Shown here piece by piece: positions 1 through 64,000 of a stretch of 64,000 nt of DNA. The translations under genes and the position numbers were made by a program. The stretch is from Leeia oryzae DSM 17879 (lineage in GTDB: Bacteria; Pseudomonadota; Gammaproteobacteria; Burkholderiales; Leeiaceae): NCBI RefSeq assembly GCF_000376945.1, contig NZ_AQXU01000021.1, positions 62,001-126,000 on the forward strand, written 5' to 3'. The first letter of the stretch is position 1. Every line of letters starts with the position of its first letter. A model generated the notes under the pieces. It was not told where the DNA came from. It made no database searches and worked only from the letters and a program-made list of their open reading frames with translations.

Positions 1-350
1 CGGATAGCCCGATTGCTTAGAAAAGAAAATGCGTTCTTTTGTTTTCGGATTTCATGCTCATGCAACACCACGTTGTCATGCCCAAAGTAATTGAACTTTA
101 GTTTTTCGACAGCGGGGATGACTTTTTCACTGTAGTGCCGCTTGTGAAATACACATAATGCCAATACGAACACAGGGTAGTCCGCATCAATACTAGCTAG
201 GGAGTGGTCTCCACTCTCGTCGACATACACAATAAAATCGCTAAATCGACGAGCTTCTTCACTTGGGACTGAAGTCGAACCTACCGCATCAATCGGCATT
301 TCATCTTCTACGGTTTCGAATAAAGAATATTGCATGCCGAATGCACTCAT
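1..350 (-). CDS. DUF3800 domain protein, N-terminal part (gene runs off the window)
   Basis: This is the first ~116 codons of a minus-strand gene whose ATG is at 348-350. After a variable N-terminus of about 40 residues comes the hallmark IVYVDESGDHSL at the start of DUF3800, a family with an RNase H-like fold and an acidic DES(G) motif, common in defence islands. Function is unproven for the family; nuclease activity is an inference from the fold. It lies downstream of the hsdM-hsdS-DUF4917-DUF2971 run in the same direction and is probably part of that cargo. An hsdR gene might follow outside the window. Confidence 0.75.
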   Translation of the reverse strand, partial: MSAFGMQYSLFETVEDEMPIDAVGSTSVPSEEARRFSDFIVYVDESGDHSLASIDADYPVFVLALCVFHKRHYSEKVIPAVEKLKFNYFGHDNVVLHEHEIRKQKNAFSFLSNRAI

Positions 351-562
351 GCTGACACCCCTTGTGCAATCGACTCCTGAAGATTCGATAGTCCAGGCAC
401 GATTGAACCATGCAGAGCAAGTTCTGGGCTGTGCAAGCAGGGGGCTGCCAAACTTCTTTTTGCATTTGTTTGAAGTATTGTCATGATGACGTTGAGTATG
501 ATTTCTGTATTTTTACGATTGCGATTAAGTAAATAAGTGTATGATTTATATAGTTTTACCAT
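347..562 (-). CDS. Possible small ORF overlapping the DUF3800 start
   Basis: This is a 71-codon minus-strand frame whose stop overlaps the DUF3800 start codon as ATGA, the arrangement expected for translational coupling. The peptide has no recognisable domain. Its first 25 residues are basic and tyrosine/asparagine-rich, and it could be a chance frame in the 288-bp gap between the DUF2971 and DUF3800 genes. Only the ATGA junction supports it. Confidence 0.22.
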   Translation of the reverse strand: MVKLYKSYTYLLNRNRKNTEIILNVIMTILQTNAKRSLAAPCLHSPELALHGSIVPGLSNLQESIAQGVSA

Positions 563-638
563 CTATTAAAGCTACGATTCGGTTTTGTGTTTAAGCACTC
601 TTTTTTCAGAAATTACTGATAATGAGCGTATGAGCCTA

Positions 639-1478
639 CTAAGCCCACTCTTCATCACTTTTTCTTATCAACCGCCCTGATTCATCTGTTTTCATCTCCG
701 AACTTGATATGCCCAGTTTGGCTGCGGTTGAATATAAATAGGTTTTCCACGGTTCTGGCATCGCATACCCTGCAATCAGTCCTGTCAGCTTGATGTACTC
801 ATCTGAGACATTCATGGCGTTACCTTTTCCCTTCAAGAAGACTAGCCGATATTCGTTCTCATACGCCCAGTCAGCATGTTTTGTGGCCATCACGCGTGGT
901 AGGAACTGATGAGGGGTGAACATTGCCTCAGAAATACAATAATGCGGAATAGCCGAGCTGTATTGAACAGGGGTAAACAGTATGTCTGGAACTGCTATGG
1001 TAGTATCTAGCTCATATTCAAGACAGTATCCTTGTCCTTGTGTGGCATAGTGCGCCCACATAAGTCGGTTAGAGAGTTGGCGAGTTAAACAAGTAACACC
1101 AAATTGCGAAATCCTTTGTTTGATGGCTGCCTGGATAATTTCATCCCTGTCTTGGGATTCTTCGTCGAGTTGTAACTCGGGGCGAGCGTTTACCCATTTA
1201 CCAAAAACCTTTAGTAGCCCATCATCAATTAATGGAGCTGCTTTAAATATTTCTGGTTGGGATAGAAAACCTGCCAATGCATTTCTCAATGCTGGTGATA
1301 GTGCAGGCTCTTTCTCCCATCCTATCCATTCATCAGGTAATCGATTTGTTATAGAAGGCTTTGTATCAAACGGGTCATTAAACTTTGAAGGGTCAGACGC
1401 CCATATCTCATTGACAGTGAGGCTAGCTAAGCGGTTGTCTTCAGTTGTAGGGAGTGGTTGAAAGCGATATAGCTTCAT
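639..1478 (-). CDS. DUF2971 domain protein
   Basis: The protein is 279 aa if translation starts at the ATG at 1476-1478, which overlaps the stop of the upstream gene as ATGA; an in-frame start 11 codons earlier would lie inside that gene. The N-terminus (MKLYRFQPL, then WASDPSKFNDPFD) and the central LMWAHYATQGQGYCLEYE are the conserved blocks of DUF2971, a family common near restriction and abortive-infection genes but with no established activity. The tight coupling to the SIR2-like gene and hsdS suggests co-expression. A role in defence is inferred from context only. Confidence 0.75.
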   Translation of the reverse strand: MKLYRFQPLPTTEDNRLASLTVNEIWASDPSKFNDPFDTKPSITNRLPDEWIGWEKEPALSPALRNALAGFLSQPEIFKAAPLIDDGLLKVFGKWVNARPELQLDEESQDRDEIIQAAIKQRISQFGVTCLTRQLSNRLMWAHYATQGQGYCLEYELDTTIAVPDILFTPVQYSSAIPHYCISEAMFTPHQFLPRVMATKHADWAYENEYRLVFLKGKGNAMNVSDEYIKLTGLIAGYAMPEPWKTYLYSTAAKLGISSSEMKTDESGRLIRKSDEEWA

Positions 1479-2476
1479 GCTGCTTCCTCCTGCGCTGCGT
1501 GAATCCAGCAACCAGGGCTTTCGGCATCAAAAAATACAGGCTCAGGCATTTGTAACCTAGTCAGTTTCGCTCGTATTCTTTTGGCATCATCTTCGTTATT
1601 TTGATAAATAGACACAGCAATTCTGCGTAGCCTTGCATGTTTGAGCTGGTCAAGAATATGTTGGTCATGGTCTGACATGCTCCAGCCATAGATGACTAGT
1701 GTGGGTTCAACATTGGGGATTACCTCTCTAAAGACTCGAGAGAGGTAGTTTGAGCTATTTATGGAGCGACGCTTATCCATGGATGTTCCTTCACATACAA
1801 ACAAAGGAACTACATTCTCGCTTTCCCATGCTTCAAGAATACGCGCCAGTAAACTATCCTCATCCGCAGATAGCTTTAGTTCAGTTTGATTGGCCTGTCG
1901 AGCGGTTATTAAATTACCATGTGGATAAAAAACCAGCGTCGCATCATCTGCCCGATAGGGTTTTCGAAGCTTTTTCCAATCCTCAATAAAATCTCCACGC
2001 AGAAATCCATCCTTAAACCATTGCCCCAATGAATGGTTGCCTGCCAACATAGACCAATACACAACTAGGTCGTAGTTTAACGACAACACTGTCCTGAAAT
2101 CTTTCATAAAAGAATAGATAGGTTCAAAGTGATGAAGGGCATCATTATGCGAGATGTGGATATTACGCACAGTGGTTATCAACGCAGCTCGTACTTCTCG
2201 ATAGGCATGCTCCACTGCACCAGGCTCAACCTGTAAAGCTTGGTTGACTAGCGTCGCTTGCCATAAGCGGCGGAGCACTAACTCAAAATCATCTGTGCCG
2301 AATGCCTCAAAAATTCCATCAACAGATGGCGATAATGCCTTGGATTCAGTAGCGGCTTCACGAAGCGAGGGGTAACCAAATTTTGGATGCACCGCTATGC
2401 TGGCACCATTTCCTAGTATCAGTGCACCATTTTGATAGTCACTTTTGATTTCCTCCCATTGAAGAATGTCAGGCAC
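1475..2476 (-). CDS. DUF4917 (SIR2-like) protein
   Basis: A 333-aa protein with a GTG start inside the last codons of hsdS (8-bp overlap). The N-terminal ALILGNGASIAVHPKF and the central VLSLNYDLVVYW, followed by IYGWSMSDHDQHIL, match the DUF4917/SIR2-like family, which has a Rossmann-type nucleotide-binding fold. SIR2-like domains in phage defence often hydrolyse NAD+, but the key residues of this subfamily are not certain, so NADase activity is only a possibility. It is placed between hsdS and DUF2971 with overlaps on both sides, so it belongs to the restriction operon. Confidence 0.75.
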   Translation of the reverse strand: MPDILQWEEIKSDYQNGALILGNGASIAVHPKFGYPSLREAATESKALSPSVDGIFEAFGTDDFELVLRRLWQATLVNQALQVEPGAVEHAYREVRAALITTVRNIHISHNDALHHFEPIYSFMKDFRTVLSLNYDLVVYWSMLAGNHSLGQWFKDGFLRGDFIEDWKKLRKPYRADDATLVFYPHGNLITARQANQTELKLSADEDSLLARILEAWESENVVPLFVCEGTSMDKRRSINSSNYLSRVFREVIPNVEPTLVIYGWSMSDHDQHILDQLKHARLRRIAVSIYQNNEDDAKRIRAKLTRLQMPEPVFFDAESPGCWIHAAQEEAA

Positions 2477-3770
2477 TGATATGCTCCGATAGTTCGGGCA
2501 GACGAAGTTGGCCGGAAATTAGGCGGGGGAGTAGTGTGTCACGCAGGGTGGCGAGGGTTTGGGCTTGCGTTCGATTGGCAATAATCTTTTCATAGAGAGG
2601 CCGACACAAATCCTCATACGCTTCCAGCACAGGGAATGTTGGGCAGATAAGCTGAATTTGCTTCAGGTGCATTGGCCCAAAATTCTTTTGTACGCTTCCA
2701 GATGCCATAGACTCAAGCTTGTAAAGGAATTCTCCACCGTTCAGATATTGGTAAAGAAACGAGAACACTGTTCGTCCTGTCACGGGCCGGAAGCGAATGA
2801 CCGATGTGTTCAACATCAAAGGAAGGTGCTCCTCCCGTACAATCGCAGACCGGCCAAGCGTTCCTGATGTGGATACAACCACATCCCATGGAGCCAAGTG
2901 AAAGTGAGCGTATTTCCCGTTGGCTTCTTCATTAGAAATTCGGTTAGCCGTTTCAATCGTCAAGTCACCGTCTTGGATGCATCTAATATTGATGAATCGA
3001 GTGCCTTCATCAGAGTTTGTGTACTGCCAGTTTCGTATTCCTGGCCCTTCTTTGAAATCCATCACATCACTCAACGGCTCCATACTCCACCCGCCCGGCA
3101 CTGGCCCCTGGGGAGTGTCGGAGAATGTAGACGGGAACAGGGCGGCGGTGGCTTCGTCCATGCCTTCGGGGGCGCGGCCTTCCATTTTGGCGCGGACGGG
3201 GTCGAAATCGACAAACCAGGATTTGAACAGGGCTTGGGCGATGGCTTCCAGGGTGGCATTGGTTTCGCGCAGGAGGGTGATGCGGTCGTCGAGGGAGCCA
3301 ATTAATTCTGCTACTTCTGCTTCTTGCAATTCACCAAGTCGTGGAATTTGAAGTGCATTTATGCACTTCAAACTTAAAGTTTTTTGAGTGCTGCCAACAG
3401 CACTTCCATCAATTTGATAGCGAAGTTGGGCTGAATTTAATGCTGCATACAAGTATCTAGCATTGATTGAGTGCGGAATAATTGCTGCTGTATTTTGCCC
3501 AAGGCAAAATACAGTGTTGATGACACGAGCAGTGATTCCATATGTTCCAACGCGAGTGATAATAATATCACCCTGCTTAGGAGTATAGCGGCGTGAGAAC
3601 TCATTAAAGGTGTGTTCGTCAACTTTCAAGCACCCCTGAAGTTGGAGCTCGCCGTACTTGACATCAGTGACGCGAACCATGGGATAACCTTGGTCAGTGT
3701 AACTAGGGGTCTTATGCAACGAATCAACTACATCAGCGATATCAGCAAGCACTGATTGTTCAGAACTCAT
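2469..3770 (-). CDS. hsdS: Type I restriction-modification specificity subunit HsdS
   Basis: A 433-aa protein with the two-repeat layout of HsdS. The first target-recognition domain spans about residues 1-150 and is followed by a conserved helix ([18 protein letters not shown]). The second recognition domain spans about 225-385 and is followed by a second helix containing [20 protein letters not shown]. The [16 protein letters not shown] segment between them is characteristic. It sets the DNA sequence recognised by the HsdM methyltransferase and HsdR. Its start overlaps the end of hsdM by 11 bp. The recognition sequence cannot be predicted from the residues. Confidence 0.93.
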
Positions 3771-5343
3771 ACCCCAGCCCCCCCAACTTCTGGCGAATCA
3801 GTGCATCGAGTTCCGCACCCTTGGCCATCTGCTCGCCCAGCTTTTCGGTAAGCGTCTGCATCTTGTCGGCAAAGGCTTCGTCGTCGTCTTCGACTTCTTC
3901 GGCGCCAACGTAACGGCCCGGTGTTAGCACGTGGCCATGCTGGGCAATCTCTGCCAGCGTGACGCTGCGGCAAAAACCGGGGATGTCGGTGTAAGTGCTG
4001 ACCCCCTCGCTGCCTTCCTCTTGGTTGGCCGCCACCGGTTCGCCACGCCAGGCGGCGACGGTTTGGGCGATGCGTTCGATGGTGTCGTCGGTCAGTTCGG
4101 CCTGTACGCGGCTAATCATGCTGCCTTGTTTACGGGCGTCGATGAACAGCACTTCGCCTTTACGGGTGGTTTTCTGTTTGGCAAGGAACCACAGGCAGGC
4201 GGGAATCTGGGTGTTGAAGAATAACTGGCCGGGTAGCGCAATCATCACTTCCACCATGTCGGCATCGACCATGGCGGCGCGGATAGTACCTTCGTTGTTC
4301 TGGCTACTGCTCATGCTGCCGTTGGCTAGCACGATACCGGCGCGGCCATTCGGACGCAGGTGGTAGAGCATGTGTTGAAGCCACGCGTAGTTGGCATTGC
4401 CTTGTGGCGGGGTGCCATACACCCAACGCGGGTCTCCTTCCAGACTACCGTGCCACCAGTCGCTAATATTGAACGGTGGGTTGGCGAGGACAAAGTCGGC
4501 CCGCAGGTCTGGGTGCTGGTTGCGAGTGAAGGTGTCGCCCGGTTCGCGGCCGAGGTTATAGTCGATGCCGCGAATGGCCAGGTTCATGGCGGCCAGTCGC
4601 CAAGTGGTCGGGTTGGATTCCTGACCATAAATGGACACATCGCCAAGCTTGCCGCCATGGGATTCGATGAACTTCTCGCTTTGTACAAACATACCGCCCG
4701 AACCGCAGCAGGGGTCGTACACTTTGCCATGGTGCGGGGCGAGCACGGCTACCAAGGTCTTAACGATAGAGGCGGGCGTATAGAACTGGCCGCCCTTTTT
4801 GCCTTCGGCGCTGGCAAACTGGCCGAGGAAATACTCGTATACTTGGCCGAGTACATCACGCGCCTGGCTGGCTTCTTCACCAAAACCGATGGTGGAAATC
4901 ATGTCCACCAATTCACCCAGTTTGCCATCCGGTAACTGAGCGCGGGCATAGCGTTTGTCCAGAATGCCTTTTAGCTTCGGGTTTTCGCCCTCGATGCCAG
5001 ACAGGGCATCGTCAATTCGTTTGCCGATGTCGGTTTGCTTGGCGGCAGCGCGCAGATTTTCCCAGCGCGCACTTTCTGGCACCCAGAAGACATTCACTTC
5101 TTTGTAATAGTCTCGGTCTTCCAGCTCTTCCGCCAGCATCTCGTTATCGCACTCGTGCAAGAAGTAGTCGTCGGCTTCATCGGCAAAGCGCTTTTTTAGC
5201 TCGGTCTGGCGGGCGGCGAAGGTGTCAGAGATATATTTGAGGAAGATAAGCCCTAGTACCAGGTGCTTGTATTCGGCGGCGTCCATATTGGCGCGTAATT
5301 TATCGGCTGTCGCCCAGAGTGTCTTTTTAATATCATCAAGCAT
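3760..5343 (-). CDS. hsdM: Type I restriction-modification DNA methyltransferase HsdM
   Basis: The protein is 527 aa counted from the ATG at 5341-5343 ([10 protein letters not shown]), the usual N-terminus of this HsdM group; the frame stays open 22 codons further upstream, but that stretch is not family-like. The N-terminal helical domain holds [21 protein letters not shown]-binding motif I is DPCCGSGGM near residues 210-218 and the adenine-methylation motif NPPF lies near 288-291. It methylates adenine in the HsdS-defined site and joins HsdS in the M2S core. It is first in the operon. No hsdR is present in the window. Confidence 0.95.
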
Positions 5344-5767
5344 CGGTTTTAAATTTCCATTCCCTTGTTCTGCATCAGTCTGATGCAGAATCCAGCATAT
5401 TGTCATCAAAGATTATAGCCTAAATGTCCTTAGATTGACTGGCAGAGCGAAGCGCGGCCAGTATTGCAAGTAAGGAAGGCGACACATTTCAAACTGCCCC
5501 TGTTAATTTCGCATGCTCAAACATGTATTGAACTTCCGGATGGTATTAACTCGTATTGGAAAAAATTCTCAAAGTTCACTCCAGGTTAGAACATTCTCTT
5601 GTGTTACGGCTATGCGCTCAGAATGAGGCAGCATACATTCTCAATTAAAAATTGCTCTATATATTAAGCATTTAGTCTATTTGTGCTCTATATATTGCGC
5701 ATATTAATTTACAACAGGTACTATCTTCAGGATACTATCCATTCCGTAGTTACTCACAGAGGTCACT
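5344..5767. promoter_or_regulatory. Divergent hsdM-hipB intergenic region with candidate HipB operator repeats
   Basis: This 424-bp gene-free, AT-rich stretch must hold the promoters for hsdM (leftward) and hipBA (rightward). The 12-mer GCTCTATATATT occurs twice at 5654-5665 and 5684-5695, 30 bp apart, and a short inverted repeat GGATACTATCC sits at 5730-5740, about 27 bp before hipB. TATCC/GGATA half-sites are the known HipB target in E. coli, so autoregulation here is plausible. Orientation and spacing differ from the E. coli operator, so this is inference. Confidence 0.4.
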
Positions 5768-6127
5768 ATGTCGGGACTCAATACAACAGCCAATTCAAAG
5801 CAACGCGCATGCTTACCAGCAACTCAAGAAGCCTTAACCTTGCTGGGTATGCTGATTCAAATTGCACGCAAAGAGCGCAAAATGACGGCTGCCGACTTGG
5901 CTGAGCGCACAGGGATATCTCGAAATACCCTACTTCGTGTTGAGCGTGGCGACCCGACAGTATCGATAGGTGTCGTGTTTGAGGCAGCAATGCTGGTTGG
6001 CATTCCACTATTTGACACCGGGCCCGGTAGATTTGCTGGGCCTCTCGCATTGGCTGAAGCAAAACTAGCCGTCCTACCGAAATCAATTCGGCAGTCCAAG
6101 GCAAGAGACATAGATGACGACTTCTAA
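5768..6127 (+). CDS. hipB: HipB-like XRE-family antitoxin/regulator
   Basis: A 119-aa protein. A helix-turn-helix of the XRE type covers about residues 24-80 (LIQIARKERKMTAADLAERT then SRNTLLRVERGDPTVSIGVV). HipB antitoxins bind the hip operator and hold the HipA kinase inactive. The last 14 bp overlap the start of hipA, so the pair is translationally linked with antitoxin first, as expected. The C-terminal tail (QSKARDIDDDF) is acidic and probably flexible. The family assignment is firm; activity on HipA is inferred from the gene pair. Confidence 0.85.
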   Translation: MSGLNTTANSKQRACLPATQEALTLLGMLIQIARKERKMTAADLAERTGISRNTLLRVERGDPTVSIGVVFEAAMLVGIPLFDTGPGRFAGPLALAEAKLAVLPKSIRQSKARDIDDDF

Positions 6128-7436
6128 GTCTCCGGCAAAGGCTTATGTCTGGACTTGGCTACCAGGAGAGGTAGCGCCTGTTGTTGCAGGAGTTATCGAG
6201 CAAACTGGTCCCATAATGCAGTTTATGTATGGGCGGTCTTACCTTTTTCGCAATAATGCAATACCACTTTATGAACCAGAATTGCCACTAAAAACGGGCT
6301 GGCAACCTTTGCAATCTGGGCAGCCGATGCCTGGTTGCATCCGTGATGCCTCGCCAGATACTTGGGGCCGTCGGGTTCAGTTAAATCAGCGGTACAGCCA
6401 TTTCAACCATGCATCACTGAATCAATGTCCGGACTTGTCCGAGCTTGAATATTTACTAGAGTCCGGTTCCGACCGAATCGGGGCTTTGGATTTTCAGGCA
6501 TCGGCAAAGACATATACACCGCGCCAGCAGCAGACAGCCAGCCTCGAAAAGTTACTTCAGGCCGCCGATTATGTATCTAGTGGGGAACCTTTGACGCCAG
6601 AATTAGCTTTGGCGTTACAGCATGCCACGGCTGTTGGTGGGGCCAGACCGAAAGCGTTGTTTGATGCAGATGGGCATAAATATATTGCTAAATTCCCCAC
6701 GGTTACAGACACCTTTAATGTCGTTAAGGCCGAGTATGTAACCATGCGTCTAGCCCAACTAGCTGGTTTATCTGTGGCACCTGTAAAGCTAGTAGAAGTA
6801 ATGAAACAGGATGTGCTGTTAGTTGAAAGACTTGACCGGTATAGGTCAGCGCAGGGTTGGTGTAGAAAATCGATGGTATCAGCCTTAACCCTGATGGGAC
6901 TCAATGAGCAGGATGCTCAGTACAGTAGTTATGAAACGCTTGCCGATAAACTTCGAGCGCGCGGAACAAGCCCTAAAAAAACACTGAAGGAACTCTTCAG
7001 CCGATTAGTTTTTAACATTTTATGCGGGAACACCGATGACCATGCGCGTAACCATGCCGTATTCTGGGATGGAAGCCAGCTTACACTGACGCCGGCATTC
7101 GATATCTGCCCACAACTGAGAGCTGGGCAAGAAGCGAGCCAGGCAATGCGGATTGTTGGTCACTCTAACCGTAGTAAATTAGTCACGGCGATTGCCTTTG
7201 CGAGAACAAAGTGTAATTTGTCAGCAACCACCTCCCGGCAAATTATTCAGCACCAGTTAACTGTTATTGAGGCCCACTGGCGGCAAATTTGTACTGAGGC
7301 CAACCTCTCTGATACGGACCGCATGAAGCTATGGGGTACCACAATTTTGAATCCGTTCGCGTTCACAGACCTCGAGCAAGATGACGACATTGTGCATGCC
7401 GCCTCCCGTATCAGAATAACGGCCAACGGCTGGTAG
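6114..7436 (+). CDS. hipA: HipA-like serine/threonine kinase toxin
   Basis: A 440-aa protein, the full length of the family. The nucleotide-binding loop appears as GGARPKALF near residues 175-183 with KYIAKFP following. The catalytic and metal-binding parts are NTDDHARNHA near 306-315 and AFDICPQ near 328-334, with the aspartates in place, so the enzyme looks intact. HipA phosphorylates an aminoacyl-tRNA synthetase (GltX in E. coli), stops translation and gives persistence. It overlaps hipB by 14 bp and stabilises mobile DNA in many islands. Confidence 0.9.
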   Translation: MTTSKSPAKAYVWTWLPGEVAPVVAGVIEQTGPIMQFMYGRSYLFRNNAIPLYEPELPLKTGWQPLQSGQPMPGCIRDASPDTWGRRVQLNQRYSHFNHASLNQCPDLSELEYLLESGSDRIGALDFQASAKTYTPRQQQTASLEKLLQAADYVSSGEPLTPELALALQHATAVGGARPKALFDADGHKYIAKFPTVTDTFNVVKAEYVTMRLAQLAGLSVAPVKLVEVMKQDVLLVERLDRYRSAQGWCRKSMVSALTLMGLNEQDAQYSSYETLADKLRARGTSPKKTLKELFSRLVFNILCGNTDDHARNHAVFWDGSQLTLTPAFDICPQLRAGQEASQAMRIVGHSNRSKLVTAIAFARTKCNLSATTSRQIIQHQLTVIEAHWRQICTEANLSDTDRMKLWGTTILNPFAFTDLEQDDDIVHAASRIRITANGW

Positions 7437-7514
7437 TTACTTTTAAAGTAATCATCACTTTCTTACCCTGCCTTACATTAGAATACATAATGGCAAGACC
7501 CTTGGTGGTGCGCT

Positions 7515-7634
7515 TTGCGTGCCCTACTTGGACAACCTGACGAAGAAGAAGGATATAGTACCGCCGCAGACCTAGCAGAGCGCTTTGTTGAAGTGCTGGA
7601 TGAGTTGCCAGAGCAATGGGTGGACCGCTCCTGA
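7515..7634 (+). pseudogene. Short coding-like remnant
   Basis: A 39-codon open segment from a TTG to TGA encodes a very protein-like acidic peptide (ending ERFVEVLDELPEQWVDRS). It has no ribosome-binding site and no start better than TTG, and the frame is closed just upstream. It looks like the C-terminal end of a lost gene, but the parent family is not recognised. Confidence 0.25.
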
Positions 7635-7687
7635 CAAAATAGCCATCAAGGGTGTCCGAATTCGGACACTCTGTATCATCACGAAGG

Positions 7688-7906
7688 TCAGGAGCTTTCA
7701 GGGTTTTCGATGTTCGCCATCAATGATTCATTGATGGCCAGCTTCTCGGATATGATTAGTTGCGATTCAGCCTTAAGCGCTGCCGCTTCTTCCGGTTCAA
7801 ACCCCAAGTCAGCGAACACGTTGCCGGAGACAGGAGTGATGTGCGTGGAATGGGTGTTGATTCTCATTTCTTGCACACGACCAGCACAGTCAGTAATAGG
7901 TAGCAT
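7688..7906 (-). CDS. HigA-like antitoxin N-terminal fragment (truncated)
   Basis: A 72-aa minus-strand frame. The ATG at 7904-7906 has a good ribosome-binding site (GAGG, six bases upstream). The stretch ITPVSGNVFADLGFEPEEAA is the conserved start of the short HTH antitoxins of the HigA/XRE type, which normally continue into a helix-turn-helix. Here the frame stops soon after SEKLAINESLMANI, so the DNA-binding domain is missing. No partner toxin is adjacent. It is probably a decayed antitoxin, though a short product could still be made. Confidence 0.5.
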   Translation of the reverse strand: MLPITDCAGRVQEMRINTHSTHITPVSGNVFADLGFEPEEAAALKAESQLIISEKLAINESLMANIENPESS

Positions 7907-8055
7907 ACATCACCTCAAAAACTCAAACCAACTTCACTAGCCAGAAGTGTGGCGTTAAGCATATCAATAATTTAATGACCAATAGGTCATATATATATGA
8001 AATTCAATAGAATTTGTATATTGAAAATTCATTATTCATACTAGCCTAAATCTGG
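7907..8055. other. Left edge of the 1.9-kb gene-free repeat region
   Basis: From 7907 to 9851 no convincing gene is present. The first 150 bp are AT-rich with no repeat that I can define; three repeat families annotated separately follow at 8056-8138, 8433-8509 and 8563-9607. The last part (9608-9851) also shows no gene or repeat. Confidence 0.6.
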
Positions 8056-8138
8056 CGAAAGGTGTCCTTTTTGCAGAGCTAAATGACGAAAGGTGTCCTT
8101 TTTGCATGAGCCAAATGACGAAAGGTGTCCTTTTTGCA
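8056..8138 (+). repeat. Three direct 20-bp iteron-like repeats
   Basis: The 20-mer CGAAAGGTGTCCTTTTTGCA occurs exactly at 8056-8075, 8087-8106 and 8119-8138, a spacing of 31-32 bp, close to three helical turns. The last two copies are also preceded by AAATGA. The same core occurs once inverted at 8343-8356. Helically phased repeats of this size are typical of initiator or repressor binding arrays such as plasmid iterons, but no known replication initiator is adjacent. Confidence 0.75.
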
Positions 8139-8342
8139 GAGACAGGCTATATTGGGTTTTTCAGCTAATAGACTCAACCACAGCTAAACAAACTAATAAA
8201 TAACTATATGAATTTAAACAAAAAATAAAATTTAGCTACGCACTCATCTAGGATAAAAATTGTCACGACACATCATTACGGGCTGTGGCAGCACAGTAAC
8301 GGACATGCTCAAATAAAAGACAAATTTAGGGGTCCTTATGCG

Positions 8343-8356
8343 AAAAGGACACCTTT
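8343..8356 (-). repeat. Inverted copy of the 20-bp iteron core
   Basis: AAAAGGACACCTTT is the reverse complement of the core of the direct repeats at 8056-8138. It lies about 205 bp from the last of them, in opposite orientation, which would allow looping by a common binding protein. Confidence 0.55.
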
Positions 8357-8432
8357 CATTCTTGAAATCCTCTGTAAGCCTTATGTAACAAGGCTTACAG
8401 CCAGATTTGCTATTAAAAAATTTTTTAACTCA

Positions 8433-8509
8433 TCGGTGTCAAAAAATGTATTTAGTTCGACACCGAAGGAGTTTATCGGTGTCAGAAGAAGCTGCAAGTT
8501 TGACACCGA
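8433..8509. repeat. Two tandem inverted-repeat pairs of TCGGTGTC
   Basis: TCGGTGTC at 8433-8440 faces GACACCGA at 8459-8466. The same arrangement recurs exactly 43 bp later at 8476-8483 and 8502-8509. The regular spacing indicates a tandem pair of palindromic binding sites. It could be an operator or an origin element; no ligand can be named. Confidence 0.65.
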
Positions 8510-8562
8510 TAAAAATCGTTAAATGACAAATGGGTTTTTCAATATTTCTAAGACAGTTCTAT

Positions 8563-9607
8563 GGTTACAAGAATTGTTGCATTAGTTCTAAGGACCAATA
8601 CTCTGGAAGCCTTGCAAAGGCTGGAAAGGTTACCGTAATTGTTACGATGCCCGACGGTCGCTGACGGCTCGAACTCCTGTACTGAAGCCGCTGCTTCCAA
8701 GGCTTAATTCGTCGCAAGCTCAGCAAATGCTGGAAAGGTTACAGTAATTGTTGCAGTTTCAGCCGGTCACTCAGGGCTATGGTTACATTATTTGTTGCAT
8801 AGTTTCTGAGACCCGAGACCCCGGAAGCCTTGAAAAGGCTCGAAAGGTTACCGTAATTGTTGCGATGCCCGACGGTCGCTGACGGCTCGAACTCCTGTAC
8901 TGAAGCCGCTGCTTCCAAGGCTTAATTCGTCGTAAGCCCTGCAAATGCTGGAAAGGTTACAGTAATTGTTGCAGTTTCAGTCGGTCACTCATGGCTATGG
9001 TTACATTATTTGTTGCACAGTTTCTGAGACCCGAAACCCCGGAAGCCTTGAAAAGGCTCGAAAGGTTACCGTAATTGTTGCGATGCCCGGCGGTCGCTGA
9101 CGGCTCGAACTCCTGTACTTAAGCCGCTGCTTCCAAGGCTTAATTCGTCGCAAGCCCAGCAAATGCTGGAAAAGTTACATTAATTGTTGCAGTTTCAGCC
9201 GGTCACTCAGGGCTATGGTTACATTATTTGTTGCATCTTTTCAGAGAGCCGAGACCCCGGAAGCCTTGAAAAGGCTCGAAAGGTTACCGTAATTGTTGCG
9301 ATGCCCGACGGTCGCTGACGGCTCCAACTCCTGTACTGAAGCCGCTGCTTCCAAGGCTTAATTCGTCGTAAGCCCTGCAAATGCTGGAAAGGTTACAGTA
9401 ATTGTTGCAGTTTCAGCCGGTCACTCAGGGCTATGGTTACATTATTTGTTGCATCTTTTCAGAGACCCGAGACCCAAGAAGCCTTGCAAATGTTGGAAAG
9501 GTTACCAAAGTTGTTGCAGCCATTGCCCCCTGATGCCATGTCTATGGTTAACAGAACTGTTGGCTATCTTGCATGAATGAACGGTTAAGGTAGCTGAAAT
9601 TGTTGCA
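8563..9607 (+). repeat. Array of 16 copies of a 19-bp motif in a 218-bp higher-order repeat
   Basis: The motif GGTTACNNNAATTGTTGCA (with small variations) starts at 8563, 8629, 8737, 8781, 8846, 8955, 8999, 9064, 9173, 9217, 9282, 9391, 9435, 9500, 9546 and 9589, always in the same orientation. From 8563 to 9500 the spacing cycles through about 65, 109 and 44 bp, giving a 218-bp unit present four times plus a degenerate end. The sequence between motifs is also conserved in each unit. No long reading frame crosses it. The layout suits an origin or centromere-like array bound by a sequence-specific protein, perhaps the product of the next gene. Confidence 0.85.
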
Positions 9608-9851
9608 AGCCGCGGACCGAAGTAGCAAAAGAAGCAGGTAGGCATAGTACGTGTGTAAAAGCCGTGAAGAGCTAGTAATAGTTAATGTACGTACAAGTTT
9701 CTGCTACAAAAATTCATAACTAATCTTTGTTAAACCTTAGCAGTATTAGTGTCATCCGCATACGCCATAGACATTCCTTGTTTTATGACAAGGAAAATGC
9801 ATTCACTTCGCATTCACAATCATGACTTTGACTTAGCTAGGGTTGCTTCAA

Positions 9852-10514
9852 ATGCCAACAGTTCGGATACTGCAGTTTCAATTTCAAATTCTGAAGAACG
9901 GTCTCAACTTGGTACCAGTTAATCTCGAAATTGAAGCTGAGCTCACTGGCACACACGAGTTCACTCTCCGCCTTCCAACTGGAGAGTATCGTGTATGGAA
10001 AAATTCACTCAAGAAATTTGTGCTTGATATTGATAGCAAGAAGCCTGGTCCAATCATCATTAGAAAGGCAGGGCTTGAAAAACTTCGTCCGCTCTTTCAG
10101 CAATTGTGCGAGCTGCTTGCCAATAGTAAGAATGGTTGGGTTCCCATCACCCGGGCTGGAGCAGGCCAAACGGATAAGAGCTGCAAGATTCGTGTGAGCG
10201 ACGTTGTTTACAAGACTCAAGTAAGTTATATGGTCTACGAACAAGAGTGCCGAACCCATACATTAACAATGCCGGTCAGCCTATTACGAGAATTCGATGG
10301 AAAATTATTTGCTCCTAAATGGGCATTGATGGGAATAATACACGACCGTATCCTCGACAGAAAATCTTGGCCACATGACATCGAACATGGCCAATTTCTT
10401 GATAGCGAAGCACTGTGGGAACAATTGTTCGCCCCTGTTCAAGCTGAACTTGAGTTAAAAGGAGCGAAGAAGCAAGCCCCCAGCGTTACTATGACTGCGG
10501 TTGAAAAAGCATAA
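9852..10514 (+). CDS. Unrecognised protein downstream of the repeat array
   Basis: The protein is 220 aa from the ATG at 9852; a TTG three codons earlier is an alternative start. I recognise no domain. The sequence is soluble and mixed alpha/beta in character, with hydrophobic beta-like segments near the N-terminus (VRILQFQFQI) and a lysine/alanine-rich tail, without signal peptide or membrane segment. It is the only gene directly downstream of the 16-copy array, in the same direction, so a DNA-binding role (replication, partition or repression) is possible. That is inference from position only. Confidence 0.6.
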   Translation: MPTVRILQFQFQILKNGLNLVPVNLEIEAELTGTHEFTLRLPTGEYRVWKNSLKKFVLDIDSKKPGPIIIRKAGLEKLRPLFQQLCELLANSKNGWVPITRAGAGQTDKSCKIRVSDVVYKTQVSYMVYEQECRTHTLTMPVSLLREFDGKLFAPKWALMGIIHDRILDRKSWPHDIEHGQFLDSEALWEQLFAPVQAELELKGAKKQAPSVTMTAVEKA

Positions 10515-10569
10515 GGGACTACCACCACCATTAATTGTACGATTATGTTGATAAAGCACTCTCAACAAC

Positions 10570-10773
10570 CTAGTTATAAAAATAATCACAGTATCTACGC
10601 AACCAAACATTCAATTTTGCAACACTGGGCCTTAAATTGCGCCGGCGCAACTTCACTCCTGTGATGAGATTCCAAGGTCGTAAACAGTTCTTGAAGTACA
10701 CATAACCGGCACTCAGGTCAGGATGCTTAGGATGTAATTGCGCTGGCGCAACTGCATCGAACTCTAACAGCAA
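10570..10773 (-). pseudogene. Coding-like fragment containing two 14-bp palindromes
   Basis: A 67-codon minus-strand frame. Its translation (for example GYVYFKNCLRPWNLITGVKL) looks protein-like and could be the end of a transposase or other lost gene, but I cannot assign a family. Two copies of the palindrome TTGCGCYGGCGCAA lie inside it (10637-10650, 10738-10751), so the segment may be regulatory instead. No ribosome-binding site is evident. Confidence 0.25.
10637..10751. repeat. Two direct copies of an 18-bp palindromic element
   Basis: AATTGCGCYGGCGCAACT occurs at about 10635-10652 and 10736-10753, 101 bp apart; the inner 14 bp are palindromic. They lie 190-300 bp before the serine recombinase gene. 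Paired palindromes upstream of a resolvase could be crossover or accessory sites (res-like) or operators. Confidence 0.45.
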
Positions 10774-10938
10774 AATTTGTCAGTACTGTCAGGAAGGGGC
10801 ACCACTAACTATATGCCGTGCGTACAACAAACGATGGATTTTTTGACACGCCTCACTTCATCTCCTCAAAGCCGCACTATACCTCTTTAGATGTTCAACA
10901 AGTCGTCAAACATTCAATGTTCAAAAAAGGGGTATGGC

Positions 10939-11496
10939 ATGGCAGATATTGGATACGCACGGGTCAGCACTCATATGCAAACGGCAGACCTCCAGCTTGA
11001 TGCTCTAAGAGCCGCAGGGGTTGCGTCAATTTACGAAGATACAGCAAGTGGCAAAAACGCTGACAGGCCTGAGCTAGAACAATGCCTGAAAGCATTACGG
11101 GACGGAGATACATTAGTTGTGTGGCGACTAGACCGCCTTGGCAGAAATTTGCGAGACCTTATTCGGATTGTTAATGAGTTATCCGGTCGAGGTGTCAAGT
11201 TCAAGTCACTGAAAGAGGCAATTGATACCAGTGGCCCGGCAGGAAGGCTAATATTCCACATGTTTGCTGCACTGGCAGAGTTTGAGAGAGCATCACTGCG
11301 GGAGCGGACCATTGCGGGTCTTACTGCAGCCAGGGCTCGCGGCCGCACCGGTGGTCGTCCATCCAGTCTCAATAGCAAGCAACAGCGAACGGCTTTGGCA
11401 ATGTTGGAAAGTCGAGAATTATCAGTAACTGAGATTGCCGCCCATTTCGGGGTATCTCGTACCACCTTGTACAACTTATATTCAAAGCGAAAATAG
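10939..11496 (+). CDS. Small serine recombinase (resolvase/invertase family)
   Basis: The protein is 185 aa from the ATG at 10939, which has AGGGG eight bases upstream. The N-terminal catalytic domain has the nucleophile in YARVST (Ser at about residue 9) and the arginine motif WRLDRLGRN, then the dimer helix beginning GRLIFHMFAALAEFERA. A C-terminal helix-turn-helix (TEIAAHFGVSRTTLYNLYSK) binds DNA. All signature residues are present, so it should be active. The family includes Tn3-type resolvases and Hin/Pin invertases; the sequence alone does not separate them. No invertible segment is obvious, so resolution of multimers of the element is the simplest role. Confidence 0.9.
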   Translation: MADIGYARVSTHMQTADLQLDALRAAGVASIYEDTASGKNADRPELEQCLKALRDGDTLVVWRLDRLGRNLRDLIRIVNELSGRGVKFKSLKEAIDTSGPAGRLIFHMFAALAEFERASLRERTIAGLTAARARGRTGGRPSSLNSKQQRTALAMLESRELSVTEIAAHFGVSRTTLYNLYSKRK

Positions 11497-11518
11497 TATT
11501 AACTGACCCTCCTGGTAA

Positions 11519-11662
11519 CTAGCAAACCACTGTGCCATCTGCTTTTACATAGTAGCGGTTGCTGATATCACTATAGGTAGTAAATCCATCATCCCAACCT
11601 TTATTCCCAACAAAGACATACCACCCACAGCAGGTGTCCAATAGCTGTGGGCTCGGAGATAT
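11519..11662 (-). pseudogene. In-frame extension downstream of the hypothetical gene's stop codon
   Basis: Directly after the TAA that ends the gene at 11663-12250, the same frame stays open for 47 codons and encodes a strikingly protein-like peptide (GWYVFVGNKGWDDGF, ending NRYYVKADGTVVC). Either the upstream gene was once longer and has acquired a stop, or this is the tail of another, lost gene. There is no ATG, GTG or ribosome-binding site for independent expression. Confidence 0.3.
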
Positions 11663-12250
11663 TTAATCACCCCAATTCTTCGCTGCTTCTTTCGACTCCT
11701 CCTGGAGCATTTTCACAACATCTGCGAATTTCTCTCCGGTTAAATTAGCAACAAGATAACCAATTCGGTTTGCCCCCTCTTCAGTCACAATGAAAGGCAC
11801 GTACCCTAGGCCCCACACCCTATCATTTCTTTCTTGAATAGCAATTTCAGCTTTTTCGTTCGCAGGCTTGAGATAACCTTTTTTGACCAAGCTCAAAATA
11901 CCTATTTCAGTAAAAATTCCGCACTCCCTGTCATCAAACAGCTGGTATTTTTTGCGAAGAAGGTTGTTGAAATGTTGACTATTGTAAGTCTTGGTAAGAC
12001 ACATGATACCCAAGACAAGAGCCTCCATAGGTGGAAGTGTTTGTACTTCATTTTTGCCTGCTGACTGGGTTACTTCATCAGTGAAGTAAAGTCCCATCAG
12101 TGAATGCAGGAATGGCCAACTTGGGTCGCTTAGTTTTTCAGGATACAGCACTGTTTTACACCCTATCGCAATTAGGTTAAATAAATGACCAGCATGAAAG
12201 CTGTCTGATAAATGACTACAGCATTTTGTAAGGCATCTTAACATACACAA
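11663..12250 (-). CDS. Hypothetical protein, 195 aa
   Basis: No family recognised. The N-terminus is cysteine-rich (MCMLRCLTKCCSHL), the centre contains LPPMEALVLGIMCLTKTYNSQHFNNLL, which could be helical, and the C-terminus resembles a winged-helix or dimerisation region (FVTEEGANRIGYLVANLTGE is close to the observed order of residues, with FIVTEEG actually present). There is no signal peptide. It is convergent with the recombinase and divergent from umuDC. Its frame continues openly beyond the stop codon. Confidence 0.5.
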   Translation of the reverse strand: MCMLRCLTKCCSHLSDSFHAGHLFNLIAIGCKTVLYPEKLSDPSWPFLHSLMGLYFTDEVTQSAGKNEVQTLPPMEALVLGIMCLTKTYNSQHFNNLLRKKYQLFDDRECGIFTEIGILSLVKKGYLKPANEKAEIAIQERNDRVWGLGYVPFIVTEEGANRIGYLVANLTGEKFADVVKMLQEESKEAAKNWGD

Positions 12251-12427
12251 TTCAAGTAGCTCGAGGGTGGCACTTCCCTGGGTTGACCTGAGTCAACTTA
12301 GAGCAATTCCGTTGTCACTCCTCGGTGATAAATTATTGGCTGCCAGCAACAAGCGTGCTCATACATCTTCATCTGCTAGTTTTATGCCCTTAGCAGGGTC
12401 TTCAAACCTGCTGAATGGCACTATATT

Positions 12428-12449
12428 TTATAGAACGTACGTTCTATAA
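12428..12449. promoter_or_regulatory. 22-bp perfect palindrome upstream of umuDC (candidate SOS operator)
   Basis: The palindrome has the core ATAGAACGTACGTTCTAT and extends two bases further each side. It ends 7 bp before the umuD-like start and would cover the promoter/leader. It contains GAAC-N4-GTTC, the spacing seen in LexA boxes of Gram-positive type, not the CTGT-N8-ACAG box common in beta/gammaproteobacteria. Regulation by a LexA-like or element-encoded repressor is likely; which one is unknown. Confidence 0.6.
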
Positions 12450-12456
12450 TATTTTC

Positions 12457-12849
12457 ATGAATCAGCTATATATCCTCCCTTTCCAAATGTCTTATCCGCC
12501 CAGGTACTACCCCTTCATAGGTTGCCGGGTGGTAGCCGGTTTTCCAAGCCCTGCAAGTGATTATCTGGATGAACCGCTGAACATCCAGGATTTGCTGGTG
12601 TCGCATCCAGCCAGTACCTTCTTCATGAATTACACAGCTCGGCCCATTCCATCCGAGATGGTTAATACTGGAGATGTCCTAGTAGTCGACAAAAGTGTGC
12701 GGCCCTGGAATGGGTCTTTGGTAGTGCTATGCCAAGAGGGAGACATGAAACTACGGCGCTGGAATGGTGATGAGCGTACCGAGATAGAGAGCGACGACTG
12801 GTACGTCTGGGGTGTGGTCGTGGGGTTGGCTAGGAAGCTGGTGAAGTAA
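12457..12849 (+). CDS. UmuD-like protein, apparently lacking the Ser-Lys catalytic dyad
   Basis: A 130-aa protein, the usual UmuD length. The cleavage region is conserved: AGFPSPASDYLDEPLN around residues 27-42, with the Ala-Gly bond at 27-28. In the S24 peptidase domain, ungapped alignment to UmuD at the TGDVLVVDKS block puts Pro63 where the nucleophile serine belongs and Arg100 (MKLRRW) where the general-base lysine belongs. Ser66 is present but would need a two-residue deletion to serve. It may therefore be unable to cleave itself. It is followed two bases after its stop by umuC, so it still likely partners that polymerase. Start chosen at the second ATG after the palindrome. Confidence 0.8.
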   Translation: MNQLYILPFQMSYPPRYYPFIGCRVVAGFPSPASDYLDEPLNIQDLLVSHPASTFFMNYTARPIPSEMVNTGDVLVVDKSVRPWNGSLVVLCQEGDMKLRRWNGDERTEIESDDWYVWGVVVGLARKLVK

Positions 12850-12851
12850 TC

Positions 12852-14123
12852 ATGTTGTGGGCATTGGCTGATGTAAACAACATGTATGCTTCCTGCGAGC
12901 AAGTTTTTCGGCCGGACTTGCGAGGAAAGCCAGTCATCGTGGTCTCCAATAACGATGGCTCCATCATCGCCAGGAACAAGGAATCCAAAGCACTAGGTAT
13001 CAAAATGGGGGCCCCATTGCACCTGTGTGGGGACATTATCAGACGGTACAATGTAACGGTTTTTAGCTCCCAATACACCCTCTACGGGGACATGAGTAAT
13101 CGCATCATGACATTGTTTGCCGACATGGCGCCTGCGATTGAAATTTACAGTATCGATGAGTGTTTCCTCTTTTTTCCAGCCGGACTAAAACAAGCCAGAG
13201 AACATGGTCTCAACATTAAGGACACTATCAATACCTGTACCGGCCTAGGCATTTGTGTTGGTTTTGGTGTCACCAAAACGCAAGCCAAGTTGGCAAACCA
13301 TATTGCCAAAACCAGACCGCAGATGGGGGGCGTGTTTGACCTTTCTGTCTTGAATGCTGATGAGCAAACCGAATTGATGGACGGTATTTCGATTGAAGAG
13401 GTATGGGGTGTCGGGCGACGGTATGTAGAGCGCCTGGGGCTCATGGGAATTGAAACTGTCCGGCAGCTGCGAGATGCCAATATAGAGCAGATAAAAACGC
13501 GGTTTGGTTCTGTGCTTTGCCGAACGGTGCTTGAGTTGCGAGGAGTCTCCTGTTTCCCACTGGAGGCTAACGCACCGGACAAACAGCAAATTATGTGTAG
13601 TCGTTCATTTGCGAAAGAAGTCACTGAACTAAACGTACTGAAGTCAGCAGTCAGCCATCACCTTCGACGTGCGATGCAGAAATTGAGAAAGCAGCATTCG
13701 GTGGCCCATGGATTTGTGGTGATGATTCGTACCAACCCCTTTAAACCAGAGCGCCCGCAACATCACGCATCATTGACCGGTATGCTGCCTTATCCGACTG
13801 ATGACACGCTCGTCATTCAGGCATACGCAATGCAGGTACTGAAAAGACTATATCGGCCAGGCTACGGCTACAAAAAGGCGGGAATTATGCTGAGTGAAGT
13901 GCAGCCGAAGCAGATTCATCAACACGACCTGTTCCAACCAGAAATCATGCAGAGCCCAAGACGGGGGGCTCTCATGTCGACAATGGACCAGATAGCCCGA
14001 AAATTTGGGACTGAAAAAATTAAACTTGGCAGTGAACTACACCGGGGATGGGAGATGCGGCGTGAACGCTTATCCCCTCGCTATACCACTCGATGGGATG
14101 AGCTACCCAAAGTTGGGATATGA
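12852..14123 (+). CDS. umuC: UmuC-type Y-family DNA polymerase V subunit
   Basis: A 423-aa protein of family length. The N-terminal palm motif ALADVNNMYASCEQVF provides the first metal ligand, and YSIDECFLFF near residues 99-108 carries the paired Asp-Glu of the active site (usual form SIDEAFL, so Ala to Cys here). The helix-hairpin-helix and little-finger regions follow. The C-terminal DUF4113 end (MSTMDQIARKFGTEKIKLG, then SPRYTTRWDELPKV) is typical of UmuC/RumB/MucB. It performs error-prone translesion synthesis. Element-borne umuDC pairs are frequent on plasmids and ICEs. Confidence 0.95.
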   Translation: MLWALADVNNMYASCEQVFRPDLRGKPVIVVSNNDGSIIARNKESKALGIKMGAPLHLCGDIIRRYNVTVFSSQYTLYGDMSNRIMTLFADMAPAIEIYSIDECFLFFPAGLKQAREHGLNIKDTINTCTGLGICVGFGVTKTQAKLANHIAKTRPQMGGVFDLSVLNADEQTELMDGISIEEVWGVGRRYVERLGLMGIETVRQLRDANIEQIKTRFGSVLCRTVLELRGVSCFPLEANAPDKQQIMCSRSFAKEVTELNVLKSAVSHHLRRAMQKLRKQHSVAHGFVVMIRTNPFKPERPQHHASLTGMLPYPTDDTLVIQAYAMQVLKRLYRPGYGYKKAGIMLSEVQPKQIHQHDLFQPEIMQSPRRGALMSTMDQIARKFGTEKIKLGSELHRGWEMRRERLSPRYTTRWDELPKVGI

Positions 14124-14206
14124 AACAGCATTTAAAGAATCAAAGCCTCTTGGATACCATCCCTGGCGGCCAATCTAGTGCAGTAATAAATTGATGTAAT
14201 CCAAGA

Positions 14207-14335
14207 CCAGCTGACCAGGTTGACCGGGTATTTTCAAGAACATTTCTATTATTCTTTATATGTTCTCAACTAGGTCAAGAAAAAGAGAAATATAGAAAAA
14301 GTTTCTATTTGTACCCGGTCAGCCTGGTCAGCTGG
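14207..14335. repeat. 24-bp inverted repeat with 81-bp spacer between convergent genes
   Basis: The arm at 14207-14230 (begins CCAGCTGACCAGG) pairs with 14312-14335 (ends CCTGGTCAGCTGG) with a single mismatch that would be G-U in one transcript. The spacer is very AT-rich and holds a second hairpin (AGAACAT/ATGTTCT). A run of T follows the right arm. It sits between umuC and the leftward helicase gene. A terminator is the plain reading, but the size and spacer also fit a small non-autonomous element or a single-strand origin. Confidence 0.6.
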
Positions 14336-14360
14336 TTTTTAATATTATGCAAAAAAATAG

Positions 14361-15614
14361 TTATAGCCGGACATTGCAAGTTCTAATGCGGCCACTAGTG
14401 GAGTTCGCACGCCCCTCCTCTAGCTTACCTATTACGTCAGGTAATCGTTTCCAAAATTTTGGAGATGCGGCCGGTGGCATTCCATTTTCGCGACACCAGT
14501 TCACATAATCCGAATATACCTTTGTTTTGGGTGTATCAACTTCGACTTTCCTTTCAATACCAATGTCATGAACCCACGAAAAGACAGAGTTAGTTTCAAA
14601 TTTAACAGATTGAGAAGCGTCTCGCATTGCAACAGGCAACACATCATCAAATCGGCCACGACTTAAAAGGCGCTGCAAACCCTCAAGTGCCCAGTTCAAA
14701 ACGCCGGACAGCTCCGTGTCGACTATTCGCTTAGCAAGCATAGGGTCACGCTCCCGTTCTGCAATTTCGACAGGAAAGGGTACCACATCGAATCGCCGCC
14801 AAAACCCAGTTGACTGGTCAGTCACAGATGGCATATGGTTTGCCAAAATTAGCCACTTCCCATTTATTCTGACAGAGATGGGGTCACGATATTTTCTGTC
14901 AATTTGCATTAACTCGCCTGCAATTAGCGACTTTATCGACTGTTCACAAATATTACGTTGAGGTGCCTCGTCGCAATATATAAGTGAGGCACCAATTATT
15001 GAAGCCATTTTAAAACCATCTAGTGCGTCGAGTTGCACTGCGGCCGTATGCTGGTGTAATGCTTGAATGATATTCGCCAAAGCCCCCTTACCGTTTGCAC
15101 CGCTGCCTATCCAAATTTGTGCTCGCTGAAAACGGGCATCAGTTATTAGTGTATAGCCAACATACTCCTGCACCCGCTCACGCACCGGCTTGTCAGGTAA
15201 AACGGTCTCCAAAAACTTGTTAAACTCAACTGGAGGCGGGGCTGAGGGGTCAAAATCGCAAGCTAGGGCGTAAGTAAGACCTAGTTTTTTATCATGAGGC
15301 TGCAATGAAGGGCCACCATCCAGATATAAATACCCGTTGCGTAAAGGAATAACAGGAACAGAGCATTTGCTGCTATCTAGCAAAGGAAGGCACAGTAAAG
15401 CAGTGTGATATGCGGCGCTACAATTGGCTGGATTTGCGATATCTGTTGTTTTTTCAACCAACCACCGCATGGCCAGTCGCTCACCTGTTAAGTCATTCAT
15501 TACTCGCCAGTGGCTACCAATCCATTCATACAACAGGCTATTATCTGTTACATAGCGTTCTGTTTCTTCGAGAAAATTGGCAAATTTTATTGGTTGAAAT
15601 GGTTCACGTTTCAT
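14361..15614 (-). CDS. P4-type phage/plasmid helicase (D5_N, SF3 NTPase)
   Basis: The protein is 417 aa from the ATG at 15612-15614, which has GGAGGTGACC just upstream. Residues ~60-170 match the D5_N region of P4-alpha-like proteins, and the SF3 helicase follows: Walker A-like WIGSGANGKGALANII, Walker B-like ASLIYCDEAP, and motif C WLILANHMPSV ahead of the arginine finger region GFWRRFDVVPFP. It would unwind the origin during element replication. The N-terminal archaeo-eukaryotic primase domain of longer relatives is absent. The C-terminus ends in a short unrelated tail. Confidence 0.85.
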   Translation of the reverse strand: MKREPFQPIKFANFLEETERYVTDNSLLYEWIGSHWRVMNDLTGERLAMRWLVEKTTDIANPANCSAAYHTALLCLPLLDSSKCSVPVIPLRNGYLYLDGGPSLQPHDKKLGLTYALACDFDPSAPPPVEFNKFLETVLPDKPVRERVQEYVGYTLITDARFQRAQIWIGSGANGKGALANIIQALHQHTAAVQLDALDGFKMASIIGASLIYCDEAPQRNICEQSIKSLIAGELMQIDRKYRDPISVRINGKWLILANHMPSVTDQSTGFWRRFDVVPFPVEIAERERDPMLAKRIVDTELSGVLNWALEGLQRLLSRGRFDDVLPVAMRDASQSVKFETNSVFSWVHDIGIERKVEVDTPKTKVYSDYVNWCRENGMPPAASPKFWKRLPDVIGKLEEGRANSTSGRIRTCNVRL

Positions 15615-16217
15615 GCGGTCACCTCCGCACCAGTAGCCACTAGAATCAAACAATTCATAATGCCAAAAGCATAAACTATGATATTCATACGTACCTGTAA
15701 AAGTTAACAGCCACGTCGGCTGTCAACCGTATAGGTTCATCTGCTTGGGATGATTTGCTTTTTTTGAGAATTTTTAAAAATTACTTACTCGTACATTTAG
15801 TCAATATGAAATGCGAATATTTCCACATGGTAGGTTTTTTCTTTTAGGTCATGAAGAAAGCATGATTGACATTCTCGAGATGTCATAACAACTCACGCCG
15901 TCCGAACGAAAAAATATTTAAGATTTAAGAAGCCAATTTACAGTGGCTTTCTTGAAGAATACGTTCTACGAAAAGGTGGCAAGGTGAAATCGGAAATGAG
16001 CATGCCCGGACGGCTTTAGGAGTGGAACTTGTTAGGACAATTTTTAAGGCATGAGCTAATTGAAAGGGTAGTTGTCACATCAAGCCAACTATGAAGAAAA
16101 CTTAGACAATTCAAATGCTGATATCAGCTAACAACGAACTCTATGGGTATCAGAGCATGTTACGGTGACCCCAAGCTGATTACTGTTGCCCATCAGGCCA
16201 TATTACTACCGTTCCCA
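15615..16217. other. Gene-free 603-bp stretch
   Basis: AT-rich spacer between the helicase and the Avs-like operon. The only local structure I see is a six-base-pair hairpin (ACAGCC/GGCTGT) at about 15706-15722, some 95 bp upstream of the helicase. No credible reading frame, repeat or terminator. Confidence 0.5.
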
Positions 16218-16922
16218 TCATTCATCATTAGGTTCGATTTCATTCGCTTCACCAGTAAGCACAGTGAGCTTTGTTCGCATGTCCGCTAAATGGGAAGTTG
16301 CGAGAGTTGCAAATATCTCTAGCTTCTGAATTTTGTTCTGCAATATTTCAATGGCATGTTGTGTAACGTCAGAGGAATAGTCGAGGCCACCATCCACGAA
16401 GTCAACAATACGAACTTCGAGCGTCACATCCGCTTCAGCATCGATAGCGCTCTGAATCCAAGACTTCGACTCTTCCGAAGCATTCTCAGCAGCCGTGGCC
16501 AAAAAGTGCTGTACCAAAACCCGCGCCGCATCGTCGAGTTTCACGGCAAAGTCGAGCATAGTCTCGATATCATCTTCGACTTCAACACCTGCAGGCGGCT
16601 CCGGAATAAAGCGAAATCGTGGACCGTTGCTGGCATCAAGTGTGTCGAGCGTCCGTAGGAGTGGTTCTAACTTCTCAAGGGGACGAAGTCGAGGAGGAAG
16701 GTTGTACCTCCGCTCCCACAGCCGAAGGACCAATTCCGCACAGGAGTTCTGTGCCACAATTTTGTCCTCAGGATGCGCATTTTCGGCATCGCGGATACGC
16801 TCAGCAAGCACGTGCGCCATCCACTGAGCAAGCTCGTCGTCTCCAAGCTTCAGCTGAGCGACAAGTCGCTTGCCGAATTCAATCACTGCTCTTGAGCGTT
16901 CTAGCAATTCCATCTTCTTCAA
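16218..16922 (-). CDS. Accessory protein of the Cap4/STAND operon
   Basis: A 234-aa, acidic, strongly helical protein with no recognised domain, signal peptide or membrane segment. Its start overlaps the end of the giant NTPase gene by 44 bp in another frame, a large overlap that implies obligate co-translation. The N-terminal 110 residues (containing DDELAQWMAHVLAERIRDAE and AELVLRLWERRYNLPP) look like a helical adaptor, and the C-terminus resembles a coiled coil. Some Avs systems have a small partner gene; a regulatory or folding role is inferred from the overlap only. Confidence 0.65.
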   Translation of the reverse strand: MKKMELLERSRAVIEFGKRLVAQLKLGDDELAQWMAHVLAERIRDAENAHPEDKIVAQNSCAELVLRLWERRYNLPPRLRPLEKLEPLLRTLDTLDASNGPRFRFIPEPPAGVEVEDDIETMLDFAVKLDDAARVLVQHFLATAAENASEESKSWIQSAIDAEADVTLEVRIVDFVDGGLDYSSDVTQHAIEILQNKIQKLEIFATLATSHLADMRTKLTVLTGEANEIEPNDE

Positions 16923-19900
16923 TTAAGTAGTAGCGAATGTATGGTGGTATATTCAAACTATATTCATCAATATCAGAATCATGATTCGGGAGCCGCCGAT
17001 ACAGGCTGAGACCAACGACAAGGTAGTGCTCTGGATTAGCTGCAATAAGCTCTTTCAAAAACACAATATTAGCACTCAAGCGAGTACCAGGTGTCATTAC
17101 CTTCTCACTGCCGTAGCCGATTAACTGGGTCCATGTCTCACTTCGCAAGAGTGCGCCGCTTTTAGCCTCCCAAATACGACCATCATCGACGGAAGTCAGA
17201 CCCATCGCCGAGATTGTTGAATCGTTCGGTGCTTCGCTAGGAACACGTACATGTTCAGCCCAGGGGTCGTATTCGTCAATTCCGTAGGAGTCCTCTCGGT
17301 CAGATATCCAACGACGGAGCATGAACTGACTCCTGTGGGGCACCTCCCATGCCAGTTCAGGGACTTCACCATTAGAAATCTGGTCCTCATCTTCGTCTAA
17401 AGGCACTTGGTCTTCTCCAAGTTGAAAGAAGTAGCCTCGGGGGCTCGATGAAGTTTGCGCCGCACAGAGAAACGCTCCCGCAGAAACCTTTGGTACTAAC
17501 ACACTGGACACAGAAATATTCTCTAAGAACCCATTCAAACCACTTTCCCAGTCCCCAGCCACAACCTGTAATCCTTCATCGGTCTCCATAAGACTATCAA
17601 GATAGTCAGTGGTAACCTGCCAGCGCCAATCTTTATCGCCATATTTCTCCGGTACAGGGGGAACCCTAGTAAGTTGAGGGTCGCGCCTGTCCGCAGCCCA
17701 TTTGCCGTCCTTGCGTATAAGAATTCGATGTTTAATCCACTCGTCAAATTCATTTGCGCTGCTGTAGGTCGCCTTGCCGACTGGGTGGGTCTTAAGGAGC
17801 CTAGCGGCCACTATCATCATTGCGTGATAAGCACAGTAAGCGCGAAGGTCTTCAACTCGCGGCATAGTTCCTTGCGAGTGACCGGTCCGCTCGTGTCTAA
17901 AAACGCCATTCGTATAGCGAGCGTCGTGTTCATGCTTGGTAGTTAGGCATCCCATGCGTTCACTGATGACCTGGATGGCGCGCTTTGTAATTCCACTTTG
18001 TGATATACCGAAGACTAGACCAAGAGAGTTAAACCAATATGGGCCAATGTCATTACTAAAGTAGTATTTATCTACCACCTCACCAGTCGAGTCTACGGAT
18101 ACCACTGGTTCCATCTCTGGCGCCCTATAGGAAGCATACTCGAGGAGCGGAAGCTCACTTGCGTTGATTTTCTCCGGAGAGACACGCGTGTTCGATTCAC
18201 CCAAGAGCTCAGAAAGTTCGTGCAAGGAGCAGGCTGCGAAATGACGAATGAGCACGTGTTCTTCCTTGGCTGACGCCAAGAGATATTCGTTAAAGAGGAA
18301 CACCGCGTCACGATGCTCGGCCGCACACCGAGCAAGCGCAATATTGAGCCATAAGCGGGAGTGCCATTCGTAGAAAACAAAACGCTTATCTACGAAAGCG
18401 CCCGGTGCACTGACGACTGCCACTTTCGCGAGCGCCGTCAAAACAGGAACCCAACCAAGCTCGATAGTTGCTCGAACAGCGTGTGCAGCCTGCCAGCGCA
18501 CAGAAGTACTTGGTGAGCCTAGAACGGCCCAAAGGTAACCAGCAAGTGCGTCCTCGCATCCACCTTGGGTCTTCATGACATCGCTCCATGGACCATCCCC
18601 ATCTTCGGGGCGTAGGTCCATCTCAAGGAGCGAGAGCCCAAATTGCAGCGCGTCGTCCGCCTCATCACTCGTCAAACGAATGGACAACGACTCCAGCATC
18701 TGAAAGAGCTCTCCGGCGTCAAGCGTTGTGACCTTAACAAGGAAACCTTGAAGCGTGGCCTCCACAATCTGTTCATCGTTAACAATGCCTTCGCTTATAA
18801 GCCGCCGGTAAGGAAACAAGCCGCCCCAACTCCGTCTCAAGGCCAGTTCAGGGCTACTTTGACATACGGCGAGCGTTACCTCTGCCATCGCTTTACGTAA
18901 TGCAACCGGTTTCGTACTGTACTCTCCAAGAACTTCGAAGAGATGCCTGAGTTGATAGTTCCCAAATTCTGGCCACTGAGCAACCGCTTGACAGAACTCG
19001 GCGGCACTTCCCAAGCCACATCTGTGCAGTGCTTCTCGGTAGAACTCATCAGTTTTATAAGGCGGGTCGAACGTTTTCAGGAGCAGGTAGGCGGTACGCA
19101 GCTCCACGGAGTTTGTGAAGTCAATCTCTTTGAATAAAACATCCCAGTCTGGGACGTTACGCTTCTCCGTAGCCTCCGGCATGTACTGCCTTACAGAATT
19201 ACCACCCTCGCGCTTGGATTGCCTCGCCACAGAGAGAAGCCTGTCGATGTCAGAAGCTATGAAGTTGCAAGAGCGTGCCAACTCTGAAACTCGCTCAATT
19301 TCGTTCTCCGACAGCGAACTGACCCTTAAGTACCGGTAACCAACATCGAAAATTTTACGCTTAATGTCCCAATCAGACTCTTGCTCAAGAGCTTTCGCAA
19401 GGTCCTCGTCGCGTGCCCACTCGTCGCCAATCGGGCACAACGCAATTGGCGCGATGTGCGGCATTAAGCCGCGCTTCACGAGGCGGTCGATTGCGATTTT
19501 CAAAAGTCTGTCTGCATTACCGAAATTGCGGTCCCTCCAGCGACTGAGAATGGCTATCGTCGAGGTTGGACACAAACTCAATAATCCATCAATTGTGTGT
19601 CCCCAGTCGAAGTGCTTGTCTCTCTCAACATATTCATATGCCAGCTCTGCTCCTCGGGCCAGTCTATAGGCGGACTCCGGTCGTGCTGAGCTGTTCTTAC
19701 CGCTTGCTTCGGCCAAACAAAGGAGAGCGCCCCAGCGGTCCAAGTTCTCCTGCCCGATGCGATTTGACATCTCCACCGCTCGCTCGAAATAGGAGCGGGC
19801 CTCTGCAATACTAGCCGTGAAAATAGCACGCGCGAGGGTTTGGTAAGACTCGACTCTGTATTCAGCATGCTCACGATGTTTCTCTATGACTTCGTAGGCC

Positions 19901-22900
19901 TTTACAGACACTTCGAGAGCAAGGCTCTGAAGGTGCTTGGTGCGGGCAGCCAAGCGACAGACAGCCGCCATGACAGTGGGTCCAAAACCATTTGCATTTT
20001 CTTCAAACCACTTCCGGAATGTGGACATTAATGCGGCGTCTGAATTCGATGAATCACGCATAGCCCGTAACCATTCCAATGCAGCAACTTGGTTTAAGTT
20101 GATGTCATTGTTATAGTATTTGGAGCTAGCGGCATTCGTCGCATTGATTGCTTCCTGGACTGCCGCGCTGAACTCTGCCGGAGTCTTGCCACAGGCAATC
20201 TCCGCGCTCAGGCGAAACCAAGCCAAGATACCCCCCGTTGACCTTTCAAATGTGTCGACTATGGAGCTACTTCTATAGTGGCTCTGCTTCTTCTCCAGCT
20301 CCTCTCGGATTTCCTTTGGGGCCAAGTCAATAAGTACGAGTTGCCTGCCCAACAACTCAGCCTCAAGCGTGTATGCTCTCAGCAGCACAGACCTGTCCGT
20401 GTCGTAGCGCTCTCCCAGCTCTCTGGGTGGATGCTCTGGTAGGTAGCGACGTATGACGCTTGCCCAAGTCAAGTCATCACGAGGCAACACTCGTAGTGCT
20501 TGTAGAACAGAGGATGTGACACCACTGAGCACGCTCCAATTTATGGGCGGCTCATCCGGGTCTTGTAGTTGAATTCGGTGGTTACTCAGTCGGCGCATGA
20601 GCGACTCCACCGGTTTGGCCGGCAAAGTGTGACCACCTTCGCACGCTTCGACTGCCAGTCCCAGCATTAGCCAGATATCTCGCACGCCGTGTTCCGCCAA
20701 CAGGTCAAGAAGGTCATATCGTCCCAGGTCCACAAGGCGACGTGCCAAGATGCTGCCGACGACCATCGAATTAGACCTTGGCCTCCACCCAGTGAGAAAT
20801 CTGACGGCATCCTGCGGTCCTTCCGCTAGCAACTTGGCCATCGCCAGTTCGACCATATCACTAGTTTCAACGTGCTCATTCGCTTTCTCACGCTCCACAT
20901 GCGGCATGCGCGCCCACGAATACAACCAATCTATCGCCATCCTCAAGCGACATCGCGCATCGGCAAGGAATTCTTCACGCCCCGCCAGCAAGCCGGCTTC
21001 ATAGGCGTGATGAGCGCCTGTCCAATTTCCCCCAAATGCGCGGCGAGACACCAGTTCATCGATACGGTCTGGAGAAAGAAGTACAGACGCGATGTCGGTG
21101 TTCCTCTGTATCAGCACATTCTGGCGTTCGACACCGGCGAGTTCACCTGCGACCTTGAGCGTGAGCTTTGCCGCCGATGCGTAGCGCTTCTCTTGCAGGC
21201 AAGCTTTTAGCGCGAAGGTCAGACGCTGCACCTCTACATCACGACGTTCGAGCGGATTCGCCGTCGGTAGGCCTTCAGAAGATAAGGCCAGGTCGACCAG
21301 TTCATCCATTTGCCTCGCTTCCAGCAGCAGTTGAGGAATCGTTGATGAAACATAGGAGCTAGAGGTGCTAAGAGGCTTCAATCGGTCCAAGAACGTTGCC
21401 AGTTTTTCCTTGTCTGGCTGAAAGTTCTGGCGGAACCAGGTCTCAGAAGGCTCATCTAGGAAGTGAAGGCTGCTACCTTTGACCAGCAGCGGTCGTCCCA
21501 AGTCAAAGGCAAAGCTTCTTACCGCGCTTTCAGTAGTTCCTGAAATCTCAGCAAGCACCTCGATTGGAACGAGCGGACGAAGAACGGCTAAGCCTTGGCA
21601 GATTAGGTCAATCTGCTCTGCTTCGACATGGCCTACTCGAAACTTCAGCTTTTCAACTGCACGCGACAACTGTTCGGAGATTGCCAGCTCAACTGTAGAG
21701 GGTGAAGGTCCTAGCGCCTTCAGCATTTCTTCTAATGGCAACTTGCGGCTCAGTGCTAGCGCCTGAACTCGCGGGTTTGAACTACTTAGAAAGCCGAAAT
21801 CGGCAACGTCACGTTCAGTCGCATCCGGATAGGATTTCTTGAGGTGCCTAGCTGTCTCCATAAGGCTGAACGGGCGAACTTCAACGTGCGTCGCGTCGGG
21901 CGGTGCTTGCAGATAGTCTCGTCGATGTGTTCGGCAACTTAAGATAAGTTTGATACCGTCCGGCATCGCTGTACGAATGAGGTCGGGCACGAAGGCGGCA
22001 TCATCGAACTCCTTGGCTGCCATTACGGCGTTGTCCGCGGCGTCTACAATCAAATATAAATTGGCTACGGGAGTTTTAGCCCTGAGTAGACTGATAGCCT
22101 GGGTCAACCTCGCCACAAACGCGCGCATGTACTGTTTGCTATCCGTCCCGCGAACTGGAATTAAGGGATAGCACAGCCCTTGCGCAGCGAGTTCGTTTGC
22201 TATCTGCGGAAGTGCATCCTTTTGTCGGTGTCGGAAGTGTTGGGCGCTTCTGTACAGCCCGTCGCCAAAGCAGTCGTATAGCACTGCAACGGAACCTTCG
22301 GGGACACTCTTGGATAGTTGCCACATGAGTATGGACTTTCCAACGCCACCCTCCGCATGCAAGACAACTGGGTGAGTAGCAGACTCCAGAATCGTGCGAA
22401 GTTCTCGTTCCTGCTCCCGAGGAAATGCACCATCGGCAGGCTCGGCAATCAGACACTCAGCAGGCCATAGGTCTGCTTCATCAGTCCTTAGTGCACGCAG
22501 CACATCAAAGCGTCGGATGGACGGGTTAGAAGCATACTCAGAGGTAGCCTTTCTCGTCACCAACTCTTTGAGCTGAAGTGGCGCATCCGTATCAGCCTCA
22601 GCCAGGAATGTTCTAACGTCCTTGAATAGTAAGTTGCGCTGGCTCCAGAGGTCGGGCTCGACACCTTCTACGGAGAAGAGCTTGAAGAAATTTGCAGTCT
22701 CGCTACCTAGCCCCTTCACATACCCAAGCAGTGTCTTCCCGACCGGCGAATGTCTCGCGGTGTTCCCTGCTGCGAGGTCCTCAAGCGTCTCAGTCACCTT
22801 CTGGTCGATGGGACGGTTGGTCGTGAAGGTGAAGCGCAATTTGTCCTTGAGTACGTCCCAGGTGAACTGCTTGCGCAGCTCCATAAATCGTTCAGAGAAT

Positions 22901-23241
22901 CCAGGGAGCGTCTTGTTTAAGCAGCTGGCTGTCCAAGGTTTTTGAGCTTGCAGCGTAGAGTGCTTCAACTGAACATAGTGAACGAGCCGAGCTTCATTCA
23001 GTTCCTCACTGCCGAAGTATAATCCCACATCAATGAGTTCATCACCTTCATTAGCCGAGCCAGGACCTTCAGCGGCCGATGCGCCTTCAATGGAGATGGC
23101 AACAAGGTCACTAGTACCAGGCAAAAGCGAGAGACAGTGCCGCGCAGCCCAGTGATAGTGAAACTGGTCACCATCTCTGCTCGCTCGTACCAAGTCAGAT
23201 TCGGAAGTCGGAGCACCAGCGGAAGTTGTGTTTTGGGTCAT
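16879..23241 (-). CDS. Giant Cap4-like nuclease/STAND NTPase (Avs-like antiphage protein)
   Basis: A 2120-aa protein. Residues ~25-230 form a PD-(D/E)XK nuclease of the DUF4297/Cap4 kind: HYHWAARHCLSLL, then Glu52, Asp71 (ELIDVGLYFG) and the QxK pair in HYVQLKHS (91-93). The NTPase has Walker A HAEGGVGKS (295-303), Walker B LYLIVDAADNA (395-405) and SCRTHR near 435-440. The remaining ~1600 residues are helical repeats, the expected sensor region. Avs proteins bind a phage protein, oligomerise and unleash the nuclease; this layout (Cap4-NTPase-long helical tail) is that of Avs3-like proteins, but the subtype is not proved. The motifs are intact. Confidence 0.85.
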   Translation of the reverse strand: MTQNTTSAGAPTSESDLVRASRDGDQFHYHWAARHCLSLLPGTSDLVAISIEGASAAEGPGSANEGDELIDVGLYFGSEELNEARLVHYVQLKHSTLQAQKPWTASCLNKTLPGFSERFMELRKQFTWDVLKDKLRFTFTTNRPIDQKVTETLEDLAAGNTARHSPVGKTLLGYVKGLGSETANFFKLFSVEGVEPDLWSQRNLLFKDVRTFLAEADTDAPLQLKELVTRKATSEYASNPSIRRFDVLRALRTDEADLWPAECLIAEPADGAFPREQERELRTILESATHPVVLHAEGGVGKSILMWQLSKSVPEGSVAVLYDCFGDGLYRSAQHFRHRQKDALPQIANELAAQGLCYPLIPVRGTDSKQYMRAFVARLTQAISLLRAKTPVANLYLIVDAADNAVMAAKEFDDAAFVPDLIRTAMPDGIKLILSCRTHRRDYLQAPPDATHVEVRPFSLMETARHLKKSYPDATERDVADFGFLSSSNPRVQALALSRKLPLEEMLKALGPSPSTVELAISEQLSRAVEKLKFRVGHVEAEQIDLICQGLAVLRPLVPIEVLAEISGTTESAVRSFAFDLGRPLLVKGSSLHFLDEPSETWFRQNFQPDKEKLATFLDRLKPLSTSSSYVSSTIPQLLLEARQMDELVDLALSSEGLPTANPLERRDVEVQRLTFALKACLQEKRYASAAKLTLKVAGELAGVERQNVLIQRNTDIASVLLSPDRIDELVSRRAFGGNWTGAHHAYEAGLLAGREEFLADARCRLRMAIDWLYSWARMPHVEREKANEHVETSDMVELAMAKLLAEGPQDAVRFLTGWRPRSNSMVVGSILARRLVDLGRYDLLDLLAEHGVRDIWLMLGLAVEACEGGHTLPAKPVESLMRRLSNHRIQLQDPDEPPINWSVLSGVTSSVLQALRVLPRDDLTWASVIRRYLPEHPPRELGERYDTDRSVLLRAYTLEAELLGRQLVLIDLAPKEIREELEKKQSHYRSSSIVDTFERSTGGILAWFRLSAEIACGKTPAEFSAAVQEAINATNAASSKYYNNDINLNQVAALEWLRAMRDSSNSDAALMSTFRKWFEENANGFGPTVMAAVCRLAARTKHLQSLALEVSVKAYEVIEKHREHAEYRVESYQTLARAIFTASIAEARSYFERAVEMSNRIGQENLDRWGALLCLAEASGKNSSARPESAYRLARGAELAYEYVERDKHFDWGHTIDGLLSLCPTSTIAILSRWRDRNFGNADRLLKIAIDRLVKRGLMPHIAPIALCPIGDEWARDEDLAKALEQESDWDIKRKIFDVGYRYLRVSSLSENEIERVSELARSCNFIASDIDRLLSVARQSKREGGNSVRQYMPEATEKRNVPDWDVLFKEIDFTNSVELRTAYLLLKTFDPPYKTDEFYREALHRCGLGSAAEFCQAVAQWPEFGNYQLRHLFEVLGEYSTKPVALRKAMAEVTLAVCQSSPELALRRSWGGLFPYRRLISEGIVNDEQIVEATLQGFLVKVTTLDAGELFQMLESLSIRLTSDEADDALQFGLSLLEMDLRPEDGDGPWSDVMKTQGGCEDALAGYLWAVLGSPSTSVRWQAAHAVRATIELGWVPVLTALAKVAVVSAPGAFVDKRFVFYEWHSRLWLNIALARCAAEHRDAVFLFNEYLLASAKEEHVLIRHFAACSLHELSELLGESNTRVSPEKINASELPLLEYASYRAPEMEPVVSVDSTGEVVDKYYFSNDIGPYWFNSLGLVFGISQSGITKRAIQVISERMGCLTTKHEHDARYTNGVFRHERTGHSQGTMPRVEDLRAYCAYHAMMIVAARLLKTHPVGKATYSSANEFDEWIKHRILIRKDGKWAADRRDPQLTRVPPVPEKYGDKDWRWQVTTDYLDSLMETDEGLQVVAGDWESGLNGFLENISVSSVLVPKVSAGAFLCAAQTSSSPRGYFFQLGEDQVPLDEDEDQISNGEVPELAWEVPHRSQFMLRRWISDREDSYGIDEYDPWAEHVRVPSEAPNDSTISAMGLTSVDDGRIWEAKSGALLRSETWTQLIGYGSEKVMTPGTRLSANIVFLKELIAANPEHYLVVGLSLYRRLPNHDSDIDEYSLNIPPYIRYYLIEEDGIARTLKSSD

Positions 23242-23574
23242 GAGTATGGAGAGAGATTGCTTTTAGAGAGTCTCGTCAGAGATTCTTTGCTTGACAGCGG
23301 AAGAACTAAAACTTCGAAGAGGTAAATAATGAGTTGTTCTAACTCCAAATATCGCGATAACTTCGATGCACCTCCACACCAAGCCGCTAAGATTGATAGG
23401 CCAACCCATACTTATCTTCAATTTTCCACACTGTCGATACGGATTCGCATTGTGGGCGTGCTAGCCAACATAAAGGCTTTTATACAGTGTATGCTATAGA
23501 CATTATTGATACAAGTACTGAGAAAAAGCGCTTACCCGTCCGAGAATGAACAATAACGCTATGGTAGATAGACT
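23242..23574. other. Leader region of the Avs-like operon, no gene
   Basis: 333 bp between the start of the giant NTPase and the end of the putative structured RNA. It must contain the NTPase promoter unless the RNA transcript reads through. I see no reading frame, no clear operator and no repeat; it is AT-rich near 23,460-23,530. Confidence 0.45.
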
Positions 23575-24692
23575 TGAGAGAAAGACCGGTCCTCGAGAGT
23601 GATTCCCGGTCTTGGGTTGAGAAATAATAACATTGTAAAGTAATTACCAAGTCTCGCTATCTGACCCGCCAAGGTCAGAAGTCGTGTTCCCCACCGCCAA
23701 GCAGAAAACACGGCACATACTACAACAGGCCGCCAGGCCACTCCTCTATTAGAGGACACACATACTTTCCACCGCTGGCAGTTTTCGAGTACCGGTTACC
23801 CGGTTCGCTCCCCCCTTGACTGATTAGGTCTCGAAGTTCACTCAGACTCTACTATCCGCCGCTCCCTCTCTTTTGCCGTCCCAGGAGCCACCCTGGTCAA
23901 ATGGCAGTCAGAGATTCCCACGTTAGTTAACCGTGTCGAAACCACGATTTAGGTATACGGCATTTCAAAGTCTAGGCATCGCATACGCTTACCCGGTTGC
24001 CCGGTTTCAGTCGCCCGATGTTCCATAGCGGCAACTTACCCACCTCGACTCATCATCAACGCATCATCCCATCAGGGGCGTACCCAAGGTTTCTTACTGT
24101 GATAAAGAGGACTCTCACCTCTATTTACTTGCTTAAGCTATCCAGCGACCCGTCCATTACGACGGTGCCAACGAGTCCAGGTTTCCCCTCATCGCCCTAG
24201 TGCCTTTCAGCACTCTCAGCAGCCCACAAGCACAGCATTCGTCACGCCGTTCACTTTCGAACGTCCCGAATGGTGGATTTACACCACTTCACGACTTAAC
24301 AGGGTTTGTGCATGTCGCCATGCTTCCCGTTTCCGTGTCGCCCAACCTCACAACCAACAGATTGGGTCGAACGCAACATGTCTGTTGCTAGCGCCCGTTT
24401 CAGCCGTACCAGCCAGCGTTACCCGGCATACAGCTAAGGCGGTGTTCGAAGGGATGGCGCCCTTCGCTTGTCTTTCGACATATGTGTGATTTGCAGTTGG
24501 CGGCCTGCGCTTTGCGCCCTCAAAGAAGGTGCATAGCGCAGGTCACCGTGCGTGCGAGTCAACCAGCTTTTCACCTGGCTGCTTGCCTTGCAAATCAGTC
24601 TTCCCTCATGTGTGTATAGCGCGGAATTTCTGCATGTTTGCATCGAACGTCGGAACATCATTATGTCCGGCCCTGCCGGACGCTATCACACA
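23575..24692 (-). ncRNA. Candidate large structured non-coding RNA
   Basis: About 1.1 kb with no credible gene on either strand but dense base pairing. On the minus strand at least four stems are capped by GNRA tetraloops: GAAA at 24469-24480, GCGA at 24310-24323, GAAA at 24199-24214 and GUAA at 23791-23804. The plus-strand versions of these loops are not GNRA, which sets the orientation. Further stems include CCUCU/AGAGG (about 23745-23757), CUGACC/GGUCAG and GUCCGGC/GCCGGAC (24665-24681). A final hairpin with AAGACCGG/CCGGUCUU arms (23582-23613) may mark the 3' end. The ends are approximate. It resembles a group II-like intron or another ornate RNA; I found no domain V and no intron-encoded protein. 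Confidence 0.55.
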
Positions 24693-24740
24693 ACAACCAT
24701 GCGCTATACGGGGTATAAAACTTATATTTGGAGCTCTGCC

Positions 24741-25370
24741 ATGCCTGCCTCAACCCCAATTGCACACACAAAAACTGCCGCCCTAGCACGCATCCTTGAT
24801 AGCGTTCCCAAGGGGTACCATCGGTATACCAGCGGCAAAGTAAAAGCAACGAAAGCTGAATCGCTCATCCAAAAATTTCATGCCCTCTATGGTATTGGAT
24901 GTACCCCAATGCAGCGTCTGACCCGAAAAGGCAAAGGCCAAGCAAACGTACTTCTTGCTGTATATTGGCCTGAAGGGGCTGAAATGGTCGATTGGCTGTT
25001 ACTTGCAACAGACGGTAATGGTCTGGAAAAAGAGTCTTTAAGCAAGGCAGAGGACAAGCCTCGGTTGACCTGGCTAGGTTATGAGTTGTTCAGGTATGCG
25101 GCGAAAGGAAAGACCGTATGGACATGGCGTCGCCCCAAACAAGAAATGACAGAACTTTTCAAATATGTCACTTATCAGGCTCGAAACCGGCAATACAACG
25201 CCTTAAAAGAAACATTGGAGCGTATCGCTCGCCAACCCGGGTTTCACGGGGTCAGGACTCAGTCTTGGGCACTTTGCGAGGAAGCTCTTCGATGCGGATA
25301 TGATGGTCAACTTCCCCACCTGTTCTATTTAGAGAAGGTTAGCCATGGTGAAAGATTTGCTCTTGACTAA
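24741..25370 (+). CDS. Unrecognised 209-aa protein divergent from the structured RNA
   Basis: Start chosen at the ATG at 24741, seven bases after GGAG; the frame is open earlier but overlaps RNA-like sequence. The protein is basic, with KGYHRYTSGKVKATKAESLI near the N-terminus, PMQRLTRKGKGQANVLLAVY, WLLLATDGNG in the middle and RLTWLGYELFR then TVWTWRR, and a C-terminal helical part. No known catalytic motif is evident. The basic character and the adjacency to a putative large RNA make RNA or DNA binding a reasonable guess. It is followed by its own terminator, so it is a single-gene unit. Confidence 0.65.
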   Translation: MPASTPIAHTKTAALARILDSVPKGYHRYTSGKVKATKAESLIQKFHALYGIGCTPMQRLTRKGKGQANVLLAVYWPEGAEMVDWLLLATDGNGLEKESLSKAEDKPRLTWLGYELFRYAAKGKTVWTWRRPKQEMTELFKYVTYQARNRQYNALKETLERIARQPGFHGVRTQSWALCEEALRCGYDGQLPHLFYLEKVSHGERFALD

Positions 25371-25401
25371 AACTTTCCATAACGACAAATCTAAAAGGTA
25401 A

Positions 25402-25440
25402 TTAAAGAGAGTAGCCAGAAACTTGGCATACTCTCTTTAA
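25402..25440 (+). terminator. Terminator hairpin after the 209-aa protein gene
   Basis: The arms TTAAAGAGAGTA-GCCA and TGGC-ATACTCTCTTTAA form a 16-bp stem with a six-base loop, 31 bp after the stop codon. The AAAG/CTTT base allows function in both directions. Confidence 0.75.
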
Positions 25441-25497
25441 ATTTCCCAGCCACGGCTGGTAGCTATGCTAAATGCTCATGCTGATGCATGCAAAACG

Positions 25498-25773
25498 TCA
25501 TGCATTACCAATTTTTCCACGACGAATCTGCTCTGCCTTTGTTGGGCGCCCACGACGGCGAGGGACCTGGTCTACAATAGAGAAATCTATTGGCTTTACC
25601 ACTTCACGTTGAGCTTCAAGCCATTCCTCTACGTCCTGAGCACTGAACCGAAGCAACTTACCTATCTTTGTGCAAACGGGAAGGCTACCCTTGCTACTTA
25701 GACGGTTATAGATGGTCTGTGGGCTAATGTTGAGATATTCAGCCAGTGTCTGGGGGGTGTAGTAATTTGTCAC
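25498..25773 (-). CDS. AlpA/excisionase-type helix-turn-helix regulator
   Basis: A 91-aa protein with a GTG start. The N-terminal YYTPQTLAEYLNISPQTIYN and LLRFSAQDVEEWLEAQ form the winged helix of the MerR/excisionase (HTH_17) family. The C-terminal tail is basic (PRRRGRPTKAEQIRRGK), suggesting AT-hook-like contacts. Such small proteins act as directionality factors or activators of integrase genes. Its place about 290 bp from the attachment site fits a role in excision of the island. Confidence 0.85.
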   Translation of the reverse strand: MTNYYTPQTLAEYLNISPQTIYNRLSSKGSLPVCTKIGKLLRFSAQDVEEWLEAQREVVKPIDFSIVDQVPRRRGRPTKAEQIRRGKIGNA

Positions 25774-26058
25774 GGAAATTTACCTGTATTCAAACAGTCA
25801 CATGACTGCCTAAAGGTATAGCGCCAGATGCATCCCATAACGGAGATTTTTTGTCTGCTATACTGTAAAAGATAAACAATCAGATGGAGCATCTGGTTTA
25901 CTGGAATCTACTTTGTTATAAATGACGTTAAGACAAATAGGTAGTTTTGCTGCAATTTTGCTGCAGCAAATGCTAAAAAATGCGGTAAAATGGAGTAAGC
26001 AGGAGTAAGGTAAGTTATTGATTTTTATTGAAATCATGTTGATTTTATTGGGTAGTGA
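25774..26058. other. Island end, non-coding spacer next to attR
   Basis: 285 bp without a believable gene. TTTTGCTGCAATTTTGCTGC and neighbouring copies of GCTGCA at about 25,948-25,966 form a short clustered repeat that could be arm-type or accessory sites near the attachment site. Confidence 0.35.
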
Positions 26059-26117
26059 AAGAGACTCAAAATCTCCCGCCGCGAGGTGTGTCGGTTCGAG
26101 TCCGACCCTGGGCACCA
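26059..26117 (+). other. attR: 3' fragment of a tRNA-Leu (CAA) gene
   Basis: The sequence runs from the anticodon stem-loop (GAGACTCAAAATCTC, anticodon CAA) through the long variable arm typical of tRNA-Leu, the T arm GTCGGTTCGAGTCCGAC, and the acceptor strand CCTGGGC ending in ACCA at 26,117. The matching 5' acceptor strand and D arm are absent upstream, so it is not a functional tRNA. It is the right attachment site, and the native tRNA terminator follows directly. Confidence 0.88.
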
Positions 26118-26132
26118 CATCTAAAGCATTCC

Positions 26133-26169
26133 AAAAAACCCGCACAGCTTCTGGCTCTGCGGGTTTTTT
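26133..26169 (+). terminator. Native tRNA-Leu terminator
   Basis: AACCCGCA and TGCGGGTT arms with a short loop, flanked by AAAA and TTTTTT. It lies 15 bp after the tRNA 3' end and marks the start of non-island chromosome. Confidence 0.88.
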
Positions 26170-26727
26170 ATTGGCCAGCTTGCCCCTTTAAATCCAGCGA
26201 CCAACGCTGATCCTGCCAGTGACACACCACGTTGTCAGCGCTGCACAACAGAAGTCTAACTGAGGTTCGCATCTTGGAACGCGGTTGCCACCGCCACGCC
26301 AGCCACTTCGAACCTGTTCATATTCATCGGTACATCAATCGATTGTTCCAGGCTCCTCGTCATCGAACAGCCCCGATGTTGCGCCATTATCCTTGCAACG
26401 GATGGACTGCCCGGCAATCATCGTAGAATCGTCGAGATTACCTTGCAGACGAAGCTTGCCGAGAAAGTTGACCTTGATTTCCGTGAGAGAACGCCAAACT
26501 GGCGCTAAAAATGATGCGCTTCTCCGGCCTTTTACGACAACGGGTTAAGCGCGAAGCGCAGATTGGCGTTGCTCGAATGCGATCGGGGCAAACACCCCAA
26601 GGCCGAATGGCGGAATTATGCGGGGAAAAACGAATGGCATCAAACGAGACGGAGGAAGTCTGGGTGTAGTTCTATCGGGTGGATGCACCAAAAGCAGTCA
26701 GCAACAAACGGACCAAGCCGCCCCCAA
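26170..26727. other. Gene-free stretch with possible decayed coding remnants
   Basis: About 560 bp at the island-chromosome border. No intact gene is seen. Near 26,640-26,750 a frame translates to coding-like pieces (ASNETEEVWV, stop, FYRVDAPKAVSNKRTK) broken by a stop codon, which suggests the end of a degenerated gene. The rest shows no structure I can name. Confidence 0.4.
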
Positions 26728-27969
26728 CTACACCTGACTCGACCGAGATGTAGTCGACGTTTTTTGTCGTAATGGGCTACGATGATTATGAAGTAAGAGT
26801 GCCCCCACCACCACAAAGCCAACCCCTGAGAAGCTATATAACGCTAATGCAGGGCCAATTTGATCGGCTAAAAGTCCTGCACCGAGTGGCGCCATAGAGC
26901 TAACGATCATTTGCAGACGATAGGATTTAGCGGATGCGGCAGTCACTTGTTGTTCCTCAAAATTGGCGAGGACTGAATAAATGGCCAGCGCAAATACAAC
27001 ATTGGATGCGACGTGCGCTAAAAAGATCAAGATGAGTGCCAGGATAGCGCTATCCGAATAAGGGACAAGCATATAACAGCCTAAAAACAAGGCCAGACAA
27101 CCGAAAATCAACTTGTTACTGCGGCTATTTTCATTAAATCGGCTTGCCGGAATCAGAAACGGGCCGAAAAGCTGACCTAAACTTCTGGCAAATAACAGTG
27201 GCAAAGCAATTCCGGTTTGATTTGCCTCGCCCGTAACTGGTGCTAGTACGGGAAGCAATGCCATGGCAGGAGAGCCGACCAGTGCCAGCATTGGTAATAG
27301 CAACACACCACGGCGTTGAATTGTAGATAAAGTGCACCAAGGTAACTCAGCGATTATTTCAATTTCAGCGCTATCCTTTTCCCATCTAAAATTCCTGGAT
27401 GCAATCACCATAAAAGCAGTTGAGGCCAAGAAGCTGGCAGCATCGACAAGCAGCAATGCTAAAGAGCTCAGCTTGCCATACAGCAGCGCGCCAACACCAA
27501 CACCAAAAAAGACATGAGCCGAAAATATCAAGGTGTCGATACCGGTCGCCACAGGCATTTCCGATTCAGACAGCCCGCGTTTAAAGATAAGATATATGGC
27601 AGGTAATGTCATGCCGGTGGCAAATGCGGTTGCACATTCTGCCATCAGGAGTGCCGGTACAGAACTGGACGTTACCCCATATACAGGGAATACCAGCCCA
27701 AGGAAGCCAAGCAATTCGCCTATGATCAAAATTTCAAAGGGCGACTTGTTAACACATAGTTTTTGGCCAAGCTTGCTACCCAATAACCCCGGGGCAGACG
27801 ACAATATATATGCGATCGCCAATGATGATGCTGGCGCATGAAGACGTAGTAGCTCACCAAATACAATGACGAAAGTCAGGCCGCTACCTATCGATGACAG
27901 TACAAAGCCACCGCCCATGAGCGCGAGCCAGCGATGGGTACGAAGTGCCCCTGTAAGAACCTTGACCAT
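26728..27969 (-). CDS. Major facilitator superfamily transporter
   Basis: The protein is 413 aa from the ATG at 27967-27969, which has GGAAGG at good distance; the frame is open 15 codons upstream without such a site. About twelve hydrophobic segments are visible, starting with LALMGGGFVLSSIGSGLTFVI. The loop between helices 2 and 3 (LLGSKLGQKL) matches the general MFS pattern. It is likely an efflux or small-molecule permease of the inner membrane; the substrate cannot be deduced. Its GC is somewhat lower than that of the following genes. Confidence 0.85.
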   Translation of the reverse strand: MVKVLTGALRTHRWLALMGGGFVLSSIGSGLTFVIVFGELLRLHAPASSLAIAYILSSAPGLLGSKLGQKLCVNKSPFEILIIGELLGFLGLVFPVYGVTSSSVPALLMAECATAFATGMTLPAIYLIFKRGLSESEMPVATGIDTLIFSAHVFFGVGVGALLYGKLSSLALLLVDAASFLASTAFMVIASRNFRWEKDSAEIEIIAELPWCTLSTIQRRGVLLLPMLALVGSPAMALLPVLAPVTGEANQTGIALPLLFARSLGQLFGPFLIPASRFNENSRSNKLIFGCLALFLGCYMLVPYSDSAILALILIFLAHVASNVVFALAIYSVLANFEEQQVTAASAKSYRLQMIVSSMAPLGAGLLADQIGPALALYSFSGVGFVVVGALLLHNHRSPLRQKTSTTSRSSQV

Positions 27970-28121
27970 GTACGACCTTCCAAAGCAGATATGAATCTGC
28001 CCAATGAATGACAACGAGTTTACAAGTCACTTGTAAAACTGTTTTCGATAATAGTATCAGTTGTCTTTCACTCTTAGTATGCTAAAAACATAAAATTTCA
28101 GCACAGTCGTATCTCCCTAGA

Positions 28122-28886
28122 TCACTCCTCCGTCGCCACCACCACCCTCGTCCCCGCATCCCTTAGCACCGCGGCCATGCCGTCCGGCAGGGGCTGGTCG
28201 GTAAACAGCACGTCTACCTGACTGACGTGGGCCAGGCGTACCAGGGCCTCGCGGCTGAATTTGCTGTGGTCGGCCACCAGCCAGACCTGGCGAGATTGTT
28301 CGATGATGGTTTGTGCGACTTTGACTTCGCGGTAGTCAAAATCGCGCAGGGTACCGTCCGGGTCGATACTGGAGACACCGATGATGCCGATGTCGACGCG
28401 GAACTGGCGGATGAAGTCGATGGTGGCTTCGCCGGTGATGCCGCGGTCACGTGCGCGTACCACACCACCCGTGACGATAACTTCGTGGTCCGGGTTGTCG
28501 GCCAGGATGGCAGCGACGTTGAGGTTATTGGTGATGACAGACAAATGCCGGTGGCCCATCAGCGCGCGGGCGACTTCTTCGGTGGTGGTGCCGAGGTTAA
28601 GGATGAGGGACTGTCCGTCTTGTATCTGTTCTGCTACCAGCTCTGCAATGCGTTGCTTGGCACTGATTTGCAGTACCTTGCGCTGGGTATAGGCAATGTT
28701 CTCGACACTGGAGGGCAAGCCGGCCCCGCCGTGATAGCGGCGCAGCAGGTTGTCTTCGGCCAGCTGGTTGATGTCGCGCCGGATGGTCTGCATGGTGACA
28801 TCGAACTGTTGCGCCAGTTCTTCTACCGACACAAAACCGCGCTTTCTGACCAGATCCAGCAGTGCCTGCTGACGGTGGTTTAACAT
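28122..28886 (-). CDS. glpR: DeoR-family repressor of glycerol metabolism GlpR
   Basis: About 254 aa. The N-terminal DeoR helix-turn-helix (RQQALLDLVRKRGFVSVEEL then DVTMQTIRRDINQLAEDNLL) is followed by the DeoRC sugar-phosphate domain with LILNLGTTTEEVARAL and VWLVADHSKFSREALVRLA. It binds glycerol-3-phosphate and represses glp genes. It is divergent from glpD with GlpR-like half-sites in the shared gap. The start could also be a GTG three codons earlier (28,895), closer to AAGGG. Confidence 0.88.
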   Translation of the reverse strand: MLNHRQQALLDLVRKRGFVSVEELAQQFDVTMQTIRRDINQLAEDNLLRRYHGGAGLPSSVENIAYTQRKVLQISAKQRIAELVAEQIQDGQSLILNLGTTTEEVARALMGHRHLSVITNNLNVAAILADNPDHEVIVTGGVVRARDRGITGEATIDFIRQFRVDIGIIGVSSIDPDGTLRDFDYREVKVAQTIIEQSRQVWLVADHSKFSREALVRLAHVSQVDVLFTDQPLPDGMAAVLRDAGTRVVVATEE

Positions 28887-29188
28887 AAGGTTCACATCCC
28901 TTGTTTATGCTGGGCCGGTAACGTGCCGGTTAGCCGGCGACGTCTTGCGGTTTTCAAAACAACATGCCGGGTGATGCAAAACAAACACCATGCGCGGATT
29001 GTTTGAAAACCAACATCCCTGAAATTTTCACCCTGCATTTATAGCACACATGTATTTCGTTTGTGTTTCAAAGCATCAATCCATGTTCGCATTTCCATCA
29101 AAACGAACATAAAACAACATTTTTGTTGCAATAAGAAAAAAACGATAATAGTATTCGAAAAAACAGGCTGTTTTCACAGGGGAACGTA
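28887..29188. promoter_or_regulatory. glpR-glpD divergent control region with GlpR-type half-sites
   Basis: ATGTTCG at 29,083-29,089 and CGAACAT at 29,104-29,110 form an inverted pair 14 bp apart. They match both halves of the known E. coli GlpR operator consensus (ATGTTCG-CGAACAT), although there the halves are closer. The location, 80-105 bp before the glpD start, suits repression of glpD. The rest of the gap is AT-rich and shows no other clear site. Confidence 0.6.
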
Positions 29189-30676
29189 GTGCAAGATATC
29201 GTGTACGACATGGTGGTGATTGGCGGGGGCATTAATGGCGCAGGGATTGCCAGAGATGCGGCTGGCCGGGGGATGTCTGTTTTGCTGTGCGAAAAAGATG
29301 ATCTGGCCCAGCACACCTCGTCTGCCAGTACCAAGCTGATTCATGGCGGGTTACGTTATCTGGAGCACGGGGCGTTTTCACTGGTGCGCAAAGCACTGAA
29401 AGAACGGGAAACCTTGCTGAACGCGGCGCCACACATCATGTGGCCGTTGCGCTTTGTGATGCCACACAACAAGCAGCTGCGCCCTGCCTGGATGATCCGT
29501 GCCGGTTTGTTTTTGTACGACCATCTGGCCAAGCGCAATCTGTTGCCGGGCTCCAGCCAGATCAACCTGCAAAAGCATGCCGCCGGCAAGGTACTGCAAC
29601 CTCAGTTCAAGACCGGGTTTGTGTATTCGGACGGCTGGGTGGACGATGCACGGCTGGTGGTACTGAATGCACGGGATGCCGCGCTGCATGGCGCCAAGGT
29701 ACTGACCCGCACCAAATGCATTGCCGCCACGCGCAAGGACGGTTTCTGGACCCTGACGCTGCAAGACGGCCATGATACACGGCTGGTGAAGTCCCGCACG
29801 CTGGTCAATGCTGCCGGTCCCTGGGTCAGCGAGTTTCTGCAGCAAAACCAGATGATGAAAAGCCACCGCTCGCTGCGGCTGATCAAGGGCAGCCATATTG
29901 TGGTGCCCAAGCTGTTTGAGCATGACTTTGCGTATATTTTCCAGAACCCGGACCGGCGCATCATGTTTGCCATTCCGTACGAGCAGGATTTCACCCTGAT
30001 CGGCACCACCGACGTGGAATACCGGCAAGACCCGAATCATGTGGCAATTGACCAGACAGAAATCGATTACCTGTGCCAGATGAGCAGCCTGTATTTCAAA
30101 CAGTCCGTTACGCCTGACATGGTGTGCTGGCATTACAGCGGCGTACGCCCGCTGCTGGATGATGAATCTGCCAATGCATCCAGCATTACCCGTGACTATT
30201 CGCTGGAGCTGGATACGGATGGCCCCCCGCTGCTAAACGTGTTTGGCGGCAAGATCACCACCTTCCGCGTACTGGCAGAAAGTGCGGTAGACCAGTTGGC
30301 GCCGCTACTACAAAACCGCCACCCGGCCTGGACGGCGGGCAGCACGCTACCGGGCGGCCACCTGAACCACCTTAGCCGCCATGGGTTTGCTGCGTCGATG
30401 TGCGAAAAGTACGCCTCTTTGCCGGGCGATATGGTGCTGCGCATGGCCGGACTCTATGGCAGCGATACCCCCAAGATACTGGGTGGCGCCACCAGCCTGT
30501 CGGACCTGGGTGGGTTTGTCTTGCCGGGACTGACGGTGGCTGAAATCAATTACCTGAGAAAGCACGAATGGGCGGTGAGCGCAGAGGATATCCTCTGGCG
30601 CAGAACCAAACTGGGGCTGCATGTACAAGATGCTGTGGCCATTTTGCGGGGCTGGCTTGAAGCAAATCCAACATAA
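29189..30676 (+). CDS. glpD: Aerobic glycerol-3-phosphate dehydrogenase
   Basis: A 495-aa protein with a GTG start after AGGGG. The N-terminal FAD-binding motif is DMVVIGGGINGAGIARDAAG, followed by TSSASTKLIHGGLRYLE, a conserved GlpD block. Later blocks HYSGVRPLLDD and LLNVFGGKITTFRVLAE are also conserved. It oxidises glycerol-3-phosphate to dihydroxyacetone phosphate at the inner membrane and passes electrons to quinone. GlpR next to it probably represses it. glpF and glpK are not in the window. Confidence 0.96.
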   Translation: MQDIVYDMVVIGGGINGAGIARDAAGRGMSVLLCEKDDLAQHTSSASTKLIHGGLRYLEHGAFSLVRKALKERETLLNAAPHIMWPLRFVMPHNKQLRPAWMIRAGLFLYDHLAKRNLLPGSSQINLQKHAAGKVLQPQFKTGFVYSDGWVDDARLVVLNARDAALHGAKVLTRTKCIAATRKDGFWTLTLQDGHDTRLVKSRTLVNAAGPWVSEFLQQNQMMKSHRSLRLIKGSHIVVPKLFEHDFAYIFQNPDRRIMFAIPYEQDFTLIGTTDVEYRQDPNHVAIDQTEIDYLCQMSSLYFKQSVTPDMVCWHYSGVRPLLDDESANASSITRDYSLELDTDGPPLLNVFGGKITTFRVLAESAVDQLAPLLQNRHPAWTAGSTLPGGHLNHLSRHGFAASMCEKYASLPGDMVLRMAGLYGSDTPKILGGATSLSDLGGFVLPGLTVAEINYLRKHEWAVSAEDILWRRTKLGLHVQDAVAILRGWLEANPT

Positions 30677-30944
30677 AAAATAAAAATACGAATTTTTTAG
30701 TTCGAAAAGCAACATTTAATACAAAATTAATATTAAAGTTAGAAAATCGTTACCACACAACAGCTGTAAACGTGGAAGTAACACCGGTTTTTAGAAGCCG
30801 TTTTTCAACCGCAGGTACTCGCTGAGGACCTGCCTTGAGAAAACTACTGTTGGAGGCTCTTGATACCGCATCCATGCGGATGGCGTACAAGGGCATTTTA
30901 GATCGTCGTTCCGTTGTCTGACTTATCTTCGAAGGGAGAGCTGT

Positions 30945-32012
30945 ATGTTGAACCATAAGCTGAAGTTGTCTGCAGGAGCCGTACTGGCCGTATTTGCATT
31001 CCATGCACAGGCAGATGAGCAAGTATTACGTTTGTTGACCTGGGCCGACTATGCGCCGCAGGCTGTTGTAGACCAGTTCAAAAAAGAAACCGGCATTTCG
31101 GTTGAAGTGACACTGTCTAACAACGAAGAAATGATTTCCAAACTGCGTGCGACTGGTGGCGCAGGCTATGACCTGGTCAACCCGAGCCAGGACCGTATTA
31201 CCGGCCCGGCCAAAGAGTTTGGCATTTACCAGCCGATCGACCTGAAGAAAGTGAAAACCGCTAACTTCATTCCATCCATGCTGGAATCCACCAAAAAAGT
31301 AACCGGCCTGGGCGGCAAAGTGTACGGTGTACCACTGTTCTGGGGTACCGATGGTCTGGTGGTGAACTCGGCCAAATCCAAAGCAGCGGATTACAGCGAC
31401 CTGTGCAAACCGGAATACGCTGGCAAAACCGCCGTACGCCTGAAGCGCCCAACCCTGATCGGTATGGCGTTCTCTATGGGCAAAGACCCGTTCAAGGCTT
31501 ATGCCAACCCTAAACAGTACGAAGCCATCATGACGGCAGCAGGCGACAAGCTGATCTCTTGCAAGAAAAACCTGAAATACTTCTGGGAAAGCAAAGACCA
31601 GCTGCTGAACGATATCCGCAACGGTGAAGTGGTTGCAGCCCAGATGTGGGATGCGGGCGGCTGGAAACTGAACACCGAAAACGCCACCATCAAGTTCATT
31701 GCACCAAAATCCGGCGCACTGGGCTGGGTTGATACCTTTGCGATTCCGTCCAAAGCCAAAAATCTGGACGCCGCTTACAAGTGGATCAACTTTATCAGCC
31801 GTCCGGAAATTGCGGCCAAAGTGGCGAAATCTGCAGGCAGCTTTACCGCCATCAAGGGCGCAGAGAACTTCATGGATGAAGTCATGAAGAAACAGCTGGC
31901 AGAATCCTTCCCGCCAGCCGCGCTGAAAAACATCAAATGGTACCCAGCCATTCCAGCCGGTCTGGAAGAGGTTGACGGTAAAGTGCTAGACAAGATCAAA
32001 GCATCTAACTAA
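30945..32012 (+). CDS. Periplasmic polyamine-type substrate-binding protein (PotD/PotF family)
   Basis: A 355-aa protein with a Sec signal peptide (MLNHKLKLSAGAVLAVFAFHAQA, cleavage after HAQA). The mature start LRLLTWADYAPQAVVDQFKKET and YDLVNPSQDRI are typical of the PotD/PotF class. The central VPLFWGTDGLVVN and AAQMWDAGGW line the ligand cleft. It delivers a polyamine or similar cation to the PotABC-like transporter encoded next. A terminator 15 bp after the stop probably gives a higher level of this protein than of the membrane parts. Confidence 0.88.
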   Translation: MLNHKLKLSAGAVLAVFAFHAQADEQVLRLLTWADYAPQAVVDQFKKETGISVEVTLSNNEEMISKLRATGGAGYDLVNPSQDRITGPAKEFGIYQPIDLKKVKTANFIPSMLESTKKVTGLGGKVYGVPLFWGTDGLVVNSAKSKAADYSDLCKPEYAGKTAVRLKRPTLIGMAFSMGKDPFKAYANPKQYEAIMTAAGDKLISCKKNLKYFWESKDQLLNDIRNGEVVAAQMWDAGGWKLNTENATIKFIAPKSGALGWVDTFAIPSKAKNLDAAYKWINFISRPEIAAKVAKSAGSFTAIKGAENFMDEVMKKQLAESFPPAALKNIKWYPAIPAGLEEVDGKVLDKIKASN

Positions 32013-32026
32013 GTCTGCGCGCACAC

Positions 32027-32058
32027 CGGCGGCATTCCGGGAATGCCGCCGTTTTTTT
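32027..32058 (+). terminator. Rho-independent terminator after the binding-protein gene
   Basis: CGGCGGCATTC and GAATGCCGCCG arms with a two-base loop plus eight T residues. It lies between the binding protein and the ATPase gene of the same transporter, so partial termination would lower expression of the downstream genes. Confidence 0.88.
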
Positions 32059-32216
32059 TAGACAGAGACACTAGACTGAATAATGTCAGACGTGATCGGC
32101 AAGCGACGATTGCGCCTGAACAAGAAAACAGATATTAATTATTCGACATACATGACAGGTAACGTGCAGACACGCCCTTGTGACTGTACGGTTAGACCAG
32201 CATCAGGATCGCGCCC

Positions 32217-33311
32217 ATGCAAACATCGTCCAACACTGCGCCTATTGACCTTTCCGTTCAGGAAGTCAGCAAGCATTACACCAACTTCACGGCGGTCAAC
32301 CGTTTGAGCCTGGATGTGCCCAAAGGCAGTTTCTTCTCCATCCTCGGGCCATCGGGCTGCGGCAAGACCACCTTGCTGCGCATGATTGCCGGTTTCATCA
32401 CGCCGGATGAAGGCGATATCGTCATTGGCGGCAAATCGATGCGCAACGTGGCGCCCAACCGCCGCCCCGTGAACATGGTTTTCCAGCATCTGGCCTTGTT
32501 CCCGATGATGAGTGTTGGCGAGAACGTAGGCTACGGTCTGGCCAGACGCGGCCTGACCAAGGGCGAAATCAGCAAAAAGGCAGATGCCATGCTAGAGCGC
32601 GTCGGCTTGCCGGGTATTGCCGGCAAACGTATCGACCAGTTGTCTGGCGGCCAGAAACAGCGCGTGGCCATTGCCCGCAGTCTGGTACTGGAACCCACAC
32701 TGCTGCTGCTGGATGAGCCACTGGGCGCGCTGGACCTGAAACTGCGCGAACACATGAAACTGGAGCTGAAACAGCTGCAGAACGAAGTGGGCACCACCTT
32801 TGTGTACATTACCCACGACCAGAGTGAAGCGCTGGTCATGTCTGACCGCGTGGCGGTGATGAACAAAGGCCAGTTCGAACAGGTCGGCACCCCGCAAGAA
32901 CTGTACTACCACCCGAAAACCGCCTTTGTGGCCGGCTTTGTCGGGAACAGCAACCGCCTGGAAGGCGTGCTGACAAACGCAGCCGAAGGCAAAACGGCCA
33001 GCGGACTGACGCTGGCCCTGACCCCGACACAACCGGCGTCTTCTGGCGCAACCTCCATGTTCATCCGGCCGGAAACCATTGCCTTGTCGCGCCAGGAAAC
33101 GGAAATTGCCAGTTTTGCCAACCGCCTGCCTTGCAAGGTTGAAACCCTGTTCTTTGACGGGGCCAACTCCACGGTTCAGGTAAAAGAAGTCGCAACCGGC
33201 ACCCAATTGCACGTTGCCTTGCCGCATACCGGCCAACACTCTGACCTGGTTCCGGGCGAAACCGTGTTTATCGGTATCCGCGCTGAGCACGTTCAGGCAT
33301 TTCAGGGGTAA
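32217..33311 (+). CDS. potA: Polyamine-type ABC transporter ATPase (PotA/PotG-like)
   Basis: A 364-aa protein. Walker A is GPSGCGKTTLLRMIAG, the ABC signature LSGGQKQRVAIARSL and Walker B LLLLDEPLGALD; the H-loop is YITHDQSEAL. The C-terminal TOBE region (~residues 290-360) is typical of the spermidine/putrescine and related importers. It powers uptake through the two permeases that follow six and twelve bases after each preceding stop. Exact substrate is inferred from the binding protein. Confidence 0.9.
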   Translation: MQTSSNTAPIDLSVQEVSKHYTNFTAVNRLSLDVPKGSFFSILGPSGCGKTTLLRMIAGFITPDEGDIVIGGKSMRNVAPNRRPVNMVFQHLALFPMMSVGENVGYGLARRGLTKGEISKKADAMLERVGLPGIAGKRIDQLSGGQKQRVAIARSLVLEPTLLLLDEPLGALDLKLREHMKLELKQLQNEVGTTFVYITHDQSEALVMSDRVAVMNKGQFEQVGTPQELYYHPKTAFVAGFVGNSNRLEGVLTNAAEGKTASGLTLALTPTQPASSGATSMFIRPETIALSRQETEIASFANRLPCKVETLFFDGANSTVQVKEVATGTQLHVALPHTGQHSDLVPGETVFIGIRAEHVQAFQG

Positions 33312-33317
33312 GCGGGC

Positions 33318-34187
33318 ATGAACACGCTAACGCCTAAACGGCTGACTTTATACCTGCTGCTGGCACCCGCCATCCTGTGGCTGCTGCTGCTGATCATCCT
33401 GCCGCATGTCGGCATGGGGATGATCTCTTTCCGCGAACGGATCGGCCCCGGCGAGTTTGCCGGCAGCCTGAAACAATACCGTACCTTCTTTGAAGAACCG
33501 CTGTACTGGAATACCTTTGTCCGCACTGCCGTCATGTCGCTGATCGCCACCATCATGGCACTGGTGATGGCGTTTCCGGTGGCATGGACCATCGCCAAAG
33601 TGGCCAAGGGCCGTCTGAAAGCCCTGATGCTGGCGGCTACCCTGCTACCGTTCTGGGCCAGTGAACTGGTACGGACGCTCGGCTGGCTGATCCTGCTGCG
33701 CGGCAGCGGTGTCATCCCGCAGTTTCTGGCATTCATCGGTGTCACCGACCAGCCGGTGGAACTGCTGTACCACGATGCCACCATTCTGGTGGGCCTGATT
33801 TACAGCTCGCTGCTGTTCATGCTGGTGCCGCTGATCAACGCGCTGGAAACGCTGGACGACAGCCTGATTGAAGCGGCCTATGACCTGGGCGGCAACCGGC
33901 TGAATATTTTGCGCAAGATCATCATTCCGCATGCGGCGCCGGGGATTGCCGCCGGGTCGATCATGGTGTTCATGCTGACGCTGGGCAACTATCTGACCCC
34001 GGTGGTGTTGGGTGGCAAGAGCTCCATGTGGTTTACCGAGCAGATTTATACCCAGTTCATTACCCGTTTCAACTGGGAACAGGGTGCAGCATTTGCCTTC
34101 CTGTTGCTGGGCCTTTCATCCGTACTGGTCTGGCTGGGCCTGAAAATTACCGGCCAGCGCTTTGCCGATGCCATGCGCCGTACATAA
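33318..34187 (+). CDS. potB: ABC transporter permease (PotB/PotH-like)
   Basis: A 289-aa inner-membrane protein with about six helices, the first in LTLYLLLAPAILWLLLLIIL. The EAA loop that contacts the ATPase is IEAAYDLGGNRLNILRKIII near residues 190-210. It starts six bases after the ATPase stop and forms the channel with the next gene product. Family membership is clear; polyamine specificity comes from context. Confidence 0.9.
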   Translation: MNTLTPKRLTLYLLLAPAILWLLLLIILPHVGMGMISFRERIGPGEFAGSLKQYRTFFEEPLYWNTFVRTAVMSLIATIMALVMAFPVAWTIAKVAKGRLKALMLAATLLPFWASELVRTLGWLILLRGSGVIPQFLAFIGVTDQPVELLYHDATILVGLIYSSLLFMLVPLINALETLDDSLIEAAYDLGGNRLNILRKIIIPHAAPGIAAGSIMVFMLTLGNYLTPVVLGGKSSMWFTEQIYTQFITRFNWEQGAAFAFLLLGLSSVLVWLGLKITGQRFADAMRRT

Positions 34188-34199
34188 GAGGATGACATC

Positions 34200-35054
34200 A
34201 TGATTCCAAGTTTGCCAGACTCGAAACTGCTGACGCGCGGCCGTGCGCTGTACGTGTCACTGTTCTTCCTGTTTTTGCTGATGCCGCTGTCCGTGGTGGC
34301 TGTGTTTGCGTTCAACAACTCGCTGTTTCCGACACCACCGTGGAAAGGCTTCACGCTGGACTGGTTTATTGCCAACACGGGCGACCGTACCGGCCTGTTT
34401 TTTGACAGTGCACTGCTGACCAGTATCTGGGTCAGCTGCAAGGTGGCCTTCTGGGTGACCGTGTTGTCGGTCTCGCTGGGCATTGGTAATGCGTTTCTGC
34501 TGGAGCGTGCCCAGTTCCGCGGCAAAGGCCTGCTGACCACGCTGATGCTGGTGCCCTTGGTGATTCCTGGCGTGATTCTGGGGATTTCCATCCTGGCGTT
34601 TGCCAGCCAGATTGCCAACTATGCCTATGACGCCTGGGGGCTGGAACTGGAATGGCTGCGCCCCGGCTTGCCGCTGGTGGTGGCGGGTCAGTTCTCTTAC
34701 ATCGTCACCATTGCCACCCTGACCATTGCCGCTCGCCTGAAACGTTTTGACGAGTCGCTGGAAGAAGCGGCGCTGAACCTGGGCGCCACCCGTTTTGCGA
34801 TTTTGCGAACAATTACGCTGCCTTATTTAAAACCGTCTATTATTGGTAGTGCAGCAGTCGCGTTTTTGTTGTCGTTCGAGAACTTCAACACCACGCTGAT
34901 GTTAGTGGGTAGCGATAACCCGCTAACCGTGCTGATGTATGGCCGGATGCGGGAAGGTGCATCTCCTGTGCTGAATGCGGTCAGTCTGTTGCTGATGGCT
35001 GTTTCCAGTATTGCCGTGGGGATGATGTACCTGCGTAAACCCAAGCAAGCATAA
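34200..35054 (+). CDS. potC: ABC transporter permease (PotC/PotI-like)
   Basis: A 284-aa membrane protein, second permease of the transporter. The EAA loop is EEAALNLGATRFAILRTITL near residues 185-205. The first helix lies at YVSLFFLFLLMPLSVVAVFA. AGAGGATGAC precedes the start at good distance. The pair of permeases with different N-termini is usual for the PotB/PotC class. Confidence 0.9.
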   Translation: MIPSLPDSKLLTRGRALYVSLFFLFLLMPLSVVAVFAFNNSLFPTPPWKGFTLDWFIANTGDRTGLFFDSALLTSIWVSCKVAFWVTVLSVSLGIGNAFLLERAQFRGKGLLTTLMLVPLVIPGVILGISILAFASQIANYAYDAWGLELEWLRPGLPLVVAGQFSYIVTIATLTIAARLKRFDESLEEAALNLGATRFAILRTITLPYLKPSIIGSAAVAFLLSFENFNTTLMLVGSDNPLTVLMYGRMREGASPVLNAVSLLLMAVSSIAVGMMYLRKPKQA

Positions 35055-35064
35055 AGGGTAAGCC

Positions 35065-36756
35065 ATGCTGGTACTGGTTCAACTTCTTGGTGCCGTTGCC
35101 CTGTTGATCTGGGGCACGCATATGGTCCAGAGCGGGCTGTTACGCGCCTGGGGTGGCGTTTTACGCAAAGCCCTGGGGCATAGCGTCCGCAACCGGTTCA
35201 CCGCCTTCCTGACCGGCATGGGCATTACCGCCCTCATCCAGAGTGGTACCGCCACCACGCTGATGGTGGCGGGCTTTGTCGGCCAAGGGTTAATCACCAC
35301 GGCAGCGGCACTGCCCATCATTCTGGGCGCGGATGTCGGTTCCAGTCTGGTGGCCCAGTTCTTCTCGCTCAAACTGGTGTGGCTGTCTCCTTTGCTGGTC
35401 CTGGTCGGGGTGGCCTGTTTCCGGGCCAATCGTAGCCAGCAGTCCAAACACGCAGGCAAGGCCGCCATCGGGCTCGGCATCATGATGCTGGCCTTGCAGC
35501 TCATCGGCAGCACCATGGCCCCCATCAGCCATAGTCCGGCCATCCAGGTCATCTTCCAGTCGATTACCGGTGACACCATGCTGGATATTCTGGTGGCCGC
35601 CGCGCTGACGTTTGTGGCGCATTCCAGCCTGGCCATCGTACTGCTGGTCGCCACACTGGTCGATAACGGCGCACTCTCTCCGTTACTGGGGCTGGCACTG
35701 GTATTGGGTGCCAATCTGGGCAGCAGCATGAGCCCGCTATTGTCTGGCGTTGGCAGCGGCTCCAACGGCCGTCAGGTGCCGATTGCCAACCTGATCTTCA
35801 AGATTGTTGCGATTCTGATGGTGGCCCCGCTGGTTAAACACATGACACCATGGCTGCCAGACCTAGGCAGCACTCCGGCACGCCAGGTATTGCACTTCCA
35901 TGTCTTGTTTAACCTGTTTACCGCGGCTGTGTTTATCTTTCTGACGGCACCGGTGGCCAGACTGTGCGCCAAACTCGGCAAGGGTAGTGCTGAGGGGTTG
36001 CAGCCGCATCAGGCCAAGTATCTGGATGAAGCCGCGCTGGAAACGCCAGAACTGGCCATCGCCTGCGCGGTGCGCGAAGCCTTGCGCATGGGGGATCTGG
36101 TGGACGAGATGCTGAAAGATACCAGCATTGCCATCTGCGAGAATGACGAGAAAGCCACCCGCAAGGTGGAAGAAACCGAACTGGCCATCGACATTCTCTA
36201 CAAGTCACTGAAAAACTACCTGATGCGAATCGACCGTGAAGGCCTGTCCAGCCAGGATAACCAGCGCTGGGTAGATGTCTTGTCGCTCACCATCAATCTG
36301 GAACATATCGGTGACGTGATCGACAAAAACCTGATGGATCTGGCCAAGCGGAAAATGCGAAACCAGCTGGTATTTTCAGACAACGGGAACGAAGAAATTC
36401 GCGACCTCAACCAACGGCTGGTCAACAACCTGCGCCTCGGCTTGAGTCTCTTTATGCGGCCGGATGTCAAAAACGCCAAGCGCCTGCTGGAAGAAAAAAC
36501 CCAGTTCAACGAACTGGAACGCCGCTATGCAGAGAATCACCTGCAGCGGCTGGCAGAACAGCGCCTGCAAAGTATCGAGACCAGCAGCCTGCATCTGGAC
36601 GTGATCCGCGACCTCAAGCGCGTCAACAGCCACATCTGCGCCATGGCCTATCCGATTCTGGACTCTGCCGGCATGCTGATGAAGAGCCGCTTCAAGCCCG
36701 CGGCCAGCAGCAAGACCAAACCTTACCATAACCCGGCGCCCTCTTCTGGCGTCTGA
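35065..36756 (+). CDS. Na+/phosphate cotransporter family protein with PhoU-like C-terminus
   Basis: A 563-aa protein. The first ~310 residues are a NptA/PNaS-type membrane domain with inverted repeats, including IQSGTATTLMVAGFVGQGL and AHSSLAIVLLVATLVD (the QSxT/S and HSS signatures). Residues ~335-550 are a helical PhoU-like domain. Such proteins move phosphate with sodium; bacterial members can also export it. It begins 10 bp after the permease gene, so it is co-transcribed with the transporter although the functions look unrelated. Confidence 0.88.
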   Translation: MLVLVQLLGAVALLIWGTHMVQSGLLRAWGGVLRKALGHSVRNRFTAFLTGMGITALIQSGTATTLMVAGFVGQGLITTAAALPIILGADVGSSLVAQFFSLKLVWLSPLLVLVGVACFRANRSQQSKHAGKAAIGLGIMMLALQLIGSTMAPISHSPAIQVIFQSITGDTMLDILVAAALTFVAHSSLAIVLLVATLVDNGALSPLLGLALVLGANLGSSMSPLLSGVGSGSNGRQVPIANLIFKIVAILMVAPLVKHMTPWLPDLGSTPARQVLHFHVLFNLFTAAVFIFLTAPVARLCAKLGKGSAEGLQPHQAKYLDEAALETPELAIACAVREALRMGDLVDEMLKDTSIAICENDEKATRKVEETELAIDILYKSLKNYLMRIDREGLSSQDNQRWVDVLSLTINLEHIGDVIDKNLMDLAKRKMRNQLVFSDNGNEEIRDLNQRLVNNLRLGLSLFMRPDVKNAKRLLEEKTQFNELERRYAENHLQRLAEQRLQSIETSSLHLDVIRDLKRVNSHICAMAYPILDSAGMLMKSRFKPAASSKTKPYHNPAPSSGV

Positions 36757-36786
36757 CCCCTCTTTCGTTAGGACCTGACTTTAACC

Positions 36787-37527
36787 ATGCACACCTGGCC
36801 TTATCCCTTTTTGTTTGCCCACCGTGGTGGTGGCACGTTAGCCCCCGAGAATACCCTGGCCGGCATGGCCGAGGCGGTAAAACATCATTTTGGTGCCGTT
36901 GAATTTGACGTGAAGCTCAGCAAGGAAGGCCAATGCTACCTGCTGCACGACGACACGTTAGACCGTACCAGCAATGGCCATGGCCTGGCTGCAGAAAAGA
37001 CCGTGCTGGACCTGCTGGCACTGGATGCCGGCAGCTGGCTGGCACCGCGTTTTGCCGGTGAGCCGGTACCGTTTTTCTCCACCATCGCCACCTACTGCAA
37101 AGCCCATGGCTTGCTCGCCAACGTGGAAATCAAACCCTGCCCCGGTCGTGATGCAGAAACGGGCACGCTGGTCGCCAATGCCACCGCCAGCCTGTGGGCC
37201 AATGCCACGGTGAAACCGTTGATGTCTTCGTTTTCGCTGACCGCCCTGAAAGCCGCTCAGCAGGCGCAGCCTGCCCTGCCCCGTGGCTGGTTGATCGAAG
37301 CCCCCTGGCCGGACAACTGGCAGGACACCCTGCAAGACTTGCAAGCCGTGTCGCTACACAGCGATGAAGCTTTGCTGACTGAAGCGCGCGTTCATGCCGT
37401 CAAGGCAGCGGGGTACCGTGTACTGGCTTATACCGTGAATGATGTCGCCCGGGCAGAAGAGCTGAAACGCTGGGGCGTCGATGGCCTCTTTACCGATGCA
37501 CTCGACCAGATGCAGTCGCTGCTGTAA
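36787..37527 (+). CDS. ugpQ: Glycerophosphodiester phosphodiesterase
   Basis: A 246-aa protein without a signal peptide, so cytoplasmic like UgpQ. The catalytic start is FAHRGGGTLAPENTLAGM (His and Arg-Gly-Gly, then the Glu), followed by VEFDVKLSKEGQCYLLHDDT with the metal-binding Glu/Asp and the second His. The end (VDGLFTDALDQM) is typical. It hydrolyses glycerophosphodiesters to glycerol-3-phosphate and an alcohol, feeding GlpD encoded 6 kb upstream. Confidence 0.92.
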   Translation: MHTWPYPFLFAHRGGGTLAPENTLAGMAEAVKHHFGAVEFDVKLSKEGQCYLLHDDTLDRTSNGHGLAAEKTVLDLLALDAGSWLAPRFAGEPVPFFSTIATYCKAHGLLANVEIKPCPGRDAETGTLVANATASLWANATVKPLMSSFSLTALKAAQQAQPALPRGWLIEAPWPDNWQDTLQDLQAVSLHSDEALLTEARVHAVKAAGYRVLAYTVNDVARAEELKRWGVDGLFTDALDQMQSLL

Positions 37528-37541
37528 GCCGGTAAAGGTGG

Positions 37542-37593
37542 TTAGAAGACATGAAAAAGCCCATCAAATGATGGGCTTTTTCATGTCTTCTAA
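37542..37593. terminator. Bidirectional terminator with 24-bp perfect arms
   Basis: The inverted repeat has 24-bp arms (core AAAAAGCCCATC / GATGGGCTTTTT) and a four-base loop. It separates the rightward ugpQ from the leftward acetyltransferase gene and has A and T tracts for termination in both directions. The arms are unusually long. Confidence 0.9.
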
Positions 37594-37629
37594 ATCATCA
37601 GGCAATAGACGCACCCAAATCGTGCCAGC

Positions 37630-38109
37630 CTATGACTTGATTTCGTTTAGATATTTTTGCATTGTAAAATTAGCTAAGACCACGCCACGGAGAAGTATCT
37701 CGTTCATCTTAATGGTGGTGAAGCCTAGCTGCTCAAAAAATGGCTTCGCCATATGGGATGCATCTACATATAACCTGTCAATCTTTCTTCTCCGTGCTGC
37801 AATCAACAGATAATTATAGAGAGTGGTTGCAACCCCTTTTCTCTGGAAATCTGGATGGGTGTAGGCGCAGTCAATATGACCATCTTCATCTAACTCAATA
37901 AATCCAGCCACATGCCCATCAATGACGGCAATGAACGGCTTTTTATTTTTTAGTCTAACCGACCAATGATCATAATCAGGTGGTGTAGGGGCCCAAGCCT
38001 CTTGTTGCTCTTTGGTATATATGGATGAGTCAATATTGTGGACTGCCGCATGAAACAAGTCCGCAATCTCAATTGCCATATCCTCTGAGTAACTTTTGAT
38101 TTCTATCAT
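37630..38109 (-). CDS. GNAT-family N-acetyltransferase
   Basis: A 159-aa protein. The acetyl-CoA-binding motif is visible as THPDFQRKGVATTLYNYLL (motif A, residues ~84-103). The preceding strands are FIAVIDGHVAGFIELDEDGH, and the C-terminal VDASHMAKPFFEQLGFT is the usual last motif. The substrate is not predictable. It sits alone between two terminators, and its GC is lower than that of neighbours, which may mean acquisition by transfer. Confidence 0.85.
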   Translation of the reverse strand: MIEIKSYSEDMAIEIADLFHAAVHNIDSSIYTKEQQEAWAPTPPDYDHWSVRLKNKKPFIAVIDGHVAGFIELDEDGHIDCAYTHPDFQRKGVATTLYNYLLIAARRRKIDRLYVDASHMAKPFFEQLGFTTIKMNEILLRGVVLANFTMQKYLNEIKS

Positions 38110-38244
38110 TTTTAAATTAAACCGGCTCGTTTGGTTTTTGTCATTACATGAGGGTCTTGGGGACCGCCCCTGTCAAAGGGGTCGTGTCCAAAGTGAAATT
38201 TGTCAAATTTCAGGCAGGATTTAAAAGGCATTTCTGCCACGGGC

Positions 38245-38276
38245 AAAAAAGCCGCCAGAAACATGGCGGCTTTTTT
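38245..38276. terminator. Bidirectional terminator between acetyltransferase and rlmH
   Basis: AAAAAAGCCGCC and GGCGGCTTTTTT arms around an eight-base loop. It lies 20 bp past the rlmH stop on the minus strand. Confidence 0.88.
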
Positions 38277-38296
38277 GTGCGCAGGAGTAATGAAGA

Positions 38297-38767
38297 TTAC
38301 TCCCGGTGATACGGATGGTTGTTAAGAATGGACACCGCCCGGTATAACTGCTCGGCCAGCAGTACACGGGCAAAACCGTGCGGCAGGGTCATGGGTGACA
38401 ACGACAGCAACTGGTCGGCCCTGTTTTTCACCTCCGGGTCCAGGCCGTCCGCCCCGCCAATCACCAGGGCGATATCACGCCCGTCCTGCTGCCAGGCTTG
38501 CAACTGCTTGGCCAGATCCATGGTCGTCCAGCGGGCGCCGCGTTCATCCAGCGCAATCAGGCGCGCAGACTTGGGAATGGCCTCCAGAATCCGTACTTTC
38601 TCGGCGGCCATCACCTGCTCGGCCGTTTTGCCGCCCACGCGCTTTTCCGGTTTCAGTTCCAGCAGCTGCAAGGGCCACTCGCGCGGCATGCGCTTGGCGT
38701 ACTCGCGGTAACCTTCTTCCATCCAGCCGGGCTGTTTTTGCCCGACAGCCAGCAGCCATAGTTTCAT
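38297..38767 (-). CDS. rlmH: 23S rRNA pseudouridine-1915 N3-methyltransferase RlmH
   Basis: A 156-aa SPOUT-class enzyme of usual length. Conserved parts are the N-terminal [15 protein letters not shown], the central [20 protein letters not shown], the SAM-binding [11 protein letters not shown], and the knotted C-terminus [17 protein letters not shown] ending NNHPYHRE. It methylates m3-pseudouridine 1915 in helix 69 of 23S rRNA. It is the last gene of the leftward rsfS-linked group. Confidence 0.96.
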
Positions 38768-38809
38768 CGGGTTACGCGCCTTTGCAACATGCCAGTATCG
38801 TCATCCGGG

Positions 38810-39319
38810 TCAGATACGACGCGGACGGGCCAGATCTTCCGGCGACATCTCGTCATACACTTCCATCGGTTGATGAATCCACGGGTTATCCCCCAGATAC
38901 TGCACCACATAGTCCGGCTTGAAGACTGAGCATTCTTTCTCCCAGATCACGCCGGTACGGATATCCTTGATATGCGGATAGCGCTGTTTCAGCTCTTCCA
39001 CCACACGGCGCAAGGTCACCCCGGAATCCACCAGGTCATCCAGCAACAGCACACGGTCGCCCAATCCTTCGGTAGCCATGGTGATATGCTCGGAAATCAC
39101 CAGCTGGTTCTGGGTTTTGCCGTTTGATTCGCGATACGACGAGGTAAACATGATGGCCAGCGGCGTATTGAAAATACGCGCCAGCACGTCGCCCACGCGC
39201 AAGCCGCCACGGGCAATGCAGATGATCTGGTTAAATTGCCAGCCGGAGGTATGTACCTTCAGGGCCAGTTGTTCTGTCAGCGCGTTGTAGTCGTCCCAAC
39301 TTACATGTAAATCCGCCAT
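38810..39319 (-). CDS. Xanthine/hypoxanthine-type phosphoribosyltransferase
   Basis: The protein is 169 aa from the ATG at 39,317-39,319, with AGAGGA eight bases upstream; upstream codons in frame are not protein-like. The PRPP-binding motif is VLLLDDLVDSGVT near residues 90-102 and the substrate loop region starts IICIARGGLRVGDVLA. It probably salvages a purine base as a nucleotide. It sits between rsfS and rlmH in the same direction, an arrangement I do not know as standard. Confidence 0.88.
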   Translation of the reverse strand: MADLHVSWDDYNALTEQLALKVHTSGWQFNQIICIARGGLRVGDVLARIFNTPLAIMFTSSYRESNGKTQNQLVISEHITMATEGLGDRVLLLDDLVDSGVTLRRVVEELKQRYPHIKDIRTGVIWEKECSVFKPDYVVQYLGDNPWIHQPMEVYDEMSPEDLARPRRI

Positions 39320-39480
39320 TACATCCTCTTGTTGTTTTTGTTCCGGTGTCCGTCCGGAAAGTTGTACCGGGGGGTACCCCGTCATCACTTGTCCTGCGCC
39401 TGTCGTGGCCGATAAACCGACCCGTACATATGCAAACAGCCGCTCAGGTCTTGAGCGGCTGTTGTTCTGACAATCTCCGC

Positions 39481-39825
39481 TTAGCGAGGAATGGAGGTCG
39501 GCTTCTGGCCGCCCCACAGCTGCTCCAGGCTATAATACTGGCGCACAGCTGGTTGCATCACATGCACAACCACGTTGCCCAGGTCGACCAGCACCCACTC
39601 GCCATACTTCTCGCCCTCGGTGCTGATCACTTCCACACCCAGTTCCTTCATTTTTACCGATACGTTATTCGCCAAGGCCTTGACCTGACGATTACTGTCA
39701 CCACTGGCTACAATCAACGCATCCCACAGCGGGCTCAGATGCCCCACGTCCAGCACCACAATATCTTTCGCCTTGATGTCTTCAAGGGCGTCTACCACTG
39801 CGGCTTTAAGCGCTGCGAGTTCCAT
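39481..39825 (-). CDS. rsfS: Ribosomal silencing factor RsfS
   Basis: A 114-aa protein. Family blocks VVLDVGHLSPLWDALIVASGDSNRQVKALANN and EGEKYGEWVLVDLGNVVVHVM (both shorter pieces in order) are complete. It binds L14 of the large subunit and blocks subunit joining in starvation. It follows nadD by 17 bp, the common pairing in Gram-negative bacteria. Confidence 0.95.
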   Translation of the reverse strand: MELAALKAAVVDALEDIKAKDIVVLDVGHLSPLWDALIVASGDSNRQVKALANNVSVKMKELGVEVISTEGEKYGEWVLVDLGNVVVHVMQPAVRQYYSLEQLWGGQKPTSIPR

Positions 39826-39842
39826 ACTTATATCCTGCCTGG

Positions 39843-40502
39843 CTATTGGTATAGCCGGTTATCCAAAATAAAACGCCGCACCGGTTCTGCCAGCAAGCCT
39901 TCGGTAGAAGCACCATTTTTGAGGCGCATCCGCAAGTCTGTGGCAGAAATATCTTCTGGCGGCGTTGATAAAACGTATATTTTACCGTGACTTAGCCTTG
40001 GTCGGCTAGGCTTCTCCGCATTCTCTGTCAGCAATTGTGCAACAGCAGGGTGCAAACCATGCGCCAGATCGGCCCCAGGCCTTGCGGCAACCGCCAAATG
40101 CGCCAGGTCCAGAATGTGCCGCCAGTCATGCCAGGTATGGAAATGCGTGAGCGAATCGCCCCCCAGCAGGAACACCAGCGGGGTCTCCTTGCCGACTTCG
40201 GCCCGCAATTCTGCCAGCGTTTCCACGGTATAGCAGAACCTTGCCCGTTTGAGCTCACGGTCATCCAGCACCAGCCCGGGTTCGCCATCCATGGTCAGCA
40301 GGCACATCTGCCGGCGGTCTTCATTGCTGGCCATGGCCAGCTGGCGATGCGGCGGCAACCCGGTCGGAATGATGCGAATTTCGTCATCCGCCCTGACCAG
40401 CCCCAGCTCGTCCCGCAACGCCTTTACAATGCGCAGGTGGGCAAGATGCATGGGGTCAAACGTTCCGCCAAAGACCCCGACCACCCGGCTATCAGGCAAC
40501 AC
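39843..40502 (-). CDS. nadD: Nicotinate-nucleotide adenylyltransferase NadD
   Basis: About 219 aa. The nucleotidyltransferase motif GVFGGTFDPMHLAHLRI opens the protein and RRFILDNRLYQ closes it, with ISATDLRMRL for ATP binding. It makes deamido-NAD from nicotinate mononucleotide. Start choice: AAGGAG lies at 40,506-40,511 just after the proA stop, so the GTG at 40,502 or TTG at 40,499 is likelier than the GTG at 40,532 inside proA. It is followed by rsfS. Confidence 0.93.
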   Translation of the reverse strand: MLPDSRVVGVFGGTFDPMHLAHLRIVKALRDELGLVRADDEIRIIPTGLPPHRQLAMASNEDRRQMCLLTMDGEPGLVLDDRELKRARFCYTVETLAELRAEVGKETPLVFLLGGDSLTHFHTWHDWRHILDLAHLAVAARPGADLAHGLHPAVAQLLTENAEKPSRPRLSHGKIYVLSTPPEDISATDLRMRLKNGASTEGLLAEPVRRFILDNRLYQ

Positions 40503-40509
40503 AGACTCC

Positions 40510-41766
40510 TTACTGACGGATTTGTCCGTCACCCAGCACCACGTATTTCTGACTGGTCAGCCCGTCCAGCCCCACCGGACCGCGGGCATGAATCTTGTCG
40601 GTAGAAATGCCGATTTCTGCACCCAGACCATATTCAAAACCATCGGCAAAGCGGGTAGACGCATTGACCATGACCGAAGCCGAATCCACCTCGCGCAAGA
40701 AACGGCGTGCTTTGGTGTAGTTCTCGGTCACGATGCTGTCGGTATGGTGAGAACCATACTGGTTGATGTGATCGATGGCTTCGTCCAGCCCGCCCACCAG
40801 TTTGACCGCCAGAATCGGCGCCAGGTATTCGGTAGACCAGTCTTCTGCGGTCGCGGCCTTGATGCCGGACAGGATACGGCGGGTATCGTCACAGCCACGC
40901 AGCTCGACCGATTTGGCCGCATAGACCTCAGCCAGTTTCGGCAACACGCTGGCGGCAATGTCCTTGTGCACCAGCAGGGTTTCCATGGTGTTGCAGGTAC
41001 CGTAGCGATGGGTCTTGGCGTTGTCGGCAATCGGGATGGCTTTGGCGATATCAGCTTCGTTATCGATGTACACATGGCAGATACCGTCCAGATGCTTGAT
41101 CACCGGTACGCGGGCTTCCTTGCTGATGCGCTCGATCAGGCCTTTGCCGCCGCGCGGCACAATCACGTCCACGTATTCCGGCATGGTAATCAGCATGCCG
41201 ACAGCCGCACGGTCGGTGGTATCAACCACCTGTACTGCTTCGGACGGCAGGCCAGCCGCCACCAGCCCCTTGCTGATGCAAGAAGCCAATACCTGATTGG
41301 CGCGAATCGCTTCAGAACCGCCGCGCAAGATGGTGGCATTGCCGGACTTCAGGCACAGGGCCGCGGCATCAATGGTCACGTTCGGACGCGCCTCGTAAAT
41401 GATGCCGATCACGCCAAGCGGGACGCGCATCTTGCCCACCTGAATACCAGACGGGCGAAAACTCATGTCGGTGATCTCGCCAATCGGGTCGGCCAGACCG
41501 GCAATCTGGTGCAGGCCTTCCACCATGGTGGCAATGGCTTTGTCAGACAGCATCAGACGGTCCACCATGGCCGGGTCCAGTCCGTTGGCGCGGGCAGCTT
41601 CCACATCGGCCAGGTTAGCGGCAACCACTTCGGCACGGCGTGCCTCGATTTCAGCGGCAATCGCCAGCAGTGCCTTGTTTTTCTGGTTGGTATCGGCCCG
41701 GGCCATGGCGCGGGATGCTTGACGGGCAGCCTGCCCGAGTTGCTGCATATACAGTTGGACGTCCAT
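40510..41766 (-). CDS. proA: Gamma-glutamyl phosphate reductase
   Basis: A 418-aa protein of family length. The catalytic cysteine is in [16 protein letters not shown], and [16 protein letters not shown] and the [11 protein letters not shown] block match the aldehyde-dehydrogenase-like fold of ProA. It reduces gamma-glutamyl phosphate to glutamate semialdehyde with NADPH for proline synthesis. proB is not in the window. It runs directly into nadD. Confidence 0.96.
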
Positions 41767-41914
41767 GAGTTGCTTCCAGAGAAAAACGGCAAAGCCACCT
41801 GTAGCAACAGCAGCCGCTTACAGGCAGACAAAAACAGGGTTTATCTTTGATTCTACACAGCTATTGTGAATATTTCACCAGAATGGCGGTGATTTTCCGG
41901 AAAGGGGGAGTTCT

Positions 41915-42820
41915 CTAGGATTGACCGAGTACATGCTGATACAGAAAGTTCTGCAGGATCAGCTTGCGTTGCATGTCGGTTTCATGGAACTGCAGTCCCA
42001 TATGCACGGCCTGTTTCTCTTCATCACTTACCTGGATATTCCTGACCACGGCCGGTTGCACGATGTAATGGTCAGTCTCCATGACGTTGAGTTTGAATGA
42101 CAGCGTGACTTCCTGTCCGATCTGGCATAGCAGGCGCGACATCTTGATGCGGGCACCATGAATGCTCAAATCACCGATCAGGCACGCCATTTTTTCCACC
42201 CCGAACTCGCCGATGGTTTCAATGGATGACACCAGATTCACCGTGATCCGGCTGGCTTGCCGGACATTGATGACTTGAACTTTGCTGGGAATGCCTACAT
42301 GTAAGTAAGGGTATGGCGTGAGGTGGCTCTTGATGGCCGTTGCATCAAATGCGTAGATGGACTTGCCAAGAAAGGCCCGGAAACGGAATGGCTGCCCTTC
42401 ACGTACCAGAACCAGGCTGCCGTTCACATACGGTGCCGACAAAATCAGGCTGCCTTTGTCATTCAGACCATACAGTTTGACAAAATAAGGCGCTTTTTCT
42501 TCCCCGGTCGGGCGCATTTGCAGTACATCGCCCAGTTTGAAAGGGACATTGCCAAACGGTTCGTAGACGGTCTTGTCAGCAGACTCTACGGGGTCATCGT
42601 CTTCTTCTTCGATTTCTACAGGCCGCGTCACTTTGGCTGGTCGCCAGTGTCCGTCCCGATACAGGCCAAGCTGCAGCAGGGTTTCGAGTTGACGATCAGA
42701 CCGAATTACCTGCCCTTGTTTCAGTAACAGGTTATGATTGCGGTCAAAGATAGGCCATTGCAAGACTTTGCCAATCTCAAAGTCTTGACGCCTAAGCGGC
42801 ATAAGATCCGTATGAGCCAT
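41915..42820 (-). CDS. YcgR-like flagellar brake/PilZ domain protein
   Basis: A 301-aa protein. Residues ~90-190 resemble the YcgR-N domain, and the PilZ domain follows with the two c-di-GMP contact motifs RQASR (near 192) and GDLSIHGARIK (near 217). The protein is cytoplasmic. It likely senses c-di-GMP to modulate motility or surface behaviour; no flagellar gene is near. An N-terminal extension of ~85 residues contains an acidic patch (EIEEEDDDPVE). Confidence 0.85.
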   Translation of the reverse strand: MAHTDLMPLRRQDFEIGKVLQWPIFDRNHNLLLKQGQVIRSDRQLETLLQLGLYRDGHWRPAKVTRPVEIEEEDDDPVESADKTVYEPFGNVPFKLGDVLQMRPTGEEKAPYFVKLYGLNDKGSLILSAPYVNGSLVLVREGQPFRFRAFLGKSIYAFDATAIKSHLTPYPYLHVGIPSKVQVINVRQASRITVNLVSSIETIGEFGVEKMACLIGDLSIHGARIKMSRLLCQIGQEVTLSFKLNVMETDHYIVQPAVVRNIQVSDEEKQAVHMGLQFHETDMQRKLILQNFLYQHVLGQS

Positions 42821-42984
42821 ATTTATGCTTTAAACATTATCCGATCAGGACAAAATTCATCATAACGCACATTTTATGTTTTAGGTAAAAACATGCTTGT
42901 ATCACATTGATTTTTATCATATACATTGAGAAAAACAAGTACTATTTTGTTCAATCTGTTTTTGCTGCCCAACTGAGAAATCGC

Positions 42985-43989
42985 ATGACTGTTCGCAAAC
43001 CGCTGCCCTATGACATCCTTGGTGCAGTATTGGTACTGGTTTTCATAGAATATACGCATCTGCTGCCTGCCTTGCTGGGCGGCTTGCTGGTGCACGAGCT
43101 GGTCGTGATGCTCGCGCCCCGTGTCTGGCGGGGCAAACTGGAAGCGGGCAAGGCCAAGCTGCTGGTCGTGGCCCTGCTGGCGGCCATCGTGATTTCGCTA
43201 CTGGTGTTGCTGGGTTTCTCGTTCTTGCTGCTGCTGCGGGGCGGCTCTGGCAATGTCACCCTGTTATTGCAGAAAATGGCCGATATCATTGCGGAATCCC
43301 GCAACCTGATACCGAGTGTACTCGATGGCTACCTGCCGGTAGACATTCATGCCCTGAAAGACCTGTTGATTGGCTGGTTGCGCGAGCATGCCGACGAGTT
43401 GCAGCGCATCGGCAAAGAAATTGGCGTGGTGCTGATCCAGATTCTGATCGGCATGATCATCGGCGGCCTGGTGGCGCTACAGGACATGGTCCGCCCCAAA
43501 CCGCTAGGACCTTTTGGCCAGGCCTTGCTGGGGCACATTCACCGGTTCTCGGTGTCTTTCCGTGACGTGGTGTTTGCCCAGATCAAGATTGCGGCCGTCA
43601 ATGCCACCCTGACGGGCATTTATCTGGTGGTGATCCTGCCCTTGGTGGGTATCCAGCTGCCGCTGGTCAAAACCATGATTGCCCTGACCTTTTTGCTGGG
43701 GCTGATTCCGGTGCTCGGCAATCTGGCCTCCAATACCATTATCGTCGTGGTCAGCATGAGCCACTCGCCGCAAACCGCCATTGCATCGCTGGCGTATCTG
43801 GTCATGATTCACAAGCTGGAATATTTCCTGAATGCCAAAATCATCGGTACCCGCATTCATGCGGCTGCCTGGGAAATCCTGATTGCCATGCTGGTCATGG
43901 AGTCGGTCTTTGGGCTGGCAGGTGTGATTGCCGCGCCGGTCTATTATGCGTATCTCAAGCGGGAGCTGGTCCGCCAGGGACTCATTTAG
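42985..43989 (+). CDS. AI-2E/PerM-family membrane transporter
   Basis: The protein is 334 aa from the ATG at 42,985; earlier in-frame ATG codons give an unlikely N-terminus and lack a ribosome-binding site. It has about seven to eight hydrophobic segments, with the conserved large periplasmic loop and LLGLIPVLGNLASNTIIVVVS near the end. The family includes AI-2 exporters, Na+/H+ antiporters and proteins of unknown substrate. No context links it to quorum sensing. Confidence 0.82.
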   Translation: MTVRKPLPYDILGAVLVLVFIEYTHLLPALLGGLLVHELVVMLAPRVWRGKLEAGKAKLLVVALLAAIVISLLVLLGFSFLLLLRGGSGNVTLLLQKMADIIAESRNLIPSVLDGYLPVDIHALKDLLIGWLREHADELQRIGKEIGVVLIQILIGMIIGGLVALQDMVRPKPLGPFGQALLGHIHRFSVSFRDVVFAQIKIAAVNATLTGIYLVVILPLVGIQLPLVKTMIALTFLLGLIPVLGNLASNTIIVVVSMSHSPQTAIASLAYLVMIHKLEYFLNAKIIGTRIHAAAWEILIAMLVMESVFGLAGVIAAPVYYAYLKRELVRQGLI

Positions 43990-44093
43990 GCCCCGATCCC
44001 CCATGGTTTCTCATGGTATTGCGTGGCGCCGGTTGCCGTGGCGGTAAATCCCCGTCAAAATGTGCTGATTGCCGTCCCAAACTGGAGTTTGCC

Positions 44094-44723
44094 ATGCATC
44101 TTGATACCTGGTGGTTATACCTGATGACCACATTCGTGATTTCTGCCACGCCAGGACCCAACATGCTGCTGGTCATGACGCATAGCGTCCGGCATGGCTT
44201 CAGACCGGCGCTGGGCACCATGGTGGGCTGCATGACCGCTTTGCTGATCATGCTCTCCATCTCTGCAGCCGGGCTGGGCGCGCTACTCAAAGCCTGGCCG
44301 GTTGTGTTTGACACCCTGCGCTGGATCGGCGCGGCTTATCTGGTCTGGCTAGGTTACAAGTGCTGGAGAGCCCCGGTCGACACCACCCAAGGCCCGGGCA
44401 CCACGGCACCGCTGAAAGACAGTCACTGGAATACCCTGTTCAAACAAGGCTTTCTGGTCGCGGCCAGCAACCCGAAAGCGCTACTGTTTGCGGCAGCCTT
44501 CTTTCCCCAGTTCATTGATCAGAAAAGCCCGGCCTTGCCGCAATTCAGCATCCTGCTGCTGACCTTTACCATTGTCGAGGCAGGCTGGTATCTGGTGTAC
44601 GCCGGCAGTGGCCGCAAAATTGCCGTGTATTTGCAAAATGCCCGGGTACTGAAAAACTTCAACCGCGCTACTGGCGGCGTTTTCATGGGGTTTGGTGCAG
44701 CCATGGCGGCGATTCGCCACTAG
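44094..44723 (+). CDS. LysE/RhtB-family amino-acid exporter
   Basis: The protein is 209 aa from the ATG at 44,094, eight bases after GGAG. The signature SATPGPNMLLVMTHSVRHG and the following glycine-rich helix LGTMVGCMTALLIM identify the family; SNPKALLFAAAFFPQFI is the second conserved block. About six membrane helices. It likely exports an amino acid such as threonine or homoserine; the substrate is not predictable. Confidence 0.9.
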   Translation: MHLDTWWLYLMTTFVISATPGPNMLLVMTHSVRHGFRPALGTMVGCMTALLIMLSISAAGLGALLKAWPVVFDTLRWIGAAYLVWLGYKCWRAPVDTTQGPGTTAPLKDSHWNTLFKQGFLVAASNPKALLFAAAFFPQFIDQKSPALPQFSILLLTFTIVEAGWYLVYAGSGRKIAVYLQNARVLKNFNRATGGVFMGFGAAMAAIRH

Positions 44724-44758
44724 TAATCAGCCCTACACCCCTTTAAAGCACTCATGAT

Positions 44759-44782
44759 GCTACCCGGTTGGTGCCGGGTAGC
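44759..44782 (+). terminator. Strong hairpin without a T tract
   Basis: GCTACCCGG and CCGGGTAGC form a nine-base-pair stem with a six-base loop between the exporter and carbonic anhydrase genes. The lack of a T run makes it a weak terminator or an RNA stability element. Confidence 0.5.
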
Positions 44783-44799
44783 CCAAACGGATGTACAAC

Positions 44800-46020
44800 A
44801 TGTCACGCCAACGGATTCTCGGATTTTTTTCGCTTCTGGCCTTGCTCCACCTGCCCGCCCATGCCGCATGGAAACCCATCTTCAGCGACATTCAGGTCAC
44901 GCTGGCCATTGATGAAGCCACGCTGGAAACCAAAGGCATGACAGCCAAAATGTGGGCGCGGGAGCGCTACAACCGGCCGGTACAGGCAGACCCGGGTGAC
45001 TTCTTCTTCAAGACGGTGGCCACGCAAACCCAGTATGCCTGTGACAAGCGCACCCAGACCCCCTTGCTGACCGTGTACTATGATCTGGCCGATGAAGAAA
45101 TCAAACGCATCAACGGGGACGACAAAGCACAACCCGTCGTACCGGGTTCCATGGATGAGCGGCGTTTTAACATCGCCTGCAAAGTCGCACCGCCCGTAGC
45201 CGTCAAACCGGTAGTCCCCCCAAAACCGGCAAAACCCGTCAAGCCAGCACCAGCTGCCAAACCCGCTGCTGCAGCCAAACCAGTAGAAGCGCCAAAAAAA
45301 GAAGCTGCTAGCGAACCCGCCAAACCGGCGCTGGTCATGCCTGCCCAGGGGAAAACCGAGCTGACGGAAGAAGCGCAGCTCAAAGGGATTGTCCGCAACC
45401 TGCTGAACGACAATGCCTACTTCATGAAAACCCATCCGGCCAGCTTCTTTGACCCCATCAAGGATGGCCAATATCCGCGTGCCACAGTGGTGACTTGCGC
45501 AGACTCCCGCGTGCAGACGGCGGCGTTCGACCAGACCCCGGAAGGCGATCTCTTCATGGTTCGCAATATCGGCAACCAGCTGTTCAGCAACCAGGGCTCG
45601 GTGGAGTATGGCGTCCACCACCTCAAAACACCGCTGCTGATCTTTGTGGGGCATGTCGCCTGCGGTGCCATCAAGGCGGCCATGAGCGACTACTCGGAAG
45701 AGTCGCCCTCCATCAAAAAAGAATTGTCCACCTTGCAAATCGACAAAAGTGCGTCTCTTACCGATAACGTGATCAAGAACGTCAATATCCAGGTGCGGGC
45801 GGCGCGCGCCCTGTTTGGCGAAGAAGTCAAAAGCAAGAAACTGACCGTGATGGGGGCCGTTTATGACTTCAGGGATGACCTGAAAGAAGGCCCGGGCAAG
45901 CTGGTGATCGTGAACTTCAACGGCGAAACCGACAAGACAAAAATCAGCAAGCAGCTTGCCGGCATGACGACCGAAACGACGGTCAGCAAGAAAAAACCCG
46001 TCAAGAAAACCACCCCGTAA
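44800..46020 (+). CDS. Exported beta-carbonic anhydrase fused to an Adhesin_E-like domain
   Basis: The protein is 406 aa from the ATG at 44,800 (an ATG three codons earlier is less well placed). A signal peptide (SLLALLHLPAHA) precedes an N-terminal domain of ~100 residues with PIFSDIQVTLAIDEATLETK and two cysteines, resembling the surface-adhesin E family. A proline/alanine/lysine-rich linker (~residues 130-190) leads to a beta-carbonic anhydrase with zinc ligands in VVTCADSRVQ and VGHVACGAIK, so Cys, Asp-Arg, His and Cys are present. It should hydrate CO2 outside the cytoplasm. The fusion is unusual. Confidence 0.85.
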   Translation: MSRQRILGFFSLLALLHLPAHAAWKPIFSDIQVTLAIDEATLETKGMTAKMWARERYNRPVQADPGDFFFKTVATQTQYACDKRTQTPLLTVYYDLADEEIKRINGDDKAQPVVPGSMDERRFNIACKVAPPVAVKPVVPPKPAKPVKPAPAAKPAAAAKPVEAPKKEAASEPAKPALVMPAQGKTELTEEAQLKGIVRNLLNDNAYFMKTHPASFFDPIKDGQYPRATVVTCADSRVQTAAFDQTPEGDLFMVRNIGNQLFSNQGSVEYGVHHLKTPLLIFVGHVACGAIKAAMSDYSEESPSIKKELSTLQIDKSASLTDNVIKNVNIQVRAARALFGEEVKSKKLTVMGAVYDFRDDLKEGPGKLVIVNFNGETDKTKISKQLAGMTTETTVSKKKPVKKTTP

Positions 46021-46028
46021 ACATTGGC

Positions 46029-46463
46029 ATGCATACTTTACCGATCAAGATCCGCGGATATCACCTGGATGGCTACGGCCATGTCAATAACGCACGTTAC
46101 CTGGAGTTCATGGAAGAAGGCCGCTGGTCACTGTTTGAACAGTTTGTCGACCTGCAAACCCTGGAGGCCGAAGGCCACGCATATGTGGTGGTCAGCATCG
46201 ACATCGAGTACCGTCGCGCCGCCAACATGCATGACGAGCTGCGGCTGGAAACCCGGCTGCTTGCCTTCAACCGCCGTCACATCACGGTGCAGCAGCACCT
46301 CTTTCATACCCATACCAACAAACTGATTACCGCCGCCACGGTGACGCTGGCCGTCATGTCGGTCAGCAGCGGCCGCTCCATGGTCATTGAAGGCGGCGTA
46401 GCCGAGCGCCTGCAACGCATGCTGGAAGCCGGGAGTGGGGCAAACCCGCCAGAACAGGTATGA
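46029..46463 (+). CDS. YbgC-like acyl-CoA thioesterase (4HBT)
   Basis: A 144-aa hotdog-fold protein. The active-site region is HLDGYGHVNNARYLEFMEE with the catalytic aspartate. VSIDIEYRRAANMHDELRLETR is the usual following strand. It hydrolyses an acyl-CoA. It begins eight bases after the carbonic anhydrase stop, so the two may be co-transcribed. Confidence 0.88.
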   Translation: MHTLPIKIRGYHLDGYGHVNNARYLEFMEEGRWSLFEQFVDLQTLEAEGHAYVVVSIDIEYRRAANMHDELRLETRLLAFNRRHITVQQHLFHTHTNKLITAATVTLAVMSVSSGRSMVIEGGVAERLQRMLEAGSGANPPEQV

Positions 46464-46497
46464 TGCACATCACTTTCCGCCAGATGGATGCCAGAAC

Positions 46498-47478
46498 ATG
46501 AGCCTTCCGCCCAAACCCCTGTTGCTTGATGCCCTGAAGCGTCTGGACGCCGACAAATTCTGTTCCGGCGAGTACCTGGCCGAGCAACTGCACGTTTCCC
46601 GGGCCTCCATCTCGCTGGCGTTGCAACAGGCCCGTACCTTTGGCGTCAATGTGCAGAGCGTGCATGGCAAGGGCTACCGTCTGCCGCATCCGATCGACTG
46701 GCTGGACAGCCACGTTATCCAGTCTCACCGGCTGGTCGCCGGTCCGGCCGTATCTGTGCTGGATGTCACCGACTCCACCAATACCCAGATGCTGCAACAC
46801 CCGGATGACTATACGCACGGCAGTTGCCTGGTGGCCGAATGCCAGACCGGCGGTCGTGGCCGGCGCGGCCGGCAGTGGCAAAGCACGCTGGGCGGCAGTC
46901 TGGCTTTTTCTCTGCGCTGGGATTTTCCGTTTGGCATTGCCCGGTTATCCGGCCTGAGTCTGGCGACCGGTATCGCCATTATCCGGGCCCTCAGGCGCAT
47001 CGGCATGACGCAAGCCATGCTCAAGTGGCCAAACGATGTCTTGATCGGGCCAAGGAAGCTGGCCGGTATCCTGATTGAAACCCAAGGGGATGCATTGGGG
47101 CCGATCCAGGCCATTATCGGCATCGGGCTGAATGTGCGTCTTTCTGACCTGCAGCGTGACGACATTGACCAGCCCGTGACCGACTTGGCTGAGCATCTGT
47201 CGCAAACACCTTCCCGCAATGCGTTGCTGGCCATCCTGCTAGATGAGCTGGCCCATATCCTCAATACCTTCACCCAGGACGGCTTTGCCCCTCTGCGCAG
47301 CGAATGGCAAAGTCTGCATGCCTGGCAAGACCGGGCGGTGAACATTGTCCAGGGCTGTGAAATCCTGAGTAGCGGTGTCGCCTGTGGCGTAGATGCGCTA
47401 GGTGCCTTGCTGATAGAAACCGGTACCTGCATCCAGACCGTGTATGCGGGCGATGTATCCCTGCGGGCGGCCACATGA
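46498..47478 (+). CDS. birA: Biotin-[acetyl-CoA carboxylase] ligase BirA
   Basis: The protein is 326 aa from the ATG at 46,498. An N-terminal winged helix (CSGEYLAEQLHVSRASISLAL) indicates a bifunctional enzyme that may also repress biotin genes. The catalytic domain has TGGRGRRGRQWQS for biotinyl-AMP binding, LKWPNDVLIGPRKLAGIL, and a C-terminal SH3-like part. The end overlaps coaX by four bases. Confidence 0.95.
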   Translation: MSLPPKPLLLDALKRLDADKFCSGEYLAEQLHVSRASISLALQQARTFGVNVQSVHGKGYRLPHPIDWLDSHVIQSHRLVAGPAVSVLDVTDSTNTQMLQHPDDYTHGSCLVAECQTGGRGRRGRQWQSTLGGSLAFSLRWDFPFGIARLSGLSLATGIAIIRALRRIGMTQAMLKWPNDVLIGPRKLAGILIETQGDALGPIQAIIGIGLNVRLSDLQRDDIDQPVTDLAEHLSQTPSRNALLAILLDELAHILNTFTQDGFAPLRSEWQSLHAWQDRAVNIVQGCEILSSGVACGVDALGALLIETGTCIQTVYAGDVSLRAAT

Positions 47479-48239
47479 CGAATACACACGCACCCTATGC
47501 CCTGCTGATCGATGTCGGCAACACCCGGATCAAATGGGGGGCCTACAATCTGGTGACGGAAGACTGGCAAGACAAGGGCACGCTCGACCACGATGCATTG
47601 GCAGCGTGGCTCACGGACAACCCCTTGCTGCGCGATGCACGCCTGCTGATCGGCAGCCATGTGGCCGGCGCCCATCTCCGGCAAGCCATTGATACGGCAA
47701 GCCAGGGACGCATGACCTGGCTGGTGCCGGAGCGCCAGTCGCACGGCATCACCAACCAGTATCAGGCACCAGAAAAACTGGGGCCGGACCGCTGGGCCTC
47801 ACTGATTGCGGTGCACCACCTGTCACCCGCGCATTCACTGGTGGTCAATGCCGGTACCGCTCTGACGGTAGACGTACTGGACGAGCAAGGCGTGTTTTGC
47901 GGCGGACTGATCGTACCGGGCTTGCAGCTGATGCTTGCATCCCTGGCCAGCGGGACCGCCGGTTTGCCGCGCCAGCCCGGCGAATGGCAGGCATACCCGG
48001 ACAATACCGGCAATGCGTTATATTCCGGCGCCATTCAGGCGCTGGCAGGCAGCATCATGCAGATGGCTCACCAGATGCTGCAGGATGGCATTACCCCCGG
48101 GCAGTGCGTACTTTCGGGCGGAGATGCCGACAAAATCGCCCCTCACCTGAACCTGCCCTGTGTCATTGTGGATCATCTGGTACTGGACGGACTGGCCTGC
48201 GTCGCCAGTGACTTATTCAAGGTAAAAGCGTCATCATGA
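47475..48239 (+). CDS. coaX: Type III pantothenate kinase CoaX
   Basis: A 254-aa protein. The phosphate-binding loop is LLIDVGNTRIKWGAY, and GPDRWASLIAVHH and VVNAGTALTVDVLD complete the ASKHA-type active site. It phosphorylates pantothenate, the first step of coenzyme A synthesis. Its ATGA junctions with birA and with the SPOR gene show translational coupling in a three-gene run (47475-47478 and 48236-48239). Confidence 0.95.
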   Translation: MTNTHAPYALLIDVGNTRIKWGAYNLVTEDWQDKGTLDHDALAAWLTDNPLLRDARLLIGSHVAGAHLRQAIDTASQGRMTWLVPERQSHGITNQYQAPEKLGPDRWASLIAVHHLSPAHSLVVNAGTALTVDVLDEQGVFCGGLIVPGLQLMLASLASGTAGLPRQPGEWQAYPDNTGNALYSGAIQALAGSIMQMAHQMLQDGITPGQCVLSGGDADKIAPHLNLPCVIVDHLVLDGLACVASDLFKVKASS

Positions 48240-48967
48240 AATCATGGTTCATCATCGCACTGCTGGCCAATATCGGCCTCTTCGGCTGGTACCAGCTGCA
48301 TCATTCGGACAAAAACACACAGACACTGGAGCCGGAAGAACAGGCACAGCAAATCCACATTGTCAGTGAGCAGGATATTCCGCCCGCCAGCCCCAGCAAA
48401 CCGGCAGAGCCGGTGGCAAGCAAGGTAGCCGAAGCAGAGCAAGCCGCGAGCGTACCGGAAGCACCCGCCTCCACCCGGCCATTGGAGACATCGGCGGCAA
48501 CTGCACTGGTCTGCTTTGACTGGGGTCCCGTCCCGGATGCGATCTGGAATCAGGCCAGAGCCGGGCTGAAAGCGTTGCGCGTGGCGCCTGTCAAACCCGT
48601 CATGGAAGAAACAGCCGACAAATACTGGGTATATATCCCGCCACAGGGCTCCCTGCCCGGTGCGCAGAAAAAAGGTGAACAGCTGAAAGCGCTGAATGTA
48701 ACGGACTTTTTCATCATTCAGGATCAGAGCAAATGGCAGTTTGCCATTTCCTTGGGGATTTTCTCGTCCCGCGAAGCGGCAGACAAACAGTTGGGGGTAT
48801 TGCAGGCACAAGGGGTGCGCTCGGCCGTGGTCGGCGCGCGTGAACCGGTCACCCGTACCTGGAAAACCGAATTCCGGAAGCTGGATGCAGACAAGGCTAC
48901 CCGTCTGACTGAATTGGTCAAAAGCCTGGCGGGGCCCCGTCTGAACAAAATCGCCTGTTCACCCTGA
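48236..48967 (+). CDS. SPOR-domain membrane-anchored protein
   Basis: A 243-aa protein. A single N-terminal membrane segment (WFIIALLANIGLFGWYQL) is followed by a proline/glutamate-rich linker and a C-terminal SPOR-like region containing KYWVYIPPQGSLPGAQKKGE and FFIIQDQSKWQFAISLG. SPOR domains bind denuded peptidoglycan glycans at division sites. It is coupled to coaX. The placement is common in betaproteobacteria. Confidence 0.82.
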   Translation: MKSWFIIALLANIGLFGWYQLHHSDKNTQTLEPEEQAQQIHIVSEQDIPPASPSKPAEPVASKVAEAEQAASVPEAPASTRPLETSAATALVCFDWGPVPDAIWNQARAGLKALRVAPVKPVMEETADKYWVYIPPQGSLPGAQKKGEQLKALNVTDFFIIQDQSKWQFAISLGIFSSREAADKQLGVLQAQGVRSAVVGAREPVTRTWKTEFRKLDADKATRLTELVKSLAGPRLNKIACSP

Positions 48968-48971
48968 GTCT

Positions 48972-49169
48972 TTAGCGTGGCGGGTGAAACTGTCCCCAGA
49001 GTTTCACCAGCATATAAGCTGCACTGGCCAGCACAAACACCCAGGCAATGCGCACCGTATGCCCGCGCATGGTTTTGCGCAGCCGGGGTGAAAACAGGTG
49101 CACATACACGACCACAAACAGCAAGACAACCAGCAGCAGACCCGCGTAACGTAAAGGAGCGATCAGCAC
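48972..49169 (-). CDS. Small membrane protein
   Basis: About 65 aa with a GTG start right at the end of the next gene. It has two hydrophobic segments (YAGLLLVVLLFVVVYVHLF and VRIAWVFVLASAAYMLVKLW) separated by a basic loop. No family recognised. It is probably translationally linked to the periplasmic protein gene. Confidence 0.6.
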   Translation of the reverse strand: MLIAPLRYAGLLLVVLLFVVVYVHLFSPRLRKTMRGHTVRIAWVFVLASAAYMLVKLWGQFHPPR

Positions 49170-49170
49170 C

Positions 49171-49524
49171 TCATTGCCCTTGCTGGCCTTTGCGCTCTTG
49201 CTCCAGCACCTTCCATGCCTTGTCCAGGCGGGCATCTGCGGCTTTCAGCTGCGCCTGGGCATCCTGTTCTTTTCTGGCCAGACGCTCACGCTCTTTTTGC
49301 GCCTCATCCACGGCTTTTTGCGCTTCTTCCAGTTTTTTCCGGGCCTGCTGGTAACGGAACTCGGCATCCTTGTGTTGTTGTACCGCCGAGTCGGCCTCGT
49401 TGTTTTTCATGTCTCGCCACAGCTGGGCGTGCTGCACTTCATCCTCTGCCGGACTGGCATCGGCAGCAGACATTGCCAGCAGACCAGCCGACAGCATGAT
49501 ACAAATCAGAGATTGTTTTTTCAT
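49171..49524 (-). CDS. Secreted coiled-coil protein of unknown function
   Basis: The protein is 117 aa from the ATG at 49,522-49,524. A signal peptide (ICIMLSAGLLAMSAADA) is followed by a long helix rich in Gln, Glu, Lys and Ala (KKLEEAQKAVDEAQKERERL), a coiled coil. Likely periplasmic. No known family; it may act as a structural or lipoprotein-like partner of the adjacent small membrane protein. Confidence 0.7.
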   Translation of the reverse strand: MKKQSLICIMLSAGLLAMSAADASPAEDEVQHAQLWRDMKNNEADSAVQQHKDAEFRYQQARKKLEEAQKAVDEAQKERERLARKEQDAQAQLKAADARLDKAWKVLEQERKGQQGQ

Positions 49525-49640
49525 AATTGCTAACATCGCTTATATTGAAGGTACGCTGGCATGCCCGTGTACGCATGCAGGGATGCCCATGGTAGTACAT
49601 GTCGCATGCATCATGCCATACTGACGGGCTTTAAGCGGAT

Positions 49641-49898
49641 TCAGGCTTTGACAAGGAAGGTGGAGTTCGGACGCCCGGTACGGCGATCGAAATCGTTTCT
49701 GCGGTCTTTGCTGACCTGCAAGAAGCGTTTGCGCCGGTCTTTATGGCGACGCTCGTCATCGGATTTGGCATGCTGGTCGACCGGGTTCACGCGTTTATCG
49801 GCGTGTTCTTGCGGCGTAACCGGCTCCGCGCCCTCAACGGCAGGAACCGCAGGACGTTCTGTGGCGGGTACGGCAGAAACCTTGTTGATCTGAATCAT
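49641..49898 (-). CDS. Small basic hypothetical protein
   Basis: The protein is 85 aa from the ATG at 49,896-49,898. The N-terminal half is proline/valine-rich and the C-terminal half is very basic and asparagine/arginine-rich (DDERRHKDRRKRF then KDRRNDFDRRTGR). It could bind nucleic acid; no family is recognised. Isolated between the K+ channel and the coiled-coil gene. Confidence 0.5.
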   Translation of the reverse strand: MIQINKVSAVPATERPAVPAVEGAEPVTPQEHADKRVNPVDQHAKSDDERRHKDRRKRFLQVSKDRRNDFDRRTGRPNSTFLVKA

Positions 49899-50047
49899 GA
49901 AATGCCCTCCATCATGATGCAATGCTTCTGATGGATTTATCGGCACAAGCTGCTGATTTCTTTAATTTTAAATGATTTCCTGCTACCGCGTGCGGGCATA
50001 TGCAGTAGCGATAGCGACCAAATGACAGACGGACGATCCGAGGCCTG

Positions 50048-51091
50048 ATGAAGCGTATTGAATTTCTGATAAGACTATGGCAACACCCCATTTACCGGAA
50101 AATCCTCTGGTTTAACGGTCTGCTGTTTGCCTTGGTGCTGGGCGGCGCTGCCGGTTATATGCTGCTGGAGCACTGGTCATTCTTTGACAGTCTGTACATG
50201 ACCATCATCACCCTGGCCACCATCGGCTATGGCGAAACCCACCCGCTTGATACCGTGGGTAAGATTTTTACCATGATCCTGATCCTGTTTGGCTCGGGTA
50301 TCATGGTGTATAGCGTTACCGGATTCATCACCTCTCTGCTGGAAGGTGACCTCAGAAAGGCACTCAGAAAAATGACCATGGAACGAGCCATTTCCGACCT
50401 CTCCGATCACATCATCGTATGCGGCAATAGCCAGACAGGCCAGTATGCCATTGCAGAGCTGCTCAAGGCCCGGCAGAAATTTGTCGTCATCGACATGGAC
50501 CCCTTACGCCTGGAAAAGCTTGAATCGCCTAACGTTTACTGCATCCAGGGGGACGCCACGCATGAAGACACCTTGCGTCAGGCCGGTATCGAGCGGGCCG
50601 CCGGGCTGATCAGCACCCTGCATCACGATGCCGACAACCTGTTTGTGGTACTGACCGCCAGAGACCTGAACCCCAAGCTCAGGATCATTGCCAAGGCGGT
50701 AGAAGAAAGCTCGCTCAAGAAACTCCGCCAGGTGGGGGCAGACAGCGTGGTCATGCCGAATTTTATCGGCGGCTTGCGCATGGTCTCGGAGATGGTCCGG
50801 CCAAGTGTGGTAACATTTCTGGATATGATGCTGGGGGTGGCAGAGCGCTCGGTACGTGTGGAAGAACTGCAAATCCCGAGTGGTTCGCCCGTGATCGGCA
50901 AAACCCTGGGTGACCTGCACATCCTGCATGAACCGGATGTCTCGCTGGTGGCCGTCTTGCCTGCCAATGGTTCAGGCCACCGCTTTAACCCGCCAGCCCA
51001 GACTGCTTTGGCAGCACTGGACACCCTGATTTTGATTGGAGACGCAGAGCGCATTGCCAGCCTGAACAAACGGCTGGGCATTCGCGTCTGA
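50048..51091 (+). CDS. Potassium channel protein with RCK (TrkA-N) domain
   Basis: A 347-aa protein. Two membrane helices flank the pore with the selectivity filter TIGYGE (in [15 protein letters not shown]). The RCK domain follows with [17 protein letters not shown] and a Rossmann-type [17 protein letters not shown] region, then a C-terminal RCK-C part. It likely forms a tetrameric K+ channel gated by cytoplasmic ligands. Confidence 0.9.
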
Positions 51092-51119
51092 GGCTCAAGA
51101 CTTGCCGCAAGGAACCCGT

Positions 51120-52151
51120 ATGCAACTTACCCTGACCCGCCCGGACGACTGGCATTTGCACCTGCGTGATGCGGAGGCACTGGCTGCCGTGTTACCTGAC
51201 ACTGCCCGCCAGTTTGGCCGTGCCATCATCATGCCAAACCTGAAACCGCCAGTCACCACCACCGAACTGGCGTTGGCTTACCGCGACCGCATCCTGGCGG
51301 CCTTACCCGCAGGCGCAGACTTTACCCCGCTGATGACCCTGTACCTGACCAACAATACGTCGGGTGAAGAAATCCAGAAAGCCAAAGCCAGCGGTGCAGT
51401 GGTTGCCGTCAAACTCTATCCCGCGGGCGCTACGACCAACTCGGATGCGGGCGTTACCGACCTGCTGGCCCGTTGCGGCGATGCACTGGCCGCCCTGCAG
51501 GAGGCCGGCATGCCGTTACTGGTGCACGGTGAAGTTACCGACAGCCAGATCGACATCTTTGACCGGGAAAAAGTGTTCATCGACCGGGTCATGGTGCCCC
51601 TGCTGGCCCGTTACCCCAAACTAAAAGTGGTATTCGAGCACATTACCACCGCCGATGCTGCCGAGTTCGTGATGGAAGCGCCTGCCAACGTGGCCGCCAC
51701 CCTGACAGCACATCACCTGCTGATGAACCGCAATGCGCTGTTTACCGGCGGCATTCGTCCGCACCATTACTGCCTGCCCGTACTCAAGCGGGAAATCCAC
51801 CGGGTCGCCTTGCTGGAAGCCGCCACTTCCGGCAGCAGCAAGTTCTTCCTGGGTACCGACAGTGCGCCACACGCCCGTCACACCAAGGAAGCCAGTTGTG
51901 GGTGTGCCGGCATGTACACGGCACTGACCGCCATGGAGCTGTACGCAGAGGCATTCGAGTCTGCCAACGCGCTGGACAAACTGGAAGCCTTTGCCAGCTT
52001 TAACGGCCCGGACTTTTACCAGCTGCCGCGCAACACCGGCACCATTACCCTCGTCAAACAGGAATGGACGGTTCCGGAAAGCCTGCCATACGGGCAGGAT
52101 CAGCTGATTCCGCTTCGCGCAGGTGAGACCCTGCAATGGAAACTGGCCTAG
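51120..52151 (+). CDS. pyrC: Dihydroorotase
   Basis: The protein is 343 aa from the ATG at 51,120, seven bases after AAGGA. It is the class II (E. coli PyrC) form: zinc motif DDWHLHLRD, the carboxylated lysine in [17 protein letters not shown], the histidine in LLVHGEVT, and [15 protein letters not shown] at the C-terminal metal site. It closes carbamoyl-aspartate to dihydroorotate. Confidence 0.95.
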
Positions 52152-52227
52152 TCATACAGGGTCACCGTCCAGTCATGGTCTTTCATGTCTGGACGGCATC
52201 ATCCGGCAGGTGACGCCAGTAAGAAGA

Positions 52228-52680
52228 TTACCGTTGCTTGCTATTGAGGAACTGGCGAATCGCCGTCTGGTTTGGACTGCTCACCAAGGTAAACTGCATG
52301 CCGACCTTGAACCCTTGGGACTGGCACACGCTGTAATTCACCACGGCATCGACTTCACATAACTGTTTTGACTGTGCGGTAATCAGCTCAAACCGCATCT
52401 TGCACTTGATATTGGCGGGCAGATTGAACGGCGCCAGTAACGACAAACCCTGTTCGGACACATCAAACGTCTTGCCTTCAAACAGCTTGCCGTCCGGCAG
52501 CAATACCAGCACCCGCGTCACATACACCTTGCGTACACTGCTGCGCCGCTCCTCCGGGCGCCCCCAGCCTTTGTTTCCGACGGTTGACCCTGAACCATCC
52601 TGCAGGACCTCTTTCGCCTGCGCTTCCAGGTCATACTCCTCTAACACAACTGCTTCCCTTGTCTGATGTATTGATGGCAA
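52228..52680 (-). CDS. PilZ domain protein
   Basis: A 150-aa protein. The PilZ motifs RRSSVR and DVSEQGLSLLAP bind c-di-GMP, and GMQFTLV follows at the end of the barrel. A variable N-terminus of ~45 residues precedes it. It is the second PilZ protein of the window and probably a soluble c-di-GMP receptor; its target is unknown. Confidence 0.85.
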   Translation of the reverse strand: MPSIHQTREAVVLEEYDLEAQAKEVLQDGSGSTVGNKGWGRPEERRSSVRKVYVTRVLVLLPDGKLFEGKTFDVSEQGLSLLAPFNLPANIKCKMRFELITAQSKQLCEVDAVVNYSVCQSQGFKVGMQFTLVSSPNQTAIRQFLNSKQR

Positions 52681-52820
52681 CTTTGCAACCCCGACCTCAA
52701 AGATCAGGTCAAGGGTCTAAAAATCAAGACCGCCATTATCGCCCAACTGCCAGGACGCTTGCCAGTACTCCATTGCGCATCACCTGCCTGCAACAGCACA
52801 TAGCATGATAGAATGACAAC

Positions 52821-53202
52821 GGAAGTTCGCCAGACAATCGCTGCCAGTCTTTGACTGGGGGAGGAAAGTCCGGGCTCCACAGGGCAGGATGCCGGCTAAC
52901 GGCCGGGCGTCGGAAGGCGACGGAAAGTGCAACAGAGAGCTGAACCGCCGATGGCCTCGCAAGAGGATCAGGTAAGGGTGAAAAGGTGCGGTAAGAGCGC
53001 ACCGCAGCTGTGGCAACACAGTCTGGCAGGGTAAACCCCATCCGGAGCAAGACCAAATAGGCAGACGTTGAGGGGGCCCCCCGAGTCTGCGGGTAGGTTG
53101 CTTGAGCCCGTTAGCAATAACGGGCCTAGAGGAATGATTGTCGGGCCTGTCTGCCGGTAACGGTAGCCAGACCAACAGAACCCGGCTTATCGGCGAACTT
53201 CC
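52821..53202 (+). ncRNA. rnpB: RNase P RNA (class A)
   Basis: About 382 nt. The 5' GGAAGTTCGCC pairs with the 3' GGCGAACTTCC. Conserved cores are GAGGAAAGTCCGGGCTCC near the start, the J-region AGGGTGAAAAGGTGCGG, AGGGTAAACCCC, and the CR-V-like GGGTAGGTTGCTTGAGCC, with the AGAGGAATGATTGTC of the P4 end. It is the catalytic subunit maturing tRNA 5' ends. It stands between a PilZ gene and maf. Confidence 0.96.
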
Positions 53203-53312
53203 AGTTTTCGCCAAGACAGGCACAGCGCCTGTTTTACGTAATACCCAACGGGCGTGACACCTGCTGCCATGCCCTGTCCATTCAACCGTGGCCTTTACCC
53301 GTCCTAGCCTCC

Positions 53313-53903
53313 ATGACACACAAGCCAAGCATTCTGCTCGCCTCCAATAGCCCAAGACGCCGCGAGCTCCTCACCCAGATCGGCATCCCTTTCGAACACT
53401 TTGCCCCGGATATTGACGAAACACCGCTGCCAGACGAATTGCCGGCCGCGTACGTCTGTCGCATGGCAGAGCAAAAATCCCGTGCCGGCTGGCAAATGCG
53501 GCCTGCGGGCAGCACCTCGACATGGCTGCTGGCGGCCGATACCAGTGTGGTCATCGGCAACGACATTCTGGGCAAGCCGGTAGATGCTGCTGATGCAACG
53601 GCCATGCTGCGCCGGTACAGCGACACATCCCATCAGGTCATGACCGCCATTGCGGTGACCGACGGGGAACGCTTTGTTGTTAACAATGTCATTACCCAAG
53701 TCTATTTCCGGGCTCTGAGCGACGCCGAGATCGCAGCCTATATCGACACTGGCGAGCCCATGGACAAAGCGGGTGCCTATGGCATCCAGGGAACGGCTGC
53801 CCTGTTTGTATCGCATCTGGAAGGCAGCTACACTGGGGTAATGGGATTACCGCTTTTTGAAACCGGCCAATTATTGCAAGCATTCGGATACCCGATACTA
53901 TGA
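53313..53903 (+). CDS. maf: Maf-like nucleoside triphosphate pyrophosphatase
   Basis: A 196-aa protein. The signature LLASNSPRRRELL and the acidic AADTSVVIGNDILGKP, then TGEPMDKAGAYGIQG, are complete. The enzyme hydrolyses dTTP/UTP and modified nucleotides. The stop overlaps the rng start by four bases (ATGA), the standard maf-rng pairing. Confidence 0.95.
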   Translation: MTHKPSILLASNSPRRRELLTQIGIPFEHFAPDIDETPLPDELPAAYVCRMAEQKSRAGWQMRPAGSTSTWLLAADTSVVIGNDILGKPVDAADATAMLRRYSDTSHQVMTAIAVTDGERFVVNNVITQVYFRALSDAEIAAYIDTGEPMDKAGAYGIQGTAALFVSHLEGSYTGVMGLPLFETGQLLQAFGYPIL

Positions 53904-55354
53904 ACCAGGAAATTCTTATCAACGTAACGCCGCAGGAAACCCGGGTGGCGGTCATGGAAGACGGCATTGTCCAGGAGCTTCACATCGAGCGTGAAGCACA
54001 ACGCGGACTGGTCGGAAACATCTATCTGGGCCAGGTGCGCCGCGTGTTGCCGGGCATGCAGTCCGCCTTTATCGAAATCGGCCTGGAACGTGCCGCCTTT
54101 TTGCACATTGCCGATCTGTTCGAGCAGCGCCACCATCCGAACCCGGACCTCAGAATCGAAAAACTCCTGCACGAAGGCCAGACCGTGGTGGTACAGGTCA
54201 TCAAGGACCCGATCGGCACCAAAGGTGCCCGTCTGTCCACCCAGATTTCGCTGGCTGGCCGGTATCTGGTCTTGCTGCCGCAAGAACATCACATCGGCAT
54301 TTCCCAGCGCATCGGCAACGATACTGAACGCGAGCACCTGAAAGAACGCCTGACCCGCCTGCTGCCGCAAGACAACCAGAATGGTTACATCCTGCGCACC
54401 AGCGCAGAAACGGCCAGCGACGACGAGCTCAATGCCGACATCAGCTACCTGCAAAAAATCTGGGACAGCATCCAGGAGTCGTCGCGCCGTGCGCCCAGCA
54501 AATCCCTGTTGTTCCAGGATCTGTCGATGCCGATCCGTGTCTTGCGCGACTTCGTCAATCCGGAAACCCGGGTGATCCGCGTCGACTCGCGCGAAACCTT
54601 CCAGAAAATGCAGGACTTTGCCGAACAGTTTGTCTCCGGCGTTGTGGACCGGATCAGCCACTACAGTGGCGAGCGCCCGGTGTTTGAGACCTACGGTGTA
54701 GAAGCCGAAATCGAGCGCGCCCTTTCGCGCCGCGTCAATCTGAAATTCGGCGGTTACCTGATCATCGACCAGACCGAAGCCATGACCACCATTGACGTTA
54801 ACACCGGTGGTTTTGTCGGCACCCGCAATTTTGACGACACCATTTTCAAAACCAACCTGGAAGCCACGCAAGCCATTGCCCGCCAGCTGCGCTTGCGCAA
54901 CCTGGGGGGCATGATCCTGATCGACTTTATCGACATGGATAGCGAAGAGCACCGTACCGCCGTACTGGCCGAACTGACCAAAGCCATGTCGCGCGACCGT
55001 ACCCGGGTCACCATCAACGGCTTTACCAACCTCGGCCTGATCGAGCTCACCCGCAAGCGCACGCGCGAGAGCCTGGCCCACATCCTGTGCGAACCTTGCC
55101 CGACCTGCCAGGGCCGTGGCCAGATCAAGACCGCACAAACCATGTGTTACGAGATTCTGCGCGAAGTGGTGCGGGAAGCCCGCCAGTACAACGCCCGTGA
55201 ATACCGGGTGCTGGCATCGCAAGCCGTGATTGAGGTGTTTCTGGATGAAGAATCGCAAAGTCTGGCCCAGCTGGCCGACTTTATCGGCAAACCGATCCGC
55301 TTGCAGGTAGAAACCCAGTACAGCCAGGAACAATACGACGTGGTGCTGTCATGA
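53900..55354 (+). CDS. rng: Ribonuclease G
   Basis: A 484-aa protein. The S1 domain lies at residues ~35-120 (GNIYLGQVRRVLPGMQSAFI), the DNase I-like catalytic region at TIDVNTGGFVG and GMILIDFIDM, and the Zn-link at CEPCPTCQGRG. It matures 16S rRNA 5' ends and decays mRNA. Coupled to maf upstream and to dgkA downstream by ATGA overlaps. Confidence 0.96.
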   Translation: MNQEILINVTPQETRVAVMEDGIVQELHIEREAQRGLVGNIYLGQVRRVLPGMQSAFIEIGLERAAFLHIADLFEQRHHPNPDLRIEKLLHEGQTVVVQVIKDPIGTKGARLSTQISLAGRYLVLLPQEHHIGISQRIGNDTEREHLKERLTRLLPQDNQNGYILRTSAETASDDELNADISYLQKIWDSIQESSRRAPSKSLLFQDLSMPIRVLRDFVNPETRVIRVDSRETFQKMQDFAEQFVSGVVDRISHYSGERPVFETYGVEAEIERALSRRVNLKFGGYLIIDQTEAMTTIDVNTGGFVGTRNFDDTIFKTNLEATQAIARQLRLRNLGGMILIDFIDMDSEEHRTAVLAELTKAMSRDRTRVTINGFTNLGLIELTRKRTRESLAHILCEPCPTCQGRGQIKTAQTMCYEILREVVREARQYNAREYRVLASQAVIEVFLDEESQSLAQLADFIGKPIRLQVETQYSQEQYDVVLS

Positions 55355-55725
55355 AGCCCGGCAAAACCGGTCTGACCCGGCTGATCCATGCCTTCGGCTA
55401 CTCGATGGACGGTTTCAAGACGGGCTGGCAGCGTGAGGCAGCCATCCGGCAGGAGCTGATCGCGCTGATCGTACTGATCCCGTTTGGCCTCTGGTTACCG
55501 GTCGCCATCGGGGTCAAGCTGGGACTGCTGGGCTCGACCCTGGCCGTACTGGTCGTCGAGCTACTCAATTCGGCCATTGAGGCCGTGGTTGACCTGGCGT
55601 CGCCAGAACGCCACGACCTGGCCAAACTGGCCAAGGATCTCGGCAGCGCAGCCGTACTGGTTACCTTGCTGGTGTGTATTACCGTCTGGGCATACGCCCT
55701 GTGGCTGGCCTTTGGTGGCGCCTGA
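55351..55725 (+). CDS. dgkA: Diacylglycerol kinase DgkA
   Basis: A 124-aa membrane protein of usual length. Three hydrophobic segments and the conserved ELLNSAIEAVVDLASPERHDLAK (the last residues in order) identify the family. It recycles diacylglycerol to phosphatidate. It overlaps rng by four bases. Confidence 0.95.
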   Translation: MKPGKTGLTRLIHAFGYSMDGFKTGWQREAAIRQELIALIVLIPFGLWLPVAIGVKLGLLGSTLAVLVVELLNSAIEAVVDLASPERHDLAKLAKDLGSAAVLVTLLVCITVWAYALWLAFGGA

Positions 55726-55753
55726 GCCGCCTTTCCGTGAAAGGATCTCCTCC

Positions 55754-56230
55754 ATGAAATCCGCATCCATCTTCGCATTCCCCCTCAAAGGCCTGCTGGC
55801 AGCGAGCCTGGCCGTTGCCTTGCTGGCCGGTTGCGCATCCAGCAAGTCCGGCGAGGTGTATAGCCGTGGCAGTGCCAGAACGGTACAGACCGTAGAAACC
55901 GGCATTGTCCGCAATGTCCGCATGGTCAAGATCGAAGGCACCAATAGCGGCGTCGGCACAATTGGTGGCGGCATTGTCGGTGGTATCGCCGGCAGCCATG
56001 TGGGCGGTGGGGATGGCCAGATTGTAGGTGGTGTCATTGGCGGCATACTTGGCGGCCTGGCAGGATCGGCCATCGAACGCAACACCACCCAGACCGATGG
56101 CATTGAAATTACCGTGCAACTGGATAACGGCCGGACCATTGCCATCGTGCAAGAGGCAACCGAATCCTTCCGTGTCGGTGATCGGGTCAATGTGTTGACG
56201 GGTCAGGGCGAAAGCCGCGTCACTCACTGA
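55754..56230 (+). CDS. SlyB-like outer-membrane lipoprotein with glycine zipper
   Basis: A 158-aa protein. The lipobox LLAGC (Cys at about residue 26) ends the signal peptide. A glycine-zipper segment ([20 protein letters not shown] and [13 protein letters not shown]) is followed by a beta-rich domain ([19 protein letters not shown]). Similar proteins protect outer-membrane integrity. GGATC lies ahead of the start. Confidence 0.88.
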
Positions 56231-56271
56231 CCGTCAGCACGATTTCTCCATTTTTTGCAGCAGGGTGCAAC

Positions 56272-56586
56272 ATGTCCTGGTTTATCTTGGTTCTGGCAGG
56301 CATTTTTGAAGTAGTCTGGGCCATCGGCCTCAAATACACGGTCGGGTTTACCCGTCTGTGGCCCAGCATCGGCACGGGCATTGCCATGCTCATCAGCATT
56401 GTATTGCTGAATATGGCCATGAAACAGCTGCCGGTCGGTACGGCTTACGCGGTATGGGTGGGTATCGGAGCGGTAGGGACCGTCATCATGGGCATCGCCT
56501 TGCTGGGCGAGCCCATGAATCTGGCCAGAATGGTCAGCCTCGGGCTGATCATTTGCGGCATTGTCGGTTTGAAACTGGCACCTTAG
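56272..56586 (+). CDS. Guanidinium/quaternary-ammonium exporter of the SMR family (Gdx/SugE)
   Basis: A 104-aa protein with four membrane helices. Glu in [12 protein letters not shown] and the conserved [15 protein letters not shown] with G and the Trp are features of the Gdx/SugE branch. It exports guanidinium with protons. No guanidine riboswitch is recognisable in the 41-bp gap before it. It is convergent with htpX, ten bases apart. Confidence 0.9.
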
Positions 56587-56595
56587 GCTGCTACC

Positions 56596-57450
56596 TTAGC
56601 GCGCTTGTGCCATGGCCATCAGGCGGTCAACCCGCTCGCTGGTTTCCGGATGCGTCCGGAACAGGCCGGTGATACCGCTGCCGGACAAGGGGTTGATGAT
56701 CATCATCTGTGCCGTTTCCGGATGCTGCTCGGCAGGCATCATGTGATAGCCTTGGGCATAGCGTTCGATCTTCTGCAACGCACTGGCCAAGGCCAACGGG
56801 TCACCACTGATTGCCGCGCCGCCACGGTCGGCTTCAAACTCTCGCGCCCGTGAAATGGCCATCTGGATCAGGGTGGCGGCCAGCGGTGCAAAAATCATGA
56901 TCAGAATCGCCACGATCGGATTCACGCTGCGCTCGTCGTCGCGCGAACCACCGGTAAAAAACATGGCAAAGTTGGCAATTGCCGAAATCGCACCCGCAAC
57001 CGATGCAGTCAGGGTCGAAATCAGGGTATCCCGATGCTTGATGTGCGCCAGCTCGTGCGCCATTACCCCGCGCAATTCGCGCTCCGTCAGCACCCGCATG
57101 ATACCCGTCGTTGCAGCCACGGCCGCGTGCTCCGGGTTGCGTCCGGTGGCAAATGCGTTTGGTTGTGCCTCATCGATGATGAAGACTTTCGGCATGGGCA
57201 AACCGGCGTTATGGGCCAGTTCCGCCACCATCTGGTAGAACTGCGGGGCAGATTGGGCATCCACCTGGCGTGCGTTGTACATGCGCAGGACAGCCTGGTC
57301 CGAGAACCAATAAGCCCAGAAGTTCATCCCGCCGGCAAACAGCAAGGCAATCAGCAAGCCTGCTTTGCCCCCCAGCATGAGACCAATCACCCCGAAAAGG
57401 CCGGTAATGGCAGCCATCAGCAGGGTTGTCTTGAACCAGTTTCCGATCAT
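56596..57450 (-). CDS. htpX: Membrane protease HtpX
   Basis: A 284-aa protein. Two N-terminal membrane helices precede the zinc motif [13 protein letters not shown] (HExxH), and the third ligand lies in [14 protein letters not shown]. It degrades misfolded membrane proteins, and is usually heat- or envelope-stress induced. It follows fmt by 81 bp in the same direction. Confidence 0.95.
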
Positions 57451-57531
57451 TTTTCCATGACTCCATCGCTACCGTTTTCACGGCGTACGGGTTAGATCAG
57501 GGCAAATCGGTAAAATTCAATATGCGTACGG

Positions 57532-58461
57532 CTATTTGCCCAGCAGCAAACCATCGCTCAGTTGCTGCCCTGCCAGCAAGGCGGCGGCTGGGGCGCGCTT
57601 GGCACCGGCCCGCTGCACCTCTTGCAGCCGCAATGCGCCTTGTCCACAGATCACCAGCACCTGATGATCATCAATGACCACCATCCCAGGCGTACCGGGC
57701 CATTGGCCTTCCAGTGCATCAGCCAGCCAGATTTTCAGCACGTCGCCTTCTAGTAACGTGGTCGCACCCGGCGCCGGGTTCAGCGCACGCACCTTGCGCG
57801 CCAGGACATCGGCCGGCAAGGTCCAGTCGAGTTTTGCCTCGGCCTTGTCAATCTTGGCTGCATAATTCACGCCCGCTTCCGGCTGAATCACCGGCGTGAT
57901 CTCCCCCGCCACCCAGCGCGGCAGGGTTTCCACAATGGCCTGCCCGCCCTGCTCCGCCAGCTTGTCGTGCAGGCTGGCGGTCGTATCCGTTGACGCGATC
58001 GGGGTCCGGTACACGCTCAGCATCGGACCAGTATCCAGCCCGGCTTCCATCTGCATGATGGTAATGCCGGTCTCGCGATCCCCCGCTTCGATCGCCCGAT
58101 GGATCGGCGCTGCGCCACGCCAGCGGGGCAACAGCGAAGCATGAATGTTCAGGCAGCCATGCTTGGGGATATCCAGCACCACTTGCGGCAAAATCAGCCC
58201 GTAGGCCGCCACCACCATCACGTCGGCATTCAGCGCGCGCAAGTCCTGCTGCACCTGTTCATCCCGCAAGGTCAGCGGCTGCCAGACCGGAATCTGGTGC
58301 GCCAGCGCGCAGGTCTTGACCGGGCTTGGCGTCAGCTTCATCCCCCGGCCGGCAGGCCGGTCTGGCTGGGTCAGCACCAAAATGATCTCGTGCCCGGCAT
58401 TGATCAGGGCTTGCAGGGCTTTTTCGGCAAATACGGGGGTTCCGGCAAAAATAATGCGCAT
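57532..58461 (-). CDS. fmt: Methionyl-tRNA formyltransferase
   Basis: The protein is 309 aa from the ATG at 58,459-58,461. The start [18 protein letters not shown] and the folate-binding motif [21 protein letters not shown] carry the active Asn and His with [10 protein letters not shown]-terminal domain holds tRNA. It formylates initiator Met-tRNA. It follows def by 20 bases. Confidence 0.95.
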
Positions 58462-58481
58462 GTATGACCTTGTTGGGTGGC

Positions 58482-58985
58482 TTACAGGTTTTTCTGGTGC
58501 TGTTTCTTCAGTTTCTTCAGGATGCGGTCCTGTTTCAGACGCGACAGGTGCTCGACAAACACCTTGCCATCCAGATGGTCGATCTCGTGCTGGATGCAAA
58601 TGGCCAGCAGGTCATCGGCGTCCAGCGTGTATGGCTTGCCGTCGCGCCCCAGTGCTTCCAGCGTCACCCGGTCAGCCCGTTTGACCTTGTCGTAAATACC
58701 CGGGACGGACAGGCAGCCTTCTTCGTACTCGCGCTCGCCATCACGGTGGGTGATTTTCGGGTTGATCATGACCAGCGGACCCGTCTTGTCTTCGCTCACG
58801 TCAATGACCACCACCCGCTTGTGGACATTCACCTGCGTGGCAGCCAGGCCAATGCCGTGCGCTTCGTACATGGTTTCCAGCATGTCGTCTATCAAGGTCA
58901 AGAGACTGTCGTCGACTTCCGTCACCGGTTTGGCGACGATATGCAGTCTTTCGTCCGGATAGTGCAAAATATTTAGTAAAGCCAT
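58482..58985 (-). CDS. def: Peptide deformylase
   Basis: A 167-aa protein. All three motifs are visible: [24 protein letters not shown] and QHEIDHLDG (HExxH-type zinc site). It removes the formyl group from nascent proteins. The def-fmt pair is divergent from the LysM-dprA pair, with 182 bp between. Confidence 0.96.
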
Positions 58986-59167
58986 AGTGTAGTGTCCGAT
59001 TTAAGCACCATTTTTGTCCGCTTACTTGCTATGATGACAAAATGGATGCAGTATTTCTGCTATTTATCTGACATAATTAGATAAATTTTCATAAATCCTA
59101 TTGTACAGATGCTTCTGTAGCATACAAAATAGGTTTATTCCAAATCATGACTTCACCGAGGTTGGCC

Positions 59168-60214
59168 ATGCGCAAGGCTATTATATCGCTACTGATGATT
59201 GCTGGTTTAACTGGCGTGCATGCAGACGAGCTGGCATTAAAAAGCACTCACCCCGATACCTACACGGTCAAGCGTGGCGATACGCTGTGGGATATTTCAG
59301 GCAAGTTCCTGAAGCAGCCATGGCGCTGGCCTGAAATCTGGAATCTCAACAAAGACGAGATCAAGAACCCGCACTGGATTTACCCGGGCGACCTGATTAC
59401 GCTCGACATGGTCAACGGCAAGCCGCGCCTGTCACGCTCGCGCGGTGCCAAAATGAGTGGCGGCCTGGTCAAGCTGAGTCCGCAGGTACGCGTGCAGGGG
59501 CTGGACGCCGATGCCATACCGACCATTCCTTCCTCAGTCATCGACCCGTTTCTGAGCCAGCCGATTGTCATTACCGACCAGCAGCTGAAAAGCTCGCCGC
59601 GGGTGGCAGCCGGTGCAGAAGGGCGCCTGAGCTATGGCCAGCATGATTTCATTTACGCGCTAGGCATGAAAGACGAAAAAGTCGGGTCAGACTGGCAAAT
59701 CTACCGCCAGGGCCGCGCGCTGATTGATCCGGAAGACAAAGACAAGAAAAAGGTACTCGGCTACGAGGCCCTGTATCTGGGTGATGCCCGTCTGGATGTT
59801 GCGGGCGATGTCAGCAAGCTGCTGATCGTGAAAGCCGAACGCGAAATCAGCCAGAGTGACCGTCTGCTGGCTGCACCGCTGCCAACCCTGCGCAATTACC
59901 AGCCGCATGCCGTTCCTGCCGATTTTGCTGCCAAAGTGGTATCCACCTACGGCGACATGGCCGAAGGCGGGCAGTACTACATGGTGGTCGTCAACAAAGG
60001 CCAGCAAGAAGGCATGGAAGTGGGCCACGTGATGAATGTTCTGAACGCTGGCCGCCTGATCGTGAAGGAAGAAACATCCGAAGCAGATCATTACACCCTG
60101 CCTGAAGAAGCCGGCAAGCTGATGGTTTTCAAAACCTTTGACCATCTGTCTTACGCGCTGGTCATGGAATCTACCCGACCAATCAAACCGGGTGACATTC
60201 TGGCTGCTCCATGA
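59168..60214 (+). CDS. LysM-domain periplasmic protein
   Basis: The protein is 348 aa from the ATG at 59,168, which has GAGG six bases before; an ATG 21 bases earlier lacks a site. A signal peptide (ISLLMIAGLTGVHA) is followed by one LysM motif (YTVKRGDTLWDISGKFL and WIYPGDLITLDM). The rest is a large domain unique to Neisseriales/Burkholderiales relatives, without an enzyme motif. It probably binds peptidoglycan. It overlaps dprA by four bases. Confidence 0.88.
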   Translation: MRKAIISLLMIAGLTGVHADELALKSTHPDTYTVKRGDTLWDISGKFLKQPWRWPEIWNLNKDEIKNPHWIYPGDLITLDMVNGKPRLSRSRGAKMSGGLVKLSPQVRVQGLDADAIPTIPSSVIDPFLSQPIVITDQQLKSSPRVAAGAEGRLSYGQHDFIYALGMKDEKVGSDWQIYRQGRALIDPEDKDKKKVLGYEALYLGDARLDVAGDVSKLLIVKAEREISQSDRLLAAPLPTLRNYQPHAVPADFAAKVVSTYGDMAEGGQYYMVVVNKGQQEGMEVGHVMNVLNAGRLIVKEETSEADHYTLPEEAGKLMVFKTFDHLSYALVMESTRPIKPGDILAAP

Positions 60215-61290
60215 CAGAACACGAAGCGTGGTTACGCTTGACACTGACGCCGGGCTTAGGTCCGGCGTATTTATTGGCACTGCTCAGACAGTTTGGTTCT
60301 CCGGAAGACAGTCTGGCGCAGAGCGAGCTGTCGCTCGTGCGTGCAGTCCCCGCCAAGGTCGCCAAAGCCATCAAGCAAGGCATCGACGAACAATGGCTGG
60401 CACAGCACCTGCAATGGCTGGAAGATCCGGCAAACAGCCTGATGACGCTGGCCGACACCGACTACCCGCCCCAGTTACTGGAAAGTCCCGCTCCGCCTCC
60501 GTTACTGTTCGTCAAAGGTAAGCGGCACTTGCTTAGCCGTACTGCCATTGGCGTAGTCGGCAGCCGTCATGCCACCACCTCCGGCATGGACAATGCGCGG
60601 GCGTTCAGCAAAGCGCTGTCTGACGCCGGCATTACCGTTATCAGCGGGCTGGCCGCCGGCATAGACACCACCGCGCATGAAGGCGCCCTGTCCGGCCCGG
60701 GCAGCACCATTGCGGTGGTCGGCACGGGGCTTGACCGGGTGTACCCGGCCCGCAACCGCGACCTTGCCCACAAAATTGCCGTCTCGGGTGCCATTGTGTC
60801 CGAGTACCCGCTGGGGTCTGAGCCCCTGCCCGGCCACTTTCCGCAGCGCAACCGCATCATTGCCGGACTGGCCAAAGGCTGCCTGGTCGTGGAAGCCACC
60901 CTGGGCAGTGGGTCGCTGATTACGGCCAAAGAGGCACTGGAAGCCGGGCGGGATGTGTTTGCCATCCCCGGGTCCATTCATGCGCCGCAAAGCAAAGGCT
61001 GTCACCAGCTGATCAAATCTGGCGCCAAGCTGGTCGATGATGTGGCGGACATTCTGTCCGAGCTGCCAAACCTAGAACATGCCAATCTGGATCAATCCTC
61101 CGCCTCGTCCCGTCAGGTCGATGTAGCACCGGCGTTACCAGCCGGGCTGGATTTTGATCCGGTTGATCTCGACACCCTGTCTCTCCGCAGCGGCGTGACA
61201 ATGACGGCACTGATCGGCGAATTGCTGCAACTGGAACTATCCGGCTGGGTCGAAAGTCTACCGGGAGGCCGTTACCGACGCAGAAAATAG
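60211..61290 (+). CDS. dprA: DNA processing protein DprA/Smf
   Basis: A 359-aa protein. The Rossmann-like core has GVVGSRHATTSGMDNARAF, SGLAAGIDTTAHEGAL and the ssDNA-binding RNRIIAGLAKGCLVVEATLGSGSLIT. A C-terminal winged helix follows. It loads RecA on incoming DNA in natural transformation. It starts inside the end of the LysM gene (ATGA). Confidence 0.95.
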   Translation: MTEHEAWLRLTLTPGLGPAYLLALLRQFGSPEDSLAQSELSLVRAVPAKVAKAIKQGIDEQWLAQHLQWLEDPANSLMTLADTDYPPQLLESPAPPPLLFVKGKRHLLSRTAIGVVGSRHATTSGMDNARAFSKALSDAGITVISGLAAGIDTTAHEGALSGPGSTIAVVGTGLDRVYPARNRDLAHKIAVSGAIVSEYPLGSEPLPGHFPQRNRIIAGLAKGCLVVEATLGSGSLITAKEALEAGRDVFAIPGSIHAPQSKGCHQLIKSGAKLVDDVADILSELPNLEHANLDQSSASSRQVDVAPALPAGLDFDPVDLDTLSLRSGVTMTALIGELLQLELSGWVESLPGGRYRRRK

Positions 61291-61481
61291 CGATTTTTGT
61301 ATCCGGCTCAAAAAGAGGATTGTCGTTTATACAAAATTGCCGTTACACTGAAAAAAGGAAAGAACCCGATTCTGCATCCATCCGTCGCGACGCAAACAGG
61401 ATTTAGCGCACATTTTGCCTATCTTATATATGTAACAGACGTGATTTGGTGCAAGAAGCACTTTATGAGAGCAAGGCATAC

Positions 61482-63764
61482 ATGGCAGCCAATCTGCTGA
61501 TTGTGGAGTCGCCCGCCAAGGCGAAGACCATCAAGAAATATCTGGGTAGCGAGTTTGAGGTGCTGGCCTCTTATGGTCACGTACGCGGCTTGGTGCGTAA
61601 AGACGGCTCTGTTGATGTCAACAATGACTTTGCAATGAAGTATCAGATCATTGCCAAGAACAGCAAGCATGTCGATGCGATTGCCCAGGCGGTCAAACAG
61701 GCTGACAACATCTATCTGGCAACTGACCCGGACCGCGAAGGTGAGGCCATTTCCTGGCATATTCTCGAGATCCTGAAAAGCAAACGCCTGACGGTGAACA
61801 AGCAGATCAAGCGGGTGGTGTTCCACGAAATTACCCAGACGGCCATCAAGGATGCTGTCGCACACCCGCGTGACATTGCTTACGATCTGGTCAATGCCCA
61901 GCAGGCCCGTTCTGCGCTGGATTATCTGGTGGGTTTCAATCTGTCGCCGCTCTTGTGGCGAAAAATCCGGCAAGGCCTGTCCGCCGGCCGCGTGCAGAGC
62001 CCGGCCTTGCGCCTGATCTGCGAACGCGAAAACGAGATTCGGGCTTTCCAGAGCCAGGAATACTGGTCTGTGCATCTGGACAGCCACAAAGGCCGTACCA
62101 AGTTTGGCGCCAAGCTGTTCCAGCTGGAAGGCAAAAAGCTCGACCAGTTTGACATCAACAGCGAAGCCATCAACCAGGATGTCCTGAGCAAGCTGGAAGG
62201 CAAGCCGGCGGTGGTGACCAGCGTCGAGAAAAAGCGCAAGACCCGCTCGGCAGCCGCACCGTTTACCACGTCAACCATGCTGCAGGAAGCCGGCCGCAAA
62301 CTGGGCCTGACGGCTGACCGTACCACGCGCGCAGCCCAGCAGCTGTATGAAGGTATCGACATCGGACAGGGTCCGATCGGTCTGATCACCTATATGCGTA
62401 CCGACTCGGTCACGCTCTCAGCCGAAGCGGTTGAAGAAATTCGCCACTACATTGGCAAGAATTTCGAGCCGGACAGCCTGCCCAAGTCGCCGGTGCAGTA
62501 CAAGAGTAAAGCCAAGAATGCCCAAGAGGCCCACGAGGCCATCCGCCCGACCTCGATTTTCCGTTCTCCGGAATCGGTCAAAGGTTTCTTGTCTGCCGAC
62601 CAGTTCAAACTGTATGAAATGATCTGGAAGCGTACCGTCGCCAGCCAGATGTCACCTGCCAAATTTGACGTTACCAGCGTGGACATCGAAGTCGGCGCTG
62701 GCAACCTGTTCCGGGCGTCCGGCCAGATTCTGGCATTTGCCGGCTTTATGGCGGTGTATCTGGAAGACGAAGACGACGTTGAAGACGAAGACAACGCCAA
62801 GCTGCCGCTGTTGGAAGAAGGCGACCAGCTGCCTGTCGACAAACTGTACGGCGACCAGCATTTTACCCAGCCACCGCCCCGCTTTACGGAAGCCAGCCTG
62901 ATCAAGGCGCTGGAAGAATTCGGGATTGGCCGGCCGTCGACCTACCCTAGCATCATTACCACGCTCAAAGACCGTGAGTATGTGCTGGTCGACAAGAAAC
63001 GCCTGACGCCAACCGATACCGGCGAAGTGGTCAACAAGTTCCTGACCGAACACTTTACCCAGTACGTGGACTACAACTTTACCGCCAAGCTGGAAGACAA
63101 GCTGGATGAAATCTCCAATGGTTCCCGCGAATGGGTACCGGTGATGGAAGAGTTCTGGAAGGGTTTCCACAAGCAGGTTGAAGAAAAGAAAAACCTGACC
63201 CGTGCCGAAGTAACGCACGAAGCGCTGGACGAGAACTGCCCGAAATGTGGCAAGCAACTGACCATCCGCTTTGGCAAGCGCGGCCGGTTTGTCGGATGCT
63301 CCGGCTACCCGGAGTGCGATTACACCCGCAACATGAATGCCGACCCGAACGAAGCACCGGAAGAACCGGTCGAAGTAGAAGGACGCGAGTGCCCGAAATG
63401 TGGTGGCCCGCTGGTGCTCAAATCCGGCCAGTATGGCAAGTTTCTGGGGTGCAAGAACTACCCGACCTGCAAGCATATCGAGCCGCTGGAAAAACCGAAG
63501 GATACCGGGGTCACCTGTCCGGAATGCAACAAGGGCACACTGATCGAGCGCAAGAGCCGTTATGGCAAGCTGTTCTACAGTTGCAATACCTACCCTAGCT
63601 GCAAGTATGCGACCTGGAATCCGCCGATTGCCGAGGCTTGTCCGCAGTGCAAATGGCCGATCCTGACCCTGAAGACCACCAAGCGTCGCGGGACGGAAAA
63701 AGTGTGTCCGCAGAAAGAATGCGGCTTCAGTGAAGTGGTGATTCCGCCAGAGCCAAAGGCCTAA
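61482..63764 (+). CDS. topA: DNA topoisomerase I
   Basis: The protein is 760 aa from the ATG at 61,482 (AAGG six bases upstream). TOPRIM domain: LLIVESPAKAKTIKKYLG with AGRVQSPALRL further on; the active tyrosine lies in GLITYMRTDS (near residue 305). The C-terminus holds four Cys4 zinc ribbons, such as CPKCGKQLTIRFGKRGRFVG and CPECNKGTLIERKSRYG. It relaxes negative supercoils. Confidence 0.97.
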   Translation: MAANLLIVESPAKAKTIKKYLGSEFEVLASYGHVRGLVRKDGSVDVNNDFAMKYQIIAKNSKHVDAIAQAVKQADNIYLATDPDREGEAISWHILEILKSKRLTVNKQIKRVVFHEITQTAIKDAVAHPRDIAYDLVNAQQARSALDYLVGFNLSPLLWRKIRQGLSAGRVQSPALRLICERENEIRAFQSQEYWSVHLDSHKGRTKFGAKLFQLEGKKLDQFDINSEAINQDVLSKLEGKPAVVTSVEKKRKTRSAAAPFTTSTMLQEAGRKLGLTADRTTRAAQQLYEGIDIGQGPIGLITYMRTDSVTLSAEAVEEIRHYIGKNFEPDSLPKSPVQYKSKAKNAQEAHEAIRPTSIFRSPESVKGFLSADQFKLYEMIWKRTVASQMSPAKFDVTSVDIEVGAGNLFRASGQILAFAGFMAVYLEDEDDVEDEDNAKLPLLEEGDQLPVDKLYGDQHFTQPPPRFTEASLIKALEEFGIGRPSTYPSIITTLKDREYVLVDKKRLTPTDTGEVVNKFLTEHFTQYVDYNFTAKLEDKLDEISNGSREWVPVMEEFWKGFHKQVEEKKNLTRAEVTHEALDENCPKCGKQLTIRFGKRGRFVGCSGYPECDYTRNMNADPNEAPEEPVEVEGRECPKCGGPLVLKSGQYGKFLGCKNYPTCKHIEPLEKPKDTGVTCPECNKGTLIERKSRYGKLFYSCNTYPSCKYATWNPPIAEACPQCKWPILTLKTTKRRGTEKVCPQKECGFSEVVIPPEPKA

Positions 63765-63784
63765 GCGGACAAAGGCAAACGATC

Positions 63785-64000
63785 ATGTGTCAGTTACTCG
63801 GCATGAACTGCAATGTACCCACGGATATCGCATTTTCTTTCCGTGGGTTCCGGCAGCGTGCCGGGGTCACCGATCAGCATAGCGACGGGTTTGGTATCGG
63901 CTTTTTTGAAGAAGCCGGTTGCCGCCTGTTTCTGGACTACAAAGCCGCCAGCGAGTCGCCCATTGCCAAGCTGGTAGATCATTACCCGATCAAGTCCCTG
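63785..64000 (+). CDS. Class II glutamine amidotransferase, N-terminal part (runs off window)
   Basis: 72 codons are in the window, beginning MCQLLGMNCNVPTDIAFSF with the nucleophilic cysteine at position 2, then HSDGFGIGFFEEAGC. This is the YafJ/DUF4872-like class II amidotransferase start. The downstream end is missing, so the full domain cannot be checked. Confidence 0.82.
   Translation, partial: MCQLLGMNCNVPTDIAFSFRGFRQRAGVTDQHSDGFGIGFFEEAGCRLFLDYKAASESPIAKLVDHYPIKSL

Follow-up and report, generated by a model that had tools for sequence, protein, structure and literature searches.

The window analysed here, a 64,000-nucleotide stretch of the Leeia oryzae DSM 17879 genome, contains an RNA gene of about 1.0-1.1 kb on the minus strand, divergent from a gene for a 209-amino-acid (aa) protein at 24741-25370 on the plus strand. 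Both belong to a genome island of approximately 31 kb (G000:C21:56851-88117), whose right part corresponds to window positions 1-26117. The features are as follows.

23582-24692, minus strand: whole structured RNA gene (5′ conserved element, core, 3′ hairpins, terminator-like hairpin), from homology to plasmids and genomes and comparison of 5′ and 3′ flanks; ends approximate
23814-24451, minus strand: conserved RNA core with a profile of 638 positions, its 29 helices comprising 149 counted pairs (nhmmer profile, RNAalifold, pair counts)
24326-24345, minus strand: highly conserved core motif TTGGGCGACACGGAAACGGG, source of the search pattern (sequence, 67-sequence alignment, pattern search)
24614-24709, minus strand: conserved 5′ element with inverted arms GTATAGCGC (24709-24701) and GCGCTATAC (24622-24614), from flank comparison
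23582-23613, minus strand: terminator-like hairpin AAGACCGG...CCGGTCTT, then a T-rich stretch; read in the sequence, similar hairpins standing behind several other copies
24741-25370, plus strand: partner protein P0001, 209 aa, RT/maturase-like predicted fold without the catalytic motif (family HMM, AlphaFold, VIA-align)
25498-25773, minus strand: excisionase-type HTH protein of the island, near its right end (TIGR01764, 40.5 bits; PF12728, 55 bits)
26061-26117, plus strand: attR, a 57-bp direct repeat of tRNA-Leu(CAA), with its twin at G000:C21:56851-56907 (repeat comparison)

The arms of the 5′ element enclose GTGTGA (from 24691) and GATGTTCC (24659-24652). In 12 flanks from the window's clade, GATGTTCC is found in 11 and TGTGAT in 11, L047 being without both; the sequences of the arms differ among flanks. 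Whether the element is an RNA stem or a DNA site is undecided. At the opposite end, the terminator-like hairpin has a 16-base loop and, judging from the letters alone, may mark the transcript end together with the T-rich stretch behind it. A terminator scan that admitted only loops of 3-8 bases did not report this hairpin, and a promoter scan gave a single weak promoter-like site.

Strand was assigned from GNRA tetraloops. Within 23575-24692, the minus strand has seven stems of at least 4 pairs closed by such a loop, the plus strand not one; in 500 dinucleotide shuffles of the minus strand the mean was 1.1, and none (0/500) reached 7. Folded singly, 981 nt of either strand outperformed each of 20 shuffles (z -4.1 for the minus and -4.9 for the plus strand), so that energy alone cannot assign the strand whereas the GNRA loops do. 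An earlier, sequence-only reading of this DNA had named four GNRA stems and had seen such stems on the minus strand only. All four are there, at the positions it gave, the confinement to one strand is borne out, and the limits that it proposed agree with the terminator-like hairpin. Its remark that no tRNA lies nearby had to be corrected, as 57 of the 85 bases (the 3′ part) of tRNA-Leu(CAA) are repeated at 26061-26117, a fragment on which ARAGORN is silent. As to the remainder of the island, a tyrosine-type integrase was read by eye from the ORFs at its left end, and type I restriction genes, a HipA-like ORF, a UmuDC-like pair and a primase-like ORF were likewise named by eye.

A conserved, covarying RNA without a conserved reading frame

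Blastn with the region matched 15 plasmid records from eight genera, Deinococcus included, and 6 of 149 genomes of relatives, the window's own being left out. The motif TTGGGCGACRYGGAMACGGG occurs in 77 stretches in a collection holding one genome per species (84,980 species). At E<=1e-3, 101 of 103 loci contain a match to the core profile (nhmmer), and among the 77 pattern loci 73 score >=100 bits; L019 and L084 have no profile hit, L062 and L085 only weak ones. Plasmid searches using homologues as queries returned overlapping sets of 22, 23 and 38 records. In E. coli, the RNA is on 22 plasmid records from 21 of 5426 genomes and, at that sensitivity, on no chromosome. A phage element was considered and rejected: 50,697 phage records gave no blastn match, and IMG/VR viral contigs had none for one exact pattern, the motif TTGGGCGACRYGGAMACGGG. 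The counts given below for 93 loci exclude repeated genomes and overlapping pieces (L001, L008, L033, L059, L067, L090). Two isolated observations concern the distribution. The RNA is on two contigs (L029 and L070) of a single MAG assigned to Oscillospiraceae, a phylum scarcely seen elsewhere in the set, which may be a binning error; and Thiothrix unzii pTunz1 (L017) has two RNA places, with partner-like sequence near the second (NZ_CP072796.1:32697-33165).

Cores from 86 of the 93 loci were aligned; 81 cores were listed for a second alignment, of which 67 remained after thinning by hand. Of the 50 column pairs that covary best in the first alignment (86 sequences), 42 are canonical in >80% of the sequences, against 3.4% of all column pairs. 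The RNAalifold consensus comprises 29 helices with at least 3 pairs. In the second alignment (67 of the same sequences), both sides have changed at 120 of the 149 consensus pairs, 90.7% of the cells are paired and the score is 0.617. Moving the 3′ partners by 1-3 columns lowers these values to 35-43% of cells (about 42% at one column) and 0.09-0.13, and none of 500 shuffles of the 67-sequence alignment reaches any of the five measures. The consensus structure was derived from the same 67 sequences, a bias in its favour; the gap to the controls is, in our judgment, much larger than expected from it. Covariation and the GNRA-stem shuffles together rule out a chance fold.

A frame open across the entire core in the RNA sense is found in 0 of 86 homologous cores, and one in any of the six frames in 3 of 86, which rules out a coding region. 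Nor does any known family fit. Rfam 15, searched over the window, has nothing in the RNA region at gathering level; at E<=10, only one microRNA model (E 6.2) matches within 23300-24800, and 14 homologous loci gave six weak matches at E<=5 (microRNA, frameshift and PhotoRC-I models). The same search found the RNase P class A RNA at window 52822-53205 with 318 bits, which serves as its positive control. No description of the RNA or of the protein was found in the literature, judged by titles and abstract starts in open PubMed Central papers, without bioRxiv; either may be in print elsewhere. Thus the region encodes a real, conserved, covarying RNA without a conserved reading frame, and both RNA and protein are undescribed in the libraries and open literature searched.

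These results support the main claim of the sequence-only reading. It had taken the stretch for a candidate large structured RNA without a gene, to be supported by covarying stems among homologues and refuted by a conserved reading frame; homologues exist, their stems covary and the 86 cores share no frame, so that the test was passed. Of its two options, a divergent intron and an undescribed class, the undescribed class is supported; membership among introns is not, no intron model matching and no RT-active protein lying inside.

Outside the core, GCCA is present in 5′ hairpin loops at 66 of 75 loci, TGGC in 3′ loops at 68 and both at 61; one round of shuffling gave 20, 20 and 7. They are candidates for kissing loops, either inside one molecule or from one molecule to another. 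That mobile elements carry large RNAs is already known. The present one shares with GOLLD, ROOL and OLE its size, an elaborate covarying fold and candidate kissing loops, and with GOLLD and ROOL its carriage by mobile elements. It differs from all three in being on plasmids and an island, not phage, in the conserved protein partner beside it and in matching no Rfam family.

The 209-aa protein family as partner of the RNA

Iterated profile searches placed partner homologues at 75 of the 93 RNA loci. Sixty-eight of these 75 genes are on the opposite strand and begin no more than about 1.3 kb upstream of the core; L005, L009, L023, L065, L069, L089 and L096 are the exceptions. At 13 of the 18 loci without a partner, the retrieved piece extends <920 nt upstream. 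In Polaromonas pPNAP05 (L014) and Thiothrix pTunz1 (L017), the same record has the partner at another place, and L010, L027, L042 and L098 have none despite enough flank. L103, below the 100-bit cut, was tested separately and has a partner at E 2.5e-22. In the reverse search (tblastn with the partner), 23 of 26 plasmids with the partner also carry the RNA; the others (NZ_CP062148, NZ_CP068422 and NZ_CP010417, the last with a shortened partner) have no RNA by the core profile. Among 398 genomes drawn from the phylum, the window's own and one other encode the protein, and in the latter the RNA is beside it. Furthermore, RNA and protein distances are correlated (mirror-tree, r 0.75, n=63), none of 2000 permutations being as high. 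The 209-aa family thus goes with the RNA as its partner, a link that had been surmised from the window alone.

On Acetobacteraceae plasmids, a longer partner homologue of about 388 aa (L110:6189-7355, L111:9648-10814) has no RNA visible to the core profile; a diverged RNA may be present. Six loci (L032, L041, L055, L057, L060, L093) share a gene of about 530 aa in the neighbourhood of the RNA.

The same sequence-only reading had raised a link to an Avs-like operon. Avs3a (2120 aa, 2970 bits, cut-off 2800) and Avs3b (252 bits, cut-off 200) do occupy window 16218-23241 on the same island and form a defence pair of AVAST type 3. However, ORFs >700 aa are in none of the 25 listed ORF clusters around the 93 RNA loci (most flanks <=8 kb; clusters not annotated individually), and an Avs association is not supported by these clusters. 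A NACHT protein is annotated on pPNAP05, far from the RNA.

The partner family is basic (median pI 10.1). Its protein alignments comprise 47 and 44 members, hand-chosen from 49 listed plus P0001. It fits no family in Pfam, NCBIfam, PHROGs or PADLOC, where one or two members out of 47 have matches, all of them weak (best E 0.0035, 0.002, 0.00096 and 0.009), and the best match of the family to PDB sequences has E 0.78. AlphaFold modelled P0001 and a homologue from L041 with pLDDT 95.3 and 95.8, and for both models the top VIA-align matches are the group II intron maturases 8t2s, 8t2r, 6me0 and 8fli, over 167-190 residues, with Z scores of 7.8-8.7 for the first model and 8.6-8.8 for the second (the best, 8.7 and 8.8, span 167-179 residues). 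Other RTs rank after the maturases, with retron and DRT9 RTs among the neighbours of P0001. Prp8 chains match the second model at Z 5.4-7.5 over 195-207 residues and are not listed for the first; absence from the VIA-align lists does not exclude a family. Z scores of 7-8 are typical for models without relatives, so 8.7-8.8 is barely higher, and short helical proteins aligned with the C-terminal (thumb) part reach 8.2-8.5 over 66-80 residues, nearly equal to the maturases. Foldseek gave nothing significant, its best match for one model (E 0.033) being to a group II RT and the leading ones for the second model unrelated; nor did it against viral models. The family is without the RT catalytic motif: among 67 members of at least 190 aa, 5 have DD at the aligned palm hairpin and 4 have [YF]xDD at any position. 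Kinship of the partner to group II maturases, as far as predicted models can tell, is likely but not proven, the evidence being suggestive only.

Plasmid settings and mobility

The plasmids that carry the RNA use several initiator types (RepL, RepM/Rep3, TrfA, RepC) and include very small ones. Of the three genes annotated on pMtBL, the first is the partner. On pHaKG2_3, RepL, the partner and the RNA are accompanied by three further annotated genes, one drawn over the RNA; the 3-kb E. coli plasmid pS19_141-h combines RepL and the RNA with three small hypothetical genes. The larger plasmids pGDIPal5I, pBN5, pEc631_3 and pPO70-4 carry genes for type IV secretion, with a coupling ATPase next to the RNA or the partner, and none of the four has an annotated relaxase (for pPO70-4 this rests on annotation only). 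The order in pGDIPal5I and pBN5 is partner, RNA, coupling ATPase (Pfam-confirmed). On pPO70-4, a homologous ATPase gene (68.7% identity, tblastn) is found behind the RNA; on pEc631_3, an ATPase-like gene adjoins the partner (29.9% identity over 92%, tblastn; no Pfam match). ORF clustering placed T4CP-like or VirB11-like ORFs near 17 of the 93 RNA loci, with no T4SS-type ORF clustered in the fetched flank at the remaining 76. In Pandoraea pPO70-4 (L113:20946-23060), an IS256-type element splits the 5′ part of the RNA core into profile positions 3-56 and 47-635 on its two sides, ten positions being repeated as in target duplication.

In PLSDB mobility typing, all 26 partner plasmids are non-mobilizable, as are 15/15, 22/22, 22/23 and 37/38 RNA plasmids from four overlapping searches, the last two including one unidentified plasmid each that is typed mobilizable. 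By comparison, non-mobilizable plasmids number 817 of 2027 among those with RepM and 137 of 1329 among those that have a homologue of the coupling ATPase of pBN5, a set from which RNA plasmids were not removed. Records from one genus cannot be taken as independent, 10 of the 26 being E. coli plasmids of close similarity, so these counts exaggerate the number of events. The relaxase profiles PF03432, PF08751 and PF03389 found nothing in 19 RNA plasmids; the same holds for PF01076, but its Mob_Pre control was silent. PF03432 found nothing in the window's own genome, and a Pfam scan of 30 proteins of pEc631_3, pBN5 and pGDIPal5I gave no relaxase. The sensitivity of such profiles is low: with PF03135, VirB4 was recovered from only 2 of 19 plasmids, while further ones have it annotated in RefSeq. 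Because annotated VirB4 genes were missed, profile silence on relaxases is weak evidence, and MOB-suite and Pfam may both overlook an unknown relaxase.

RNA and partner are not always on one replicon. E. coli FHI_NMBU_11 has, in the same cell, a 3-kb plasmid with the RNA only and a 34-kb plasmid with RNA plus partner; Novacetimonas C110 has the RNA on pKHC110_1 and the partner on pKHC110_2. A close partner gene was found in only 1 of 7 E. coli genomes with an RNA plasmid of about 3 kb.

Possible functions of the pair

We propose that RNA and partner form a ribonucleoprotein that replaces the relaxase in DNA mobilisation. The idea, for which we see roughly even chances, is an inference made without transfer, transcript or binding data. 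A role in transfer is suggested by the gene neighbourhood, the missing relaxases and the split pairs in one cell. According to this proposal, the RNA of about 1.0-1.1 kb and the basic 209-aa protein would act as one ribonucleoprotein of mobile elements. The partner would be a reduced, catalytically dead RNA-binding RT-fold protein (maturase- or Prp8-like) that folds or holds the RNA; the complex would recognise the element's own DNA and pass it to the type IV secretion system via the coupling ATPase, as a relaxase does in conjugation. Large plasmids would supply RNA and partner together with the apparatus and the coupling protein; islands, that of the window included, and small plasmids would bring RNA and partner or RNA alone and borrow the remainder. 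What the pair has in common with relaxases and MOB modules is its place beside the coupling ATPase on T4SS plasmids and its presence on small plasmids and islands without the apparatus; what sets it apart is that it consists of an RNA and an RT-fold-like protein, with no relaxase domain found by the profiles tried. Prp8 is a catalytically dead RT-fold protein beside structured RNA. The pair would resemble the spliceosome core in this respect and through the Prp8 matches of the second model, but it is bacterial, with a protein of 209 aa, one RNA and no introns.

Alternatively, RNA and protein might serve plasmid maintenance, controlling copy number, incompatibility, segregation or addiction, which we consider unlikely. 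The RNA does lie on small low-copy plasmids such as pMtBL, whose copy number is 1.1-1.34 and which is kept stably when complete while an OriR-only vector is lost, according to the accessible part of one report (PMC6848147); the accessible part of another (PMC10033558) describes transcription of pMtBL on both strands over nearly its full length. However, the portion available of the second report puts the minimal OriR at nt 1918-2759, and the RNA core, at 3111-3814, is outside and hence dispensable for replication. On that published OriR, as far as the excerpt goes, and since the RNA coexists with several Rep types, a replication origin or replication RNA was rejected. The variety of initiators also speaks against maintenance, and the authors credit the stability of pMtBL to ParAB, in the part of PMC6848147 at hand. 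Copies on chromosomal islands, the position beside coupling ATPases and the missing relaxases would remain unexplained.

A divergent group II intron, or another self-mobile ribozyme with a trans-encoded maturase, is quite improbable in our view. The hunch toward introns in the sequence-only reading was sensible given the maturase-like fold that the models predict: the RNA is large and GNRA-rich as in group II intron ribonucleoproteins, intron maturases are the closest match to the fold predicted for the partner, and GTGTGA stands near the RNA 5′ end. Yet no Rfam intron model or domain V matches the window at gathering level, 23300-24800 at E<=10 or 14 loci at E<=5, no exons were seen, and the setting is one of plasmids and islands. 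The partner is transcribed divergently, shorter than an intron maturase and without the RT catalytic motif (palm-hairpin DD in only 5/67 members), no RT-active protein is encoded inside the RNA, and the distances of RNA and partner correlate as for a fixed pair.

Intron chemistry nevertheless bears on the relaxase replacement proposed above. Partial reverse splicing by group II introns leaves the same DNA ends as a relaxase tyrosine does, which raises the idea of a ribozyme relaxase, a long shot to which we give little credence. Held by the dead RT-fold protein, the RNA would attack its own plasmid DNA through an RNA hydroxyl, as in step one of group II reverse splicing, becoming joined to the DNA 5′ phosphate and freeing the DNA 3′ OH; the RNA-tagged strand would then go through the type IV secretion channel and be closed in the recipient by the reverse reaction.

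A defence or counter-defence ribonucleoprotein of mobile elements appears very unlikely. The island of the window does hold Avs3a/Avs3b and type I restriction genes (the latter read by eye), and retron and DRT9 RTs are among the structural neighbours of P0001. Set against this, PADLOC matches are weak (best E 0.009) and concern just one or two members out of 47, no effector-like cluster stands out among the 25 ORF clusters listed (not all annotated), and the phage searches gave no match. Finally, a cage or ring made of RNA alone or of RNA and protein, as in the GOLLD, ROOL and OLE class, and joined through kissing loops, is scarcely credible: GCCA and TGGC loops do occur together at 61 of 75 loci against 7 after shuffling, and kissing loops build the GOLLD and ROOL multimers in the accessible part of PMC12286853, but those loops may pair inside one molecule, Rfam gives no match to GOLLD, ROOL or OLE, phage records give none either, and the RNA has a dedicated protein, none being known for ROOL as far as that part of the source goes.

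A new RNA family of about 1 kb with its own new protein family is already rare, and we know of no precedent for plasmids without a relaxase on which an RNA is accompanied by a dead RT-fold-like protein. The system is compact, and convenient plasmids carry it (pMtBL and the 3-kb and 30-kb plasmids of E. coli). In the accessible part of Guglielmini et al. (PMC3158045), a VirB4 cluster without a relaxase is classed as a putative protein exporter; RNA and partner plasmids with type IV secretion genes are a reason to revisit this rule. If the pair replaces a relaxase, this would explain how some plasmids typed non-mobilizable move. It would represent an RNA-based route to conjugation, perhaps with a natural ribozyme acting on DNA outside introns, and a bacterial parallel of Prp8, in which a dead RT-fold protein works with a structured RNA.
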